Shown here: in pieces, positions 1 through 64,000 of the stretch | How the letters are laid out: every line of letters starts with the position of its first letter | How positions within the stretch are numbered: position 1 is the stretch's first letter | Origin: Anaerolineales bacterium | GTDB taxonomy: Bacteria; Chloroflexota; Anaerolineae; Anaerolineales; Villigracilaceae | DNA length: 64,000 nt | Reading direction: 5' to 3' | NCBI GenBank assembly: GCA_016927315.1 | Contig: JAFGMV010000079.1 | Coordinates: forward strand, 1-64,000 | Translations under genes and position numbers: made by a program | Notes under the pieces: generated by a model | What the model saw: only the letters and a program-made list of their open reading frames with translations | Databases searched by the model: none | What the model was told of the DNA's origin: nothing

Positions 1-23
1 ACTCAGTGGTAAAATCGGGAAAG

Positions 24-95
24 TGAGCGCGCTGGGACTCGAACCCAGAACCAATGGCTTAAAAGGCCACTGCTCTTCCATTGAGCTACGCGCCC
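24..95 (-). tRNA. tRNA-Lys (anticodon UUU)
   Basis: Read on the minus strand this folds as a cloverleaf. The acceptor stem is GGGCGCG with CGCGCTC (one G-U pair) and the discriminator is A. The anticodon stem GTGGC/GCCAT closes loop CTTTTAA, giving anticodon UUU, and the T arm is CTGGG-TTCGAGT-CCCAG. The 3' CCA is not encoded. It diverges from the thioredoxin gene. Confidence 0.93.
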
Positions 96-205
96 AAGTT
101 TACCAGAGTAAGCGGAATGCATTCTATCATGTGAGGTTGTATCCGTCAACGTAATAACAGATAACATCATTACATCTACACTGTAACACTACAAAGGAGT
201 ATTAA

Positions 206-532
206 ATGGCCGAAGTTGAATACATTTCTGAAGATCAATGGGAAGTTGAAGTAACCAATTCTGCATTGCCCGTACTGGTGGATTTTAACGCTGATTGGTG
301 TGGTCCCTGTAAGATGATCGCGCCGATTATCGAGCAATTGGCTGAGGAATGGGATGGACAGGTCAAGGTTGTCCAGATGAATGCTGATGAGAATCCAAAT
401 GTATTGATGAAATACGGGATTATGGGTATCCCTACGGTAATCCTTTTTAAGAAGGGCGAAGTTGCCGAACGAATAACCGGTTATATGCCAAAAGACAAAC
501 TGGTTGGTAAACTAGCCTCTCACCTTAAATGA
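206..532 (+). CDS. trxA: Thioredoxin
   Basis: Small cytoplasmic dithiol-disulfide oxidoreductase of 108 residues, the normal length for a thioredoxin. The redox motif WCGPC lies at residues 31-35 and the cis-proline motif GIPT near residue 76; both are diagnostic. A good Shine-Dalgarno (aaaggag) lies about 7 bases before the ATG. The stop codon overlaps the start of the following S9 peptidase (ATGA), so the two are probably cotranscribed and translationally coupled. There is nothing unusual in the sequence. It could serve ribonucleotide reductase or peroxidases, but no such partner is nearby. Confidence 0.96.
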   Translation: MAEVEYISEDQWEVEVTNSALPVLVDFNADWCGPCKMIAPIIEQLAEEWDGQVKVVQMNADENPNVLMKYGIMGIPTVILFKKGEVAERITGYMPKDKLVGKLASHLK

Positions 533-2385
533 AATCAAGAACAGAATTATTCGGTCTCTGGCCCAGTATGGTAACACCGGAACTGCTGGGCCGCCAGACC
601 GGGCTTGTGGAAGTAAAGTGGGACAGCGATGGAGAGACCCTGGTCTGGCAGGAACGCCGCCCGGATGAAAATACACTGCTGGCTCAACACAACCGAGAAG
701 CCCCGCGCAACCTGAACGGCGGGATACCCCTCCGGCCCGGTATTGGTTATGGGGGAGGTGCATTCTCCGTACGGGATGGTCTGGTAATATTTGCCAGCAA
801 TGGACAGCTCTTTTGCCAATCACTTGAACAGGGACTGCCCCAAACAATCACCCCGGCCTATGGAGACCTTGCCTCACCTGTGCTTTCGCCAGACGGTAAA
901 CAGGTGCTTTACGTCCATTCTTATGAAAATATAGATGTGCTGGCTCTGGTCGACAGCCAGGGCAGGCAGTGGCCTGTCAGGCTGATCTGGGGAGCAGATT
1001 TCTACATGCAGCCTGTCTGGCATCCAGACTCCAGGCAAATCGCCTGGGTCGAATGGGACCATCCCCAAATGCCTTGGGAAGGTTCCCGTTTGAAGCGGGC
1101 TACCCTTTCCAATGCAAAAGCAACCAATATCGAGCTGATCGCCGGCAATAAAAGTATCCCTGTCTTCCAACCGGAATTTTCCCCAGACGGCCGCTGGTTG
1201 AGTTATATCGCCCAGGAAGGTGAATGGGACCGGCTTTATTTGTTCGATCTGGAGAGCGGAGAAAATCGCACCCTGGTTGAGGGCGGCGCCCTGATGACCC
1301 CCGCCTGGGTTCAGGGACTGCGCACCTATGCCTGGGCCGGAAAGACCGGCAGGCTCATCTACACACGCCACGACCGGGGAAAAGCATCCCTTTGGTTGGT
1401 GGAGGTCGATTCGGGGAAGACGGAAAGCATTAACAGCACTCCTTATACCTGGATCGAACAGCTTTCTGTTTCTGACGATGGAGAAAACCTGGCCTTCATT
1501 GGGTCATCTCCTACGATCCCACCGCGGATTGTATCTGTCAGGAAAGGAAAGCAGTACATTGAAGCGCGCTCGATGGGTGAGATCATTCCAACGGCAGATA
1601 TCTCTGAACCGCAGGAAATCCAGTGGCCGGCTCCGGATGGAACCAGTGTCTCAGGTCTGTATTACCCGCCAACCAGCAGCCGCTTCAAATCCGACCAGGC
1701 CCTGCCGCCTGCGATTGTATTTGTCCACGGTGGTCCCACAGTTGCAAGCACCCACACGTTCAATCCAAATGCAGTTTTCTGGACCAACCGCGGGTATGCT
1801 TTTCTGGAAGTCAATTACCGAGGCAGTACCTTTTTCGGACGCAGTTTCCTGCTGGCCCTGGGCCACAATTGGGGAAAGGTCGATGTGGAAGATGTTCTTG
1901 GGGGTGGTCAAGCCCTGGTCAACCAGGGATTGGCAGACCCGCAGCGCCTGGTCGTCATGGGAGGCAGCGCCGGAGGATACACGGTACTGAATACCTTGAT
2001 CCGCAAACCGGGCTTTTTCAAGGCCGGGGTTAATCGCTACGGGGTGGCTGACTTGCTGATCCCCGAGACGTACAAATTTGAACTGTACTATTACAACTTC
2101 CTGGTTGGCAGCCTGCCGCTGGATATCGAACGCTTCAGGGATTGGTCTCCCATCAATCATGTTGACCGGATCAGCGACCCGCTGGCTGTCTTCCAGGGTA
2201 CAGATGACAAGGTGGTTTCTCCGGAGAATTCAGAACGGATTGTAGCCGCTTTGCGGGCGCGGGGAATACCACATGTGTACCATCTGTATGAAGGTGAGGG
2301 TCATGGGTTTCGTAAACCGGAAAACATTGCCGACTATTACGCCACCGTTGAAGCATTCCTGCAGAAGCATGTGCTTTATGCCTGA
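529..2385 (+). CDS. S9 family prolyl oligopeptidase-like serine peptidase
   Basis: 618 residues with the S9 layout. The N-terminal half is a beta-propeller with repeated SPDG(K/R) and WHPDSRQ motifs, for example near residues 123 and 165. The C-terminal half is an alpha/beta-hydrolase domain. The nucleophile motif GGSAGGY places the catalytic serine at residue 480; the acid is Asp559 or Asp560 (GTDDKVV) and the base is His592 (GEGHGF). No signal peptide is visible, so it is likely a cytoplasmic oligopeptide or acylaminoacyl peptidase. It overlaps the thioredoxin stop by four bases and is followed by a strong terminator, so the two form a short operon. Confidence 0.93.
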   Translation: MKSRTELFGLWPSMVTPELLGRQTGLVEVKWDSDGETLVWQERRPDENTLLAQHNREAPRNLNGGIPLRPGIGYGGGAFSVRDGLVIFASNGQLFCQSLEQGLPQTITPAYGDLASPVLSPDGKQVLYVHSYENIDVLALVDSQGRQWPVRLIWGADFYMQPVWHPDSRQIAWVEWDHPQMPWEGSRLKRATLSNAKATNIELIAGNKSIPVFQPEFSPDGRWLSYIAQEGEWDRLYLFDLESGENRTLVEGGALMTPAWVQGLRTYAWAGKTGRLIYTRHDRGKASLWLVEVDSGKTESINSTPYTWIEQLSVSDDGENLAFIGSSPTIPPRIVSVRKGKQYIEARSMGEIIPTADISEPQEIQWPAPDGTSVSGLYYPPTSSRFKSDQALPPAIVFVHGGPTVASTHTFNPNAVFWTNRGYAFLEVNYRGSTFFGRSFLLALGHNWGKVDVEDVLGGGQALVNQGLADPQRLVVMGGSAGGYTVLNTLIRKPGFFKAGVNRYGVADLLIPETYKFELYYYNFLVGSLPLDIERFRDWSPINHVDRISDPLAVFQGTDDKVVSPENSERIVAALRARGIPHVYHLYEGEGHGFRKPENIADYYATVEAFLQKHVLYA

Positions 2386-2404
2386 ATAACGGTTATGAGA
2401 TCTC

Positions 2405-2437
2405 AGTCCGACCTGGCACGCCAGGTCGGACTTTTTA
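2405..2437 (+). terminator. Intrinsic terminator of the trx-S9 peptidase operon
   Basis: A perfect 12-bp stem (2405-2416 with 2421-2432), loop CACG, followed by a run of T. It lies 20 bases after the peptidase stop and before the convergent MFS gene. Confidence 0.93.
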
Positions 2438-2480
2438 TTTCGCTTCATAGTGAAGAAATATTTGCCGCTGTTCAATGTCC

Positions 2481-3800
2481 TTAATGAACAGACTGAAAGT
2501 GAACCTGCTCCTGCAGTTGTTCATCCAGCTGGTGTGTGCCGGGAGAAAGGTACACTGCGACAACCGAAACCATTTTCAGGAGGCCGATCAGGAAAAAGAC
2601 CAGGGCAATGCCCCTCCCGGAGCCAGTCCCAAACCAGTTCCCCAGACTGACAGCCAGGATACCTCCGGAATGCAGCAGCGGATCGAAGACCTGGTCGGCC
2701 AGACCGCCTGCTGCCAGGTAAGCGGCCAGTGTGGCTGCCTTGACGACCGCCTGCTTGAGAGAGAAAATGCGTCCCTGCAAAGCCTGCGGTACCTGGGCCT
2801 GCCAGACGGCCTCGCCCAAACCAGAGACGAACGCCAGTGTCAGGTGAGCCAGGAAAGCCCCACTGGCAACCAACCAGACCAGCGGCCGTGAGCCCATCAG
2901 GCAGAACGCCACCCCACTGACCAGTTCGAAGACCAGCAGCCCGGTCAGCCGGCGCCGGGGTCCGCCCCAGGCAGACAGGATCAGACTGCCCGCCAGCAGA
3001 CCGCTTCCGGCCAGGGTTAGGGTCAGTCCCAGTTCACCCGGTGCGGCGAACCCCAGGATCATAGGCACCACCATAACTGCGAAGAGGTTCCATAGAAAGG
3101 AAAACAAGACCTGGTAGCGCAGTAAATTGACCAGGCCTCTCTGGGCACGCAGCCCCTCCCAACCAGTTTGCAGTGCTTCGAACCAGGGTGTTTTCTGGGT
3201 CTCCAGCCCGGAATCAGCGCGTGGATATTCGACCTCAGGCGGGATGCGTACCAGCATCAGGCTCAGGACCGCAACACCAAAGGTAGCCAGATCGATCAAC
3301 AGCACCCCGGGTATGCCAATCATCAACACCAGTACCCCCGCCAGGGCCGGCGCCAGGACCTCAGCCAGGCCCTGGCCAAATTGAAGCATCCCATTGGCGC
3401 GGCCCAATTGGGATCTTTCGATGGCGGAGGCCACATAAGCCTTGTAGGCCGGATTCTGGAAAGCATTGAACCCCGCGCTGAGGGCGGTCAGCAAGTAGAG
3501 TTGCCAGACCTGCATCTGCCCGGTCAGGAACAAGCCGGCAAAACCCAGGGTGCAGGCGGCTGCCCCGGCATCTGCCAGGATCATCATCCAGCGGCGGCTG
3601 AAACGGTCGATCAGTACACCTGCAAACGGAGAGAGCAGCATTTGCGGCAGGGCTGCGCATAGGGCCACCAGCGCAAACTTGCTGACGGAACCGGTCTGCT
3701 GGTAGAGCCAGATACCCAGTGCAAACCAGCTCAGTCCGGATCCGAAGATCGAGACCACCTGCCCGGTCCAGACCATGAAGAAAGATTTGAAGTGTTTCAT
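2481..3800 (-). CDS. MFS transporter, drug-efflux (macrolide efflux-like) type
   Basis: 439-residue inner-membrane protein with about twelve hydrophobic segments. The N-terminus (WTGQVVSIFGSGLSWFALGIWL) and the loop 2-3 motif (LIDRFSRRW) fit the Mef-like branch of the major facilitator superfamily, which exports drugs by proton antiport. The open frame continues upstream to 4037. I place the start at 3800 because GGAGA sits directly before that ATG, family alignment starts there, and the upstream stretch is a structured leader. Expression appears controlled by that leader (see the promoter and terminator at 3834-4001). The real substrate cannot be read from sequence. Confidence 0.87.
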   Translation of the reverse strand: MKHFKSFFMVWTGQVVSIFGSGLSWFALGIWLYQQTGSVSKFALVALCAALPQMLLSPFAGVLIDRFSRRWMMILADAGAAACTLGFAGLFLTGQMQVWQLYLLTALSAGFNAFQNPAYKAYVASAIERSQLGRANGMLQFGQGLAEVLAPALAGVLVLMIGIPGVLLIDLATFGVAVLSLMLVRIPPEVEYPRADSGLETQKTPWFEALQTGWEGLRAQRGLVNLLRYQVLFSFLWNLFAVMVVPMILGFAAPGELGLTLTLAGSGLLAGSLILSAWGGPRRRLTGLLVFELVSGVAFCLMGSRPLVWLVASGAFLAHLTLAFVSGLGEAVWQAQVPQALQGRIFSLKQAVVKAATLAAYLAAGGLADQVFDPLLHSGGILAVSLGNWFGTGSGRGIALVFFLIGLLKMVSVVAVYLSPGTHQLDEQLQEQVHFQSVH

Positions 3801-3833
3801 TGGTGTCTCCTTTCCCGAATTACTCGGGATAAC

Positions 3834-3865
3834 AAAAATGGGCCGGCAGTTTTCTACCAGCCCAT
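3834..3865 (-). terminator. Leader (attenuator-like) terminator just upstream of the MFS gene
   Basis: On the minus strand the stem ATGGGC/GCCCAT extends inward through GG/CC and CT/AG pairs, separated by two mismatches, to an AAAA loop, and is followed by five T. It ends 34 bases before the MFS start codon, inside the mRNA leader, where an unconditional terminator would silence the gene. A second perfect hairpin (7 bp, 3-base loop) lies at 3883-3899 and a third at 3929-3953. Confidence 0.75.
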
Positions 3866-3928
3866 CTTTGCCAATAAAATAAGCGACCCACAGGGTCGCG
3901 GTAAAGGGAATGCCCCGGAAAAGAAAAT

Positions 3929-3960
3929 CCCGGCTGTGGGATCCACAACCGGGTTTTTTT
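3929..3960 (+). terminator. Hairpin in the MFS leader, terminator-shaped on the plus strand
   Basis: CCCGG-TGTGG pairs with CCACA-CCGGG with one C-A mismatch, followed by seven T on the plus strand. On the minus strand it is the first hairpin of the MFS leader. No plus-strand gene ends directly before it, so its role is more likely in the leader RNA. Confidence 0.45.
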
Positions 3961-3972
3961 CTCAGAAGGCGC

Positions 3973-4001
3973 ATTCTAGACTGAATTCTCCCGGGTGTCA
4001 A
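3973..4001 (-). promoter_or_regulatory. Consensus sigma70 promoter for the MFS leader transcript
   Basis: Minus strand: -35 TTGACA (3996-4001), 17-base spacer, -10 TAGAAT (3973-3978). Transcription would start near 3966, giving a leader of about 165 bases that contains three hairpins. Confidence 0.72.
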
Positions 4002-4017
4002 GGGTATCTGGAAACAT

Positions 4018-4054
4018 GACTCTGCGGGGAGGTCCAAAGGACCTCCGACGCAGA
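4018..4054. repeat. Hairpin repeat related to the dispersed TGCG...GCAGAC elements
   Basis: TCTGCG (4021-4026) pairs with CGCAGA (4049-4054), and GGAGGTCC with GGACCTCC around an AAA loop. The left edge ATGACTCTGCG resembles the ends of the repeats at 31007, 37926 and 59799. The rest of the 4038-4372 gap holds a short hairpin (ACACCC-CTTC-GGGTGT near 4124-4139) and no gene I can support. Confidence 0.6.
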
Positions 4055-4319
4055 CTTATCGCTTTCTGGTAGATTACACTCGCCCGTGCGATAGGCTGCA
4101 ATCTCCATATTTCCGCAGGCTACACCCCTTCGGGTGTCCAGTCAAGCTGGATGAACTATGCTTCGCGAAAGCCTGCAATCCTTTTTCGGTCAGATATAAA
4201 AAAAGAAAGTCCTGGAAGAATAGACTGGATCCAGAAAGGTTGAATACAGGATACTACCAGGGTCCGAGGACATTTCCCCTGAAAATCACGAACGCTCCAT
4301 TCCGCACGGATCGGTGCTG

Positions 4320-4328
4320 TGCTAAAAT
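4320..4328 (+). promoter_or_regulatory. Possible extended -10 promoter for the hydrolase-CPBP operon
   Basis: TGC-TAAAAT, an extended -10, lies about 45 bases before the chosen TTG start at 4373. No clear -35 is visible. Confidence 0.35.
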
Positions 4329-4372
4329 TGCGCAGATCATCAAGCCGGTCACACCCAACTGGGAGGGTTATC

Positions 4373-5788
4373 TTGAAAACCAGACGAAAAATCATTGTGA
4401 TCTCGATTGCCGTACTGCTGGCTGCTCTATTGATTGGGGAAATCCTTCTTGAAAACACCCTCCAGGGCTATTATCACCAGGCCGAGCAGGCAGAGCTCTT
4501 CGAAAATATGAGCACAGGGTATGGATACACCCGCAGATTCGCAACCGAAACACATACACACGAAATTCTCGTTCGAAATCACCCCAATTTACGGTTTGCA
4601 TTCTGGAGCAGAGGTCTGACCGGCAGTGTTCAGGTAAACATTCTCGACAAAGACGGAACGCTGGTCTATGAACAGCAGGGACGCAACGGCAGCATTGCAG
4701 AGAACCTGGATCTTGAATCCGGTCACTACACCATCCAACTGGTTTTTACCAATTACTCCGGTTCTCTAAAATTTGGTTTTTCGAACGCCAAACTTATCAG
4801 GGCTCTTCCAGATAAAAACTACCAGTACATCCAAGCCGATCCGGATTCAGGTTTCCACTGGGATTACATCCTGTATACCCCTGAAGAAGTACCATCCCCA
4901 TACCTGTTGGTCATTCCCAACAACACCGGTTTTGAAGAAAGCGACATGGCTTTTCACCAAGCCTCAGCCCAGGATTTGATCGTCTGGATGAGCAGCTTTG
5001 CCGATGAACTTGGAACGCCTTTACTCGTGCCCGTATTCCCGCGCCCGGGAGGAGAACTGGACGAGTTTTACACCCACAACCTGGATCGGAATGCCCTGCT
5101 GATGACACAGGACGGCTACTTGCGCCTCGACCTGCAGCTGCTGGCCATGGTGGAGGATGCCCGGACCAGGCTGGAGAAAAGACAGATCCCGACCGGAGAG
5201 CGCTTTCTGATGTGGGGCTTCTCGGCCTCGGGTACCTTCAGCGACCGCTTCAGTCTGCTGCATCCGGAGCGGCTTATAGCCGTTGCAGCAGGCGGGTGTA
5301 CCCACAGCCTGCCCTTCCCGGAATATAAAGGGGAAAACCTGCCCTACCCGATCGGGACCTATGATTATAAAACCATTGCCGGTGAACCATTTGACATGCA
5401 GGTATTTGCATCCCTGCCGCGCTTCCTGTACAAGGGCAACCAGGATTCCGGTGGCACGATCACTGAAGATGAAAATGTCTACCCTGCTGACGAATATTTC
5501 GAACTTTTCGTGCGCGCAGCCCTTGAAGCCCGGCTTGAAACATATCCGCGGCCCATCCTGACAGGTTTTGAAATGACCCAGGAAGAAGAAGATGCGATCA
5601 AATATCGCATCTACGATGGCGCTGTCTTTGTAGATGAGTTCATTGCTGTCAGCGAGATCTATGAAGAAGCAAATCTGGATAAGTCTGTTTTCAGGCTTTA
5701 CCCCGGCGTCGGACACGAATCCACGGGTGAAATGCTGGAGGATGTTCTCAATTTCTTCCTGGTGAAAATTGCCCGGGAGAGGCAATGA
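4373..5788 (+). CDS. Membrane-anchored alpha/beta-hydrolase-like protein
   Basis: 471 residues if started at TTG 4373, which has GGGAGG six bases upstream and begins directly before a positively charged segment and a hydrophobic signal anchor (residues about 8-25). An upstream in-frame start is possible but lacks a ribosome site. Residues about 55-150 look like a beta-sandwich (PPC-like) domain. The rest resembles an esterase: GFSASG puts a candidate nucleophile at Ser284, with GVGHES near the C-terminus as candidate base. It probably acts outside the membrane; substrate unknown. It overlaps the CPBP gene by four bases (ATGA). Confidence 0.72.
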   Translation: MKTRRKIIVISIAVLLAALLIGEILLENTLQGYYHQAEQAELFENMSTGYGYTRRFATETHTHEILVRNHPNLRFAFWSRGLTGSVQVNILDKDGTLVYEQQGRNGSIAENLDLESGHYTIQLVFTNYSGSLKFGFSNAKLIRALPDKNYQYIQADPDSGFHWDYILYTPEEVPSPYLLVIPNNTGFEESDMAFHQASAQDLIVWMSSFADELGTPLLVPVFPRPGGELDEFYTHNLDRNALLMTQDGYLRLDLQLLAMVEDARTRLEKRQIPTGERFLMWGFSASGTFSDRFSLLHPERLIAVAAGGCTHSLPFPEYKGENLPYPIGTYDYKTIAGEPFDMQVFASLPRFLYKGNQDSGGTITEDENVYPADEYFELFVRAALEARLETYPRPILTGFEMTQEEEDAIKYRIYDGAVFVDEFIAVSEIYEEANLDKSVFRLYPGVGHESTGEMLEDVLNFFLVKIARERQ

Positions 5789-6528
5789 GTGCCCAGATCC
5801 TGTACACATTCTGGAGACGGATATTCAAACATCCCTGGTGGTTGAGTGTGGTTCTGTTCCTGATCTTGGCTGGTGTGTGTGCTTACGGATTATTCGGCCC
5901 TGAAAAAGCTCGCAGATGGATCATGTTTGGATTCTTCATCCTGTGGTTTACACCCTTCTTGTTCTTTTCAAAGGCAGGGCGAAGAAACCTTGGCATCAAG
6001 AAGATAGGAAACCCGCTCTGGTTGCTGTGGGGATTCCTGCTGGGGGGGGCGGCCTCCTCGCTGGTCTTTATACTTGGCTTCCTGTTATATGGTCGCAATT
6101 CCGATAATTGGTATGTCAGTGTCCTGGTGTCCTGGCTGATCGATGAACAGATGATGGAACTTCCCCGTCTGGCTTTGTTTGCCATGTTTACGTTTCCAGC
6201 CGTTGTATTCAGCCCTGTCGGTGAAGAATTTTTCTTCCGCGGTATTATTCACGAGACAGTCAAGGAAAAGTGGGGAGTTGCTATTGCTACCGTTGTGAAT
6301 GCCATGGCGTTTGGCCTCGTTCACCTTATGCATCATGGGATTCAATGGGGCCAGCGTGGGCTTCAGGTCAGTATATTTTCGGGATTGCTGTGGTTTGTGT
6401 TGATGATGGGTGTCAGCTGGCTTTTTACGATATGCCGTTTGGAAGGTGACGCAATCTGGCCGGCAGTCTTTTCCCACGCAGCCTTCAACCTGACCAAGAA
6501 TATGACCATCTTCTGGTTCCTGTTCTGA
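5785..6528 (+). CDS. CPBP family intramembrane metalloprotease
   Basis: 247-residue protein with about seven membrane segments and the CPBP (Abi/Rce1-like) motifs: EE-FFFRG at residues 147-153, FGLVHLMHHG, and a late HAAFN. These supply the glutamate and histidines of an intramembrane glutamic or metal-dependent protease. Homologues process prenylated or bacteriocin-like peptides, or act in membrane protein quality control; which of these applies here is unknown. Its start overlaps the stop of the preceding hydrolase, suggesting one operon. A small cupin gene follows 20 bases later. Confidence 0.88.
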   Translation: MSAQILYTFWRRIFKHPWWLSVVLFLILAGVCAYGLFGPEKARRWIMFGFFILWFTPFLFFSKAGRRNLGIKKIGNPLWLLWGFLLGGAASSLVFILGFLLYGRNSDNWYVSVLVSWLIDEQMMELPRLALFAMFTFPAVVFSPVGEEFFFRGIIHETVKEKWGVAIATVVNAMAFGLVHLMHHGIQWGQRGLQVSIFSGLLWFVLMMGVSWLFTICRLEGDAIWPAVFSHAAFNLTKNMTIFWFLF

Positions 6529-6548
6529 GCCTGCAAAGAAGGGCAGAT

Positions 6549-6872
6549 ATGACCATTCGACAACTGAGCAGGCTGCCGTACCGGCGAAGACGAGAAGGTC
6601 TTTCCATTAAGACCCTTACCGGTGAAAAGACCCAGCTCTGCATGATCAGGCTGGACCCCGGTATGAAAACCGATCACCAACATAGCTATGAGCCGTTGGG
6701 ATATATCCTTTCCGGTCAGATTGATTTGATGATCGAAGAGAAGCATCAAACCCTGCAACCAGGCGATGCCTATCATTTCCCTTCCAATGTGCAGCATGGA
6801 TTTCATGTAACAGGTTCCCGGCCTGTGGAATATATCGAAATCTTTACTCCGCCCAAGCCAGAAACCGAATAA
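6549..6872 (+). CDS. Cupin domain protein
   Basis: 107 residues forming one small double-stranded beta-helix. Cupin motif 1 is recognisable (DHQHSYEPLGYILSGQIDL around residues 43-61), with metal-ligand candidates His44, His46 and Glu49. Motif 2 follows (PGDAYHFPSNVQHGF). Small cupins of this kind bind sugars, metals or act as isomerases; function cannot be assigned. It lies 18 bases before acetolactate decarboxylase, so the two may be coexpressed. Confidence 0.82.
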   Translation: MTIRQLSRLPYRRRREGLSIKTLTGEKTQLCMIRLDPGMKTDHQHSYEPLGYILSGQIDLMIEEKHQTLQPGDAYHFPSNVQHGFHVTGSRPVEYIEIFTPPKPETE

Positions 6873-6890
6873 CTCAAACCTGGAGAAAAA

Positions 6891-7604
6891 ATGACAACTC
6901 CTAAAAATTACCCCCTGTACCTGTGTTCGCCCGTCAATGCCCTGGTGGAGGGCATCTACGAAGAGAATATCCCCATTCGCAAGATCAAGGAACATGGAGA
7001 TTTCGGGTTGGGCACCTTTGACAACCTGGATGGTGAGATGGTCATGCTGGATGGCCGGGTCTTCCAGATCACAGCAGCCGGGCATGTGATCGAAGTCGAT
7101 GATCAGGTTGAAACGCCTTTTGCCTGCGTGACCTTCTACCAGCCGGCCAGCCATGATGAATTGACTCAGGAACAGGATTACTCAGCCTTCCTGGAATGGC
7201 TGGATGGTTTGCTGCCATCCCCCAATATCTTCTATGCCATCCGGATTGAAGGAGAGTATGCTTGCGTGCGCACCCGCTCGGTGCCCAAGCAGGAAAGTTA
7301 TAAACCGCTGGTCGAGGTGGCCAGAGAACAGCCAGTCTTTGAGTTTGAGAACCTGCGGGGAACGCTGGCCGGGTTTTATACCCCGGCCTTCATGTCTTCG
7401 TTGAATGTGCCGGGACTGCACCTGCATTTTCTTTCAGATGATCTGCAGCACGGCGGGCATCTGCTGGAATGCCGCCCGGGCAGCATCAGGGCCGGGATCC
7501 AGTTCATCAGCCGGCTGGAGCTGTCCCTGCCGATGAGCCTGGACTACCTGACCTGGGATTTCCAGCGTGATATTGAAGACGATCTCGACCAGGCTGAGAA
7601 GTAA
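6891..7604 (+). CDS. budA: Alpha-acetolactate decarboxylase
   Basis: 237 residues, the usual length. The enzyme converts (S)-2-acetolactate to (R)-acetoin, diverting pyruvate into the neutral acetoin/butanediol branch or removing surplus acetolactate. The metal-binding histidines are visible in GLHLHFLSDD..HGGH: His177, His179 and His190. The N-terminal part has the family pattern (GDFGLGTFDNLDGEMVMLDG). A Shine-Dalgarno GGAG lies 8 bases upstream. No acetolactate synthase or acetoin reductase gene is adjacent. It is followed by a terminator-like structure. Confidence 0.93.
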   Translation: MTTPKNYPLYLCSPVNALVEGIYEENIPIRKIKEHGDFGLGTFDNLDGEMVMLDGRVFQITAAGHVIEVDDQVETPFACVTFYQPASHDELTQEQDYSAFLEWLDGLLPSPNIFYAIRIEGEYACVRTRSVPKQESYKPLVEVAREQPVFEFENLRGTLAGFYTPAFMSSLNVPGLHLHFLSDDLQHGGHLLECRPGSIRAGIQFISRLELSLPMSLDYLTWDFQRDIEDDLDQAEK

Positions 7605-7672
7605 CAGCCCTGTTACAAAGGTAATCGTAGGGCAGGTTTGTAACTCCCAAATAACTTCTGCGCCATCAAATC

Positions 7673-7729
7673 AAGTACATGACCACCATCATAAACGGAT
7701 GAAGTCATGCGTGGGTCAGGTACTTTTTT
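7673..7729 (+). terminator. Probable terminator of the cupin-budA unit
   Basis: AAGTACATGACC (7673-7684) pairs with GGTCAGGTACTT (7714-7725) with one mismatch around a 29-base loop, and runs into six T. A second inverted repeat, GTTACAAA/TTTGTAAC, lies just before it (7612-7644). Confidence 0.6.
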
Positions 7730-7764
7730 CTTATACCCTTCTTATTACCCCCATCCCTCCGCTA

Positions 7765-7773
7765 TGCTATAAT
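7765..7773 (+). promoter_or_regulatory. Extended -10 promoter of secA
   Basis: TGC-TATAAT, a perfect -10 with an extended TGN, 22 bases before the secA ATG. The -35 region is poor, as is usual for extended -10 promoters. Confidence 0.6.
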
Positions 7774-7794
7774 CGCCATTCATAAGAGGAAATC

Positions 7795-10700
7795 ATGCTG
7801 CAAAACATAGTAAAAGTATTTGGGGGGGACCCCAATAAACGGAAAATCGAAACGCTCAGCGACCTGGTTCAGCAGATCAATGACCTGGAAGATGAATTCA
7901 AGCAGTTAAGCGATGAGGCGCTGGGTTCCAAAACCGGGGAATTCCGCCAGAAGCTCAAGGCGGCCACTGACGGTCTGGAAGGCCCGGATGAGATTTTTGA
8001 AGCCGAGCAGCTTGTACTGGAGGAGATCCTGCCGGAGGCATTTGCAGCCGTGCGGGAGGCCTCCAAACGCACCATCGGCCTGCGGCACTACGATGTACAG
8101 TTGATCGGCGGCATCACCCTGCATCGCGGCGAGATCGCCGAGATGCGCACCGGCGAAGGAAAGACGCTGGTTGCCACGCTGCCGGTCTATCTGAATGCAT
8201 TGGCAGGACACGGCGTGCACCTGATCACCGTCAATGACTACCTTTCCCGGCGCGATGCCCGCTGGATGGCGCCCATCTATAGCTTCCTTGGCCTGTCTGT
8301 GGGTGTGCTGCAGATGGCGGCCATGACAGAAAACGGGAAAAAGGCCTTTCTGGTCAATCTCGAAAAAGAATCCCCGCATGAAGACCAGCATCAATTAAAG
8401 CTGGTTGATCGTGCTCGGGCCTACCGGGCAGATATCACCTACGGGACGAATTCCGAATTCGGGTTCGACTACCTGCGAGACAATATGACCATGCGCCTGG
8501 AAGACCGTGTGCAGCGTGGGCATCACTATGCCATCATCGATGAGGTCGATAACGTCTTGATCGATGAAGCCCGAACACCCCTGATCATCTCAGGCCCGGC
8601 CCAGGGTGACCTGGAATGGTATGTCCAGATGGCCGGGATTGTCAAACAGCTCAAATCTGAAGATTATGAACTGAGCGAAAAAGACCGCTCTGTAGCCCTG
8701 ACCGAAGTCGGTGTGGCGCATGTCGAGCAGCTTCTGGGGCAGCCACTCCAGGATCCCGACCGCCCGGAGGATGTCACACCTGAGCAGGCCCGCCTGATGG
8801 GCTACCTTGAACAGGCTCTGCGGGCGCAGTACCTGTTCAAACGCAACAAGGACTACCTGGTGCAGGGCGGCAAAGTCATTATTGTTGATGTCCATACCGG
8901 GCGCCTGATGCCCGGACGGCGCTGGTCTGACGGCCTGCACCAGGCTGTGGAAGCCAAAGAAGGGGTCAGGATCGAACCCGAAAACATTACCTATGCCACT
9001 ATCACGCTGCAGAACTATTTCCGCATGTACCAGAAACTGGCGGGTATGACCGGTACGGCCCTGACTGAAGCAGAAGAGTTCTCAAAGATCTACGAATTGG
9101 AAGTGCTGCCAATACCGACCAACCTGGAGTTCCAGGCCTTTGGACAGGATGCTTCCCTGATCGCCAAGAAAGACCGGGACGAGGATGGGTATGAATACAC
9201 CTATTATGTACGACCGGACGATCCACCTGAAGCAGAGCCGGTTCTGTGGAAACGCAAGGATTACCCTGATGTAATTTACCGCACATTGGAAGCAAAGCTG
9301 CGCGCCATTGTGCGCGAGATCGTTCATTATCATGTTTTGGGGCGTCCCATGCTGGTTGGCACCACCTCAGTCGAGAGTTCAGAATTGCTGTCGGAGCGGC
9401 TGCGAGCTGAACCTGTGCGGCGCATGATGCAGGTCTTGCTTGTCCGCCGGGCCTGGCTGCTGGCCAATGACCGCTTCGAAGACGGTCGTCTAATCCCTGA
9501 GCTGCAGACCTTCAATGCGCCTCTGGATAAGGTCAGCCCGGCTGAACTGCGCCAGTTTGCTAAACCACTGAACATCTCCATCAATGTTGAAGACCCTGAG
9601 AACATATCTGCCCTGCTGGAAATACTTGACCTTCCGGCAGCGAGCAGCGAACGCCTTAAGATGGTAATGCAGGCCGGCGTGGTACATAATGTGCTCAATG
9701 CCCGCCGCCATGCCGAGGAATCCCAGATCATTGCCGGGGCCGGAGAATTTGGGGCTGTGACAATTGCCACCAACATGGCCGGGCGTGGTGTCGATATCAA
9801 GTTGGGCGGCGACCTGGCCGAAGAGATCTTTGGCGCCATCCACCGTGTGCTGCGCCGTATTGACGTCGACCCTTATGAATCAACCCTGGAAGAACAACGC
9901 CAGGCCCTGCTCAAGGCGGATCCTTCTGTCTTTGGTATTTATGAGGCCGAAGTCCAGCTCTTCTTGAGTTACTTCGATGATATGGAAAAGGTCAAAACAT
10001 TGGGCGGCCTGCACGTGATCGGCTCGGAACGCCACGAAGCCCGCCGCATCGATAACCAATTACGCGGTCGTGCCGCCCGTCAGGGCGACCCTGGCTCATC
10101 AAGGTTCTATCTTTCGCTCGAGGATGACTTGATGCGCATGTTCGGCGGCGAACAAGTCAACAACATGATGCTGCGCTTTTCACTGGATGACTCGCTGCCG
10201 CTTGAAAACCGTATGGTTGGCAATATCATCGAACAATCACAGCACCGTGTCGAAGGCGCCAACTTTGATGGCCGCAAGCACCTGCTGGAATATGATGATG
10301 TGCTCAATTCCCAGCGCGAACGCATCTATTCGCAGCGTAACCGTGTCTTTACCAAGGAGTATTTGGGTGATGATATCCAGATCATGCTGCGGGCAGAAGT
10401 AGAGAAACGGGTCCCGGCAGCGCTCGAAGACCCGGAAGGCCCCTGGCGGCTGATCGCCTGGTTGGAACAGATCCAGCCGCCGATCCTGGCCGGGGACCAC
10501 CTTTATCCTTCTTTTGGGATGCGCCTGATCCTGGAGTCTCTTGAAAATACAGATGATTTCTATACCAGCGCTGTTGAAGTAATCAGTGAAGCAATCCGGG
10601 CGGAACAAGAACGCATCCTCGACGCCATACAGGTGGGTATCGACCGTACCGGTGAAGCCCTGGAAATGCAGATCGAAGAGCGTTATGAAGGGCTTGAAAT

Positions 10701-11817
10701 CTTCCTGGAAGGCTTGAACGACAGCGAAGAAGGACTGCGCGCCCAGGAAGTCTCTGAACAACTAACTGCAGCCGTTCAACTGCAGCTCCAGCTTAGCAAT
10801 ACGCAACTGCGCACCTTATTGGATGAGCCTTATTCTGTTGAAGATGATCTTCGAAAGGCGATACGGGGAGAGCTTACCAAAATAAATGCCGAGCGCCTGA
10901 TTGGTTCAATTGAATACCGGCTAAAACAGTCGTTGGAATTGGATATCCGGCAGATTGACCAGATGACCTGGAAAGAGATTGCAGGGTCCTTATTCGAGGC
11001 TTCACAGATGGTATTGGAGCAGCAGCGTGAAACCCTGGTTGGAGAAAAAGGTTCTGTCACACGTGACTTGGAAGGGGCCCGAACCCGGGAAACAGCTTCA
11101 AACCTGGCTGCGGATGCCCGCCTGCGCTTGTTAATGTCACTCGCACAGGGGGTGCGTACCGGCTTTGACACTCGCACTCACCAGCAGGTTAAACAAATAT
11201 ACTCGCGCTTCAACTATATCTTCCTGGCTGCACAGTATCTCGAAAACAGCGAGGTTGAGACGCTGTCTGCCGAGGTGCTGGAACATCTGGAAGGCGCCCA
11301 GGAAAACCTGCAGCTGGCCTTGGGTCTGCATGAATGGACACAAAAAACTCAGAATGCCAGCCGACTGGCTGATCTGGGACCTGCTGCGGCCGTATTGGAA
11401 GAAGACCGTGCCGCTGAACCACCGTTCTCGCTCTCTGAAGAGGACCGACAGATTGTAATCAAGGAACTGGGACGACTGCAATTGAATGAACTCCAGCGGC
11501 AGCTGCTGCTGCGAGCCATTACTGAACAGTGGGTCGATTATCTGACCAAGGTTGAAGCCCTGCGTGTTTCAATCGGGTTGGAAGCATACGGACAACGTGA
11601 TCCGCTGGTACAATACAAGGGACGCGCCTCTGAAATGTTCCAGCAACTCTTGGGAGATATCCGGGCCCAGGTCATTGGGCGGGTCTTTCTCTACCGGCCT
11701 CTCCGTCCGGGAACTTCAAAAGGAGAAGGTGGAGAAGTAAGAGCGGTTAATGCATTGCAGCCAGGGAAACCCATCAAAAAAGAAAAGAAAAGCAAGAAAA
11801 AACGCAAACGCCATTAG
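7795..11817 (+). CDS. secA: Preprotein translocase ATPase SecA (enlarged form)
   Basis: Motor of the Sec pathway, pushing preproteins through SecYEG by ATP hydrolysis. Walker A (RTGEGKT, residues about 118-124), DEVD box (about 247-250), and the NBD2 signature TNMAGRGVDIKLGG are intact, as are LRGRAARQGDPG and the FDGRKHLLEYDDVLN segment. At 1340 residues it is far longer than the roughly 800-950 of most SecAs. About 90 extra residues split NBD2 between SERLR (near 533) and VHNVLNARRHA (near 628), and the scaffold/wing region is also extended. The cysteine-rich C-terminal zinc motif is absent; the tail is instead lysine-rich. Confidence 0.95.
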   Translation: MLQNIVKVFGGDPNKRKIETLSDLVQQINDLEDEFKQLSDEALGSKTGEFRQKLKAATDGLEGPDEIFEAEQLVLEEILPEAFAAVREASKRTIGLRHYDVQLIGGITLHRGEIAEMRTGEGKTLVATLPVYLNALAGHGVHLITVNDYLSRRDARWMAPIYSFLGLSVGVLQMAAMTENGKKAFLVNLEKESPHEDQHQLKLVDRARAYRADITYGTNSEFGFDYLRDNMTMRLEDRVQRGHHYAIIDEVDNVLIDEARTPLIISGPAQGDLEWYVQMAGIVKQLKSEDYELSEKDRSVALTEVGVAHVEQLLGQPLQDPDRPEDVTPEQARLMGYLEQALRAQYLFKRNKDYLVQGGKVIIVDVHTGRLMPGRRWSDGLHQAVEAKEGVRIEPENITYATITLQNYFRMYQKLAGMTGTALTEAEEFSKIYELEVLPIPTNLEFQAFGQDASLIAKKDRDEDGYEYTYYVRPDDPPEAEPVLWKRKDYPDVIYRTLEAKLRAIVREIVHYHVLGRPMLVGTTSVESSELLSERLRAEPVRRMMQVLLVRRAWLLANDRFEDGRLIPELQTFNAPLDKVSPAELRQFAKPLNISINVEDPENISALLEILDLPAASSERLKMVMQAGVVHNVLNARRHAEESQIIAGAGEFGAVTIATNMAGRGVDIKLGGDLAEEIFGAIHRVLRRIDVDPYESTLEEQRQALLKADPSVFGIYEAEVQLFLSYFDDMEKVKTLGGLHVIGSERHEARRIDNQLRGRAARQGDPGSSRFYLSLEDDLMRMFGGEQVNNMMLRFSLDDSLPLENRMVGNIIEQSQHRVEGANFDGRKHLLEYDDVLNSQRERIYSQRNRVFTKEYLGDDIQIMLRAEVEKRVPAALEDPEGPWRLIAWLEQIQPPILAGDHLYPSFGMRLILESLENTDDFYTSAVEVISEAIRAEQERILDAIQVGIDRTGEALEMQIEERYEGLEIFLEGLNDSEEGLRAQEVSEQLTAAVQLQLQLSNTQLRTLLDEPYSVEDDLRKAIRGELTKINAERLIGSIEYRLKQSLELDIRQIDQMTWKEIAGSLFEASQMVLEQQRETLVGEKGSVTRDLEGARTRETASNLAADARLRLLMSLAQGVRTGFDTRTHQQVKQIYSRFNYIFLAAQYLENSEVETLSAEVLEHLEGAQENLQLALGLHEWTQKTQNASRLADLGPAAAVLEEDRAAEPPFSLSEEDRQIVIKELGRLQLNELQRQLLLRAITEQWVDYLTKVEALRVSIGLEAYGQRDPLVQYKGRASEMFQQLLGDIRAQVIGRVFLYRPLRPGTSKGEGGEVRAVNALQPGKPIKKEKKSKKKRKRH

Positions 11818-11831
11818 AGAAAGGCTTGTTA

Positions 11832-12887
11832 GTGCCTCACAGGAAATCAAACGCTCCCACGGAACCGCTTAACGTCTTCCAGGCCATGCCCAAGGTGGAT
11901 CTTCACCGTCATCTGGAGGGTTCACTGCGTCTGGATACCATGCTGGATATTGCCCGGGCCCACGGCGTTACCGTTCCGGCAAGCATTGTTCGATTAAGCC
12001 AACTGGTTCAGATCCAGGAAGAGGAACCGTATACTTTCCAGAATTTCCTGGCTAAATTCCAGACCCTGCGCCTGTTTTACCGTTCTCCGGATGTTATAAA
12101 TCGGGTGACGCGTGAGGCTGTTCAGGACGCTGCCCGTGATAATGTTAAGTACATGGAATTGAGATTTACCCCGGTGGCCTTGAGCCGGGCTGAGCGTTTC
12201 CCGCTTCACGATGTCATGGATTGGGTATGCACCAGCGCTAGCGAAGCTGCAGTTGAATTCGGGATTGAAATTGCCCTGATCGCCAGTGTAAACCGGCATG
12301 AAAGTGTAGACCTGGCAGAACAGGTGGCCCTGCTGGCTGCCCAATACACAGACAAGTGCATGGTTGGGATGGATATTGCGGGGAATGAAGCCGAATTCTC
12401 GGCCAAACCATTTATTCCCGTATTAAAAGAAGCCCGGCAATCTGGCCTGCAGTTGACCATCCACGCTGGGGAGTGGGCCGGGGCGGCCAATGTGCGTGAG
12501 GCCATTGAAGATTTGAATGCTGAACGGATCGGGCACGGTGTGCGGGTGATGGAAGACGCCGGTGTAGTTGCCCTGGCCCGCGAACGCGGGACTGTCTTCG
12601 AAGTATGCGTTACCAGCAACCACCAGAGTGGCGTCGTCCCCGAGTTGAAAAAACATCCTTTAAAAAGCATGCTGGATGCCGGCCTGAAGGTGACCATCAA
12701 CACCGATGACCCCAGTGTCTCGCGTATTACACTGAGCCATGAGTACAGGTTGATCTGGGATCAGTTGGGGGTTTCGACAGAGGCGCTCAAGAACTGTGTC
12801 CTGACCGCCGCCCGGGCGGCTTTCTTGCCAGAGGCCAGGCGGGAGTCACTGGTTTCCAGGATCGAGAAAGAAATGCAGGTTTTCTAA
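11832..12887 (+). CDS. add: Adenosine deaminase
   Basis: Hydrolyses adenosine or deoxyadenosine to inosine and ammonia in purine salvage. TIM-barrel amidohydrolase with metal motif HRHLEG near the N-terminus, the HAGE motif, and NTDDPSVS near the C-terminus. About 351 residues, normal for the family. I prefer the GTG at 11832, which sits 7 bases after GAGAAAGG; a TTG at 11826 is too close to that site. It begins 14 bases after secA, so it is probably in the same transcript. Adenine deaminases of the same family are a possible alternative. Confidence 0.88.
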   Translation: MPHRKSNAPTEPLNVFQAMPKVDLHRHLEGSLRLDTMLDIARAHGVTVPASIVRLSQLVQIQEEEPYTFQNFLAKFQTLRLFYRSPDVINRVTREAVQDAARDNVKYMELRFTPVALSRAERFPLHDVMDWVCTSASEAAVEFGIEIALIASVNRHESVDLAEQVALLAAQYTDKCMVGMDIAGNEAEFSAKPFIPVLKEARQSGLQLTIHAGEWAGAANVREAIEDLNAERIGHGVRVMEDAGVVALARERGTVFEVCVTSNHQSGVVPELKKHPLKSMLDAGLKVTINTDDPSVSRITLSHEYRLIWDQLGVSTEALKNCVLTAARAAFLPEARRESLVSRIEKEMQVF

Positions 12888-12900
12888 GCCTCTCACCAAC

Positions 12901-12930
12901 TTGCTGTAAGTTTTATTGTTTTGGTAGAAT
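12901..12930 (+). promoter_or_regulatory. Promoter of acnA
   Basis: -35 TTGCTG (12901-12906), 18-base spacer, -10 TAGAAT (12925-12930). The predicted transcript has a leader of about 160 bases before the acnA start. Confidence 0.55.
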
Positions 12931-12966
12931 AGAAAAACAGTTGTGTTTACGGGTTTTCAGCACGAA

Positions 12967-13071
12967 GTCCGAAAGGACGACAAAGGCGCACCTTTGCGTC
13001 TTTTCGGTCTCTGTGGTGACCTGTCGAATTCCTCACACCCACATCACCGGTGTCATTCCTTTGGTGGTGTG
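12967..13071 (+). promoter_or_regulatory. Structured 5' leader of acnA
   Basis: The leader contains two consecutive tetraloop hairpins: GTCC-GAAA-GGAC (12967-12978) and CAAAGG-CGCA-CCTTTG (12981-12996). A third inverted repeat, CACACC/GGTGTG (13034-13071), encloses a CACCGGTG palindrome and lies just before the ribosome site. I do not recognise a known riboswitch class. Confidence 0.45.
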
Positions 13072-13097
13072 AAAGAGACTTCATAAGGAGTATTCCA

Positions 13098-15785
13098 ATG
13101 CAAGATTTTTTCCAAGCCCGTGAGACTCTCAAGACAGAGCACGGGGACTATACGATTTATCAATTATCGGTCCTGGAAAAAGCGGGGTTAACCACCCTCA
13201 GCAAACTCCCGTTTTCGATCCGCATCTTGCTGGAAGCTGCCCTGCGGCAGTGCAACGAGAAAGAGATCACCCGGGAAGATGTCAAAACCATTGCTGGTTG
13301 GAAGCCCCAGGCAGAACGTCCGGGCATTCCTTTTCTTCCGGGGCGCGTTATAATGCAGGACTTCACCGGCGTACCGGCGGTGGTCGACCTGGCAGCCATG
13401 CGCTCTGCAGTCGCCTGGTTGGGCGCAGACCCCAAGAAGATCAATCCGCTGGTACCGGTTGACCTGGTAGTGGATCATTCTATACAGGTTGATTTCTTTG
13501 CCAGCCCCGATGCCCTGCAGCGGAATACGGAAATCGAATTCCAGCGCAACCGTGAGCGCTATGAGTTCCTGAAATGGGGACAAAAGGCCTTTGATAATTT
13601 CCGGGTGGTGCCCCCGATGACAGGCATCGTTCACCAGGTAAACCTTGAGTACCTGGCGAGTGTGGTCGCCAAAAATGAAGCGGGCCTTGCGTACCCCGAC
13701 AGCCTGGTTGGCACAGATTCACACACAACCATGGTCAACGGGCTGGGTGTGCTTGGATGGGGCGTAGGTGGGATAGAAGCCGAAGCGGTCATGCTCGGCC
13801 AGCCGATGGACATGCTCCTGCCGGATGTAACCGGTTTTAAATTACATGGAAAGCTGAAGGAAGGCGTGACTGCCACCGACCTGGTCCTGACCGTTACCCA
13901 GATGCTAAGGCTGAAGGGCGTGGTTGGACAATTTGTTGAATTCTTCGGGCCCGGCCTGGCCAGCATGTCTCTAACCGACCGGGCGACAATTGCCAACATG
14001 GCTCCCGAATATGGTGCCACGATGGGTTTCTTCCCGGTCGATGTCGAAACCTTGCGCTATATGCGCTTAACCGGCCGTTCGGAAGAAACAATCGCGCTGA
14101 CCGAGGCCTACTGCCGGGTTCAAGGCTTACTGCGTGAGGAAAACACCCCGGAGCCTGAATTTACCGATATCCTCGAACTTGACCTTGGATCGGTAGTGCC
14201 CTCCCTGGCAGGACCCAAACGACCGCAGGATCGCGTTCCGTTAGCGCAAATGAAAGAAACATTCCGTAAGGCCCTGACCGCCCCAGTGAAAGAACGCGGG
14301 TTCGAACTGGGCGCACAAGCCTTGGAGAAAAAGGGGACTGTTGGAACGAACGGTGGATCGTACGAGATCGGTCATGGGGCTGTCGTCATTGCGGCCATTA
14401 CCTCCTGTACCAATACTTCTAACCCCTCGGTAATGATCGGGGCAGGTCTGCTGGCGAAGAAGGCTGTCGAGAAAGGCCTGACGACTGCGCCGCAGGTCAA
14501 AACCAGCCTGGCGCCCGGTTCGCGTGTAGTCACGGAGTACCTCAAGCAGGCCGGGTTGCTCGAACCACTGGCAAAACTGGGCTTCAACGTGGTCGGCTAT
14601 GGCTGTACAACCTGCATCGGTAATTCTGGACCACTGCCAGGAGAAGTCTCCAAAGCCATCAACAGTGGCGACCTGGTGGCAGCCTCTGTGCTTTCCGGCA
14701 ACCGGAACTTCGAAGGCCGCGTGCATGCACTTGTCAAGGCCAACTACTTGGCGTCCCCCCCACTGGTCGTCGCCTATGCCCTGGCCGGAACAGTGGATAT
14801 CAACCTGGACTGTGATCCCCTTGGCGACGGCAGCGACGGCAGCCCCGTTTACCTGAAGGACATCTGGCCAACCCAGCAGGAGATCCTGGACACGATTGCC
14901 TCCTGTATTTCATCTGAAATGTTCGCCTCCCGCTATGCGGATGTTTTCCATGGCAGCGACCTGTGGAACGATATCCCGGTATCTGGCGGGGACCTGTATG
15001 CGTGGAATGAAGAATCGACCTATATCCAGCATCCGCCGTTCTTCCAGGATGTGACCCGGGCGGTTCCCTCGATCGAGAAGATCAAGGGGGCACGGGTACT
15101 GGGTTTGTTTGGCGATTCGATCACCACAGATCATATATCTCCGGCTGGGGCAATCGCCGCAGACAGCCCGGCAGGCAAGTATCTCAAAAGCCTGGGCATC
15201 CAGCCGCGAGACTTTAATTCCTACGGCTCACGGCGCGGGAATGACAGGGTAATGGCACGCGGCGCCTTCGCAAACATCCGTTTGAAGAACCAGCTTGTAC
15301 CTGGCGTCGAGGGCAACGCCACCCGGCACCATCCGGACGGCGAACGCATGACCATGTTTGATGCTGCCATGAAATACAAGCAAGCCGGCATTCCCACGAT
15401 TATATTGGCTGGCAAGGAATACGGCGCCGGGTCCAGCCGGGACTGGGCCGCCAAAGGACCCCTGCTGCAAGGCATCAAAGCCGTTATCGCAGAAAGTTTC
15501 GAACGCATTCACCGTTCCAACCTGGTCGGAATGGGGATTCTGCCGCTGCAGTTCCTGGATGGCCAGAGCGCAGAAACCCTTGGGCTGGACGGGACCGAAG
15601 TATTCGACTTTCTGGGATTGAATGATTCGCTTGCACCCCAAAGCACCATCGATGTAAAAGCTGCCAGGGTAGATGGCGCCGAGACCAGTTTCAGGGTCAG
15701 GGTGCTGCTCAATACCCCTGTGGAAGTGAATTACTATCGTAATGGCGGTATCTTGCATACCGTGCTGCGAAATCTGGTTAATTAA
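13098..15785 (+). CDS. acnA: Aconitate hydratase, AcnA type
   Basis: Interconverts citrate and isocitrate in the TCA cycle using a [4Fe-4S] cluster. The cluster ligands are visible at Cys437 (SCTNTSNP), Cys503 and Cys506 ([12 protein letters not shown]). The C-terminal swivel domain carries the active-site pattern [13 protein letters not shown]. 895 residues, as expected for AcnA/IRP-type enzymes. An in-frame extension to 13050 exists, but AAGGAG nine bases before ATG 13098 fixes the start. A structured leader precedes it and a strong terminator follows, so it is monocistronic. Confidence 0.96.
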
Positions 15786-15808
15786 CCCACCTTCACAGAG
15801 AACTACTT

Positions 15809-15845
15809 AAAGGACCAGCCCAACCGGCTGGTCCTTTGTGTTTTT
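15809..15845 (+). terminator. Intrinsic terminator of acnA
   Basis: A perfect 12-bp stem AAAGGACCAGCC/GGCTGGTCCTTT with a 5-base loop (15809-15837), followed by GTGTTTTTA. Confidence 0.88.
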
Positions 15846-15889
15846 ACACCAGTTATCTAGAAGGGCATGCGTAAACCCATAAATAGAAC

Positions 15890-15919
15890 TTGACCTGGAA
15901 GCGAAGTTTGTTATATAAT
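15890..15919 (+). promoter_or_regulatory. Promoter of the MarR-radical SAM operon
   Basis: -35 TTGACC (15890-15895), 18-base spacer, perfect -10 TATAAT (15914-15919). The -10 lies inside the first operator-like palindrome. Confidence 0.72.
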
Positions 15920-15940
15920 ATAACTATTATATAATATAAC
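15910..15940 (+). promoter_or_regulatory. Twin operator sites for the MarR regulator
   Basis: TTATATAATATAAC occurs twice (15911-15924 and 15927-15940), period 16 bases. With the preceding G the first copy is a perfect 7-1-7 palindrome (GTTATAT-A-ATATAAC). The sites cover the -10 element and end 19 bases before the MarR start codon, which points to autorepression. Confidence 0.72.
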
Positions 15941-15958
15941 AAACGGCAAGGTGAAGAT

Positions 15959-16408
15959 ATGCCCCTGACAGAAAAGGAATACATCCGTATCAACCAGGCC
16001 CTGTTCACGCTGGCGCATGCCTATGAATCACGCATGACCAGAGAGCATCCGGCTGACAAGACTGGTCTGACCATTTTCGAATGTGCTGTCATGATGGTGA
16101 TCGGTCAAACTGCCCCGATAAATTCGCAGGAATTATCCCGGCGCATGGATGTACCGCCAAGTACAGTCTCCGTCTACATACGCGGGTTAAGAAAGAAGGG
16201 GCTGGTGAAATCCGAGCAGGACCAGCAGGACCGCCGCAACTGGTGGCTGGCGCTTACCGACCAGGGTCAACTCGTTTACCAGGCGATTATTGCAGGAACA
16301 TCCCAATACACCCAGGATTTCTTTTCTGCGCTGAGTGATGAAGAACAACGTACACTTCTAGACTTACTCTTGAAAGCTTCCCATAACCTGGGCTTTACCT
16401 GGCAGTAA
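15959..16408 (+). CDS. MarR family transcriptional regulator
   Basis: 149 residues with a winged helix-turn-helix in the middle (about 50-110). The recognition part is LSRRMDVPPSTVSVYIRGLRKKGL, followed by the wing D..DRRNWWLALTDQG. Such dimeric proteins repress nearby genes until a small ligand or oxidant releases them. The double palindrome over its own promoter supports autoregulation. The downstream radical SAM gene starts four bases after the stop and must be coregulated. No cysteine suggests an OhrR-type thiol switch in the N-terminal helix. The ligand is unknown. Confidence 0.92.
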   Translation: MPLTEKEYIRINQALFTLAHAYESRMTREHPADKTGLTIFECAVMMVIGQTAPINSQELSRRMDVPPSTVSVYIRGLRKKGLVKSEQDQQDRRNWWLALTDQGQLVYQAIIAGTSQYTQDFFSALSDEEQRTLLDLLLKASHNLGFTWQ

Positions 16409-16411
16409 ACT

Positions 16412-17749
16412 ATGAAAAGAAAATTGCTGCTGATCAACCCGGTCAACCCGGTCCGTACAGGACTGACAGTAAACAAGAGTTCACGTTTCCCTCCCATCAG
16501 CTTGGGGATTATCGCAGCCCTGACGCCGGAAAGCTGGACGGTAGAACTTATCGATGAGAATTGGGAACCCTTCGAATACCAGCCGGCAGACCTGGTCGGG
16601 ATCACCGCATTCACAGCCTCTGCGCCAAGAGCGTATGAGATCGCAGGTCAATACCGGCAGAGAGGTATCCCGGTTGTCATGGGAGGCATTCACGCTTCCA
16701 TGTGTACTGATGAAGCGGCAGCCTTTGTCGATAGCGTTGTTACCGGCGAGGCAGAAAGCGTCTGGCCTCAGTTGATTGAAGATTTTGAAGAAGGCTGGAT
16801 GCAGCCCCGCTACCATGGATCATGGGGGGAGCTGGCTGGTATGCCACGGCCGCGCCGGGACCTGTTCCACCCTGAGTATCTGTTCGCTTCGGTACAGACC
16901 TCCCGCGGCTGCCCGATGGATTGTGAGTTCTGCTCAGTAAGCATGTTCAATGGCCAGCGGTACCGCCGCCGTCCGTCAAATGAAGTGCTTGATGAACTGG
17001 AAGCCATTCCCCACAAAATGATTTTCTTTGTGGATGACAATATCGTCGGCTATGGAAAGCGCACACGACAGCAAGCCCTGCAACTGTTCAAAGGCATGGT
17101 GGAACGCAACCTGGACAAATTGTGGTTTTGTCAGGCTTCGATCAACTTTGCTGATGATGAAGAACTCCTGTTCTGGGCCAGCAAGGCCGGCTGTAAAATG
17201 GTCTTTCTGGGGCTGGAGGCCGAAGAAGCGGATACCCTGCAAGAAGTGAACAAAAAACTGAACGTTCAAAGGGGAATAAGTTCGTACAGCCAGGCATTTG
17301 AACGCATCCACCGGGCCGGTATCTCTGTTTTGGGCGCCTTCATTTTTGGTATGGATGGCGATACCCCGAAAAAGCTGTGCCAGAGAGCTGACTTCATCAA
17401 GGCCTCGGGCGTTGATGTTATTCAAACGACCCTGCTGACCCCGCTGCCGGGTACCCGCCTGTATCAAAAGTACCTGGAAGAAGACCGCCTGCTTTACACT
17501 GAATACCCGCAAGATTGGCAGCATTACGATATGACCGAAGTCATTCACTCGCCCGGGAAAATGACTCCCGCCCGGTTGGAACAGGTTATGGCTGAGTGCA
17601 ATGCCGCTCTTTACTCCTGGCCAGTACTGCTGGCCAAGGCATTCCATACATTCCGGAACACCCGGGATATGACTGCTGCAATGTTTGCCTGGAACTCGAA
17701 TATTAATTATCGCAAGATAGCCACGGCAGCCAGTAAAGCAGCACAGTAA
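16412..17749 (+). CDS. B12-binding domain radical SAM protein
   Basis: 445 residues. The N-terminal part (about 1-140) has a cobalamin-binding-like Rossmann fold (LGIIAAL, GGIHASM, GEAE). The radical SAM core carries the cluster motif CPMDCEFC (Cys167, Cys171, Cys174). The class comprises methyltransferases and ring-modifying enzymes that act on unreactive carbons; the substrate cannot be predicted. It begins four bases after the MarR gene, so its expression is probably ligand-controlled. The GH1 glucosidase follows after 21 bases. Confidence 0.88.
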   Translation: MKRKLLLINPVNPVRTGLTVNKSSRFPPISLGIIAALTPESWTVELIDENWEPFEYQPADLVGITAFTASAPRAYEIAGQYRQRGIPVVMGGIHASMCTDEAAAFVDSVVTGEAESVWPQLIEDFEEGWMQPRYHGSWGELAGMPRPRRDLFHPEYLFASVQTSRGCPMDCEFCSVSMFNGQRYRRRPSNEVLDELEAIPHKMIFFVDDNIVGYGKRTRQQALQLFKGMVERNLDKLWFCQASINFADDEELLFWASKAGCKMVFLGLEAEEADTLQEVNKKLNVQRGISSYSQAFERIHRAGISVLGAFIFGMDGDTPKKLCQRADFIKASGVDVIQTTLLTPLPGTRLYQKYLEEDRLLYTEYPQDWQHYDMTEVIHSPGKMTPARLEQVMAECNAALYSWPVLLAKAFHTFRNTRDMTAAMFAWNSNINYRKIATAASKAAQ

Positions 17750-17770
17750 GCCACATAAAGGAAAAAACCA

Positions 17771-19120
17771 ATGAAATTCCCACAAGACTTTATTTTTGGA
17801 GCAGCCGCATCAGCCTATCAAATCGAGGGCGCCTGGAACATGGACGGCAAAGGCGAATCGATCTGGGACCGCTTTGCACATACCTCGGGGAAGATCAGGC
17901 ATGGAGATACCGGGGATACAGCCTGCGACTTTTATCACCGTTACAAAGATGATATCGCCTTGATGAAAGAGCTGGGACTGCACGCCTACCGCTTTTCCAT
18001 CAGCTGGCCGCGTGTCCTGCCGGAAGGCCGTGGAGCCATAAACCCTAAAGGATTGGATTTCTACAAGCGCCTGGTGGATGAACTGTTGGAAGCAGGCATT
18101 AACCCCTGTGTTAATCTATATCACTGGGACCTGCCGCAGGCCTTGCAAGACCAGGGCGGCTGGTTGAACCGGGATTGTGCAGCCTGGTTCGCTGAATTCA
18201 CATCCATCATCGCAGATCATCTTGGTGATCGGGTATTTGATTGGATGACTTTAAACGAACCTCTGATGGCGGCCGCACTAGGATATGCGCTTGGGATTCA
18301 TGCCCCGGGGTACAGAAAACCCTGGAGCATGTTCAGGGTAATCCATCACCTGATGCTGGGGCATGGCCTGGCTGTCAACAGGATTCGCTCTGAAAATCCA
18401 GACGCAAAAGTAGGGATTGCCCTGGATCTGCGACCAATTCACCCACTTTCAAACAGCGAAAAAGATAAACTGGCTGCAGAAAAGGCCGATATATTTATGC
18501 GGCGTACATTTCTCGATCCGATCTTCCAGGGCAGATATCCGGAAACGTTCACCACTAGAAACAGACTGTTTCGCCCCCGCATCAAAGACGGCGATATGGA
18601 AATCATTGCAGCCCCATTGGATTTTGTTGGCGTCAATACTTACACTGTTGACCGGGTGCGCTATTCCCCCTGGGCTATTGGAATGGGCTTTGAAACACAG
18701 ATGGATCCGGCAGCCGAAGAGGAATATACAAGAAATGGTGTGCAATATACCACCATGGGCTGGGAGGTCTATCCTCAAGTACTTTATGAAATCTTGATGT
18801 ATCTCAAGCATGAATACGGAAACCCGGCAGTCTTCGTGACCGAAAATGGGGCCGCCTTTTCAGATAAGGTAGTGGAGAGCCGTGTACATGATGAAAAGAG
18901 AACCCATTATTTACAAACCCACCTGGCCGGGGTGAAAAAAGCACTTGAAGAAGGTTCAAACTGCAAGGGGTACTTTGCCTGGACACTGGTAGACAATTTC
19001 GAATGGGCCGAAGGCTACAGCAAGCGCTTTGGCCTGGTCTATGTCGATCACAAGACCCAGCAGCGGACCATCAAGGACAGCGGCCTGTGGTACAAGAAGC
19101 TGATCGCTTCCCAGAAATGA
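17771..19120 (+). CDS. Beta-glucosidase, glycoside hydrolase family 1
   Basis: Hydrolyses terminal beta-linked glucose or related sugars with retention. The acid/base is Glu163 (TLNEPL) and the nucleophile Glu358 (VTENGA). The N-terminal signature [16 protein letters not shown] is intact, and at 449 residues it has the typical single-domain length. No signal peptide, so it acts on imported oligosaccharides in the cytoplasm. It lies 21 bases after the radical SAM gene with a Shine-Dalgarno (AAAGGA), so it may belong to the MarR-controlled unit. An inverted repeat (TCCTCGCCA at 19127, TGGCGAGGA at 19166) follows the stop. Confidence 0.95.
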
Positions 19121-19200
19121 AGCCGATCCTCGCCAGAACTACAAATTGAACAGTCCGGTTGATTTTGGCGAGGACAGTTTGTCATGGTATCGCCGGCCGG

Positions 19201-20088
19201 TTACCCTGCGCCTGTGAGAACGATACGCTCAACTTCATTATTCACATAGCTTTTGATCGTATCGCCCACTTTCAGGCGGGGACCTGAATTATAAAGCGCC
19301 TGGATTGCTGCCAGGTCTGGCCGGTCACCGGCGGTCAGGGAGGCCGCCCGATCCAGAAGGGTGCAGTCATCCAATGAAAGCTCGCTGTCCTGCCCTTCGA
19401 TCAGCCCCCAGCAGTCCCAGGGAAGTAATTCTACCTTGTTCAGCGCCGCCAGGTCTCGGACCAGGTTTCCGCGTATGAACCACAGGCCGTGCATCTCAAA
19501 GATCCCGAACTTCTCAGGGTCTTCCTGCCCCGAACGGCACATCTGCCAGCCCAGACCGGCAACCACAAACTGGTCACGCGGCACATCCACAGGATCAAAG
19601 GTTACTTTCATCTCACTGCACTGGAATGGATCCAGTTGTGCATCCACCAGGACCCAGCGCTCCTGTCCTGCGTGCCAATATTCTGCCGCCCAATGATCCT
19701 CGAAATGGTCCGGCAGGAAGTACTTCCCAAACCCACAGCGGGCGCGCGCCGGGATCCCCTGGCTGCGTAAGATGGAGACCAGCAGCAGGGTGAAATCACG
19801 GCAGTTCCCGACCACCTTTTCCTCAAGCGGGCGAATTTCTGCCAGGGGAGCAGGGTTGAGTTCCAGGATGCGGGCCAGACGGGGCGCTGTCCAGCGCAGC
19901 TGCACTTCAGCCTGCCTGGCGGGTGGTAGTTTCAGACCATAGCGTTCGGCCCAGAACACATGGACCATCAGGCCCTGGAGGATCTTGCAAAGTTCGCCGA
20001 TCTCTTTGGGCAGTCCGGCAAACAGGTGGACATAGTTCCCCGGAGTGCTTAGCGCGCCTTGCTGGGCATAGTAATTTGTCGCTCTCAT
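19201..20088 (-). CDS. Transglutaminase-like cysteine protease-fold protein
   Basis: About 295 residues from the ATG at 20088, which has AAGGAG just upstream; the open frame reaches 20169 but lacks a ribosome site there. The transglutaminase-core triad is visible: Cys96 (GNCRDFTLLL), His132 (HWAAEYW) and Asp149 (WVLVDAQ). There is no signal peptide. In bacteria such proteins are usually peptidases or amidases rather than cross-linking enzymes. It stands alone, convergent with the glucosidase and divergent from the Zur-like regulator. Confidence 0.82.
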   Translation of the reverse strand: MRATNYYAQQGALSTPGNYVHLFAGLPKEIGELCKILQGLMVHVFWAERYGLKLPPARQAEVQLRWTAPRLARILELNPAPLAEIRPLEEKVVGNCRDFTLLLVSILRSQGIPARARCGFGKYFLPDHFEDHWAAEYWHAGQERWVLVDAQLDPFQCSEMKVTFDPVDVPRDQFVVAGLGWQMCRSGQEDPEKFGIFEMHGLWFIRGNLVRDLAALNKVELLPWDCWGLIEGQDSELSLDDCTLLDRAASLTAGDRPDLAAIQALYNSGPRLKVGDTIKSYVNNEVERIVLTGAG

Positions 20089-20333
20089 TTGTTTCTCCTT
20101 GAGAATAGTTATACAACCTTCCCTAACGGGAGAGTCAAGGGCACGGCTTTTCAAAGACAGTGATGACACACCGGGAAGATAAACTATTCACCACAATGGA
20201 ACACAAAGTTTGGGTTTTGTTGCATTCTTACGCTGTCAAAATCCCTGTTTGTGACTTCATCAACTTTACTAACATGATTTTGAGAAGTCCCTGAGTCAAG
20301 GGATGAAATACTGGCACACAGCGGCAATAATGA

Positions 20334-20356
20334 TATAATTGAAAATGATTTTCAAT
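20334..20356 (+). promoter_or_regulatory. -10 element overlapped by a Zur/Fur-type palindrome
   Basis: TATAAT at 20334-20339 is followed and partly overlapped by ATTGAAAAT-G-ATTTTCAAT (20338-20356), a perfect 9-1-9 palindrome of Fur/Zur-box type. A weak -35 (CTGGCA, 20311) is 17 bases upstream. This predicts metal-dependent repression of the regulator and the importer behind it. Confidence 0.78.
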
Positions 20357-20369
20357 AGAAGTAAGGACG

Positions 20370-20792
20370 ATGATGGTTGAAAAATGGCTGGAACAACTGC
20401 GAAAGAATGGGTACCGCCTGACTGAAGCCCGGCAGGCAGTGATCCAGGTGATCGTCAAAAGCAACTATGCCCTGACCCCCTTCCAGGTCTATGAGGCAGC
20501 CAGGGCACAGTACCCCGCCCTGGGATTGGTAAGCGTTTACCGGACACTGGAGAAACTGGAAGAATTGAAATTGATCCGGCGTGTGCACCAGGACTGCGGC
20601 TGCAATGCCTACCTGCCGCAGGCAGAAGGACACCAGCATCTCATCATCTGCCAGAAATGCGGACTGGCTTGCTATTTTGAAGGAGATGATCTGGAAGATT
20701 TATTCACAAAAGTGGGTGCAGACCATGGCTACGAAGTAACCGGTCACTGGCTGCAGTTATTTGGCACCTGCGCAGAATGTGAACAGAAATAA
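20370..20792 (+). CDS. Fur family metalloregulator, probably Zur
   Basis: 140 residues: N-terminal winged helix (about 1-75) and C-terminal metal/dimer domain. Two CxxC pairs for structural zinc are present (Cys94/Cys97 and Cys134/Cys137), along with histidines His88 and His90 of the sensing site. The two genes downstream encode a zinc/manganese-type ABC importer, which favours zinc sensing over iron. ATG 20373 is an alternative start with better spacing to AAGGA. Autoregulation is likely because a perfect palindrome covers its -10. Confidence 0.9.
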   Translation: MMVEKWLEQLRKNGYRLTEARQAVIQVIVKSNYALTPFQVYEAARAQYPALGLVSVYRTLEKLEELKLIRRVHQDCGCNAYLPQAEGHQHLIICQKCGLACYFEGDDLEDLFTKVGADHGYEVTGHWLQLFGTCAECEQK

Positions 20793-20871
20793 CCACCAGC
20801 CTTGGAACCTTGTCGTATGTACAGATCAGTTGAAATGCGCATGACAACACCTTTCCACTCCCCTGAAAATT

Positions 20872-21651
20872 ATGTATCCTCATAACCAACACAACGAAGA
20901 CCAACCCATCCTTGATGTCCGCAAACTGAATGTCCTGTATGACGGACGCCCGGCCCTGGTTGAGATAACGTTTCATCTCCATGTGGGCGAACGGGTCGCA
21001 GTGGTAGGACCAAACGGCGCCGGGAAAAGCACTCTGTTTAAAGCCGTGGTTGGGGTCCAACCGGTCACAAGCGGCGAGGTGCTCATCTATGGATCTGGGC
21101 CGAAAAAGCATGTTTGCATCGGCTATGTACCGCAGCGCAACCAGATAGACTGGAACTTCCCGGTCAGTGTAGCCGATGTCGTCATGATGGGACGGATTGC
21201 CAAGCTGGGAACCTTTGGATGGCCTAAAAAGCAGGATTGGGATAAGGTCCACAGCGCCCTGGAGATGGTAAACATGGACCACCTTTCCAGCCGGCAGATC
21301 GCCCAGTTGTCGGGGGGGCAGCAGCAGCGCATGTTCCTGGCACGCGCCCTGGCCCAGGAGGCAGAATTGATCCTGATGGATGAACCCCTGACCGGCCTGG
21401 ATATCCCCTCACAAGAGAGCATCCTCAGGCTGTTGGATGAACTGAAAAGCAGGGATGTAACCGTGGTGGTCGCAACGCATGACCTGGAACAGGCTTCCAC
21501 TGCTTTCGATCGTGTCATGCTGCTTAACCGCAAACTGATCGGATTTGGAACGCCAGACGAGGTACTGCGTCCTGAAAAGTTGCTGGAAGCCTACGGCAAG
21601 AAAGTGCACCTCACAGACAAGACCATGCTGGTAGATGAATGCTGCCAGTAG
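20872..21651 (+). CDS. znuC: Metal ABC transporter, ATP-binding protein
   Basis: 259 residues, with Walker A GPNGAGKST at 46-54, Q-loop, signature LSGGQ at 146-150 and Walker B LILMDE at 166-171, all intact. It matches the zinc/manganese uptake branch (ZnuC/MntB/TroB). It lies between a Zur-like regulator and an ABC-3 permease. The only component missing nearby is the extracytoplasmic binding protein ZnuA. The gap before it (20793-20871) has no terminator, so it is probably read from the regulator promoter. Confidence 0.9.
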   Translation: MYPHNQHNEDQPILDVRKLNVLYDGRPALVEITFHLHVGERVAVVGPNGAGKSTLFKAVVGVQPVTSGEVLIYGSGPKKHVCIGYVPQRNQIDWNFPVSVADVVMMGRIAKLGTFGWPKKQDWDKVHSALEMVNMDHLSSRQIAQLSGGQQQRMFLARALAQEAELILMDEPLTGLDIPSQESILRLLDELKSRDVTVVVATHDLEQASTAFDRVMLLNRKLIGFGTPDEVLRPEKLLEAYGKKVHLTDKTMLVDECCQ

Positions 21652-21700
21652 GCAGTTGTGATTATGGATTGTAGATTGTAGATTTACTTATGGGAAAATT

Positions 21701-22600
21701 ATGATCAACTGGCTGACTGCCCCTCTTCAATACGTGTTTATGATCCGCGGCCTGGCCGCCGTCGTGCTGGTCGGTATTGTGTGCGCCGCTATCGGAACCT
21801 TTGTTGTGCTGCGAGGCATGGCTTTCTTCGGTGATGCTCTGGCCCATACCATCCTTCCGGGTGTGGCCCTGGGATACCTGGTCAATGGCGGCGCCCGGGA
21901 ACCGCTCTTCTGGTGGGCTTTGGGAACTTCGGTCCTGGCTTCGATTGGGATCGGCGAAATCAGCAAAAAGGCACAACTCAAGGAAGATACAGCCATCGGG
22001 ATCATTTTTGCCGGGATGTTTGCGCTTGGGATTGCCCTGATCTCAACCGTTCGCAGTTATGCGGTTGACCTGAGCCACTTCTTGTTCGGGGATGTTCTGG
22101 GGGTTTCCAACAGTGACCTGGTCCGGACGGTAATCTTTGCGGGCATTGTACTGGCCCTGCTGCTGGCTTTCTACAAGGAATTCATGACCATCTCCTTCGA
22201 CCCCATCCTGGCGACCACGCTGCGGCTGCCGGTCACCCGCCTGAACTACCTGCTTTTGATCCTGATCGCCGTTACAATTGCGGTCGCCTTGCAGACTGTT
22301 GGCGTGGCCTTGATGGTAGCCATGCTGGTCACGCCGGCGGCGACAGCCTACCTGCTGACCCACCGCCTGCCCCGGATGATGGCGCTGGCCTGTATCCTGG
22401 CTGCCATCTCGGGTGTGGTTGGATTATATCTTTCCTATTACCTGGGAATCGCCTCCGGCGCCGCCATTGTGCTGACTGCCACGGCCATCTTCCTGCTGGT
22501 CATGGTTTTCAATCCCCGCCAGGGTCTCATCAAAGCCATGGATCGATCACGCACTGATCTCACTGACCAAACTGATACACTGGCATTACAAGACCACTAA
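21701..22600 (+). CDS. znuB: Metal ABC transporter permease, ABC-3 family
   Basis: 299 residues with about eight to nine membrane spans, and the ABC-3 family motifs RGMAFFGDALAHTILPGVALGYL near the start and LLVTPAATAYLL late in the protein. It forms the channel of a zinc- or manganese-type importer with the ATPase 50 bases upstream. A polar tail rich in Asp/Thr follows the last span. A tandem GATTGTA repeat lies in the short intergenic gap. No substrate-binding gene follows, so the system must recruit one encoded elsewhere. Confidence 0.9.
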   Translation: MINWLTAPLQYVFMIRGLAAVVLVGIVCAAIGTFVVLRGMAFFGDALAHTILPGVALGYLVNGGAREPLFWWALGTSVLASIGIGEISKKAQLKEDTAIGIIFAGMFALGIALISTVRSYAVDLSHFLFGDVLGVSNSDLVRTVIFAGIVLALLLAFYKEFMTISFDPILATTLRLPVTRLNYLLLILIAVTIAVALQTVGVALMVAMLVTPAATAYLLTHRLPRMMALACILAAISGVVGLYLSYYLGIASGAAIVLTATAIFLLVMVFNPRQGLIKAMDRSRTDLTDQTDTLALQDH

Positions 22601-22639
22601 GAAGAACCTGATCTGTTTCAGGGATTACCTTTTCTGAGG

Positions 22640-22735
22640 AAAGAGACGAAATTACAAAGACCCGGGCTGCATGCAGCCCTGTCTCTTTGAGCCATTCAGA
22701 AAAAACGGGTAAACTCTATCCGGTAAAAACCGGAT
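22640..22735. repeat. Hairpins in the gap after znuB
   Basis: A 16-base perfect palindrome GGGCTGCATGCAGCCC (22664-22679) is enclosed by AAAGAGAC/GTCTCTTT (22640-22688). A second hairpin ATCCGGT-AAAA-ACCGGAT follows at 22718-22735. They may end the znu transcript. The remaining gap to 22962 contains one open frame of 83 codons that I do not trust as a gene. Confidence 0.5.
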
Positions 22736-22962
22736 GGTACCGGAGATGCAAACGATACCTGTCGAAACCGGAAAAATGCGCTTCGAAAAGCAAGTTGTTC
22801 CGGGCAGGGAGGCGTTCACAAGGTTCTTGATGGCTCAAACGGGTGTTTGTTACCACAACGATACGGTTGACAAAGTTATGAATCTGGTAGATGATAGGGC
22901 GGATTGCTCTTGTTCAAGCGCCAGTTCTTACAACAGCGAAACAGTTCCGATATTCGAGGTAA

Positions 22963-24492
22963 ATGATGTCAGGAAGTTTGCATAAATTACACCGCCGGGG
23001 CCGATGGCAGAATCTTCAATTATCCCTTTGTATGACCGCTTTCCTGGTTCTCACCGCCTGCGGGCCGGCACCGGCTGGACCGGCGCCGGCCATCCTGGAG
23101 GAATTTCCTGTCGATCCGGCTGATACTCCCGCCGCGAGCCTCCCGACGAATACGGCGGCCCCTACCCCCGAGCCGACCCCTGTGCCGCTCGAGCGGCCGC
23201 TGTATACGCTCACTGTCATGCTGGACTACCCGGCCAAGACGGTTTCGGTTGACCAGACCACGATCTACCCGAACCACAACGGGGAACCGCTTACCAACCT
23301 GGTGCTGGCTGTGGTCCCCAATCTGTGGGCTGGTTGTTTCAACCTGACGGCGCTTTCCATCGACGGCGCCCCGGTTGGCAATTACTCCCTGGACGGGCAG
23401 CGCCTGGAGGCGCCCCTGTCCCAGCCCCTGGCGCCGGGTTCAATGCTGACGATTTCCATACAGTATACGCTTACCCTGCCCTTTATCGACCAGGTCGATC
23501 CAAACCAGGAGCGCCCGCGTATCTTTGGCTATACCAACCGCCAGATCAACCTGACCAACTGGTATCCCTTTGTGGTTCCCCATCGCCCGGGACACGGCTG
23601 GGTGCTGCACGACCCCTGGTACTACGGTGAACACCTGGTTTACCAGGCTGCCGACTATGACCTGACCCTGACGACCAACCCCGGGGTGGTGGTGGCGGCC
23701 AGTGGCCTGGCTGAAGCTGCCGGCGCATCCACCCGCTACACACTGACAGCCGGGCGCATGTTTGCGATATCGGCCAGTCCCGAATTCCAGACCCTCAGTA
23801 CAACCGTCCGGGATGTAACGGTCACCAGCTATTTCTTTCCTTTCTACGAAAGCGGCGGACAGGTTGTGCTGGATACCAGCGCCCGGGCGGTCGAGCTTTA
23901 CAGCCAGCGTTATGGACCCTACCCGCACAAGACCCTGGCCGCGGTCATGGGTGATTTCAACGACGGGATGGAATACTCGGCCTTTTATTTTCAATCGCGT
24001 GACTTTTACAATCTGTACGATGGTTCACCCATAAGCTACCTGGTCTTTGTGTCTGCCCACGAGACCGCTCACCAGTGGTGGTTTGAAACCGTCGCCAATG
24101 ACCAGGCTGAATACCCCTGGTTGGATGAATCGCTGTGCACCTACAGCGAACGCATTTTTTATGAGACTTATTATCCGGATCAAATTCCCAATTGGTGGTA
24201 CATTCGCATTGACCAATACAATCCTCAGGGATGGGTTGACATCCAAGTCTATGAAGGTGGGGGGTTTCGGCCTTATACAAACGCCGTTTATTTCAGGGGG
24301 GCTTATTTCATCGAAGAGGTACGCCTACGGATAGGCGACGCGGCTTTCTTTGCCTTCCTGCAGGACTATCGCTCGCAGCTTGCCGGGAAGATCTCCACGC
24401 CGCAGGATTTCTTCCGCATCCTGAACCAGCATACCGCGGCAGACTATTCTGACCTGTTGGCTGCATATTTCAGCACACCACCCACTCCCTGA
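22963..24492 (+). CDS. M1 family metallopeptidase-like lipoprotein (copy 1)
   Basis: 509 residues with a type II signal peptide: basic start, hydrophobic stretch, and lipobox LTAC near residue 33. A Pro/Thr/Ala-rich linker follows. The M1 fold is recognisable by the zinc site HETAH (His366, Glu367, His370) plus Glu389 (WLDESL, exactly 19 residues on), and by DGMEY at 334-338 in place of GAMEN. It should sit on the outer face of the membrane and cleave N-terminal residues of peptides. ATG 22966 is an equally possible start. A paralogue follows after three bases. Confidence 0.87.
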   Translation: MMSGSLHKLHRRGRWQNLQLSLCMTAFLVLTACGPAPAGPAPAILEEFPVDPADTPAASLPTNTAAPTPEPTPVPLERPLYTLTVMLDYPAKTVSVDQTTIYPNHNGEPLTNLVLAVVPNLWAGCFNLTALSIDGAPVGNYSLDGQRLEAPLSQPLAPGSMLTISIQYTLTLPFIDQVDPNQERPRIFGYTNRQINLTNWYPFVVPHRPGHGWVLHDPWYYGEHLVYQAADYDLTLTTNPGVVVAASGLAEAAGASTRYTLTAGRMFAISASPEFQTLSTTVRDVTVTSYFFPFYESGGQVVLDTSARAVELYSQRYGPYPHKTLAAVMGDFNDGMEYSAFYFQSRDFYNLYDGSPISYLVFVSAHETAHQWWFETVANDQAEYPWLDESLCTYSERIFYETYYPDQIPNWWYIRIDQYNPQGWVDIQVYEGGGFRPYTNAVYFRGAYFIEEVRLRIGDAAFFAFLQDYRSQLAGKISTPQDFFRILNQHTAADYSDLLAAYFSTPPTP

Positions 24493-24495
24493 CTG

Positions 24496-26064
24496 ATGCG
24501 ACGCACACCGTACCTCATTTTACTGGCTGCGTTACTAACCGCCTGTGTCCCGGCCCTGACGCAGTCCCCAGTCACCCCGGCGGTGATCCTGGTTACCCGT
24601 GCCCCGGATGCGACCGCGACCTCGACGCCGTTCCAGCCTCCCAGGGTTGACCCGACCCGGCTGTTCCCTGCCGCGACCCTCACCGGAACCGTCACACCGA
24701 CTCCTACCGGCGCTGCGGCCGCACAGACCGCAGCCCCCCTCCCGGCGACGCCGGACCAGACCCAAGCGCCGCCCGCCATCGGCGGGCGGACGCAATATAC
24801 TTTCCATATCGTCCTGGATTACAGCGCTCACAGCCTGATAGTGGAAGAACTCATCCGGTACACCAACCGGGCTAACATCTCGCTGGCAGAGCTGACCCTG
24901 GCGGTTGAACCGAACCTGCGCCCGGGCGCATTTTCCCTTAACAGCCTGGTGCTCGACGGCGTCGAAAGCAGTTACGTACTGGACGGCCACCGGCTGCAGA
25001 TCGGGCTGCCGGCGCCGCTGGCGCCGGGACAGAGCATCGAGGTTGGGCTGCAGTTCAACCTGGCTGTCCCCCCTAAATATTTTGAAGATACCTTTGGATA
25101 TGTTGGTTACCAGATGAACCTGACCGACTGGTATCCCTTTGTCGTACCCTACGATGGGCTGCAGGGATGGCTCTTGCACGATCCCTGGGGCTTTGGCGAA
25201 CACCTGGTCTATGAGTCGGCGGATTTTGAAGTCAATTTACTGCTGGTTGAGCCTGACCCCGACCTGGTGATCGCTGCCAGCGCCCCGGGGACAGCGGACG
25301 GCGACTGGACCCACTACCGCCTGCAGGGTGCGCGCACCTTTGTTCTTTCGGCTGGAACGGTGTTCGAAATGCAGGAATCAGCTGTTGGGGCAGTGGTGGT
25401 CCGCTCGTATTATTTCCCGGGGCACGCCGATGCCGGGCAGGCCATGCTGTGGGCCGCCACACAGGCAATTGGACTGTACGAGGCCAAGTTCGCTCCCTAT
25501 CCATATGAGATCTTAAACGTGGTCGAGACCGAGGTCCCGGATGGGCAGGAATTCGACGGGCTGGTATTCCTGTCCAGTGATTTCTATGAGGAGTACCCCG
25601 GGAAATCACGCAGCAACCTGGTCTCGATCGGTGTGCATGAGATCGCCCATAACTGGTGGTTCGGCCTGGTTGGCAATGACCAGGCGCTGGAGCCCTGGCT
25701 GGATGAAGCCCTGGCGACTTACAGCGAGCACATCTTCTATGAGTACACCCATCCCGGGGCTGAGGAGTGGTGGTGGAACTTCCGGGTGAATTACTTCAGC
25801 CCGACCGGATGGGTAGACACTTCGATCTACAATGGCGGCAATTTCCGCTCTTACACCAATGCCGCCTACCTGAATGGGGCTTACTTCATCCATGACCTGC
25901 GACTGAAGGCCGGAGACCAGGATTTCTTTGCTTTCCTCAAGGATTATGCCGCGACCTACAGCCGCCGGATCGCGACCGGCGCCGATTTCTTTGCTTTGCT
26001 GCAGCAGCACACCAAGGCTGATATTTCTGGTGTCATCGGGGTTTACATGCAAGGAGATTATTGA
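24496..26064 (+). CDS. M1 family metallopeptidase-like lipoprotein (copy 2)
   Basis: 522 residues and clearly a paralogue of the gene before it, from which it is separated by three bases. Lipobox LTAC lies near residue 17, then a long Pro/Thr/Ala linker. The zinc site HEIAH (His381, Glu382, His385) is completed by Glu404. The substrate-recognition loop reads DGQEF rather than GAMEN, so specificity has probably changed relative to copy 1 (DGMEY). The segment DWYPFVVPYDGLQGWLLHDPW is strongly conserved between the two copies. Probably extracellular peptide scavenging. Confidence 0.87.
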   Translation: MRRTPYLILLAALLTACVPALTQSPVTPAVILVTRAPDATATSTPFQPPRVDPTRLFPAATLTGTVTPTPTGAAAAQTAAPLPATPDQTQAPPAIGGRTQYTFHIVLDYSAHSLIVEELIRYTNRANISLAELTLAVEPNLRPGAFSLNSLVLDGVESSYVLDGHRLQIGLPAPLAPGQSIEVGLQFNLAVPPKYFEDTFGYVGYQMNLTDWYPFVVPYDGLQGWLLHDPWGFGEHLVYESADFEVNLLLVEPDPDLVIAASAPGTADGDWTHYRLQGARTFVLSAGTVFEMQESAVGAVVVRSYYFPGHADAGQAMLWAATQAIGLYEAKFAPYPYEILNVVETEVPDGQEFDGLVFLSSDFYEEYPGKSRSNLVSIGVHEIAHNWWFGLVGNDQALEPWLDEALATYSEHIFYEYTHPGAEEWWWNFRVNYFSPTGWVDTSIYNGGNFRSYTNAAYLNGAYFIHDLRLKAGDQDFFAFLKDYAATYSRRIATGADFFALLQQHTKADISGVIGVYMQGDY

Positions 26065-26129
26065 GAGAAGAAATGAACAACAAACCTAAAAAGGAAACCC
26101 CTAGTGGTGAATATTGAAAAGAACACGTT

Positions 26130-26775
26130 TTGAGTTGGGAAGCCGGCGCATATTATATGGACCAGCCGTCAGGGTCACGCGGTTTTTGGGACGGCCTATC
26201 CAGCCTGTCCCGTGGGAATGATATGTATGTACGCATGGAGGTCGCGCTGGAACTGCTGCATCCCCATGTAAAGGGCCTGACCATCCTGGACATCGGCTGT
26301 GCCTCAGGCCGGTTTGCTTTCCAATTGATCGAAGCCGGGGCCAGCCATGTGATCGGTGTGGATGTTGCCCTCTGCCATCGAGATCGCTAACCAGCGGTGT
26401 GAAGCCGGCCCGTATGCCGACCGGCTGGAATTCTATACTGCCAATGCCATCGATCCCAATACGGAATTCCCGTCAGTGGACCTGGTAACGGCGCTGGGCG
26501 TCCTGGAATACTTCGACGAACAGGAACTGCGCGTCTTCATGGAAAACCTGGAGACCCGTTATTTCTTCTTCGATTTCCTGGATATTTCACGCAAGCATGA
26601 CCGCCTGAAGTGGTGGCTGCGGCAGGTCTACCTGAAGATCAACCGCTGCCCGGGGGTTTACCTGTAGGCAGAGGAGAACTTCCGCCAGGTGGCAGCCGGA
26701 TACGGCTTTACCGGCCTGCGTTTCGAGCCGCGCTTCATCTTCGATTTTGTAACCAACCTGCCCGAAGACAAATAA
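26130..26775 (+). pseudogene. Broken SAM-dependent methyltransferase
   Basis: The first frame encodes the SAM-binding motif LDIGCASGRFAFQL and GVDVA, then derails near 26367. The neighbouring frame continues the protein (SAIEIANQRC, VTALGVLEYFDE). This second part meets an in-frame TAG at 26665-26667, after which the same frame carries on (AEENFRQVAAGYGFTGLRF) to TAA at 26773. One frameshift and one nonsense codon in under 650 bases indicate a decayed gene, although sequencing error could cause either. Relatives of this type sit in glycan clusters. Confidence 0.75.
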
Positions 26776-26786
26776 CCCACAGTCTC

Positions 26787-27014
26787 ATGGACCAGAAGGC
26801 CGCCTGCATTACACTGAATATCGAGCCGGATTACCTGCACCCTCAGAAGCGGGTGCGGTTGTTCGAAGATTCTGCCTTGATGGAGAGGTACCTGGGGGAA
26901 GTCTGCCAGGAACTTGAAACCCGGGCAGCGCTGCCGCAAAAACCCGTCGAGGAGTGGAGTTCGCAAAGGGGATTTCCCTTGGCATGGTTTCGAATTCATG
27001 GTCGCCAAGTTTGA
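26787..27014 (+). pseudogene. Fragment resembling the start of a polysaccharide deacetylase
   Basis: The reading ACITLNIEPDYLHPQKRVRLFEDSALMERYL resembles the first strand and catalytic-Asp region of NodB-type deacetylases, which start with a similar motif and aspartate pair. The similarity stops after about 50 residues; the frame then runs into the beginning of the epoxide hydrolase region. It may be the head of a gene whose body was deleted. Weakly supported; the match is from memory of the family pattern. Confidence 0.4.
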
Positions 27015-27878
27015 ACACACTACCGTCGAAACCAACGGCATCCATCTGCATGTCGTCCAGGCCGGCCCGCCGGCCGGCCGGTTTTACTGCTGCACGGCTT
27101 CCCCGAATTCTGGTACGGCTGGCGAAAGCAGATCCCCGCACTGGCCAAAGCCGGGTATCGGGGCATCGTCCCGGACCAGCGCGGTTACAATCTCTCCGGC
27201 CAACCGGCCGGGATCAGGTCTTACCGGCTGCCGGAACTGGCCGCCGATATGACCGGCTTGCTCGACCAATTGGGACATGAAAAAGTCTGCTTGGCCGGGC
27301 ACGATTGGGGAGCAGCCGCGGCCTGGTCTCTGGCCATCTGGCGCCTGGAACGCTTCCACAAGCTGGCCATCCTGAACGTCCCCCACCCCCGAGTCATGTC
27401 CCGTTTTCTCAGTCACAGTCTGGACCAGATGCGCCGGTCCTGGGGTATCGGTTTCTTCCAGATCCCCTGGCTGCCGAAACGGCTCCTGGAAGGCAGTCGA
27501 TACGCAAACCTGACCCGCCTGCTGGCGGCCAGCGGGAAAGCGGGTTCATTCACGAAGGCCGACCTGGCCGAGTACAAGAAGTCCTGGTCGCACGGCCTGG
27601 CGGGTATGCTCAACTGGTACCGGGCACTCGTGCGCCACCCGGCAGTCTATCCGGGAGACGCCCGGGTAAGGATCCCCACCCTGCTGATCTGGGGCATGCA
27701 GGATGCCGCCCTAAGCTACCAGATGGCCCATCCCAGCCTGGATTACTGCGACCATGGGACTTTGGTCTTCTTCGGGCAGGCCACCCACTGGGTGCAGCAC
27801 GATGAAGCCAGAACCGTCAATCAACTGCTGGTCGATTTCTTCAAACCAACCGTCGAAAAAGGATTCAGCAGTCTCTGA
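26998..27878 (+). pseudogene. Epoxide hydrolase-like alpha/beta hydrolase, frameshifted
   Basis: From ATG 26998 one frame encodes the N-terminal strands (TTVETNGIHLHVVQAGPPAGR). The remainder (LLLHGFPEFWYGW, GHDWGAAAAW with the nucleophile Asp, HWVQHDEA with the catalytic His) is in another frame. The break lies at a CCGG tandem repeat of three units (27070-27081), where loss of one 4-base unit would explain the shift. The downstream part is well preserved and open to 27878, so inactivation is recent, reversible by slippage, or a sequencing error. Confidence 0.72.
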
Positions 27879-27963
27879 AGCTGGTCTTTTTCTGGAAAAT
27901 CCCCAGCGACATTCCCACCTAAATATCACCTCAATTGGGAAGAACGCCTTACAATAACAGGGT

Positions 27964-30900
27964 ATGTACTTCCACCTCATCACCCACTCAGCCTACTCCC
28001 TGCTGGAAGGCCTGACCAGTCCGGATATGCTGGTGCAGGCTGCGTTGGCACAGGAGATGCCCGCCCTGGGACTCACCGACCACCGCCTGCTGACCGGCGC
28101 GGTCGAGTTCGTGCACGCCTGCCAAGATGCCGGTATCCAGCCGCTGCTGGGGCTGGAGATCGACCTGGAAACCGGGCGGCTGCCGCTGCTGGCGGCCAGC
28201 CGGAAAGGCTGGTCCAACCTGTGCCGGCTGGCCAGCGCCCTGGCGCTGAGGGAGGACCCCGAAGCGCCCTGCCCGCTGGAACTGCTTGCGGACCATGCCA
28301 ATGACCTGGTCGCCATCGGCGATCCGCGTGGGCAGGAGCCTGACCGCCGCCTGGGAGAGTTCAAGGACCTGTTCGGCGACCGGCTCTACCTGGCCCTGCA
28401 GGACCCGGCCACCGGCCTGCCCATGTCGAGGCTTTCACGCCGGATGAAGATCCCCCTGGTGGTGACCCACCCGGTCTACTATCTCACCCCGGAGCAGGCT
28501 CGCCTGCAGCGCACCCTGGCCGCCGTCCGCCTCAACCGGCCGGTCGACCAGCTCCCCCCTGAAGCCGCGGCGCCGCCCGGGGCCTGTTTCATCGGCCAGG
28601 GCGAAATGCTCCGGCGCTTTTCAGGTTTTCCAGCAGCACTGGCAAAGACGGAAGAAATCGCTGAACGCTGCCGCTTCGACCTGCCTTTGGGCACCGCCAA
28701 CATGCCGAAAGTGCCCCTGCCCAAGGGCCTGACCCAGAGCCAACTCCTGCGCCGGAAAGCCGAAGCCGGTGCCCTGCAGATATACGGAAAGATCACCCCG
28801 GATATCAGGTCCCGCCTGGACCACGAACTGGAAACCATTGCCCGCATGGGCTATGAACCCATCTTCCTGATCGTGGAAGATGTGCTCAACTACGCCAGAG
28901 AGACTGGCGTACCGTATTCATCACGCGGCTCGGCAGCTTCTTCTCTAATAGCCCACTGCTTGGGTATTACCAGCCCCGACCCCCTGCGCCTGAACCTGTA
29001 CTTCGAGCGCTTCCTCAACCCGGCCCGCCAGACTCCGCCCGATATCGATACCGACCTGTGCTCGCGCCGGCGGGACAGGGTCATCCGGCATGTCTTCGAG
29101 ACCTACGGTCCAGAGCAGGTGGCCATGGTGAGCACCATCAACCGCTTCCGCCCGCGTTCCGCCCTCGGCGACGTGGCCAAGGCCTATGGCCTGCCGCCGA
29201 CACAGGTGCGGGAGATGACCGCCCAGCTGCCGCACTCCTTCTGGGCCCGCCGGTTGGAGCGGGACGAAGACAGCGCCCCGCTCTCCCCGTTTGCCGAGCT
29301 GCAGCAGGTCTATGCGTCCCCCAAATACCGCCAGATGTTCGAAGACGCCGAAGCCATCCTCAAACTCCCCCGGCACCTCTCGGTGCACCCGGGCGGCCTG
29401 GTGGTGGCGCCCGGACCGGTGACCGACCTGGTGCCGGTCATGTATTCCAGCAGCGGGACTTCCAGCGGCAAGCGCATGCTCATCACCCAGCTGGACCTGG
29501 AGTCGGTGGAGGCCTTTGGGCTGGTCAAGATCGACCTGCTTGGGATCCGCGGTCTGACCGTCCTGGGGGATGTGGCGGCCCTTATCCGGGAAAGCCAGCC
29601 CGAGCGTTTTCCCACCCCGTTGGTCGTCCTGGACGCCACCCCTGCCAAAGACCCGCAGACCTCCGACCTGGTGGAAGGTGGGGGGACTATCGGCTGCTTC
29701 CAGATCGAGAGCCCCGGGATGCGGGCCACCCTGCGCGAGATCCACGCCCGCAGTGAAGACGACCTGATGGCCGCCCTGGCGCTGTACCGCCCGGGACCGC
29801 TGACCGGCGGGCTGAAGGACGCCTTCGTGCGGCGCTTCAGAGGGGAAGAAGCCGTGGAGCACCTGCACCCCGCCCTGGCGCCTCTGCTGGAGGAGACCTT
29901 TGGCGTGATCCTGTACCAGGAGCAGGTGCTGCGCATCGTCCACGAGCTGGCTGGCTTCAGCCTGTCCGAAGCAGACCTGCTCAGGCGGGCCATGAGCCAT
30001 TTCGATCCCGGCAAACGCATGCAGGAACTGCAGAAGAAATTTGTCTCAGAGGCGCAGGCCCGCAGCGGCGTCCCGCCGGAAACAGGCGAAAGGGTCTGGG
30101 AGATGATGGCGGCCTTCGCCGGGTACGGCTTCCCCAAGGCCCATGCAGCCTCCTATGCCCGGGTTGCCTGGCGTTCGGCCTGGTGCAAGACCCACTTCCC
30201 GGCCGAGTTCATGGCCGCCGTGCTGGCCAATTGGGGCGGCTACTACAGCCAGCGCGTCTACCTGGGGGAAGCCCGCCGCCTGGGGCTGGCCGTCCGCCCG
30301 CCGCACATCAACTACTCCCGGCGCAACTTCGCGGTCGGAATGGTCTCTGGGGAGAAGCTGCTCTTCATGGGCCTGGACCAGGTCCGCAGTCTCTCCCGGC
30401 GCACCATCGAAACCATCCTTTGCCAGCGCCCGTACCACTCCGTCGATGATTTCCTGAACCGGGTCGACCCGCGCCCCCAGGAAGCCGAATACCTGACAAA
30501 GGTCGGCGCCCTCGACGGCCTGGGGAGCATCCCCGCTATCCTGGCGCGCCTGCAGGGCGGTTGGATGGCCGGGCAGATGAGCCTGTTCTCGCTGGATGAA
30601 ACGAGGCGAGAAGACTGGAGCCTGGAGCAAAAGATGGCCGCCCAGCAGGAGCTGTTGGGGGCCAGCCTGGCAGCCCACCCGCTGGAACTGCTTGCAGATC
30701 GGATCGCCCGCAGCGGCGCCATCACCACTGTCGAGGCGGCCGGGCTCCCCGGGCAGCGGGTGTGTGTGGCCGGGGTCAGGCAGACCTCACGCCGCAGCCG
30801 GACAGCCCGGGGGGATAGCATGCTGTTCCTGACGCTCGAAGACCCCTCCGGAATGCTGGATGTGATCGTCTTCCCGGACCTGTACCGGCGGACGAAGCCG

Positions 30901-31011
30901 CTTGTGACCTCCAATACCCCCATGCTGGTCACCGGCACCGTCGAGCTTGACAGCGACCGGGAAGAGCCCTACCTCAAGGCAGAGAAGGTGGAACGGCTGG
31001 GGGAATCATGA
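27964..31011 (+). CDS. dnaE: DNA polymerase III alpha subunit, DnaE (error-prone DnaE2-like)
   Basis: 1015 residues, shorter than replicative DnaE (about 1160). N-terminal PHP domain (HLITHSAYSLLEGLTSP), then the C-family polymerase core with catalytic aspartates Asp360 and Asp362 (PDIDTD) and Asp524 (LVKIDLLG). Further on are the GYGFPKAHAASYA fingers motif, helix-hairpin-helix region, and an OB fold near the C-terminus (MLFLTLEDPSGMLDVIVFP). Length and order fit the lesion-bypass or accessory polymerases. No imuA/imuB partner is adjacent. The gene is visibly more G+C rich than the flanks. Confidence 0.88.
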   Translation: MYFHLITHSAYSLLEGLTSPDMLVQAALAQEMPALGLTDHRLLTGAVEFVHACQDAGIQPLLGLEIDLETGRLPLLAASRKGWSNLCRLASALALREDPEAPCPLELLADHANDLVAIGDPRGQEPDRRLGEFKDLFGDRLYLALQDPATGLPMSRLSRRMKIPLVVTHPVYYLTPEQARLQRTLAAVRLNRPVDQLPPEAAAPPGACFIGQGEMLRRFSGFPAALAKTEEIAERCRFDLPLGTANMPKVPLPKGLTQSQLLRRKAEAGALQIYGKITPDIRSRLDHELETIARMGYEPIFLIVEDVLNYARETGVPYSSRGSAASSLIAHCLGITSPDPLRLNLYFERFLNPARQTPPDIDTDLCSRRRDRVIRHVFETYGPEQVAMVSTINRFRPRSALGDVAKAYGLPPTQVREMTAQLPHSFWARRLERDEDSAPLSPFAELQQVYASPKYRQMFEDAEAILKLPRHLSVHPGGLVVAPGPVTDLVPVMYSSSGTSSGKRMLITQLDLESVEAFGLVKIDLLGIRGLTVLGDVAALIRESQPERFPTPLVVLDATPAKDPQTSDLVEGGGTIGCFQIESPGMRATLREIHARSEDDLMAALALYRPGPLTGGLKDAFVRRFRGEEAVEHLHPALAPLLEETFGVILYQEQVLRIVHELAGFSLSEADLLRRAMSHFDPGKRMQELQKKFVSEAQARSGVPPETGERVWEMMAAFAGYGFPKAHAASYARVAWRSAWCKTHFPAEFMAAVLANWGGYYSQRVYLGEARRLGLAVRPPHINYSRRNFAVGMVSGEKLLFMGLDQVRSLSRRTIETILCQRPYHSVDDFLNRVDPRPQEAEYLTKVGALDGLGSIPAILARLQGGWMAGQMSLFSLDETRREDWSLEQKMAAQQELLGASLAAHPLELLADRIARSGAITTVEAAGLPGQRVCVAGVRQTSRRSRTARGDSMLFLTLEDPSGMLDVIVFPDLYRRTKPLVTSNTPMLVTGTVELDSDREEPYLKAEKVERLGES

Positions 31012-31125
31012 CACTGCGAGCGGAGCGACGCAGTCTCACCGCCATTGATAGTTTTCCTGTTTTTGTTGTTGACCTTCTTGCCAAGAGACTGCTTCGTCCC
31101 TGCGCTCCTCGCAGAATCATATAAA
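31005..31125. repeat. Small element with terminal inverted repeats
   Basis: The left end (ATCATGACACTGCGAGCGGAGCGACGCAGTCTC) returns inverted at the right end (31090-31125) with a few changes. Both carry TGCGAG and GA(A)GCAGTCTC. No coding capacity; it overlaps the last bases of the polymerase gene. A MITE-like or REP-like dispersed repeat, also seen at 59797-59930. Confidence 0.7.
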
Positions 31126-31177
31126 CTGGAGCGCGGGAAACAGGGGAAAGCCATTAACCGGCCGCCCCGGACACGCG

Positions 31178-31612
31178 CTACGGCAAATAACTTTCGTCGT
31201 ACTGGACGGTTCCCCCGGTGATCTCGATCAGAGTCTCCTGGATAGCCAGGCGGGTCTCTTTTTCCAGGGCGTTCTGCAGGCTATCGACCAGCGCCAGGGC
31301 CTGATCGATAGCAGCGCCGTTGACTCTGTAGTAGACTGTCTTCTGCGAAGTCGAGACCTCCACCCGGTAGCTGCACAGGATGCGGTTATCTTCCAGCGAA
31401 ACCACAAAGCCCTCGATGATCACATGGCCTGGAAGAAAAGAATCCCGATCGACGATAACGGCCGGCGTAGACTCTGTAACCCGGTTGATGACCAGGTACG
31501 GTGTTGCCAGGGCCGCTTCGAGTTTATTTTTTTTGGCGCGCTGGCTACACTCCTGGCTGGTTTTCAGCCTGAGTTTCGGTTGATAAAGAACAGCTTCTTG
31601 CAGAAGAGTCAT
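31178..31612 (-). CDS. Hypothetical protein
   Basis: 144 residues, no recognised family. The N-terminal quarter is polar and basic, followed by what looks like an alternating beta-sheet domain (PYLVINRVTESTPAVIVDRD, HVIIEGFVVSLEDNRILCSYRVEV) and a helical C-terminus. No signal peptide or membrane segment. It starts with ATG but has a poor ribosome site. It stands alone between the repeat element at 31005 and the tandem repeats at 31818. Codon pattern and a consistent open frame support a real gene, but only moderately. Confidence 0.55.
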   Translation of the reverse strand: MTLLQEAVLYQPKLRLKTSQECSQRAKKNKLEAALATPYLVINRVTESTPAVIVDRDSFLPGHVIIEGFVVSLEDNRILCSYRVEVSTSQKTVYYRVNGAAIDQALALVDSLQNALEKETRLAIQETLIEITGGTVQYDESYLP

Positions 31613-31817
31613 TGAATATATTCTGAAACAATTTGCGTCTAGGTGATTAGAAACTCTTTACAGGTCGGGGTTAGTTTCCCACCCGATTCGATTGATATGT
31701 GTATCAACATATCCGGTGCGAAGCAGCGCAGTAAACCAGAGAGAGAGGATCACTTCGTGGTGAAAACCTGGGGGCTACCCGGAAGAAAAGGTCTCCTTCC
31801 AATCCGCCCGCCGTTCG

Positions 31818-31880
31818 ATTTAAACGAGACGGGTCTCGATTAAATCGAGTCGGGACTCGTTTAAATCCTGTACGGACTCG
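31818..31880. repeat. Three 21-bp tandem palindromic repeat units
   Basis: Units at 31818-31838, 31839-31859 and 31860-31880. Pattern: (A/T)TTAAA, then CGAGAC-GG-GTCTCG or CGAGTC-GG-GACTCG; the third unit keeps only the right arm. The minus strand encodes near-identical heptapeptides (FKRVPTR-like), but no credible gene contains them. The rest of the 31613-32098 gap carries the hairpin at 31977 and nothing else I can name. Confidence 0.75.
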
Positions 31881-31976
31881 TTTAAAAATCCTCTCCCCTG
31901 AGATTGCTGCGCAGGCGCTCGCACATTGTCCCCGAATGGGGAATGTCCCCCTGCAAGAACCTGGAGATCCCCAACA

Positions 31977-32007
31977 AATGCTAAAGGTTTTCAAAACCTT
32001 TAGCATT
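31977..32007 (-). terminator. Likely terminator of the leftward aldolase-kinase operon
   Basis: A perfect 15-bp inverted repeat (31977-31991 with 31993-32007) with a minimal loop, about 90 bases beyond the kinase stop. Its T-richness allows function in either direction. It is the only strong hairpin after the operon. Confidence 0.5.
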
Positions 32008-32098
32008 TTGATCTTTTACCCGTTGAGGTTCAAGGAATGGGGAATGACATCTAAAAACAACCCCGCAAGATTTCGAAAACTTTTCGGGTTTAGATCGT

Positions 32099-33673
32099 TC
32101 ACCCGTTCAGGCGCCGGTAGACCCCTTTCAGGCGCTGGTAAATGCTTTCAAAGATCTCGAACTTCTCGTCATAGAGCGCCCGGTGCTCCGGTCGGGGAGC
32201 ATACACCCGGTGGATCTCGACCAGCCCGGGTACATCGTTGAAGCTGATCTCCCCCAATCCAACCGCGCCGATCCAGGCCGCGCCGCGCGCATTGGCATAG
32301 ATCGGGTCGGCTGCCTGTTTGATCTCCACGTTCATCACATCCGCAAAGATCTGGCACCAGACATCCGACTGCGCCCCGCCGCCGACGATATGGATGCTCT
32401 CCACCCGGCGCTTCAGGAACTTCTCGACCGGCTTCAGCAGCCAGCGGGTGTTGAAGGCGATCCCCTCCAGGAAGGCCCGGATGATATCTTCACGGGTGTT
32501 ATTCAGTGACAGGTTGTACAGCCCGGCCCGCAGGGTTTTATCGTCCACCGGGGCGCGTTCGCCCCAGATCCAGGGTGTGTAGAGCACACCGTTGGCCCCG
32601 GGAGGCACGCGCTGGGCGATCTGGTCGAGCACTTTGAAGATATCCGGCACTTTTGCTTCCTGCAGCAGTTCATCCTTGTGATACAGGATGTTGTCGCGCA
32701 AGTAAGTCAGGTTGCCCCCGGCGGTGGCTTGCAGGGCTGTCAGCAGGTAGCGTCCCGGGAGGGCGCAGGGAACCGAGGCCAGCGAGGCCATCACATCGGT
32801 CTTTTTGAAGGGCACATGGGCGGCCATCCAGGAGGAGGTCCCGATGTACAGGTGCATGGCATAATCGTCCACCGTACCTGCCCCAATCGCCGCGGCCGTA
32901 TTATCGATCGAGCCGGCCACCACCTGCACCTCCGGCCGCAGGCCCAGACTTTCGGCCACCCGGGCATCGAGCGGACCGATCACCTGCGAACAGGCCACGA
33001 TCTCCGGCAGCTTGTCCCGCTCCAGGCCCAGCAAAGAGATCAGGCCGTCATGGTAGCGGATATCATCCGGGTCGCGGTTGTCGGTCACCCAGGAGGTCAG
33101 GATGGAATCGAAGGTGGCCACAAAGCGCCCGGTCAGGCGCAGGTTGAGGTAATCGAGCACATTCAGGAATTTATAAGTGTGCTCATAGAGTTCCGGGCGG
33201 GTCTCGCGCAGGTACAGCATGTGCCCGGCCGGGTCCTTGCCGGTCATGGAGGGCATCCCGCCGGTCAGCCGCACGAAGCGCAGCACCTTCCCCAGGCCGG
33301 CGCCGTCGATATTGACCAGCCCTGCAAGCTGCTGCTTCAGGTAAGGGGCGCCGCGCATATCCATCCACAGGATACAGTTGGCGAGCGCCTGCCCGTCTTT
33401 GTTAACCGGCACAGTCCCTTCCCCCTGGGTCGAACAGCAAACCGCGCTTACCCGCGCGCAGGCCGCTTTATCGCGCCCCAGCAGGCGCCCGGCGGCAGAC
33501 AGGAAAGCCGTCCACCACTCATCCGGGGACTGCTCGGCGCCGCCATCCGGCGTGATCAGCAGGCGCACCGGTTCGGTTTCCCAGCCCAGCACCTTCCCGG
33601 AAACAGTGATCAGCGCCGCTTTTATGCCGGAGGTGCCCAGGTCAACGGACAGGATGAGTTTCTCTGGCTGCAT
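32099..33673 (-). CDS. FGGY family carbohydrate kinase (xylulokinase-like)
   Basis: 524 residues. Actin-fold sugar kinase with the phosphate-1 motif LSVDLGTSGIKAAL at the start, substrate-domain features (DMRGAPY, SILTSW), and the C-terminal ATP/FGGY region IHIVGGGAQSDVWCQIFADVM. It transfers phosphate from ATP to a ketose, polyol or similar. Last gene of a leftward operon with MFS transporter, aminotransferase and class II aldolase, so the substrate is presumably the product of the aminotransferase. Xylulose itself is only one option. Confidence 0.9.
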   Translation of the reverse strand: MQPEKLILSVDLGTSGIKAALITVSGKVLGWETEPVRLLITPDGGAEQSPDEWWTAFLSAAGRLLGRDKAACARVSAVCCSTQGEGTVPVNKDGQALANCILWMDMRGAPYLKQQLAGLVNIDGAGLGKVLRFVRLTGGMPSMTGKDPAGHMLYLRETRPELYEHTYKFLNVLDYLNLRLTGRFVATFDSILTSWVTDNRDPDDIRYHDGLISLLGLERDKLPEIVACSQVIGPLDARVAESLGLRPEVQVVAGSIDNTAAAIGAGTVDDYAMHLYIGTSSWMAAHVPFKKTDVMASLASVPCALPGRYLLTALQATAGGNLTYLRDNILYHKDELLQEAKVPDIFKVLDQIAQRVPPGANGVLYTPWIWGERAPVDDKTLRAGLYNLSLNNTREDIIRAFLEGIAFNTRWLLKPVEKFLKRRVESIHIVGGGAQSDVWCQIFADVMNVEIKQAADPIYANARGAAWIGAVGLGEISFNDVPGLVEIHRVYAPRPEHRALYDEKFEIFESIYQRLKGVYRRLNG

Positions 33674-33682
33674 GGGTGGTCC

Positions 33683-34879
33683 TTACTGTGGGTCTTTCAT
33701 CTGTGTGATCAGCCCGGTGCTGACGACCAGCAGCCCGACTGCCAGCAGCAGTGACGGCGTGAATGAACCGTCGCTGCTTTTCATGGCTTCCATGATAGAA
33801 ACAAAGACCACCGCTCCCTGCCCAAAAAGCTGGATCAGGCCGTTCGAAGTTCCTTCCGGGGTGGGATAAGTAATTTCGGCTGCGTACTGCATGCCGATCG
33901 GCATAGCGCTGACCAGGAAGAATCCCAGCAGCACCGCGGAACCGAACAACAGCCATTCGCTGGCAGCGAAGGTCAGGCCGAGCAGACCGGGGATTGCGCC
34001 TGCAAAGGCCAGCATCAGGAAGGGCTGGCGCTTGTGCAGTTTATCCGACAGGGTGGGCAGCACAACGGCCCCGACCAGCCCCCCGGCGATCATCAAGGCC
34101 CCGAGTGTCCCGGCATCGGTAGGCGTGAAGCCGCGCGGGCGGATGATATTCTCTACCCAGGTGTTGATGCCGTTGAAGATCCCCAACCCGATAAAGGAGA
34201 TAACCAGGTACAACCAGAAGGGTTTGATCTTGAGGGCGTGCTTCAATCCGTCCAGCATCAGGGCGCGTGTCTCCTGCCCCGGAGGACAGGCAGGCGTAGG
34301 AGGCTCCTCACGCACCAGCAGCAAAAACAGGACCGATGAGAAAGCCGTGATGCCGCCGTAGAGCAGCTGCACACCAGGAATAGACATCGATTCGATCAGG
34401 ACCGGCGTCAGCACCATGCCAAGGGCCGTGCCGACCAGGTTGGCCAGCGTCACCAGCCCGACCGCAGTGGCCCTGAAATCGACCGGGAACCACTTGGCCG
34501 GGACCGTAGTCCAGGCATTAAGCAAAAACGGCTGGGCGACCGCGATCCCAACCGTACTCCATAATACCAGGTTGTAATTGGCGCCCGCCAGGCCGCGCAG
34601 CACTCCGAAAACTGCCATCAACACGGCGCCGATACTGACCGCCAGGCGGAACCCATAGGTATCGATCACCCACGAAACCGGGATCGAAAGCGGGATGAAA
34701 GCGATCATAAAGGTCATCGCCAGCAGGCCGATCCACCAGTCCGAGACCCCATAGAATGCAGCCGCCGGACCCGTGATCGGTGCGTAGGCGATCCACAGCA
34801 TCTGGATCGTCAGGTTGATGAACATAAAGACGGCCAGGACCACCCAGCGGTAGCCATACAGTTTATATTGGTCGCTCAT
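33683..34879 (-). CDS. MFS transporter (sugar/organic-anion type)
   Basis: 398 residues with about twelve membrane segments. N-terminal segment LAVFMFINLTIQMLWIAYAPITGPAA, cytoplasmic loop WVIDTYGFRLAV, and a second half beginning after a polar loop near residue 205. The gene sits between the kinase and the aminotransferase on the same strand with short gaps (9 and 33 bases), so it most likely imports the compound degraded by this operon. A Shine-Dalgarno (AAGGAGA) precedes the ATG. It is not closely like the efflux MFS at 2481. Confidence 0.88.
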   Translation of the reverse strand: MSDQYKLYGYRWVVLAVFMFINLTIQMLWIAYAPITGPAAAFYGVSDWWIGLLAMTFMIAFIPLSIPVSWVIDTYGFRLAVSIGAVLMAVFGVLRGLAGANYNLVLWSTVGIAVAQPFLLNAWTTVPAKWFPVDFRATAVGLVTLANLVGTALGMVLTPVLIESMSIPGVQLLYGGITAFSSVLFLLLVREEPPTPACPPGQETRALMLDGLKHALKIKPFWLYLVISFIGLGIFNGINTWVENIIRPRGFTPTDAGTLGALMIAGGLVGAVVLPTLSDKLHKRQPFLMLAFAGAIPGLLGLTFAASEWLLFGSAVLLGFFLVSAMPIGMQYAAEITYPTPEGTSNGLIQLFGQGAVVFVSIMEAMKSSDGSFTPSLLLAVGLLVVSTGLITQMKDPQ

Positions 34880-34912
34880 ACAGTCTCCTTTTCTCTGCGG
34901 CTGTAGTTCTGA

Positions 34913-36364
34913 TCAGACACCTTCGACACCGGAGAGGATCACTTCGAAACGTTCCAGTGCGGCATCGATGATCTTGTCTGTGTCGGCCATGGAAGTATAC
35001 ATACGGCTGCCGGCCAGGGTGATCAGACCCTGGGACATGTAGGCTGCGCCCATCTCTTCGATCATGTGCTTGCGGGCTTTGATCTCTCTCAAGGTCTTGA
35101 GCGGGTTCTTGAGATCCAGCAGCATCACTCCGGATGTCTCCAGGTGAACAATACTACCCTGATTATATGCCACGAAAGGCAGATCGTATTTCTCGATGAT
35201 GGCCTGCAGGCCTTTGGTCAGGCGGTCGCCTGCCTTTCCGGCGATCAGCGGGGCATTGGTGCGTTCCATTTCTTTCAGGGCATAGTACCCGGCCACACAG
35301 GACAGTGGGTTGGCCGAAAGCGTCCCGCCGATATAAGCGCGTTCACCGGTCCCGCCGATGCCGGCGGCAAAGGTCATGATGACCTCCCGCCGCCCGCCGA
35401 CGCCGCCTGCCATCGGATAGCCGCCAGTGACGCACTTGCCAAAGATGGTCAGATCGGGTTTGACGTCGAAATATCCCTGTGCTCCGCCCATCCCCAGTCG
35501 AAAGCCGGTCACGACTTCGTCGAAGATCAGCAGCGCGCCAAATTCATCACACAATTCGCGAACCTTCCTGTTGAAGTCAAACGGGACTGGGCGGGTGCCT
35601 GATTCGGGCCCGACCGGCTCGAGAATGACCGCCGCAGTCCCGCCGCGCAAGCGGTTGCCGGCCAGCTTCCGGCGCAGGGCAGCCAGGTCGTTGGGGAAGA
35701 ACTCCTGGGTATGTTGGTTGGCGCCACGCGGAATGCCGGTGGCTTCCAGGCGACCCGTGCCGGGTATATGCAGCCCATAGACCATCTGGTCGCTCCAGCC
35801 GTGGTAGGCGCCGCCGACCTTGATGACCTTCTTTTTCTTGGTGTAGGCGCGTGCTGCACGGATGGCCGCCATGACGGATTCCGTCCCGGAGCCCAACATG
35901 CGGAACATTTCCACGCCTGGCATGTACCGGGTGATCAATTCGGCCAGCTTGAGCTCATATTCATGGAAAAGCCCCGTGACCGGTCCGCAGGAGTCAATGA
36001 TCTCCATAACCTTGTCCCGGACAGGGGTGTAATTGCTGCCCAGCACGGTCGGACCGCCGGCCTGCAGGAAATCGATATACCGGTTCCCATCCACATCCCA
36101 TATATGGGCGCCGGCGGCTTTTTCAATGGCAATCGGGAAAGGATAGTTAAACGCCAGGTTGTGCTGCACTCCACCCGGGATGTACTGTTTGGCCCGGTCG
36201 GTCAGCACTTTGGATTTGGTACACTGGGTATCAAAATAACCCAGCACCTGCTCCATTTTGTCCCGCCTGAGCGGACGCAGGGGCTGTTTGGTCAGGGATT
36301 TCAACCGCCGGTAGATCTCATCTACATCCGGATATTCAGAAATTGCATATGGCTGTTCCTTCAT
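34913..36364 (-). CDS. Class III aminotransferase (glutamate-1-semialdehyde aminomutase-like)
   Basis: 483 residues, PLP-dependent fold type I. The Schiff-base lysine is Lys310 (FGKCVTGGYPMAGG), the pyridine-nitrogen aspartate Asp282 (IFDEVVTGFR), and the phosphate cup GSGTESVMAAIRAAR lies at 158-173. An N-terminal extension of about 50 residues precedes the HemL-like core. The operon contains no other tetrapyrrole gene, so tetrapyrrole synthesis is unlikely. Transamination of an amino sugar or amino-polyol, producing the substrate of the kinase, is a better fit but is inference. Confidence 0.88.
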   Translation of the reverse strand: MKEQPYAISEYPDVDEIYRRLKSLTKQPLRPLRRDKMEQVLGYFDTQCTKSKVLTDRAKQYIPGGVQHNLAFNYPFPIAIEKAAGAHIWDVDGNRYIDFLQAGGPTVLGSNYTPVRDKVMEIIDSCGPVTGLFHEYELKLAELITRYMPGVEMFRMLGSGTESVMAAIRAARAYTKKKKVIKVGGAYHGWSDQMVYGLHIPGTGRLEATGIPRGANQHTQEFFPNDLAALRRKLAGNRLRGGTAAVILEPVGPESGTRPVPFDFNRKVRELCDEFGALLIFDEVVTGFRLGMGGAQGYFDVKPDLTIFGKCVTGGYPMAGGVGGRREVIMTFAAGIGGTGERAYIGGTLSANPLSCVAGYYALKEMERTNAPLIAGKAGDRLTKGLQAIIEKYDLPFVAYNQGSIVHLETSGVMLLDLKNPLKTLREIKARKHMIEEMGAAYMSQGLITLAGSRMYTSMADTDKIIDAALERFEVILSGVEGV

Positions 36365-36378
36365 TTGTATACTCCTGT

Positions 36379-37065
36379 TTATTCACCGCCGGTCTCAAAA
36401 TCGCCGGCTGCGACTTTTTTCTGGTCTTCCCGAAGTTTGCTGAAGGCAATTTCCCGTACGGCCAGGGGAATCTTGCTGACTTTTCGCTCGGAACAGATCG
36501 CCAGCAGGTAGGCCAGGGCGCATTTCTCCAGGATTTCAACATTGTTGACCGCGCGTTCCATGTCATGGCCGAAGATCAAGGCGCCGTGGTTTTGCATCAT
36601 GTAGGCATTGTGATGGTTGCGGATATGCCGGACGATCTTCCTTTTGAGCATTCCGGTCCCGGAAGGTCCATAGGGAATGATTTCGACGCTGCGCCCCAGG
36701 AAGCGGGCCTGTTCATCAAACAAGGCCGGGATGGGAGCCCTGATCAGGGTCAATGCACTGGCATAGACCTGGTGGGTGTGGATGATGGCGTGCACGTCTT
36801 TACGCACCTGGTAAATGGCGGCATGCATCCCGGATTCAACTGAAGCCTTCAACTTCCCTTCCAGCTTTTCCTGTTCGAAGTCCAGGATGCAGACATCCTC
36901 TGGCTTCATGACCATGTAATCGAGGTTAGAAGGTGTAATCGCGAAAGCGTCCGATTCGGGAATACGCATGGAGATGTTTCCCCCGGTTGCCATCAGGTAC
37001 CCCTTCTGCACCAATTCCCGGACCGTTTCAACAACCTGCTGCTTCGTACCTATAAACTGGCTCAT
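36379..37065 (-). CDS. Class II aldolase/adducin family protein
   Basis: 228 residues from the ATG at 37065, which has GGAGG just upstream; the longer frame starting at 37167 crosses the promoter and is rejected. Zinc ligands His96, His98 and His160 and the catalytic Glu77 are in place (VESGMHAAIYQ, IIHTHQVYA, MMQNHG), as in fuculose- and ribulose-phosphate aldolases and epimerases. It would cleave a phosphorylated ketose into dihydroxyacetone phosphate and an aldehyde. First gene of the operon, 14 bases before the aminotransferase. Confidence 0.9.
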   Translation of the reverse strand: MSQFIGTKQQVVETVRELVQKGYLMATGGNISMRIPESDAFAITPSNLDYMVMKPEDVCILDFEQEKLEGKLKASVESGMHAAIYQVRKDVHAIIHTHQVYASALTLIRAPIPALFDEQARFLGRSVEIIPYGPSGTGMLKRKIVRHIRNHHNAYMMQNHGALIFGHDMERAVNNVEILEKCALAYLLAICSERKVSKIPLAVREIAFSKLREDQKKVAAGDFETGGE

Positions 37066-37101
37066 GAACCTCCAAACAAAGCTGAACTTTACATCGTAAA
37101 G

Positions 37102-37130
37102 ATTATACAGTCCTACATTGACAGTGTCAA
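37102..37130 (-). promoter_or_regulatory. Consensus promoter with TetR-type operator for the aldolase operon
   Basis: Minus strand: -35 TTGACA (37125-37130), 17-base spacer, -10 TATAAT (37102-37107), all perfect. The -35 lies inside the perfect palindrome TTGACA-G-TGTCAA (37118-37130), located between the divergent aldolase operon and the TetR gene, so the regulator probably binds there. Confidence 0.82.
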
Positions 37131-37153
37131 GCTTTCCCTTTAGGATGTACAGT

Positions 37154-37765
37154 ATGAGCTCTGACAACTATCATCACGGAAACCTGAAGAACGCACTGAT
37201 CAAAGCCGGAATGGAAATCCTGGAAAAGAAAGGCACAGGAGGCCTGAGCCTGCGCAGCGTGGCCAAGCAGGCCGGGGTCAGTCATGCAGCGCCCTACGCC
37301 CACTTCGCGGATAAACAGGCTCTGATTGCCGCAATTTCAACCGAAGGGTTCAAACGACTGCTGGACAAACTCGAGATCGTCCGAAAAATGAATGCCAACG
37401 ATCCCCCAGCCCTCCTGGTAGAAATTTCCTGGGCATACATCCGGTTTGCCCAACAGGAGCCCGACTGCTTCAAACTCATGTTTTCCAGCGCACTGGAAAA
37501 AGAGAAAGAGTATTCCGATTTCGTCAAAGTGTCACAGCAAAACTTCAGGCAGTTGGTCGATGTGGTAGAAGTCTGTCAGCAAGCCGGTATCCTGGAAGCG
37601 GGGCCAGCAGACCAGATCGCTGTCAGTGTCTGGGGGACGGTACACGGATTGATCATGCTGATGCTTGAAGGCCAGGTTCCGCACTCGGTTCTGGAAAAGT
37701 ATCCGCTGAGGAAGCTGCTGCTGTTTTCGCTTAACCAGATTGCCGTAAATGAGTTGACAGAATAG
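37154..37765 (+). CDS. TetR/AcrR family transcriptional regulator
   Basis: 203 residues. The N-terminal helix-turn-helix is typical (YHHGNLKNALIKAGMEILEKKG then LSLRSVAKQAGVSHAAPYAHFADK), and the helical C-terminal domain is of the TetR_C_33 kind. The start at 37154 is chosen because the conserved N-terminus begins there and AGGA lies 8 bases before; the longer frame from TTG 37118 overlaps the promoter. It diverges from the aldolase operon and is expected to repress it until the substrate or an intermediate binds. Confidence 0.9.
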   Translation: MSSDNYHHGNLKNALIKAGMEILEKKGTGGLSLRSVAKQAGVSHAAPYAHFADKQALIAAISTEGFKRLLDKLEIVRKMNANDPPALLVEISWAYIRFAQQEPDCFKLMFSSALEKEKEYSDFVKVSQQNFRQLVDVVEVCQQAGILEAGPADQIAVSVWGTVHGLIMLMLEGQVPHSVLEKYPLRKLLLFSLNQIAVNELTE

Positions 37766-37923
37766 CATCCCGAAGATCGAAACGAAACGTGCCTTGTTGA
37801 AAAGGGCGGAAGATGGGCGCGAGTATGAACCAGGAAATCAAAATCAGTCGTTACCTCCGTTTCACGCATCATCAATTCGTGGGCGAAAACCACCGCCAGG
37901 TTTCATAGCGTATGATTGGTCAA

Positions 37924-37966
37924 TCAGATGACTCTGCGGGGAGTTTTACAGGAGTGACGAAGCAGC
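37924..37966. repeat. Partial copy of the dispersed TGCG...GAAGCAG repeat
   Basis: ATGACTCTGCGGGGAG...GTGACGAAGCAG matches the left end of the elements at 31005 and 59797; no clear right end. The rest of the gap between the TetR stop (37765) and 38115 shows nothing else I can name. Confidence 0.5.
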
Positions 37967-38114
37967 CCTTTGTTAAGTTCCTGTTATGAGCAGACTGCCT
38001 CGCCCTGAGCACTGGCAGACTTGTGGTGGAGCGCAACAGTGGCCGGGTACTCCCGTCGAGATAAAGCCAGTGGTCCCTGTAAGAAATGAACAAAACCAGA
38101 CATCTAATAGGGCA

Positions 38115-38807
38115 ATGAAGAACGAACTTTACCCAACCATTCACCTTAATCTGGCCATGACCGCTGACGGAAAGATCGATACCGTCGAGCGCCAGGGGGC
38201 GGCGATCTCATCGGCCTGGGATAAGGCCCGCGTAGACCAACTGCGGGCTGCCTCGGATGCTGTCATGGTCGGTGGGCGCACACTGCTGGATGATGACCCG
38301 AAACTGACGGTCAAGTCCGAAGCCTTGAAAGCCGCGCGTATCAGCCGCGGTCTGCAGCCCAATCCCGTCAAGGTTGGCGTCGTCTCAGTTGCAGCACTCA
38401 GGCCTGATGCAGACTTTCTGAAGGCTGGTCCGGCCAGAAGGTTGATTTTCACAACCCGGCGTACTTCAGCAGAACAGTGCGAGTTGCTTCAGCGGCAGGG
38501 AGTAGAAGTCTTCACCCTGGGCGAAGACCGGGTCGACCTGGTTGCTATGCTGCGCATCTTGAAGGAAGAGGATATTCAACACCTGATGGTCGAAGGCGGT
38601 GCAACGCTCAATTATGAACTGCTGCGCTTGGAGTTGGTGGATACGTTGACCATCTATGTGGCGCCCATGATCTTGGGTGGAGAAACCGCCCCAACCCTGG
38701 CGGGCGGATCAGGGCTGGCGCGTGAACAAGCTGTTCCCCTGAAACTGGTCCAGGCCGAAACCCATGAAGATGGTGGGGTGCTTTTGCATTACCAGGTATC
38801 TTCCTGA
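38115..38807 (+). CDS. RibD C-terminal domain reductase (diaminohydroxyphosphoribosylaminopyrimidine reductase-like)
   Basis: 230 residues in a dihydrofolate-reductase-like fold: NLAMTADGKIDT at the start, then SDAVMVGGRTLLDDDPKLTV and the NADPH loop LMVEGGATLNYELL. It resembles stand-alone reductases of riboflavin synthesis (RIB7-like), which reduce the ribose of the pyrimidine intermediate. The next gene is ribA, which supports the role. The longest frame starts at 37986; the chosen ATG begins where the family begins, although its ribosome site is weak. The deaminase half of RibD is absent and must be elsewhere. Confidence 0.82.
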   Translation: MKNELYPTIHLNLAMTADGKIDTVERQGAAISSAWDKARVDQLRAASDAVMVGGRTLLDDDPKLTVKSEALKAARISRGLQPNPVKVGVVSVAALRPDADFLKAGPARRLIFTTRRTSAEQCELLQRQGVEVFTLGEDRVDLVAMLRILKEEDIQHLMVEGGATLNYELLRLELVDTLTIYVAPMILGGETAPTLAGGSGLAREQAVPLKLVQAETHEDGGVLLHYQVSS

Positions 38808-38826
38808 ATTTACAAAGGAGAAATAT

Positions 38827-39582
38827 ATGTCTCTCACTCATTTACAGGTACAGGAATTATTGGATGAAGGCCGCGCCCACGAGTGTGATGGCGTTGGTCC
38901 GGATCATGTCTGCGTAAATATCGCCTCGATCGCCGAGCTGCCAACTCGCTTTGGTGATTTCCATATCGTTGCTTTTTACAATAACCGGGATCAGAAGGAC
39001 CACGTCGCCATTGTGCGCGGCGAAGTCACAGATGCCGAGCAGGTACCGGTGCGCATCCATTCGGAATGCCTGACCGGTGATGCCCTGGGGTCACTGCGCT
39101 GTGACTGCCGGGACCAATTGGAAGCCGCGCTTACAACCATTGGCAGGATGGAGAAAGGCATCGTGCTTTACCTGCGCCAGGAAGGACGCGGCATTGGCCT
39201 GGTCAACAAGATCAGGGCCTACGGCCTGCAGGATTACGGCTTCGACACCGTCGAGGCCAATCTTGCCCTCGGTTTCCGGGATGATGAGCGTGATTATGCT
39301 GTCGCAGCGCACATGCTTGAGTCACTGCGGGTCAAGTCCATCAGGCTGATGACCAACAACCCCAAGAAGATCGAAGGCCTGACCCAATATGGTATCAAGG
39401 TAACGGATCGTATTCCACACATCCTTCCACCGAATGAACACAATAAGTTCTACCTGAAAACCAAGGCTGAAAAATCGGGTCACATGATCAATCTGGACGG
39501 GCTGGAACGCCTGGAAGAACAGAGCGATCTGCCCATTGTCGACGGGATGAGTGAAGAACAGATCAGGGCGCTGCAAGAGTAA
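38827..39582 (+). CDS. ribA: GTP cyclohydrolase II
   Basis: 251 residues. It opens GTP to the first pyrimidine of riboflavin synthesis. Zinc ligands Cys81, Cys92 and Cys94 (SECLTGDALGSLRCDC) and the catalytic loop RQEGRGIGL (117-125) are intact. AAAGGAG sits 6 bases before ATG 38827, which overrules the upstream in-frame ATG at 38764. There is no DHBP synthase (RibB) fusion. It follows the RibD-type reductase by 19 bases, forming a small riboflavin unit. Confidence 0.94.
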   Translation: MSLTHLQVQELLDEGRAHECDGVGPDHVCVNIASIAELPTRFGDFHIVAFYNNRDQKDHVAIVRGEVTDAEQVPVRIHSECLTGDALGSLRCDCRDQLEAALTTIGRMEKGIVLYLRQEGRGIGLVNKIRAYGLQDYGFDTVEANLALGFRDDERDYAVAAHMLESLRVKSIRLMTNNPKKIEGLTQYGIKVTDRIPHILPPNEHNKFYLKTKAEKSGHMINLDGLERLEEQSDLPIVDGMSEEQIRALQE

Positions 39583-39638
39583 AACCAGGTTGTATGTGAA
39601 AAGATTGAAGGGTTCAGGAAACTGGCGAAAGGAAAACC

Positions 39639-40319
39639 ATGTCATTAAAAGATAAGGTTGTTGTCATTACCGGGGCAACCGGCGTGCTGGGCAGCCTGAC
39701 GGCAAAAACGTTTGCAGCCCAGGGCGCATTACTGGTGTTGGTCGGTACGGATCAAGCGGGTCTGGCAGTCCTGGAGAAACAGCTGGAACTGCCGGTAGAT
39801 CGTTCTCTAACCATAACCGCAGATTTGCGAGATGCCCGGGCCGTACAGGCGGCCGCCAATGAAGTGCAGGAGCGCTTCAAGCATGTGGATGTGCTGCTGC
39901 ACCTGGTAGGCGGCTGGACCGGGGGCAAATCCCTGGTCGACTCTGAAGCGGAAGACCTGGAATTCATGCTCAACCAGCATGCCTGGACCACTTTCCACCT
40001 GGCGCGTGCTTTCACTTCACTCCTGGTTTCCAACAACTGGGGACGTGTAATTGTGGTCTCGTCGCCATTGGCCAACCAGCCATCTGCCAACATGGGGCCG
40101 TACTCGGCCGGCAAAGCCGCCCAGGAAGCCCTGCTCCAGACGCTGGCAGCAGAGACCAGAGACAGCGGGGTGACGGCCAATATCATCCAGGTTCGGATGA
40201 TCGCTGCGGAGGGAAAAGGCAAAGGCTCCTCGCCGCAGCAAATTGTGGCAGCCATGATGTACCTGTGCTCGGAGGAAGCCAGCCAGGTAACCGGCGCCCG
40301 CATTCCGCTGTACGGGTAA
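39639..40319 (+). CDS. Short-chain dehydrogenase/reductase
   Basis: 226 residues with the NAD(P)-binding motif TGATGVLGS near residue 12, LLHLVGG in place of NNAG, and the catalytic pattern S...YSAGKAA (Tyr and Lys four apart). The classical SDR fold is complete, with a somewhat short C-terminus. It lies 56 bases after ribA on the same strand, but a link to riboflavin is not evident. Substrate not predictable. Confidence 0.85.
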   Translation: MSLKDKVVVITGATGVLGSLTAKTFAAQGALLVLVGTDQAGLAVLEKQLELPVDRSLTITADLRDARAVQAAANEVQERFKHVDVLLHLVGGWTGGKSLVDSEAEDLEFMLNQHAWTTFHLARAFTSLLVSNNWGRVIVVSSPLANQPSANMGPYSAGKAAQEALLQTLAAETRDSGVTANIIQVRMIAAEGKGKGSSPQQIVAAMMYLCSEEASQVTGARIPLYG

Positions 40320-40351
40320 GTTTCTTCCCTGTGAAAAAAAGGATAATAACT

Positions 40352-40388
40352 ATCCGGGGATGGTCGAGAGCTTCCATTCCCGGATAGC
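40352..40388. repeat. Strong inverted repeat after the SDR gene
   Basis: CTATCCGGG.ATGG pairs with CCAT.CCCGGATAG around a loop of about ten bases. No T-tract follows in either direction, so it is not a standard terminator. It lies in the gap between convergent genes. Confidence 0.5.
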
Positions 40389-40526
40389 CAGGCGTCCGTT
40401 ACAGACCTTTCCCGGGGCTGATGATTCATCTTTAGCCCCTTGAATTTTGATAAATCCCTTATCGGTTAACGCGAAGCCCGAAATATTATTATCCAGGTGA
40501 AAAGAAAGCAACCCGGCCGGGAGGTT

Positions 40527-41351
40527 CTATGTGTTTTCTCTGGCAGATTTCGGGGCGTTGGCGCGTTTATTGAGGGAAGATGAGATCCACACGATTGCCA
40601 GGATCCCAATCAATAACAGCCCCGACGAACATAGCATAGGCGCGAACCAACCCAACTCTTCGATCCCGGGGCCGATAAGCTGTTGTATGGCTCCGATGAC
40701 ATCTACATAGAAATTGTCCCGTGAAGGTTTAATCAGAAAGAATGGATCGGAGGGATTGCCAATAAAGGGGCTCAAGCGCCAGGTCATCTGCGTGCCGACA
40801 AAGGCATATACCAGGATCCACAACAGCAGTATCCGCCGCCCGAGCTTCTGCCGGGGAATCTCCGCTTCTACGTCTACCTGGGTCATTCCCCGCCACAGGA
40901 AATACACCCCGATCGAAGCACTGAGGCCGACAAAGATCACTGCCAGCAGTTGGAAGAACGGGTAGTTACTGGAAGTCAACACAAAGAAAAACGTGATCGG
41001 CGCCAGCCCCAGCAGCAGGAAGGCCGAGACTGCAATCCCAGACAATACCACCGCCAGTACCTGGACCATGCGCAGCGGCGTCCTCAGCAGGGCCAGCGAG
41101 AAGAAGTACAGCGCCGGCAGGCAGAACGCCATTGATGACAGGAACAAGATCGGCATCTTGACCGCTGAAGAAAGCCCCTGGAGTGGACTCTTTGCCAACC
41201 CAACGGCAAAGCCATAAATGGTGAAACACACCAGGGCTACTGCAGCCAGCCTGGCAACCTTCGCCCCGACTGCTTCGCCGCGCTGGATGCTTTGGTAAAA
41301 GGCATCTGGGTCCCGCAGGAAATCGGGCATTATATTAAACATTGCTTGCAT
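40527..41351 (-). CDS. Polytopic membrane protein of unknown function
   Basis: 274 residues with about seven hydrophobic segments, starting after a short polar N-terminus (MPDFLRDPDAFYQSIQRGE). It recalls Yip1-domain-type proteins in layout, but I cannot confirm this. GGAGG lies 6 bases before ATG 41351; the ATG at 41363 overlaps that ribosome site and is rejected. It diverges from the winged-helix regulator of the glycan locus, and the shared upstream region contains a 10-bp tandem repeat. The C-terminus is polar and basic. Confidence 0.72.
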   Translation of the reverse strand: MQAMFNIMPDFLRDPDAFYQSIQRGEAVGAKVARLAAVALVCFTIYGFAVGLAKSPLQGLSSAVKMPILFLSSMAFCLPALYFFSLALLRTPLRMVQVLAVVLSGIAVSAFLLLGLAPITFFFVLTSSNYPFFQLLAVIFVGLSASIGVYFLWRGMTQVDVEAEIPRQKLGRRILLLWILVYAFVGTQMTWRLSPFIGNPSDPFFLIKPSRDNFYVDVIGAIQQLIGPGIEELGWFAPMLCSSGLLLIGILAIVWISSSLNKRANAPKSARENT

Positions 41352-41396
41352 ACTTACCTCCATTTCGTTTCAGAATGGGTAAAGTATGCCCTACGA

Positions 41397-41446
41397 ATAC
41401 TATCAAATACTTTCAAAAACTATCAAAAACTATCAAAAACTATCAG
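41397..41446. repeat. 10-bp tandem repeat in a divergent promoter region
   Basis: The unit ACTATCAAAA occurs about five times in a row (41397-41446), the first and last copies degenerate. The 10-base period places every copy on the same face of the helix. Confidence 0.8.
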
Positions 41447-41553
41447 ATTTCATTCCCTTGTACTTTGGACAACACATTCCACATTCAAAAGTGATCGTGT
41501 CACAGCAGGCGTTAACTTCGAGAAGAGAAGGGACACGGGGCAGAAAGTCTTAT

Positions 41554-41606
41554 AATTCAGTCGTTGAATTTTGACTTTTGCTGTGATACAATTCGTCCAT
41601 TGAATT
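41554..41606 (+). promoter_or_regulatory. Twin operators and promoter of the glycan locus regulator
   Basis: AATTCA-GTCGT-TGAATT (41554-41570, perfect) and AATTCG-TCCAT-TGAATT (41590-41606, one mismatch) are 36 bases apart. Between and across them lie a -35-like TTGAAT (41565-41570) and -10-like TACAAT (41587-41592). The start codon follows the second site directly, so the mRNA leader must be very short and autoregulation is likely. Confidence 0.62.
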
Positions 41607-42089
41607 ATGGAAACAACCCCGGATACAGAACGCGAACTCTCCCTGCTGGAACAAATTGAGCAGGACCCCGACGTTACCCAGGCCTCCCTGGCGACCCAAT
41701 TGGGTGTAGCGGTTGGAACTGTCAACTGGCACCTGAAGCGCTTGATTTCCAAGGGATATGTCAAAGTCAAACGTGCGGAACGCAAGAAACTGCGTTATAT
41801 TATCACGCCGGAGGGTATTGCACTGCGAGCCCGACTAACGGTCGATTATGTGGAACGTTCCTTCAATCTCTACCGGAAGATCCGGCGCCGTGTGAAGGAG
41901 CAGTTGGAAATTGTCCGGGATGCCGGACTCAACCAAATTTGTCTTCAGGGCCAGGGGGATGTGGCCGATATCTGCCGCCTGACCTGTATTGAACAGGGAT
42001 TTGAACTTGTGGAAGACGGCCGCACACCTGTCCTGGAAGTAAGGGGAATGAAAATCCTGCTGAACATGGAGCACAGGGATGACGTCTGA
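41607..42089 (+). CDS. Winged-helix transcriptional regulator of the glycan locus
   Basis: 160 residues. An N-terminal winged helix (about residues 10-75: VTQASLATQLGVAVGTVNWHLKRLISKGYVKVKRAERKKLRYIITPEG) is followed by a helical linker and a small alpha/beta C-terminal domain. This architecture is frequently the first gene of exopolysaccharide clusters, and here it precedes the epimerase with an 11-base overlap. The C-terminal part (GQGDVADICRLTCIEQGFEL) may bind a sugar nucleotide; this is a guess from its Rossmann-like look. Operator-like repeats directly before the start suggest it controls itself and the locus. Confidence 0.82.
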   Translation: METTPDTERELSLLEQIEQDPDVTQASLATQLGVAVGTVNWHLKRLISKGYVKVKRAERKKLRYIITPEGIALRARLTVDYVERSFNLYRKIRRRVKEQLEIVRDAGLNQICLQGQGDVADICRLTCIEQGFELVEDGRTPVLEVRGMKILLNMEHRDDV

Positions 42090-43089
42090 GAAACATGTAT
42101 TGATTACCGGAGGGGCGGGCTATATCGGTTCATTATTAACCGGACAACTGCTTCGCTCCGGATACCGGGTTTCTGTGGTGGACAGCCTGCTGTTTGGAGG
42201 TGAATCTCTGCTGGGCTATCTCAGCCACCCGAATTTCCAGTTTACCAAAGCCGATGTAACGGAACCGTTTGCCATCCGTAATGCGGCCCCAAAAAACTGG
42301 CCAAAACCAGAAGCCGTGATCCACCTGGCAGCCATCGTGGGCTTCCCGGCTTGCCAGGCTGTCGGGCGTCAGGCAGCCTGGCGTTACAATGTCGAGGCTA
42401 CCAAAGCAGTATTTGGACAGGCTTCAGATCTGGATGTGAAGCGTTTTGTGTTTGCATCCACCTACAGCAACTATGGCCTGTCTGATGGTAAGCCTGTTAA
42501 TGAAGATTCCCCGCTTAATCCGCAGTCATTGTATGCTGAAACCAAGATTGCTTCAGAAGAGTTCCTGGCGGGCCACAAGGATGACGGCTGTGTACCCCTG
42601 GTTTTTCGTTTCGCGACTTTATTTGGTATATCCCCCCGGACACGCTTTGATCTGATCGTCAACCAGTTTGTCCTGGAAGCCTATACCAAACGAGAACTAA
42701 TCATCTACCAGCGCGGTTATTCACGGTCTTTCGTACATGTATTGGATGTCGTGCGCGGGATCATGCTGGGTCTGAAAGCGTCGGCAGAGAAAATCCGCGG
42801 CCAGATCTACAATCTGGGCAGCGAAGACGGAAACTATACCAAGGATGAGATCGTCGGACTGGTACTCAAGCGCCTGCCGGAAACACGCGTCAACTACAAA
42901 GATCTGACTTTCGGCGGCGATATGCGCGACATTCAGGTTTCATTTGAAAAGATACGCAACCAACTGAGGTTTGAAACCACCCTGAAAGTCGATGATGGGG
43001 TGCGTGAAGTACTACATGCGTTACAAACCGGATTGATTCGTAATCCAACGGACGAGCATTACCGTAACGCTCAATTTATTGTTCAGTAA
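42079..43089 (+). CDS. NAD-dependent epimerase/dehydratase (sugar nucleotide)
   Basis: 336 residues of the extended SDR family: GGAGYIGS at residues 10-17, HLAAIVGFPAC, and the catalytic YAETK (Tyr and Lys four apart) after STYSNYG. Enzymes of this kind oxidise or epimerise NDP-hexoses at C4, or make NDP-heptoses. The exact reaction is not clear; it is not a canonical GalE. The start overlaps the regulator by 11 bases, so the two are translationally coupled. Confidence 0.87.
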   Translation: MTSEKHVLITGGAGYIGSLLTGQLLRSGYRVSVVDSLLFGGESLLGYLSHPNFQFTKADVTEPFAIRNAAPKNWPKPEAVIHLAAIVGFPACQAVGRQAAWRYNVEATKAVFGQASDLDVKRFVFASTYSNYGLSDGKPVNEDSPLNPQSLYAETKIASEEFLAGHKDDGCVPLVFRFATLFGISPRTRFDLIVNQFVLEAYTKRELIIYQRGYSRSFVHVLDVVRGIMLGLKASAEKIRGQIYNLGSEDGNYTKDEIVGLVLKRLPETRVNYKDLTFGGDMRDIQVSFEKIRNQLRFETTLKVDDGVREVLHALQTGLIRNPTDEHYRNAQFIVQ

Positions 43090-43101
43090 TCGGAGGAGTA
43101 A

Positions 43102-44124
43102 ATGGCGGATATTTTCTGGCAAGGGAAGCGTGTCATTGTTACCGGCGGCGCCGGTTTTCTTGGATCTTTCGTGACTGCCAGGTTATTCGAACGAGGCGCC
43201 GGGGAGATTCTGGTTCCGCAAATCGAATATTACAACCTGACTGAAAAAGAGTCCATTCAGCAGTTGCTGGAGGATGCTTTGCAGCCAGCAGACAAAATCC
43301 CAGCGCATCTCAAACATGCCGGTTTCCAGGCTTCAGGCGTAGGCTTTCAACCCGAAAACAGTGTGATCATCCACCTGGCAGCCAACGTGGGAGGCATTGG
43401 CGCCAACCGTGAGCATCCGGCTGAGTTTTTCTACGACAACCTGATGATGGGCGTCGAGCTGATGCACCAGGCCTGGCAGCGTGGTATCGGTAAATTCACT
43501 GCCATTGGTACGGTATGCGCCTACCCCAAATTCACCCCGGTCCCCTTCAAAGAAGGGGATCTCTGGATCGGCTACCCCGAAGAAACCAATGCCCCCTACG
43601 GACTGGCAAAGAAGATGATGCTGGTGCAGGCCCAGGCCTACCGTGAGCAGTATGGTTTCAATGCGATTTTCTTACTGCCTGTCAACCTGTATGGTCCACG
43701 TGACAATTTCAACCTGCAGACATCACATGTCATTCCGGCTTTGATCCGCAAAGCCTTGGAAGCACAGGAGCGTGGAGACAAAGAACTGGTTGTCTGGGGA
43801 GATGGTTCCCCAACCCGGGAGTTCCTGTTCGTAGAGGATGCCGCCGATGGGATTGTAATGGCAACCGAAAAGTACAATGGCTCGGAACCGGTCAATCTGG
43901 GCTCTGGCTATGAGATATCGATCAAAGACCTGGTTGAAATGATCGTCCGGATGACAGGTTTCAAAGGCAAGCTGGTTTGGGACACAAGCAAGCCCAATGG
44001 GCAGCCGCGGCGCGGCCTGGATGTAACCCGTGCCAGGGAATACTTTGGCTGGGAAGCAAAGGTGCCGTTTGAAGAAGGTCTGCAGCGGACAATTGAATGG
44101 TACAAGGGGAACCGCAGGAAGTAG
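43102..44124 (+). CDS. fcl: GDP-L-fucose synthase-like epimerase/reductase
   Basis: 340 residues with GGAGFLGS, the family marker [27 protein letters not shown] and catalytic YGLAK. Fcl turns GDP-4-keto-6-deoxymannose into GDP-L-fucose by 3,5-epimerisation and reduction. No GDP-mannose 4,6-dehydratase is in the window, so the substrate must come from elsewhere or be a different sugar nucleotide. GGAGG lies 7 bases before the ATG. Twelve bases separate it from the previous gene. Confidence 0.83.
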
Positions 44125-44125
44125 C

Positions 44126-44977
44126 ATGAGCCAAAACGCTGTTGTAAAGCCGGATAATATTCCAACCATTTATATTCGTCCATCAAAGGGCATCACCTCG
44201 CTGAACCTGCGTGACCTGTGGGTTTATCGTGAACTGGTTTTCTTCATGCTCTGGCGGAACATAAAAATCCGCTATAAACAGACCCTGCTGGGTGCAGCCT
44301 GGGCTGTGATCCAGCCAATCGCCACCATGATTGTCTTCAATTTCATCTTTGGCAGGGTAGCAAAGGTGCCCACAGACGGCATTCCCTACCCGATCTTCTC
44401 TTTTGCGGCGTTGCTGCCCTGGGGGTTGTTTTCCACCGCGCTCAATACTGGCAGCCGCTCACTGACCACCAGCCAGAATATGATCACAAAGATCTATTTC
44501 CCGCGGTTGGTACTGCCAATCGCATCCGTACTAGCCGGCCTGGTAGACTTTGCCATCGCCTTTGTGATCCTGGTGGGGATGATGTTTTATTATCAGGTTA
44601 CGCCGCCCGCAGCCATCTGGACCCTGCCCCTGTTCCTGCTGCTGGCAGTGATAACTGCTTTGGGGGTGGCATTGTGGCTGGCGGCCATCAACGTCCAGTA
44701 TCGTGATGTAAACCATGCCTTACCATTCCTGACCCAATTCTGGCTGTTCCTGACCCCGGTGGCGTATTCGTCTGCCATCATTTCTGAAAAATGGCAGGTG
44801 GTTTATTCACTCAACCCGATGGCCGGGGTTGTCAACGGGTTCAGGTGGGCGCTGCTTGGCACCAACACCGGACCAGATCTGTCACTGCTTATTTCGGTGG
44901 GAATCTCCCTGGCGATCTTAATCAGCGGGTTGTATTATTTCCGAAACATGGAACGCACTTTCGCGGATACGATTTAG
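44126..44977 (+). CDS. wzm: Polysaccharide ABC transporter permease, ABC-2 type (Wzm/TagG-like)
   Basis: 283 residues, six membrane segments. The N-terminal amphipathic part FMLWRNIKIRYKQTLLGAAWAVIQPI is the hallmark of O-antigen and teichoic-acid export permeases. The ATG at 44126 lies one base after the Fcl stop; a longer in-frame extension overlaps Fcl and is rejected. It pairs with the ATPase two bases downstream to flip an undecaprenyl-linked glycan across the membrane. Confidence 0.93.
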   Translation: MSQNAVVKPDNIPTIYIRPSKGITSLNLRDLWVYRELVFFMLWRNIKIRYKQTLLGAAWAVIQPIATMIVFNFIFGRVAKVPTDGIPYPIFSFAALLPWGLFSTALNTGSRSLTTSQNMITKIYFPRLVLPIASVLAGLVDFAIAFVILVGMMFYYQVTPPAAIWTLPLFLLLAVITALGVALWLAAINVQYRDVNHALPFLTQFWLFLTPVAYSSAIISEKWQVVYSLNPMAGVVNGFRWALLGTNTGPDLSLLISVGISLAILISGLYYFRNMERTFADTI

Positions 44978-44979
44978 CC

Positions 44980-46272
44980 ATGACGACTGCAATAAAAGTT
45001 GAAAACATAGGAAAACGCTACCGGATTGGCTCTGCCCCGCAGAAATTCCGGTATGGGATGCTGCGTGATGTCATTGTTGACACTGCGAAAGCGCCTTTTC
45101 GGTATGTCTCATCATTGATCCGCGGTGAAGAATTGGTCAACCCCCGCAGCAGCTACATCTGGGCGCTCAAGGATGTCTCTTTCGAAGTGGAAGAAGGCCA
45201 TGTATTGGGCATCATCGGGCGAAATGGAGCCGGGAAAAGCACCCTGCTGAAAGTGCTTTCACGGGTCACAGAGCCGACCCGGGGCGCAGTCACAGTGCGC
45301 GGGCGGGTGGGATCGCTGCTGGAAGTTGGCACCGGTTTCCACCCTGAATTGACCGGACGTGAAAACATCTATCTCAATGGCGCCATTCTGGGGATGAAAC
45401 GGGTCGAGATCGATTCAAAATTCGACGCCATTGTGGACTTTTCTGAAGTTGAACAGTTTATCGATACCCCGGTAAAGCGTTACTCTTCCGGGATGTACCT
45501 GCGCCTGGCTTTTGCCGTTGCGGCCCATCTTGAACCTGAGATCCTGGTCGTCGACGAAGTCCTGGCCGTGGGGGATGCGGCTTTCCAGAAAAAGTGCCTG
45601 GGTAAGATGGGCGATGTTGCTCAACAAGGCCGCACGGTCCTGTTTGTGAGCCACAATATGTCGGCGATCTTGCGCCTGACACAGGAGTCAATCGTGCTGG
45701 ATAAAGGCCGCTTACTGATGCGTGCGCCCACCCAACAGGCTGTGGACTATTATCTCTCTTCGGGGGAGGCCCAGGCTGGCGAACGAATCTGGGATGCCGA
45801 AGATATTCCACTGTCGGCAGCTCCTTTCCAACCGGTTGCCCTGCGATTGCGCGACCAGCGCGGGAAAGTGGTCGATACCATCCGTTCGATGGAACCGTTG
45901 AGCATCGAATGGGAATACCATCTGGCAGAGCAGGTAACCGGTTTAAGGGTGGGATTTTACCTGAGCACCATGCGCGGTGAATATCTCCTGACTTCCTTCG
46001 ACACAGATGATGCCAAACAGTATGAGAAATTTGGGGTCCGCAAAGCAGGGCATTACATCAGCCGCTGCACACTGCCCCCCGACCTGCTGAATGAAGGCCG
46101 CTTCTCGCTGGGCGTCAACGCCAGTTCATTCGGGGTACGCCGCTACTTTCAAGACGAACAGACCCTGGCTTTCAACGTTGACATCTCAGGGGCGCCGGGT
46201 ACGCATTGGGCCGAACAGCGCCCCGGTCCCATCCGGCCGCGGTTGGATTGGAAAATTGAGACGGTCGAATGA
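44980..46272 (+). CDS. wzt: Polysaccharide ABC transporter ATPase with C-terminal cargo domain (Wzt-like)
   Basis: 430 residues. Walker A GRNGAGKST at 80-88, signature YSSGMYLRLAFA and Walker B ILVVDEVLAVGD are intact. From about residue 260 a beta-rich domain follows, as in Wzt proteins that read a modified non-reducing end of the glycan before export. Two methyltransferases downstream could supply such a cap. The start at 44980 is set by the two-base distance to the permease; upstream in-frame codons overlap the permease. It overlaps the next gene by four bases (ATGA). Confidence 0.92.
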   Translation: MTTAIKVENIGKRYRIGSAPQKFRYGMLRDVIVDTAKAPFRYVSSLIRGEELVNPRSSYIWALKDVSFEVEEGHVLGIIGRNGAGKSTLLKVLSRVTEPTRGAVTVRGRVGSLLEVGTGFHPELTGRENIYLNGAILGMKRVEIDSKFDAIVDFSEVEQFIDTPVKRYSSGMYLRLAFAVAAHLEPEILVVDEVLAVGDAAFQKKCLGKMGDVAQQGRTVLFVSHNMSAILRLTQESIVLDKGRLLMRAPTQQAVDYYLSSGEAQAGERIWDAEDIPLSAAPFQPVALRLRDQRGKVVDTIRSMEPLSIEWEYHLAEQVTGLRVGFYLSTMRGEYLLTSFDTDDAKQYEKFGVRKAGHYISRCTLPPDLLNEGRFSLGVNASSFGVRRYFQDEQTLAFNVDISGAPGTHWAEQRPGPIRPRLDWKIETVE

Positions 46273-47870
46273 TCAATAAGAAGGCTCTCAAAACCATCTT
46301 GGGGGAAGTCCCTCTGACGGCCGAGATAGACTGGCTGCTGCGCCAGCGGAACCGTTCGCGCAAGGATCATTTCTCCCTCGACCGGCTGTCAAAAACCCTT
46401 CCGGATGCAGCCGCGACTGCACGCCCTTTTGCAGAAGCCGCCCCGCGCGGCAAGAAGATCCTGCTTTTTGCTGTCCTGCACTACTGGATCGAGCAGCTGG
46501 CCTACCTTAGTTTGACACTGTCCGGACAGGGGCACCAGGTTACCCTGATGACCCTGCCGTATTCAGAATGGAACCAGGAAAAAGATAAATTCACACAGCG
46601 GCAGCGCATCTTGCACACCCGGGAAGCGCTCAAACCTCTGGCGACCCTGGTCGAGCATGTCCCTTTTCTGGGCCTGAAACCGGCTTCTACACTGCCGGAG
46701 CAGCTGGATGCAGATATTGCTGAGATCAGTTTATGGGATGCCCAGTATACCCTGATGCGTGAGGAAGTAGACCGGGAGGGTAAAGACCGTCAGCTTTACC
46801 AGCTTCGCATTAGACGCAACCAGTTCGCTGCCCGGGCGGCTTTGGCCTGGATGCAGGACAATCGTCCAGATGCGGTTTTGGTCCCCAATGGGTTGATCCT
46901 CGAGATGGGAGTGGTCTACCGGGTTGCAAAGTTCCTTGGCATTCCGGTGATGACCTTTGAGTTCAACGACCAGCGCGAGCAGATCTGGCTGGCACAAAAT
47001 TCATCGATCATGCGCCAGGATACAGATTTCATCTGGGAAGCCCGCCAGGATGCTCCAATCACGGAAACCCATTATAAACGGGTTGCCGATCTGGAAAATG
47101 CCCGCCGGGGCGCACGCGTGTGGGGTAAATCCAAGCGCTTGTGGCAGTACGTTTCTTCCCAGGGCGCTGATGTCACCCGCCGGCAGATTGGCCTGGATAA
47201 GCGACCCATAGTTATGCTGGCCGCCAATGTCCTGGGAGACAGCCTGACATTGGGGCGCAACGTTTTTGCCGAGTCGATGAGTGAATGGCTGACAAAGACT
47301 GTCCAGTTCCTGGCAGATAGAACCGAAATCCAGTTCGTGATCCGGGTCCATCCAGGGGAAATGATCGTGCCGCAGGCCAAGTCAATGGGGCAGGTGGTTT
47401 GGGAAGCTCTGCCAGCGATCCCCGAACACATCCATGTTATCGCCCCAGATGATAAGGTAAACACATACGATCTGATCGAAATTGCTGACCTGGGCCTGGT
47501 CTATACCACGACAGTTGGCCTGGAAATGGCCATGAATGGTCGTCCCGTCATCTGCTGCGGGCATACCCATTACCGTGGGCGCGGCTTTACGATCGACCCG
47601 AATAATTGGGATGCATATTTTAAAGCATTGAAAGAAGCGCTTGCAGACATCCCTGGTCACCGCCTGGGCGAGAAACAGATTAAAACAGCCTGGAATTATG
47701 CCTACCGCTTCTTTTTTGAATATCCGCTGGCCTTCCCCTGGCGCTTAATGGGGTTCTGGGAAGACTTGGAAGTCTGGCCCCTGGAACGGGTACTTGGGCC
47801 TGAAGGCCGGGCCGAATTTGGCGATACATTCCGGTTCCTGGTTGGGGAACCGTATACCTGGAAAGACTGA
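46269..47870 (+). CDS. GT-B-like capsular polysaccharide/glycosyltransferase-type protein
   Basis: 533 residues. A two-domain Rossmann layout can be recognised: KKILLFAVLHYWIEQLAYLSLTLSGQGH in the first half and FVIRVHPGEMIVPQ, VYTTTVGLEMAMNGRPVICCGHTHYRG in the second. The latter is the motif region of capsule transferases (KpsS/KpsC-like and related). No signal peptide. It overlaps the Wzt gene by four bases and the next methyltransferase by one, so it is within the export-modification operon. The transferred sugar is unknown. Confidence 0.68.
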   Translation: MINKKALKTILGEVPLTAEIDWLLRQRNRSRKDHFSLDRLSKTLPDAAATARPFAEAAPRGKKILLFAVLHYWIEQLAYLSLTLSGQGHQVTLMTLPYSEWNQEKDKFTQRQRILHTREALKPLATLVEHVPFLGLKPASTLPEQLDADIAEISLWDAQYTLMREEVDREGKDRQLYQLRIRRNQFAARAALAWMQDNRPDAVLVPNGLILEMGVVYRVAKFLGIPVMTFEFNDQREQIWLAQNSSIMRQDTDFIWEARQDAPITETHYKRVADLENARRGARVWGKSKRLWQYVSSQGADVTRRQIGLDKRPIVMLAANVLGDSLTLGRNVFAESMSEWLTKTVQFLADRTEIQFVIRVHPGEMIVPQAKSMGQVVWEALPAIPEHIHVIAPDDKVNTYDLIEIADLGLVYTTTVGLEMAMNGRPVICCGHTHYRGRGFTIDPNNWDAYFKALKEALADIPGHRLGEKQIKTAWNYAYRFFFEYPLAFPWRLMGFWEDLEVWPLERVLGPEGRAEFGDTFRFLVGEPYTWKD

Positions 47871-48703
47871 TGGCAGACGAGACCAAACAAAAAGTACGTG
47901 AATTTTACGATCAGATTGGCTGGCAGCAAGTAGATGATGGTCTGTACCAGAATGCCCGTTACGAAGACTTGCGCCCGGTTTCCATTAAATACATTCAACA
48001 GACACGCCTGCGTGTCAATGATGGGCTGCTCCCTACCGGGCACCTGTTGCTGGATGCCGGTTCAGGCCCGGTGCAGTATGATGAATACCTGACTTATTCC
48101 AAAGGATACCGAAAGCGTGTTTGCCTGGATATTTCGATCCAGGCCTTACGCCAGGCCCGGGAAAAACTCGGCAACCATGGTCTGTTCGTGGTTGCCGATT
48201 TGTCAGCCTTGCCTTTTATAAACGAAGCTTTCGATGCCGAAGTGTCGATGCACGCCATTCATCACCTGCCGCTGGAAGAGCATCCGCGGGCTTACCAGGA
48301 GCTTTTCCGTGTACTGGCCACGGGACGGACAGGTGTGATCGTCAATGGCTGGCATGAACCGCTGTTGATCCGCCTGGCGGAGCCCCTGATTAACCTGATG
48401 CGTCGTCTGTCTGGTAGGGGGACCAAAGAGAAGAAAGACTGGTTCAATGAGGAAGATCCGGCGGGGACATTTGTCCGCAAGATGACGCCAGCCTGGTTGA
48501 AAAAGGAAATTGGCAGACAGATACCCTTGGAAATTCGCCCCTGGCGCAGCCTCTCGACGCGCGTCCTGCGCTGGTTTATCCGCCCGCAGTTGGGAGGCCG
48601 GGCAATCCTGAATATGGTGTTCTGGCTGGAAGGTGTTTTCCCGCGTTTCTTTGCGGAAAACGGTCAGTATCCAATGATCGTTATTCGTAAGGATCGGAAG
48701 TAG
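47870..48703 (+). CDS. SAM-dependent methyltransferase
   Basis: 277 residues. Class I fold with motif I LLDAGSGPVQYDEYL, acidic VCLDIS after it, and ADLSALPFINEAFDAEVSMHAIHHL. The C-terminal third is basic and likely contacts the membrane or glycan. The start codon overlaps the preceding stop (TGATG). With its neighbour it may methylate the glycan and so provide the terminating cap for the Wzt domain; this is inference. Confidence 0.85.
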   Translation: MADETKQKVREFYDQIGWQQVDDGLYQNARYEDLRPVSIKYIQQTRLRVNDGLLPTGHLLLDAGSGPVQYDEYLTYSKGYRKRVCLDISIQALRQAREKLGNHGLFVVADLSALPFINEAFDAEVSMHAIHHLPLEEHPRAYQELFRVLATGRTGVIVNGWHEPLLIRLAEPLINLMRRLSGRGTKEKKDWFNEEDPAGTFVRKMTPAWLKKEIGRQIPLEIRPWRSLSTRVLRWFIRPQLGGRAILNMVFWLEGVFPRFFAENGQYPMIVIRKDRK

Positions 48704-48709
48704 GTAAAC

Positions 48710-49516
48710 ATGTCAAAATTCACTGACCAGATTTACCTGAAAACCGATCAATACCGGGATTCATCCAGGCTCGACGCCCGGGTTGAACTGCACCGTCATT
48801 TCAGCACAAATCCACAGGGTTGGTTCTCATGGGTGTTCGACGCTCTGGAGAAGCTGCCCGGGCAGGCACGCATGCTTGAACTCGGCTGTGGGACAGGCAA
48901 TCTATGGATAGAATGCGCGGAACGCATCCTGCCTGGTTGGGAAATCACCTTGAGCGACCTGTCAGAAGGCATGCTGGCAGCAGCACAGAAGAATCTGAAT
49001 CATCTGTCTCATCCGTTAACTTTTAAAACGATTGATGTCCAAATGATTCCATTCGATAGTGAAAACTTCGACATTGTTATTGCAAATCACATGCTCTATC
49101 ATGTTCCGGACAGATCAAAAGCTCTGTCCGAAATCTGGCGGGTGCTCAAGCCTGGTGGTTATCTGATTGCAACTACAGTTGGGAATAACCATTTGAAAGA
49201 ATTGAATGCCTGGCTGGCGCGCCTAGGCAAGGATGAACACTTCAAACCCTTTTCAGCGCAGTTTACGCTGGAGAATGGGCAGAAACAACTACAGCCTTTC
49301 TTCCTGGATGTAGAATGCTTCCAGTATGATGATAACCTGCGCATTACAGATATTGACTTGCTGGAAGCTTATATTCGCTCCACCCTCAGCACTGCGGAGT
49401 TCTCGGAAGAGGAAATGACCTTATTACGGAATGATCTTGAGCGTGAACTTGATCAAAAAGGTGAAATCTTTGTAACCAAAGTATCAGGCCTGTTCCAGGC
49501 AGTAAAACAAAGGTGA
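48710..49516 (+). CDS. SAM-dependent methyltransferase (UbiE/type 11-like)
   Basis: 268 residues. Motif I MLELGCGTGNLW near residue 53, LSDLSEGMLAAAQ, and the motif FDIVIANHMLYHVPDRSKALSEIWRVLKPGG typical of Methyltransf_11. It lies six bases after the previous methyltransferase and four before pseB. Two adjacent methyltransferases of different subfamily argue for two distinct modifications. Substrate unknown. Confidence 0.88.
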   Translation: MSKFTDQIYLKTDQYRDSSRLDARVELHRHFSTNPQGWFSWVFDALEKLPGQARMLELGCGTGNLWIECAERILPGWEITLSDLSEGMLAAAQKNLNHLSHPLTFKTIDVQMIPFDSENFDIVIANHMLYHVPDRSKALSEIWRVLKPGGYLIATTVGNNHLKELNAWLARLGKDEHFKPFSAQFTLENGQKQLQPFFLDVECFQYDDNLRITDIDLLEAYIRSTLSTAEFSEEEMTLLRNDLERELDQKGEIFVTKVSGLFQAVKQR

Positions 49517-49520
49517 AATT

Positions 49521-50531
49521 ATGAATTGGAAAGATAAAGTTGTTCTCATCACAGGTGGAACCGGATCTTTCGGCAAGAAATTTACCAGGATTTTGCTGGA
49601 AGAGAAACGGCCTAAAAAGATCATTATCTTCAGCCGTGACGAGCTCAAGCAGCACGAAATGCGCGTGGCTGGTTTCGATCATCCTTCCCTGCGCTATTTT
49701 ATCGGAGACGTCCGCGACCAGGAACGCCTGATACGCGCCATGGCTGGTGTAAATATTGTCGTCCACGCTGCTGCGCTAAAACAGGTTCCGGCCTGCGAAT
49801 ACAATCCCATGGAGGCCATCAAGACCAATATTATGGGAACGTCCAATGTCATTGAGGCTGCCCTGGATGCCGGAGTTAAAAAGGTCCTGGCGCTTAGCAC
49901 AGATAAAGCCGTCAATCCGGCCAACCTGTATGGTGCTACCAAACTGGCAGCCGAAAAGCTGGTTGTACAGAGCAATGCTTATGCAGGTAGTTCATCAACC
50001 CGCTTTTCCTGTGTCCGCTATGGGAATGTGGTCGGTTCACGGGGTTCTGTCGTCCCGCTCTTCCTGAACCAGCGCAGCAGCGGCAAGGTCACCATCACTG
50101 ATGAGCGCATGACCCGGTTTTGGCTCTCCCTGGAACAGGGGGTTCACTTTGTGATCAACTGCATCGAGCAGATGGAAGGTGGGGAGGTCTTCGTTCCCAA
50201 GATACCCAGCACCAAAGTGATTGACCTGGCCAGAGCCATAGCACCGGAGGCAGAAATCGAGATTATTGGTATTCGTCCCGGTGAGAAGCTGCATGAAGCG
50301 CTTATCTCCGAAGATGAAGCCCGTACCACGATCGAGTTGGATAGCCTGTATGTCGTCCAACCTGCCGAAGCCCTGTGGTTTGGATATGCCTGGGACAAAA
50401 AGGGCAAACGCCTGCCCGATGGATACCATTATTCAAGTGATACCAATACGGAATGGCTGGATATCGAGGGCATAAAGAAATTCATTGCCCCGTTCGAGAA
50501 ACACTACCAGGAAGGAAAACTGGAAGGCTAA
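49521..50531 (+). CDS. pseB: UDP-N-acetylglucosamine 4,6-dehydratase, PseB type
   Basis: 336 residues. NAD-binding GGTGSFGKK near the start, then IIIFSRDELKQHEMR, GDVRD, and catalytic LYGATKLAAEK; the order and wording match PseB (inverting 4,6-dehydratases). PseB makes UDP-2-acetamido-2,6-dideoxy-L-arabino-4-hexulose, the entry to pseudaminic acid and related nonulosonates. The related FnlA/CapE enzymes are a less likely reading. The usual PseC aminotransferase does not follow; an RmlD-like reductase does. Confidence 0.9.
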   Translation: MNWKDKVVLITGGTGSFGKKFTRILLEEKRPKKIIIFSRDELKQHEMRVAGFDHPSLRYFIGDVRDQERLIRAMAGVNIVVHAAALKQVPACEYNPMEAIKTNIMGTSNVIEAALDAGVKKVLALSTDKAVNPANLYGATKLAAEKLVVQSNAYAGSSSTRFSCVRYGNVVGSRGSVVPLFLNQRSSGKVTITDERMTRFWLSLEQGVHFVINCIEQMEGGEVFVPKIPSTKVIDLARAIAPEAEIEIIGIRPGEKLHEALISEDEARTTIELDSLYVVQPAEALWFGYAWDKKGKRLPDGYHYSSDTNTEWLDIEGIKKFIAPFEKHYQEGKLEG

Positions 50532-51455
50532 ATGCGTATCCTTGTTACAGGCGCCAGCGGTCTGCTGGGATTGAATTTGGGGTTGCAGCTTTATGAAAGC
50601 CAGGAGATCATCGGTGTGGATCGCAGCAAACTGGCCGCCCCCCCTTTTGAACTTGTCCGGGCAGAACTGCTTGATATCGATGCCTTTCTTCACCTGTTGA
50701 CCCGGATCTCTCCTGAGGCAGTCATCCATACGGCTGCCAACGCAAACGTTGATTCTTGCGAAAAGGATCCCGAAGGCGCCCGCAAACTGAATGCCTGGCT
50801 GCCTGGCCAGTTGTCAAAGGCATGCGCCGTAAAGAATATCCGTATGCTGCATATTTCTACCGATGCTGTCTTTGACGGGATGAAAGAAGATGGTTTTTAT
50901 ACAGAGGAAGATGAGACCAATCCCCTGAGTATTTACGCAAGGACCAAACGGGATGGAGAAACAGCCGTCCTGGAGAATAACCCGGAAGCTGTGGTTGCTC
51001 GTGTCAATTTCTTTGGCTGGAGTTTATCTGGGAGGCGTTCGCTCTCAGAATTTTTCTTTAACAAGTTCAGCGCCCACGAAACCTGTAATGGTTTCTCGGA
51101 TGTATATTTTTGCCCGATGTTTGTTGGCGACCTGGCTGAAACCCTGGTTGCGATGCTGGAAAAGGGTCTTTCCGGGTTGTACCATGTGGTTGGGAATGAA
51201 AGCCTGACCAAGTTCGAGTTCGGAGTGCGCATTGCCCGTCAATTTGGGTTTGATGAGGGCTTGATCCATCCGATTTCCGTAGAAGACTCCGGGTTGACGG
51301 CCAAAAGATCCCGCAACCTGCGTTTATCTGTCCACAAATTATCCACGGCTTTGGGGCGTGAAATCCCCTCTGTATCCACTGGATTGACCAGGTTTTATAC
51401 ACAATACCAACATGGTTATCCACAGAAAATCCGTAGTTATCAACAGTTTTTGTAG
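50532..51455 (+). CDS. dTDP-4-dehydrorhamnose reductase-like SDR (RmlD family)
   Basis: 307 residues. GASGLLG at the N-terminus, TAANANVDSCEKDPEGARKLNA, catalytic YARTK and the RmlD-like C-terminal half. It starts directly after the pseB stop. RmlD-type enzymes reduce 4-keto sugar nucleotides; following a 4,6-dehydratase, the couple resembles the FnlA-FnlB arrangement of N-acetylfucosamine synthesis more than the PseB-PseC one. The last 40 codons contain an evenly spaced series of TTATNCACA-like sites (see 51339-51445). Confidence 0.85.
   Translation: MRILVTGASGLLGLNLGLQLYESQEIIGVDRSKLAAPPFELVRAELLDIDAFLHLLTRISPEAVIHTAANANVDSCEKDPEGARKLNAWLPGQLSKACAVKNIRMLHISTDAVFDGMKEDGFYTEEDETNPLSIYARTKRDGETAVLENNPEAVVARVNFFGWSLSGRRSLSEFFFNKFSAHETCNGFSDVYFCPMFVGDLAETLVAMLEKGLSGLYHVVGNESLTKFEFGVRIARQFGFDEGLIHPISVEDSGLTAKRSRNLRLSVHKLSTALGREIPSVSTGLTRFYTQYQHGYPQKIRSYQQFL
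51339..51445. repeat. Phased array of DnaA-box-like 9-mers
   Basis: TTATACACA (51395) and TTATCCACA (51416) fit the consensus TTATNCACA fully. TTATCAACA (51437) and TTATCCACG (51339) have one mismatch, and GTATCCACT (51372) is weaker. The sites at 51395, 51416 and 51437 are exactly 21 bases apart and all on the plus strand. Confidence 0.65.
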
Positions 51456-51532
51456 ATGAAAAGTAAGTAGAGAACAGGAACCGGATAAATTTACCAAGAC
51501 GTGCTGCTCTCGACTGGTTCTTTGGAGGAAAA

Positions 51533-52603
51533 ATGGAGATAAAGATCAATAATCGCTTGATAGGATTGGATCATCCGACGTACTTCATTGCCGATATTGC
51601 TGCCAACCATGACGGCGACCTGGAACGGGCAAAGTTATTGATTCACCTGGCAAAGGAAGCAGGCGCCAATGCAGCCAAATTCCAGAACTTCCAGGCGCCC
51701 AAGATCGTTTCGGATTACGGCTTTAAAGCTATGAGCGGGGGACAGGTCTCCCACCAGGCCACCTGGAAGAAATCGGTCTTCCAGGTGTATTCTGAGGCTT
51801 CCATTCCATTAACCTGGACCACGACCCTGGTCGAGGAGTGTCACGAAGCCGGCATCGACTACTTCACATCCCCCTATGACTTCGAATCGATCGAGGCGGT
51901 GGATCCATACCTGCCGGCCTATAAGATCGGCTCCGGTGAAATCGACTGGATCGAAAGCCTGGAGTTGATGGCCTCCAAAGGAAAACCAGTCTTGCTGGCC
52001 ACCGGCGCTTCGACGCTTGGCGAGGTGCAGCAGGCGGTGCATGCCATCCTGAAGATCAACAAACAACTGGTGCTGATGCAGTGTAACACCAATTACACCG
52101 CCAGCCCGGAAAACTATGATTACATCAACCTGAATGTCCTCAAGACCTACGCCACCCTGTTCCCGGATGTGATCCTGGGGTTATCGGACCACACCCACGG
52201 GAATGCGACCGTGCTGGGTGCGGTGGCCCTGGGCGCCCGGGTGATCGAGCGTCACTTCACAGATAACAACAACCGCGAAGGGCCCGACCACAAGTTTGCT
52301 ATGAATCCAGAGAGCTGGGCACATATGGTGGCAGAGACACGCCTGCTTGAGCGGGCCCTCGGCTCTACGGATAAATTCATCACAGGCAATGAATTGGATA
52401 CCCAGATCGTACAGCGCCGCTGCCTGCGGGCAGCCCGCGACATCAAAGCCGGAGAGGTCTTCACCCGTGAGATGATCGCTGTGCTGCGCCCGGCAACCCC
52501 TGGCGCCATTAAACCGGACCACATCCAGAATGTGGTTGGCGCCAAGGCGCTAACAGATATGCCGCTGGGCAAGGAACTTCGCTGGACGGATTTAGGAGAA
52601 TAA
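51533..52603 (+). CDS. spsE: N-acetylneuraminate synthase family protein (NeuB/PseI/SpsE)
   Basis: 356 residues. TIM-barrel domain (about 1-285) with IADIAANHDGDLERAK, KFQ, YKIGSGE and GLSDHTHG, followed by an antifreeze-like SAF domain (about 300-350: RRCLRAARDIKAGEVFTREMI). The family condenses a 6-carbon amino sugar with phosphoenolpyruvate into a 9-carbon sialic-acid-like sugar. A perfect GGAGG precedes the ATG. This is the strongest evidence that the locus makes a nonulosonic acid. Which one (Neu, Pse, Leg) is not decided by the sequence. Confidence 0.92.
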   Translation: MEIKINNRLIGLDHPTYFIADIAANHDGDLERAKLLIHLAKEAGANAAKFQNFQAPKIVSDYGFKAMSGGQVSHQATWKKSVFQVYSEASIPLTWTTTLVEECHEAGIDYFTSPYDFESIEAVDPYLPAYKIGSGEIDWIESLELMASKGKPVLLATGASTLGEVQQAVHAILKINKQLVLMQCNTNYTASPENYDYINLNVLKTYATLFPDVILGLSDHTHGNATVLGAVALGARVIERHFTDNNNREGPDHKFAMNPESWAHMVAETRLLERALGSTDKFITGNELDTQIVQRRCLRAARDIKAGEVFTREMIAVLRPATPGAIKPDHIQNVVGAKALTDMPLGKELRWTDLGE

Positions 52604-52608
52604 GAGTG

Positions 52609-52636
52609 GTAGTGGCGAAGCATGCTTCGCCACTAC
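52609..52636. repeat. 28-bp perfect palindrome
   Basis: The arms GTAGTGGCGAAGCA and TGCTTCGCCACTAC meet without a loop, just after the spsE stop and 11 bases before the next start. Likely a small dispersed palindromic (REP-like) unit. Confidence 0.75.
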
Positions 52637-52647
52637 CTGATTAGAAG

Positions 52648-53748
52648 ATGAAGATACTGTATTTCTCGAACGACTACTGCACCCACGATTACCGCTTTTT
52701 GTCGTCAATTGCCGGCAGCGGAAATATAGTCTTTCATGTTCGTCTGGAAACAGTACGGCGGCAGCAGGAAGACCGGGCTGTCCCGGAAGGAGTGGAGATC
52801 ATCCATTGGGCCGGGGGACGGGGACCCTTCCACTGGCAGGATGTACCCCGGTATGTCGCCAGCCTGCGCCAGGTGATTAAACGGACCAAACCGGATCTGA
52901 TCCATGCCGGCCCGATCCAGACCTGTGCGTTTATTTCAGTGCTGACAGGCTTTCGCCCGGTCCTGACCATGTCGTGGGGATTCGATCTGATGGAATATGT
53001 CTACCGTGGAAAATGGTGGCAGTGGGTCACAAGGTTCACATTAAACCGGTCTACATTCTTCACCAGTGATGCCGCTGTTACCCGTGATAGGGCTCTTGAA
53101 TTCGGTATGCATCCGGAACGGACCATTGTCTTCCCCTGGGGCGTCGACCTGGAGCACTTTTCTCCAGAACCACGGGACCCTCCTCTGGGCGCTGGGGAGG
53201 GGTTCACTTTTTTTTGCAATCGCGCCTGGGAACAGCGCTACGGTGTAGATATCCTTGCCAGGGCTTTTGTGCAGGCAGCACAAAGCAGACCTGAAATGCG
53301 CTTGATTCTCCTGGCAGGAGGTTCACAGGGACATACGATCCGGAAAATCCTGCAGGGGGGCGGCGTTCTGGAGCGGGTGGATTTCGGAGGTCAAATTCCC
53401 CAAAAAGACCTGCCTCGCTGGTATCATATGGCTGATGTGTATGTTTCTCCATCCCATGTGGACGGTTCATCCGTTTCGTTGATGGAAGCACTTGCCTGCG
53501 GCCTCCCCTGCCTGGTGTCTGATATCCCGGCCAACAAGGAATGGGTTATCAGTGGTGAAAATGGCTGGCTTTTTCCGGATGGCAATGTAAAAGACCTGGC
53601 GGTTGCGATGGTTCAGGCCTGTGACGAAAGGAAAAACTTACAGCAGCTCGGTCAGAAGGCTAGAGAAACTGCCGAAGACCGGGCAGATTGGCAGAAGAAC
53701 TTCAATAGACTGCTTTCAGCGTATCAACAAGCTGTCCGGCTGGGTTGA
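52648..53748 (+). CDS. Glycosyltransferase, GT4 type
   Basis: 366 residues, GT-B fold. N-terminal Rossmann part starts MKILYFSNDYCTHDYR; the donor site is in DVYVSPSHVDGSSVSLMEALACGLPCLVSDIPANKEWV, with the typical E-x7-E spacing. Retaining transferases of this family use UDP, GDP or CMP sugars. It sits in the nonulosonate section of the locus. A short palindrome replaces normal intergenic sequence before it, and its ribosome site is weak. Confidence 0.88.
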   Translation: MKILYFSNDYCTHDYRFLSSIAGSGNIVFHVRLETVRRQQEDRAVPEGVEIIHWAGGRGPFHWQDVPRYVASLRQVIKRTKPDLIHAGPIQTCAFISVLTGFRPVLTMSWGFDLMEYVYRGKWWQWVTRFTLNRSTFFTSDAAVTRDRALEFGMHPERTIVFPWGVDLEHFSPEPRDPPLGAGEGFTFFCNRAWEQRYGVDILARAFVQAAQSRPEMRLILLAGGSQGHTIRKILQGGGVLERVDFGGQIPQKDLPRWYHMADVYVSPSHVDGSSVSLMEALACGLPCLVSDIPANKEWVISGENGWLFPDGNVKDLAVAMVQACDERKNLQQLGQKARETAEDRADWQKNFNRLLSAYQQAVRLG

Positions 53749-53772
53749 ACTAATGATGAAAAGGAGGTTGTT

Positions 53773-54099
53773 ATGGTATTCATTTTGATCGTAGCTCTAC
53801 TTTTTGCGATTGCGGCGGTGATTTTTGCACTTGAGAACCCCAACATGGTAACCGTGACCTTCCTGGGTTACCCGGCTTATGGGTCGATCGCCTTAGTCGT
53901 CCTGATCGCGGTTGGGTTTGGGTTGTTGACCGGCATCCTGGTGATGCTCCCCAGTGTCATCAAACGCAGTGTTGTACTTTCAAAACAACGGAAGCTGATC
54001 GCTGAACTCGAGAATAGTATTGAATCACACCAAACTGCCATTTCAGATAAAGGCGCTCAAATAGAAGAAGAAACTGCTGAAACAATAGAGTACGAATAG
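53773..54099 (+). CDS. LapA domain (DUF1049) small membrane protein
   Basis: 108 residues. Two membrane helices (about 1-18 and 34-58) separated by the LENPNMVTVTFLG loop that marks LapA/DUF1049 proteins, then a basic cytoplasmic coiled coil (SKQRKLIAELENSIESHQ). In enterobacteria LapA takes part in lipopolysaccharide assembly control; the link here to a glycan locus is suggestive. AAAGGAGG lies 5 bases before the ATG. Confidence 0.83.
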   Translation: MVFILIVALLFAIAAVIFALENPNMVTVTFLGYPAYGSIALVVLIAVGFGLLTGILVMLPSVIKRSVVLSKQRKLIAELENSIESHQTAISDKGAQIEEETAETIEYE

Positions 54100-54189
54100 G
54101 ATAGTAAGGATAAAGTTTCTATGCATGTATCGTGGCCGGCGTAGTTACTTTGTGCAAGCAATCTACTTTTTGGAAGGATATTTCTACTG

Positions 54190-54945
54190 ATGGGCAATGG
54201 TAAAGAATTTCAGGGGAAATGGGCAGTAGTAACCGGGGGGTCGCGAGGGATTGGTCATGCAATTGCACTTGACCTGGCTAAGAACGGCGCGAATGTATCG
54301 ATTGTGTACCTGGAGCATCATGGCGATGCAGATACCACCCTGAAGCAGCTGAATGCTCTGAATATTGAGGCTGAAAAATACCAGACCGATGTTAGTGATC
54401 ATCAACGGGTTCAGGAAACCTTTAGTACGATCATCAAGAATCATGGTGCGATCGAAATCCTGGTAAACTGCGCCGGTATCAATCGCGACAAGTCAATGAG
54501 TAAATTACCCCTGGATCTCTGGCAGCAGGTCATCGATACAAACCTGACCGGGGCATATAATTGTATAAAAGCCACTTGGGACCATATGAAAGAAAAGCAA
54601 TATGGCCGGGTCATCAGCATCAGTTCAATTGTTGGACAGGCCGGTAACTTTGGCCAGGTGAATTACGCGGCCTCTAAATCCGGTCTGTTGGGAATGACAA
54701 AATCCCTGGCGTTGGAAGGCGCCAGGAACGGTATCACTGTGAACGCCATTTGCCCTGGCTTTATCAATACCGATATGGTGCGTGGGATGCCGGACGATGT
54801 CTTAGAGAAAGTCATTCAACGGATTCCCGTAGGTCGGTTGGGGACCCCCGAAGAGGTTGCTCGAGCGGTCAGTTTCCTGGCTTCACCACAATCGGGCTTC
54901 ATCACCGGTCAGGTAATCAACGTCAATGGCGGCCAGTACATGTAG
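54190..54945 (+). CDS. 3-oxoacyl-ACP reductase-like SDR (FabG family)
   Basis: 251 residues. TGGSRGIG at the N-terminus, NCAGI, and catalytic S...YAASK; the C-terminal half has the FabG signature GIT(V)NAICPGFI and the final ITGQVINVNGG. Normally it reduces 3-oxoacyl-ACP with NADPH. Its place between LapA and an acyltransferase suggests a special acyl precursor or a sugar-directed oxidoreductase in glycan modification. GGAAGGA precedes the ATG. Confidence 0.88.
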   Translation: MGNGKEFQGKWAVVTGGSRGIGHAIALDLAKNGANVSIVYLEHHGDADTTLKQLNALNIEAEKYQTDVSDHQRVQETFSTIIKNHGAIEILVNCAGINRDKSMSKLPLDLWQQVIDTNLTGAYNCIKATWDHMKEKQYGRVISISSIVGQAGNFGQVNYAASKSGLLGMTKSLALEGARNGITVNAICPGFINTDMVRGMPDDVLEKVIQRIPVGRLGTPEEVARAVSFLASPQSGFITGQVINVNGGQYM

Positions 54946-54968
54946 GCCGTATAACAGGAGTGCACAGT

Positions 54969-55724
54969 ATGCTTAATTTCGATCAACTGGTAACTGATTT
55001 CCGCACCCTGGGGCTGGAGCCTGGGGATACACTGCTGGTACACAGTTCCTATCTTTCCATTGGAAAGGTAGATGGCGGTCCGCAGGCAGTCATCGATGCC
55101 CTCCTGGATGTGCTTGGGCCGGATGGAACATTGATTATGCCCACCTTTAATTTCAATTTCAATAAAGGTGAACCCTGGGATGTACGCGAGACACCTTCCC
55201 ATATGGGTGTTCTGACAGAATTGGTGCGCAAAGACCCACGAGCGAAACGTGTATTCCACCCAATATACTCCTTTGCCATCATCGGCAAACACGCAGAGAT
55301 GCTGGGGGGGCTGAAATACAAAAGCAGTTATGGCCCCGACTCGGTCTTTGCCAAACTGCGTGAATTAGACGGAAAGATCATGATCATTGGCTTGTCATAT
55401 AACAACAGCATGACCTTCTTCCATCACGTGGAAGAAATGGTCGGAGTCGACTATCGTTATATGAAAGACTTCACCGGGATGGTCACCGATTGGGATGGAA
55501 ACACTTATGAAGATTCGTTCCAGATGATGGTGCGTGACCTGGATAAGGGTATTCTGACTGCTGTCGATCCCATGGGCGCCTTACTTGAAGAAGCCGGGAT
55601 TTCCAAACTGCGCAAGGTGGGCAAAACAACCATCAAATTGATGAATGCAAACCAGGTCTTCGAATTTACTGCCCGGGAAATGAAGCGCGACCCTTTCCTG
55701 TTGTACCAGAGCGAAGGAAAATAA
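54969..55724 (+). CDS. AAC(3)-like N-acyltransferase
   Basis: 251 residues from ATG 54969 (CAGGAG upstream); the longer frame overlaps the SDR gene. The family pattern of aminoglycoside 3-N-acetyltransferases is present: GDTLLVHSSYLSIGKVDGGPQAVIDALLDVLGPDGTLIMPTF near the start, and FHPIYSFAIIGKHAE. In glycan clusters such enzymes are thought to acylate amino sugars rather than to resist drugs. Between FabG and a DUF4910 protein, it forms part of a recurrent module. A true resistance function is possible but less likely. Confidence 0.85.
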   Translation: MLNFDQLVTDFRTLGLEPGDTLLVHSSYLSIGKVDGGPQAVIDALLDVLGPDGTLIMPTFNFNFNKGEPWDVRETPSHMGVLTELVRKDPRAKRVFHPIYSFAIIGKHAEMLGGLKYKSSYGPDSVFAKLRELDGKIMIIGLSYNNSMTFFHHVEEMVGVDYRYMKDFTGMVTDWDGNTYEDSFQMMVRDLDKGILTAVDPMGALLEEAGISKLRKVGKTTIKLMNANQVFEFTAREMKRDPFLLYQSEGK

Positions 55725-55741
55725 CCGCACCGGAGTTTTCT

Positions 55742-57055
55742 ATGAACCTGAAATCTATCCTGGCTGAGATACTTCCGTTACACCGTACCCTGGCATCCGA
55801 TGATATGGATAAAACCCTTGAAATCATTGGTTCCTATATGCCCAGACAGTCCAACTACATGGTTGAGTCATATACTCCCGGCGCCCCGGTCTGGACATGG
55901 AAAGTACCTGAGCGTTATGTCGTCCACGAAGCCTATCTCGAGAGCGAGACTGGACAGCGGTTTGTCGATTTCGCTGATAACCCCCTGCATATCATTTCTT
56001 ATTCTCTTCCTGTTGACCAGCTTCTACCCTGGGAAGAACTGGAACCCCATCTGCGTTATAACGAAAAACGGCCTTGGGCGATTCCCTGGGAGTTCAAATA
56101 CTATGATCGCAGCTGGGGATTCTGCCTTGCTAAGGAAACCTTCGACCGGATGCCGCGGGATAAAAAATACCGGGCGGTTATCCGCTCAGAGTTCCTGACC
56201 GATCCTGAGCCAGGGTTCAGGGTAGCCGCCGGGATTATTCATCCGGAAGGCGGTCCTGTCCCGGCTGCCGGTGAAATGCTGATCCAGTCACACACCTGCC
56301 ACCCGATGCAGGCCAATGATGATGCCGCTGGTGTGGTCACCGCTATTGAAGTCGCCAGACGGCTGGCCGAAAAGCCCCTGCCGCCGGGGTCAATGAGCGT
56401 CCGTTTCTGGTTTGGGCCCGAAACCATTGGTACAATCGCTTACCTGGCTCATAACGAACCCTTAATCCCTGCCTTGCGAGCCGGTATATTTCTGGAAATG
56501 ACCGGCAACCAGAGCAAGATTGCCTGGCACCATACCCGCCAGCATGACGATCTGCTCGATAGGATTACTCAATACGTCTTGAAAAGTACAGACCACGAAG
56601 AGCGCGAGTTCGCAGCCGCCCCTGCCAATGACGAGCGCGTCCTGAACGGCCCTGGCGTCAATGTGCCCTGCATCTCGATCAATCGCTGGCCATACGACGA
56701 ATATCACACCACGGATGACAACCTGGCAATCATGCACGAAGACATGCTGCAGGGGGCAGCAGATGTTGCCGAACAAATCATCCGTATCTATGCCAGTAAC
56801 TACATTCCCAAACGCACGTTTCGGGGACCGGTTTTTCTCTCCGGTCACGGATTATGGGTTGACTGGAATGAAAATTGGGCTCTCAACCGCGCCATAGAAA
56901 GGATCATGATGCGCTTTGAAGGCCAGCACACCATCTTCGATATCGCCGAGCAGACCGGTCTGGACTATTGGGTAACACGCGAGTACGTCGAGAAATTCCG
57001 GGCCAAGGGATTTGTTGAACCGCAGCCGATCCCTTCCCAGGCACATACGGCCTGA
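55742..57055 (+). CDS. DUF4910 / M28-like aminopeptidase-domain protein
   Basis: 437 residues. The middle shows an M28 peptidase-like fold with SHTCHPMQANDDAAGVVTAIEVAR, where His and Asp match the co-catalytic zinc ligands. A DUF2172-type insert precedes it, and a winged helix-like tail follows (FDIAEQTGLDYWVTREYVEKFRAKG). Such proteins recur beside NeuB/SpsF-type genes; a sugar deacetylase or amidase role has been suggested for relatives but is not shown. GGAG is just upstream. Confidence 0.82.
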   Translation: MNLKSILAEILPLHRTLASDDMDKTLEIIGSYMPRQSNYMVESYTPGAPVWTWKVPERYVVHEAYLESETGQRFVDFADNPLHIISYSLPVDQLLPWEELEPHLRYNEKRPWAIPWEFKYYDRSWGFCLAKETFDRMPRDKKYRAVIRSEFLTDPEPGFRVAAGIIHPEGGPVPAAGEMLIQSHTCHPMQANDDAAGVVTAIEVARRLAEKPLPPGSMSVRFWFGPETIGTIAYLAHNEPLIPALRAGIFLEMTGNQSKIAWHHTRQHDDLLDRITQYVLKSTDHEEREFAAAPANDERVLNGPGVNVPCISINRWPYDEYHTTDDNLAIMHEDMLQGAADVAEQIIRIYASNYIPKRTFRGPVFLSGHGLWVDWNENWALNRAIERIMMRFEGQHTIFDIAEQTGLDYWVTREYVEKFRAKGFVEPQPIPSQAHTA

Positions 57056-57085
57056 TCCCGGACGATTTTCTGTTTCATCACGTCT

Positions 57086-57892
57086 ATGAATCCACGGATT
57101 TCAGTTATCATTCAGGCCCGCATGGGATCCTCCCGCCTGCCCGGCAAGGTCCTGCAGGAAATTAATGGCAAGCCGATGCTGCAGCGTGTGGTTGATCGGG
57201 TTAGTAGAGCCAGTCTGGTTGATGAAGTCATTGTCGCTACGACGGTTGATCCATCTGATGATCCGGTCGCTGGGTACTGCCAGACTAACAATATCCTGCA
57301 TACCCGCGGCAGCCTGTATGATGTACTGGATCGCTACTACCAGACCGCCCGACAGTATCAGGCTGATATCGTTGTACGCATCACGGGCGATTGCCCTGTC
57401 ATCGACCCGGTTGAGGTCGATCATGTCGTGCAGGTATCTCGTGAGACCGGAGCGGATTTTACTTCCAACCGCCTGCCCCCACCCTGGGGACGCAGTTATC
57501 CAATCGGGCTGGACACGGAAGTGTGCTCTCGCTTGTTGATCGAACAGGCCTGGCGCCGGGCTGCTGAAAAGCACCAGCGTGAACATGTGATGCCTTATTT
57601 TTATGAAGGTGTTGAACTGCAGACTGTCAATTCATCTCTGGCAACAGGAATTTCTACCCGCGGTTTCCATATCGCGCTGCTCAACCATGAACCGGATTAC
57701 GGCCGACTGCGCTGGACGGTGGATACCCCGGAAGACCTGGAATTCATCCGCCAGGTTTTCGATCGTTTTGATGGTCGGGATGATTTTTCCTGGCAAGATA
57801 TCCTGAAATTGCTGAAACGGGAACCAAGGTTGGCTGATATCAATTTTGGTGTAGCGCATAAAAAACTTTTTGATATTGATGAACGGACCTGA
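57086..57892 (+). CDS. spsF: Cytidylyltransferase-like glycosyl donor synthase (SpsF family)
   Basis: 268 residues. The nucleotide-binding loop QARMGSSRLPGKVL at the start is diagnostic for SpsF/NeuA-like CMP transferases; RITGDCPVIDP and TVDTPEDLEFI follow. It would activate the nonulosonic acid made by SpsE as its CMP derivative for transfer. Alternatively the SpsF family contains proteins of other specificity. It lies between the DUF4910 protein and two glycosyltransferases. Confidence 0.87.
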   Translation: MNPRISVIIQARMGSSRLPGKVLQEINGKPMLQRVVDRVSRASLVDEVIVATTVDPSDDPVAGYCQTNNILHTRGSLYDVLDRYYQTARQYQADIVVRITGDCPVIDPVEVDHVVQVSRETGADFTSNRLPPPWGRSYPIGLDTEVCSRLLIEQAWRRAAEKHQREHVMPYFYEGVELQTVNSSLATGISTRGFHIALLNHEPDYGRLRWTVDTPEDLEFIRQVFDRFDGRDDFSWQDILKLLKREPRLADINFGVAHKKLFDIDERT

Positions 57893-57899
57893 ATTCTGT

Positions 57900-58805
57900 A
57901 TGTCGTTAATTACACTTTTTACTGCCCCTAAACCCTTTATTGACCCTCACATCTCTACCATCCAGTTCAATGCCATCAATTCTTGGAAACACCTGCCGGA
58001 AGTGGATGTGCTGCTGCTGGGAGATGAAACCGGGCTGGCTGAAACCGCCGTTAACCTGGGCGTCAGGCATATTCCGGATATTCAGTGCAACCTGAATGGA
58101 ACACCCCTGATCTCTTCCATGTTCGCAACTGCCCGGCAAAACAGCGACAGCCCATTGTTATGTATTATCAACACAGATATCCTTTTAATGTCCGATTTTG
58201 TAGAGGCAGCCAGACAGGTCCTGGCGTTCACGGAAAAATTTGTCCTTCTGGGCCGCCGTTGGGATATGGATGTAAAGGAAGCTCTTGATTTTCCCAAAAA
58301 TTGGTCTCAACAACTGAAAAAAAGAGCCCTGATAAATGGTGAACTTCACCGCCCGGCTGGTAGTGATTATTTCTTGTTCCCAAGAGATTGCTATAACGAT
58401 GTCCCTGATTTTGCCATCGGTCGCGCTGGTTGGGATAATTGGATGATCTATAAGGCTCGCCAGGAAAAGTGGCCTGCCATTGATGGTACTGATTCGATTA
58501 TGATCATCCACCAGAACCATGACTACAGTCACCTGCCTGGTGGACAGCCCCACTACACCCTGCCTGAGACGGACGATAACATTCGCCTGGCCGGAGGGCA
58601 GGCCGCCATCCGTTACACGATCCTGGATACTGATGCCCGGCTGATAAATGGACGTTTGCGCTGTCCTGCGCCTTCCTGGGGGCGCCTCTGGCGTGCTGTT
58701 GAACTGTTGCTGCGTAAAGTATTTTTCTTCCTGCCGGATGAACGACGCGAGAAGGTTGTTCGCCCAAAACGCTGGTTTAAGATGTTCAGGAAGTTGTTCA
58801 AATAA
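57900..58805 (+). CDS. Glycosyltransferase-like protein, GT-A type
   Basis: 301 residues. ITLFTAPKPF at the N-terminus, LLCIINTDILLM containing a DXD-like motif, and a late region GSDYFLFPRDCYNDVPDFAIGRAGWDNWMIY. This resembles nucleotide-diphospho-sugar transferase-like proteins of surface-glycan loci. The ATG at 57900 is chosen; the longer frame from 57870 overlaps spsF. Membrane spans are absent. Acceptor and donor unknown. Confidence 0.72.
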   Translation: MSLITLFTAPKPFIDPHISTIQFNAINSWKHLPEVDVLLLGDETGLAETAVNLGVRHIPDIQCNLNGTPLISSMFATARQNSDSPLLCIINTDILLMSDFVEAARQVLAFTEKFVLLGRRWDMDVKEALDFPKNWSQQLKKRALINGELHRPAGSDYFLFPRDCYNDVPDFAIGRAGWDNWMIYKARQEKWPAIDGTDSIMIIHQNHDYSHLPGGQPHYTLPETDDNIRLAGGQAAIRYTILDTDARLINGRLRCPAPSWGRLWRAVELLLRKVFFFLPDERREKVVRPKRWFKMFRKLFK

Positions 58806-58848
58806 CGTCGGGGCATTCTCTGTCTGACGAACATGAGGTTATCAATAC

Positions 58849-59796
58849 ATGCGAAAAGGCCAAAATCCCGCTAAGTTTGTAAAAGAGGTTGCCCGGCCTG
58901 AACGGATCACAGCCGCCATGCTGACTTATATCCCTTTCCTGAGCGGCTTCTACGCCGAAACCCTGGATGTATTGAGGGTTAGCCTGGATTCGATGCGAAA
59001 GGAAGCTGGCTTGCCTTTTGATCTGCTGGTCTTCGATAATGGTTCTTGCCCGGATGCACGTGATTACCTGGTGCAAGAAAAGGAAGCCGGCCGTATCCAG
59101 TATTTGATCCTGTCCGAGAAGAACCTGGGCAAGGGAGGCGCCTGGAATATGATCCTGGCCGGGGCGCCGGGCGAGATCATAGCCTACGCAGACAGTGACG
59201 TGCTCTTCTCTCCGGGCTGGCTTTCCCGCTCGGTGGAGATCCTGGAGACCTACCCGAATGTCGGTATGGTGACGGCCCGTCCCTTCCGCACACCCTCGGA
59301 TTTTTACAGCGCCACACTGGATTGGGCCCGTAAAGAAGCCAGCCTCGAAGATGGGCAGTTCATTCCCTGGGAAACTTTCCTGGAGTTCAATCTTTCGTTG
59401 GGTCAGACCAAGGAAGAGAACAAGAAAATCTACGCCGACACGAAGGATTGGAAGATCACCCATAAAGGCGTAACTGCCATGGCCGGCGCCTCCCACTGGC
59501 AGTTTACTGCTTATAAATCAACCCTGCAGCAATTTTTGCCTTTCGACATGACCCGCCCGATGGGACAGGTGCGCCAGCTCGACCAGCGCATGAACAAGGC
59601 CGGACTGCTGCGGCTGATGGTCAGTGACCCGCTCGCAATGAACATGTCCAATACAATGGGTTATCTACGCGGTGAACTGGGACAGAAACGGGCCCAAACC
59701 AGGCGATCCCTGGGCAAACGTCTCCTGGCGATTGGCCTTGTAAAAAAGATTTTGCTGGCTGTGTATAACCGGATATTTAACTGGTATTATTCATAG
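58849..59796 (+). CDS. Glycosyltransferase family 2
   Basis: 315 residues. GT-A fold with FDNGSCPDARDYL, the nucleotide-sugar site IAYADSDVLFSPGWL (the DSD acts as DXD), and a conserved KGVTAMAGASHWQF segment. No membrane spans, so it acts on a lipid-linked acceptor from the cytoplasm. It is the last gene before a repeat element, which probably marks the end of the transcription unit. Confidence 0.88.
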   Translation: MRKGQNPAKFVKEVARPERITAAMLTYIPFLSGFYAETLDVLRVSLDSMRKEAGLPFDLLVFDNGSCPDARDYLVQEKEAGRIQYLILSEKNLGKGGAWNMILAGAPGEIIAYADSDVLFSPGWLSRSVEILETYPNVGMVTARPFRTPSDFYSATLDWARKEASLEDGQFIPWETFLEFNLSLGQTKEENKKIYADTKDWKITHKGVTAMAGASHWQFTAYKSTLQQFLPFDMTRPMGQVRQLDQRMNKAGLLRLMVSDPLAMNMSNTMGYLRGELGQKRAQTRRSLGKRLLAIGLVKKILLAVYNRIFNWYYS

Positions 59797-59931
59797 AATC
59801 ATGACTTTGCGAGCCCGGTAGGGCGAAGCAATCTCGGCGCACGAGCAGAAGTTTAGCTTGACAAGATAGGATTGCCATGATTATGCCGCGCAGCGGTACG
59901 GCTGCCCGGCAGCCTCGCAGACTCATATTAA
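59797..59931. repeat. Second small inverted-repeat element
   Basis: Left end ATCATGACTTTGCGAG...GGCGAAGCAATCTC; the right end reads, inverted, ATGAGTCTGCGAGG. The arrangement parallels the element at 31005-31125. The following 59932-60151 contains no gene or signal I can identify. Confidence 0.62.
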
Positions 59932-60151
59932 AAGGATTATGGATCAGGCTGCCAGAAAATTATTTAGAAAAAAAGGTACAAAACCATACACAGATAAATA
60001 GTCTGAATTCATCCGTTGCTCATCTCCCAATCAATAAACAACTTCTTCGATTTGATCAATAGGATCAAAAAGGTTGAATAGGAAGCTGGCAACGCTTAAG
60101 AAGGGTTGCAAAACCCGCAAAGCAATGCTGAAAGTCTAAGCACAGGAATTT

Positions 60152-61594
60152 ATGAAACGTATTTTTATCTCCGCCGACCACGGTATGGCTATTATCTACT
60201 TCCTGCAAAGTGAGGTTGTCCCGACGCTGCTGGAGGCAGGCATCGAAGTCATCGTCCTGACCGACGATGAAACCAGGGAGCGCATTGCAGCGCGCTTCAC
60301 CCGTCCCGGTCTGACCTTCGAAGGCCTGCGTCTCAAGCAGGCCGGCGCCTACGCCAAAAACGTCCGGCCGCGGCAGCAGTGGGTCCTGGCGTACCTGCGC
60401 AGGGTAGGCGGCTCATGGCGTATCAACACCGAAGCCCAGGACAGCCATATCCGGGAGGTCTGGAAAGAAAACTCCTGGAAGTTCAGGTTGGGCATCTGGC
60501 TGCCGGCCGTGCTGGCAATCCTGATCCTGCGGACCAGCCGGCTGGCCCGGCAGGCTCTGGTGAAACTGCAAAGCCGCTTTGTTCCTTCTCCACCCTTATA
60601 CGATGACCTGTTCGACAAGTACCAGCCCGACCTGGTGATTGCCTCCACCGCCGGCTGGCGGCTGGACCGCTACCTGCTGCGAGAATCCGCCCACAGGGGC
60701 ATCCCCAGCATGGCGGCCATCGTTGGTTGGGACAATCCATCCAGCTACGCCATCCCCGGCGCCCCCATAAACTGGGCCACCTGCTGGTCACAGCTGCAAA
60801 AGGATGAACTGGTGTACGGCTCTGATTGGGATCCGGATCATGTGCACATCGGCGGTATACCTTCTTACGACGGGTATTTCCGAAAAACCTGGCTGATGCC
60901 GAAAGAAGAGTACTTCAAGCTGCACAATCTGGATCCGGACCGAAAACTGGTATCCTATGCCTGCTCTTTTGTCCATTTCGCACCCAACTTTCCCAATGTT
61001 GAAGCCCTGGCAAAGCTGATCGCTTCTGACCGACTGTCAGCACCTTCACAGTTATTGATCCGGCTGCACCCCAGTCACTTCCAGGACAAGCCGCAGATCT
61101 TCGTCGAAGAACGGGAACGCATCCATGCCCTGGAAGAAAAATACCCGCATGTGCATGTCGTGCGCCCGGTCGCCCTGGGCGGTTCTTTGGGGTACTACGG
61201 CGGCGAAGATATGGACGAAAAGTCATCGATGATGGCCCATTCGGATGCTTTCGTAACGGTCTATTCCACCATGGTTGTCGAGACCGCGGTACACGACACC
61301 CCGATCATTGCGGCTGTCATCGATACCCCCGGCGGCTGGAACAAACCCAAAAAGTTTTCTCTTTCACTGAAAGAAATCGGGGACTGGCCTACCCACCAGC
61401 GCTTCCGGAAAGCCAGGGCCGGACGCGTGGCTGAAAGTCAATCCGAACTGCAGGATGTCCTGAATGCCTACCTGCAGGATCCTACCCTGGATGCCGCCAA
61501 ACGCCGTAAATTCATCGAAGAAGAAATCACCTATACGGATGCCGCTGCCGGCAGGAAAACTGCCCAATTCATCCTGAAAGTGCTTGAGAACTGA
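60152..61594 (+). CDS. Surface carbohydrate biosynthesis protein, GT-B/glycerophosphotransferase-like
   Basis: 480 residues. Starts MKRIFISADHGMAIIYFL; two Rossmann-like halves are separated by a linker near residue 250. The second half has LIRLHPSHFQDKP, VHVVRPV and SDAFVTVYSTMVVETAVHDTPIIAAV, which correspond to the donor site of CDP-glycerol-type and capsule transferases. One hydrophobic segment (LGIWLPAVLAILIL) may be a membrane-association helix. It is separated from the main operon by the repeat element, so it may have its own promoter. Confidence 0.7.
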   Translation: MKRIFISADHGMAIIYFLQSEVVPTLLEAGIEVIVLTDDETRERIAARFTRPGLTFEGLRLKQAGAYAKNVRPRQQWVLAYLRRVGGSWRINTEAQDSHIREVWKENSWKFRLGIWLPAVLAILILRTSRLARQALVKLQSRFVPSPPLYDDLFDKYQPDLVIASTAGWRLDRYLLRESAHRGIPSMAAIVGWDNPSSYAIPGAPINWATCWSQLQKDELVYGSDWDPDHVHIGGIPSYDGYFRKTWLMPKEEYFKLHNLDPDRKLVSYACSFVHFAPNFPNVEALAKLIASDRLSAPSQLLIRLHPSHFQDKPQIFVEERERIHALEEKYPHVHVVRPVALGGSLGYYGGEDMDEKSSMMAHSDAFVTVYSTMVVETAVHDTPIIAAVIDTPGGWNKPKKFSLSLKEIGDWPTHQRFRKARAGRVAESQSELQDVLNAYLQDPTLDAAKRRKFIEEEITYTDAAAGRKTAQFILKVLEN

Positions 61595-61653
61595 TCCTCC
61601 AGCGGTGTGGTCTTGGTGTGTCCTTGGGACTACTCAACCACCCAAAAACACAG

Positions 61654-62097
61654 ATGAAAAAGAACATGTTCCTCTTTTATTTCTCGATCCTTCTTGCAAT
61701 CGCTTCCAGCTCCCTGTATCATTTCGTTCAGAAAAGCACCCCGGGGAATGTTAACTTTGCCGTTTCCCTGCTGGTCACCTATGCTGTCTCGCTTGCAATC
61801 ACCTCCCTGATCTTTTTATTCTTCCCAGTCAGGGATGGCTTTGTGGCCGAACTGCGCAGCCTGAACTGGGCCAGTTATGTCCTGGCATTCTCCCTGGTGG
61901 GACTGGAGGTTGGTTTCCTGTTAGTCTATCGCTCCGGCTGGAATATCGGTATTGCCGCGGTGCTGGTCAATGTAGTCGCTGCGCTGATCCTGGTCCCGGT
62001 GGCCATCTTTGTTTTCAAGGACCGCCTGAACTGGGTCAACATCGTCGGTATCCTGGTCTGCCTGGCCGGTCTGGTGATGCTGAACTGGAAAAGATAG
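61654..62097 (+). CDS. Small EamA/DMT-type transporter subunit
   Basis: 147 residues, about five hydrophobic segments, ending with NIGIAAVLVNVVAALILVPVAIFVFKDRLNWVNIVGILVCLAGLVML, which is the EamA repeat. Half the length of normal DMT permeases, so it should work as a dimer. ATG 61654 is preferred because the first span starts immediately after; earlier frame codons lack a ribosome site. Possibly flips an undecaprenyl-linked sugar like ArnE/F, or exports metabolites. Confidence 0.75.
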   Translation: MKKNMFLFYFSILLAIASSSLYHFVQKSTPGNVNFAVSLLVTYAVSLAITSLIFLFFPVRDGFVAELRSLNWASYVLAFSLVGLEVGFLLVYRSGWNIGIAAVLVNVVAALILVPVAIFVFKDRLNWVNIVGILVCLAGLVMLNWKR

Positions 62098-62181
62098 AAA
62101 TGGCGCACGGAAACCACTGATGGTATGGCTTTTCGCAGACAAAAGCTGTGTGTTCTTTCTTGAAAAATTAATTGGAGAATT

Positions 62182-63213
62182 ATGGAATTATTGAACCGTA
62201 TCAAGAAAGCCGCCCGCATCCTGCTCAAGGGCGAAGCAGCCGCTAAAAAACGCACCGGGATCCCGGCCATCACCGCTGACGAAGTGGCAGAAGCACGCCA
62301 GTTCTTCCCGCGGGATAAATTCTTCATCTTCGGGCACGCCCGCTCAGGGACCACCCTGCTGGCCCGCCTGGTGCGGCTGCATCCCGATGTACACTGCAAC
62401 TGGCAGGCCCACTTCTTTACCCGCCAGCCATTTCTGAGATCGCTGGTCGAAACCACCGCAGCCGAAGAGTGGCTGACCCGCCGCTCCAACCGCTGGAACC
62501 GCGGCGGCGATCTCTCGCCGGTGGTCCTGCGTGCGGTGGCAGACTTTATCCTAGAGCGTGATGCTGTCCGTGAAGGAGCCAGCATTGTTGGGGATAAGAG
62601 CCCTTCCAGCCTGATCCACGGACAGGCCATGTGCGACCTGGCCAGGATCTACCCGGACGCAAAACTGATCTACATCGTGCGGGACGGGCGGGATGTGATC
62701 ATTTCGGAGCGTTTCCGCAGCTTTGTCGAAGAATCGAAATTCCTGACTGCGGTAGACAAACGCATCATTGCCGATTTACGAAAAGAGCAGGCGTCCTTCG
62801 CAGATGGCCGCCGCTCGATCTTCACCGAGACCTTCATCCGGCGCACCGCCCAGGGTTGGGTCGAGAACCTGACCGAGTCTGAAAAAGAAGGAAAGCGCCT
62901 GTTCGGCGAGAATTACTACCAGCTGCGTTATGAAGACCTCCTCGAAACCCCATTCGAAGAGATGAAAAAATTCTGGCAGTTCCTAGGCGTGGATATCCAT
63001 CCCACCCTGGAAGAAGCCATCGCCAAAGAAATGTCATCCAACCCGGACAAGGAATGGCAGAAACGGCGCAACGAGGATATTGCCTCCTTCCTGCCCAAAG
63101 GCATAGCCGGCAACTGGATGCGCCTGTTCTCCGGGCAGGAAAAAGCACTCTTCAAACAGATCGCCGGGGAGATGTTGGTGAAGTGGGGCTATGAAGATTC
63201 GGTAGATTGGTAA
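62182..63213 (+). CDS. Sulfotransferase family protein
   Basis: 343 residues. The PAPS 5'-phosphosulfate loop FIFGHARSGTTLLARLVRLHP lies at about residue 50 and the 3'-phosphate binding motif YIVRDGRDVI near 168, with YQLRYEDLLETPFEEMKKFWQFLGV further on. It transfers sulfate from PAPS, probably to a hydroxyl on the glycan or on a lipid. AGGAG-like sequence (TTGGAGAA) lies before the ATG. No PAPS synthesis gene is nearby. Confidence 0.88.
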   Translation: MELLNRIKKAARILLKGEAAAKKRTGIPAITADEVAEARQFFPRDKFFIFGHARSGTTLLARLVRLHPDVHCNWQAHFFTRQPFLRSLVETTAAEEWLTRRSNRWNRGGDLSPVVLRAVADFILERDAVREGASIVGDKSPSSLIHGQAMCDLARIYPDAKLIYIVRDGRDVIISERFRSFVEESKFLTAVDKRIIADLRKEQASFADGRRSIFTETFIRRTAQGWVENLTESEKEGKRLFGENYYQLRYEDLLETPFEEMKKFWQFLGVDIHPTLEEAIAKEMSSNPDKEWQKRRNEDIASFLPKGIAGNWMRLFSGQEKALFKQIAGEMLVKWGYEDSVDW

Positions 63214-63260
63214 GATAGTATTTGGCGAATTGGGGATTTTCAAAAGTAAGGAGGCCGGGA

Positions 63261-63398
63261 ATGACATTGCAGAATATGAATGGATTTGAAGAATGTTATC
63301 AACTGGCAAAATAGTTTTTTCGTGAAGCCTACCGGGTAGCCGCACCTTTGCCATCCGATGAGAAGTATAATCTGAATAATCAACTGCGCCGGGCAGAA
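63261..63398 (+). pseudogene. Remnant of a four-helix-bundle (S23/IVP) protein gene
   Basis: AAGGAGG and ATG 63261 start an ORF that ends after 17 codons at TAG 63312. The same frame continues FFREAYRVAAPLPSDEKYNLNNQLRRA, which matches the helix 1-2 pattern of the 23S intervening-sequence protein family, then loses similarity. So the gene has a nonsense codon and has lost its last two helices. Confidence 0.68.
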
Positions 63399-63435
63399 AC
63401 AGGTAGCGGTTTACTAACTTACCAGGAACCAACCC

Positions 63436-64000
63436 ATGAAATTTCTAATTGCAGGTCTTGGCTCAATCGGCCGCCGTCACTTTCGCAACCTGGTGGCTTT
63501 GGGCGAAACAGATATTGTCCTCTTCCGGACTCACAAAGCGACTCTGCCGGATGATGACCTGGCCGGCTACCCGGTAGAAACTGATCTGGTGGAAGCCCTG
63601 GAAAAACACAAACCGGATGGCGTTATTATCGCCACTCCAACTTCCCTGCATCTGGATGTTGCTGTTCCGGCAGCAAAAGCCGGTTGCATGTTACTGCTGG
63701 AAAAGCCGATTTCCAATACCATGGACCGAGTCGACGAACTCCAGGCTGCCCTGGAACTTGGTGGTCGACAGGTGTTGGTCGGTTTCCAATTCCGCTTCCA
63801 TCCCAACCTGCTGCGGGCAAAACAACTAATTGCCGCTGGAGAGATCGGCCGTGTGATTTCAGCCGAAGTCCATTTCGGGGAATACCTGCCTGGTTGGCAC
63901 CCCTGGGAAGATTACCGGCAGGGTTATGCTGCCCGCGCAGACTTAGGTGGAGGTGTAATCGGAACACAGAGCCATTCACTCGATTACCTGCCCTGGCTGG
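63436..64000 (+). CDS. Gfo/Idh/MocA family oxidoreductase (partial, runs off the window)
   Basis: 188 residues visible of about 330. The N-terminal Rossmann fold is GLGSIGRRHFRNL, followed by IIATPTSLHLDVAVPAAKAGCMLLLEKPI with the conserved EKP lysine, then GFQFRFHPNLL and HFGEYLPGWHPWEDYR of the second domain. Such enzymes oxidise or reduce NDP-sugars, often as NeuB-cluster partners. The 3' end is missing from this window. Confidence 0.88.
   Translation, partial: MKFLIAGLGSIGRRHFRNLVALGETDIVLFRTHKATLPDDDLAGYPVETDLVEALEKHKPDGVIIATPTSLHLDVAVPAAKAGCMLLLEKPISNTMDRVDELQAALELGGRQVLVGFQFRFHPNLLRAKQLIAAGEIGRVISAEVHFGEYLPGWHPWEDYRQGYAARADLGGGVIGTQSHSLDYLPWL

Follow-up and report, generated by a model that had tools for sequence, protein, structure and literature searches.

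The stretch of DNA analysed here (the window) comprises 64,000 nucleotides of contig JAFGMV010000079.1 from an Anaerolineales bacterium of the phylum Chloroflexota (family Villigracilaceae), and within it a gene for an MFS transporter is preceded by a structured leader and by a gene that runs the other way. The features of the locus are as follows.

4370-5788, plus strand: divergent neighbour, from the ORF call, open from 4319 with a likely start at TTG 4370
4001-3973, minus strand: near-consensus promoter TTGACA-17-TAGAAT (-35 box TTGACA at 4001-3996, spacer of 17 nt, -10 box TAGAAT at 3978-3973), of a kind enriched in noncoding DNA and with an equivalent in L141, L142 and L143
3966, minus strand: transcription start, inferred from promoter spacing, 7 nt past the -10 box
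3953-3929, minus strand: terminator hairpin T1, CCCGGTTGTGG-ATC-CCACAGCCGGG, tail ATTTTCTTTT, from the fold and the terminator score
3899-3883, minus strand: terminator hairpin T2, GCGACCC-TGT-GGGTCGC, tail TTATTTTATT, from the fold, the score and alignment with T1 of L142
3874-3834 (core ~3864-3839), minus strand: terminator hairpin T3, tail TTTTTGTT, from the fold, the score and alignment with T2 of L143
~3829-3812, minus strand: small fourth hairpin, CCCGA-GTAAT-TCGGG, without a U-tract, directly upstream of the ribosome binding site
3813-3807, minus strand: ribosome binding site AAAGGAG, from the sequence
3800-2481, minus strand: MFS transporter of 439 aa, start ATG 3800, identified by a match to MFS_1 (PF07690)

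In sequence the MFS protein resembles an efflux-type transporter, with no substrate assigned. It scores 118 bits against the MefC model (curated cut-off 870) and 173 bits against TIGR00900 (H+ antiporter; curated cut-off 319.6), values far under the curated cut-offs that place it outside the Mef macrolide efflux proteins, to which it is related at superfamily level only. The divergent neighbour at 4370-5788 has no match in Pfam or NCBIfam.

The window promoter matches 11 of 12 consensus positions. Matches at 11-12 of 12 positions with a spacer of 16-18, counted across 1.06 Mb of this genome, number 18 in 135 kb of noncoding DNA and six in 928 kb of coding DNA, and the promoter is credible because such matches are strongly enriched outside genes. 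From the inferred start at ~3966 to the ATG at 3800 the leader is ~166 nt long, and a U-rich tract follows each of its three hairpins; it folds (3966-3790) at -85.5 kcal/mol vs a mean of -49.7 (sd 4.4) for shuffled sequences, giving a z of -8.15 with none of 200 shuffles folding as well. The original prediction of a TTGACA-17-TAGAAT promoter driving a three-hairpin leader of about 165 bases is thus confirmed. All three hairpins score above zero on a self-coded scale of the d'Aubenton-Carafa type (T1 6.2, T2 13.3 and T3 36.3), with T3 forming up to ~20 pairs in the full fold and ending ~33 nt before the ATG, in agreement with the terminator that had been placed 34 bases before the MFS start. 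Because the neighbouring gene runs the other way, T1-T3 are not terminators of an upstream gene.

Terminator-like hairpins were absent from 207 of the 230 divergent leaders in the 1.06 Mb, a set that omits the window gene itself (for which an in-frame start further upstream had been called) and whose gene calls are mechanical; 22 leaders carried one such hairpin, one carried two and none carried three. On the d'Aubenton-Carafa-type scale, which is stricter, at least one terminator was found in 3.7% of 218 divergent 5′ leaders. In 24 of 512 leaders of the genome a terminator ends 15-60 nt ahead of the start. Apart from the leader of the window, a single divergent leader of the 1.06 Mb carries two terminator-like hairpins; located at L054:3496-3976, it lies before a gene that presumably resembles one for a macrodomain protein.

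The reading frame of the MFS gene extends upstream without a stop as far as a TTG at 4037, so that the earlier statement of a frame open through the leader holds, but the frame is not coding-like, with a codon log-odds of -0.03 per codon vs 0.23 ± 0.13 for gene windows (the lowest 2.6% of gene windows). The sole ATG of this open frame upstream of T1 (3974) falls inside the -10 box. A translated N-terminal extension of the MFS protein was rejected on codon usage and on the N-termini of homologues.

Searching 151 other genomes of the family with the leader DNA gave no match and a scan of genome contigs with the single MFS protein found nothing, while a scan of genome contigs with an MFS alignment returned 80 loci. 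The nearest MFS homologues (61, 52 and 52% identity), which come from other families of the order, share the layout of a promoter and a first hairpin 9-15 nt past the inferred start, with two or three terminators following the promoter. The original prediction would have counted as refuted had no homologous leader stood before related transporters, and the layout was found in the closest relatives. The loci with a recognisable promoter besides the window are given below.

L141 (the same gene as L114): 61% identity, TTGACA-17-TACAAT, two terminators
L142 and L143 (L115 and L116): 52% identity, TTGACT-16-TACAAT, three terminators with the middle one bulged
L160: 47-48% identity, TTGACC-17-TATAAA, two strong terminators

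Two terminators each are also present in L148 and L176, and L144-L147 and L225 have a single terminator directly before the ribosome binding site; MFS homologues of ~42% identity or less have no such leaders. A tree built from 113 homologues groups the window with L141, L142 and L143 in a clade that has full support, and all four members have the layout. A wider clade of 13 members has an SH-aLRT of 94 in what is a quick tree, with L160 of unusual composition. Within this wider clade a terminator 15-60 nt before the start was found in 10 of 13 members on a strict reading and 11 of 13 on a looser one, vs 1 of 100 other homologues, with a Fisher value of 5e-11 that overstates the evidence because the members are related; placed on the tree, the terminator label requires 3 changes vs ~12 for shuffled labels.

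The leaders of L142 and L143 can be aligned over their whole length, and pairing in their last hairpin is kept through three double-sided changes, a weak signal by itself because two sequences are compared and 64 of 500 shuffles scored as high. T2 and the following linker of the window align with T1 of L142 (7/500 shuffles as good), T3 of the window with T2 of L143 (21/500) and the T1-T2 junction of L141 with the T2-T3 junction of L143, the three cross-alignments being equalled by 6-21 of 500 shuffles. Compared directly, the window and L141 leaders align at chance level (199/500 shuffles as good). The cross-locus hairpin alignments among the window, L141, L142 and L143 suggest a single ancestral leader of promoter plus terminators in which the individual hairpins have turned over.

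The genes upstream of the MFS gene differ between the loci: the window, L141 and L160 have a divergent gene there, while L144-L147 and L225 have a codirectional gene upstream and L148 a 16S rRNA gene. The hairpins of L144-L147, L225 and L148 could end the transcript from the upstream gene or the 16S rRNA. The L148 16S rRNA gene (L148:94-1593) is complete and precedes the MFS gene (start ~1796) by ~200 bases in the same direction, with the two terminators between them where a 23S gene would normally follow. A small ribbon-helix-helix-like protein (weak RHH_4 match; 84-88 aa in L145 and L225) is encoded codirectionally upstream of the MFS gene in L144, L145, L146, L147 and L225, and tblastn found no convincing copy of it in 1.06 Mb of the window's genome.

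Beyond the promoter, the minus strand of 3967-4240 holds strong short palindromes, such as GGAGGTCC-TTT-GGACCTCC, and at 4136-4172 (minus strand) a sequence of 24-37 bases, TTTCGCGAAGCATnGTTCATCCAGCTTGACTGGAC, that recurs at 88-97% identity in other genera of the order (G034, G235, G242, G312 and G330; loci L094-L098 and L112), often in several copies. No other convincing copy was found in 1.06 Mb of the window's own genome, and the sequence is possibly a palindromic repeat or the remnant of a mobile element. A 6S RNA in this structured stretch was rejected, the 6S gene being on another contig, and the weak matches in Rfam, AaHKsRNA41 (E 0.03) among them, were taken as chance.

A promoter followed by intrinsic terminators and then the gene, with no promoter in between, is the layout of an attenuator, and the promoter, the terminators and the layout of the relatives together support the proposal of an attenuator-like leader before an efflux-type MFS gene in Chloroflexota. 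The leader is probably a promoter-proximal tandem-terminator attenuator that acts without a leader peptide. Sequence and comparison show the promoter, the terminators, the lack of a leader peptide and the conserved layout; termination in vivo and regulated read-through are inferred. RNA polymerase would start at ~3966 and meet T1, T2 and T3 in turn, most transcripts stopping there as short RNAs of ~48, ~95 and ~135 nt, and the efflux gene would be reached only by polymerases that pass all three terminators because the gap of ~33 nt between T3 and the start has no room for a promoter. Stacking terminators in this way would give a very low basal level, and anything that lowers termination would have a steep effect on output. 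Read-through may be under regulation instead of being fixed, with a protein, a small molecule or an overall shift in termination efficiency as the candidate regulator, and the arrangement suggests that the gene is switched by polymerase read-through of stop signals. No antiterminator or trigger for T1-T3 was identified by sequence. A LoaP-like antiterminator is unlikely because a single NusG-type protein, and no LoaP paralogue, was found in the genome (93% complete), and a search of the genome for ANTAR proteins gave no match, though the control likewise matched nowhere.

The original prediction had a moving or stalling ribosome open the terminator. Such attenuation is known from ermD, mefA, msrD, vmlR and bmrCD, where the ribosome stalls on a leader peptide. 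The efflux-type target gene, the terminator near the start codon together with the long open frame, and the presence of very short ORFs such as ATG-GGC-TGG-TAG within the 5′ arm of T3 are in keeping with this; the vmlR uORF is just a tripeptide (PMC9226507). Against it, the leaders of the window, L141, L142 and L143 lack any start codon preceded by a Shine-Dalgarno sequence (that of L160 has one weak candidate, inside a hairpin), no conserved leader peptide was found among the leaders and the extension frame is not coding-like. Among the five leaders with a recognisable promoter, the first hairpin invariably begins ~9-15 nt past the inferred start, too early for a leader peptide to fit in front of it. 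When alternative pairings were sought by structure prediction, as had been proposed, the strongest upstream pairing with the 5′ arm of T3 reached -12.2 kcal/mol vs -21.9 for T3, and no competing structure of comparable strength was found. A ribosome-driven switch appears very improbable here. A metabolite riboswitch using the terminator as its expression platform would account for a structured leader ahead of a transporter, but Rfam gave no match in the window or 12 related loci, the leader holds little besides terminators and there is little sequence conservation between relatives, making this reading more improbable still.

It is unlikely that the hairpins serve as insulation, stopping stray upstream transcription or ending a short noncoding RNA gene within 3967-4240. 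That stretch is more structured than shuffles (fold z -3.2), T1 is terminator-like on the plus strand too (tail TTTTTTT) and thus bidirectional, and a codirectional gene or 16S rRNA lies upstream in L144-L147, L225 and L148. In the window, L141, L142, L143 and L160, however, the first terminator is separated from the upstream region by a near-consensus promoter, and because of this position the terminators would act on the gene's own transcript. Nor does the upstream stretch contain an Rfam family, and a DNA search of wider scope, with the entire intergenic region as query, returned only the short dispersed repeat and short marginal matches. A static attenuator, in which the terminators keep the amount of a costly membrane transporter low and constant and nothing is switched, is a possibility that we regard as doubtful yet worth keeping in mind. 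It would fit a layout kept while hairpin sequences turn over, and also the result that a search for conserved elements yielded neither an aptamer nor a protein site, an antiterminator or a leader peptide. A weak promoter, however, would achieve the same more cheaply, and where all four members of the clade combine a strong consensus promoter with stacked terminators, a switch is rather to be expected.

The tandem-terminator attenuator proposed for the window shares features with several described systems. The drug-inducible attenuators of efflux and ribosome-protection genes considered here, those of mefA/msrD (PMC10314930), vmlR (PMC9226507) and bmrCD (PMC4191407), depend on leader peptides. 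At the macrolide attenuator of mefA/msrD in Streptococcus a leader with an intrinsic terminator precedes an MFS efflux gene, with the drug-stalled ribosome acting on the leader peptides MTASMRLR or MYLIFM (MefAL, MsrDL; PMC10314930). The window protein matches the Mef models, below their cut-offs, whereas its leader has no detectable leader peptide and three terminators. The vmlR leader of Bacillus subtilis, with 219 nt, four stem-loops, a uORF with a Shine-Dalgarno sequence and antiterminator and anti-antiterminator pairings (PMC9226507), is likewise short and structured with an intrinsic terminator near the gene and an extra small hairpin by the ribosome binding site; in the window the main hairpins are all terminators, and no competing pairing of similar strength was found. 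In bmrB-bmrCD, a ribosome-mediated attenuator, the terminator lies inside the translated leader gene bmrB (PMC4191407), and while a multidrug-type transporter likewise stands behind a terminator there, no translated leader was detected in the window. The likeness first drawn to the drug-inducible attenuators of Firmicutes therefore stands for the layout but not for the mechanism of leader peptide and ribosome. Hairpin clusters that act together in intrinsic termination are known from operon ends, where they follow the stop codon (PMC8355165); they too employ tandem hairpins as a termination unit, whereas those of the window sit between promoter and gene.

In the literature on tandem terminators and processive antitermination, and on Chloroflexi and attenuation, no described case was found in titles and abstracts, subscription papers lying mostly outside that scope. 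A conserved leader that consists almost wholly of tandem terminators, in a phylum as little studied as this one, would indicate another mode of sensing. There is a slim chance that a Chloroflexota family of peptide-free attenuators, with two or three terminators placed right after the promoter of an efflux gene, senses a general loss of intrinsic termination with the polymerase itself as the sensor; if so, compounds that target the polymerase, or a dedicated antiterminator, would be examples of what causes termination to be lost. A tandem-terminator leader of this kind would predict short RNAs that can be tested for, and a trigger to be sought.
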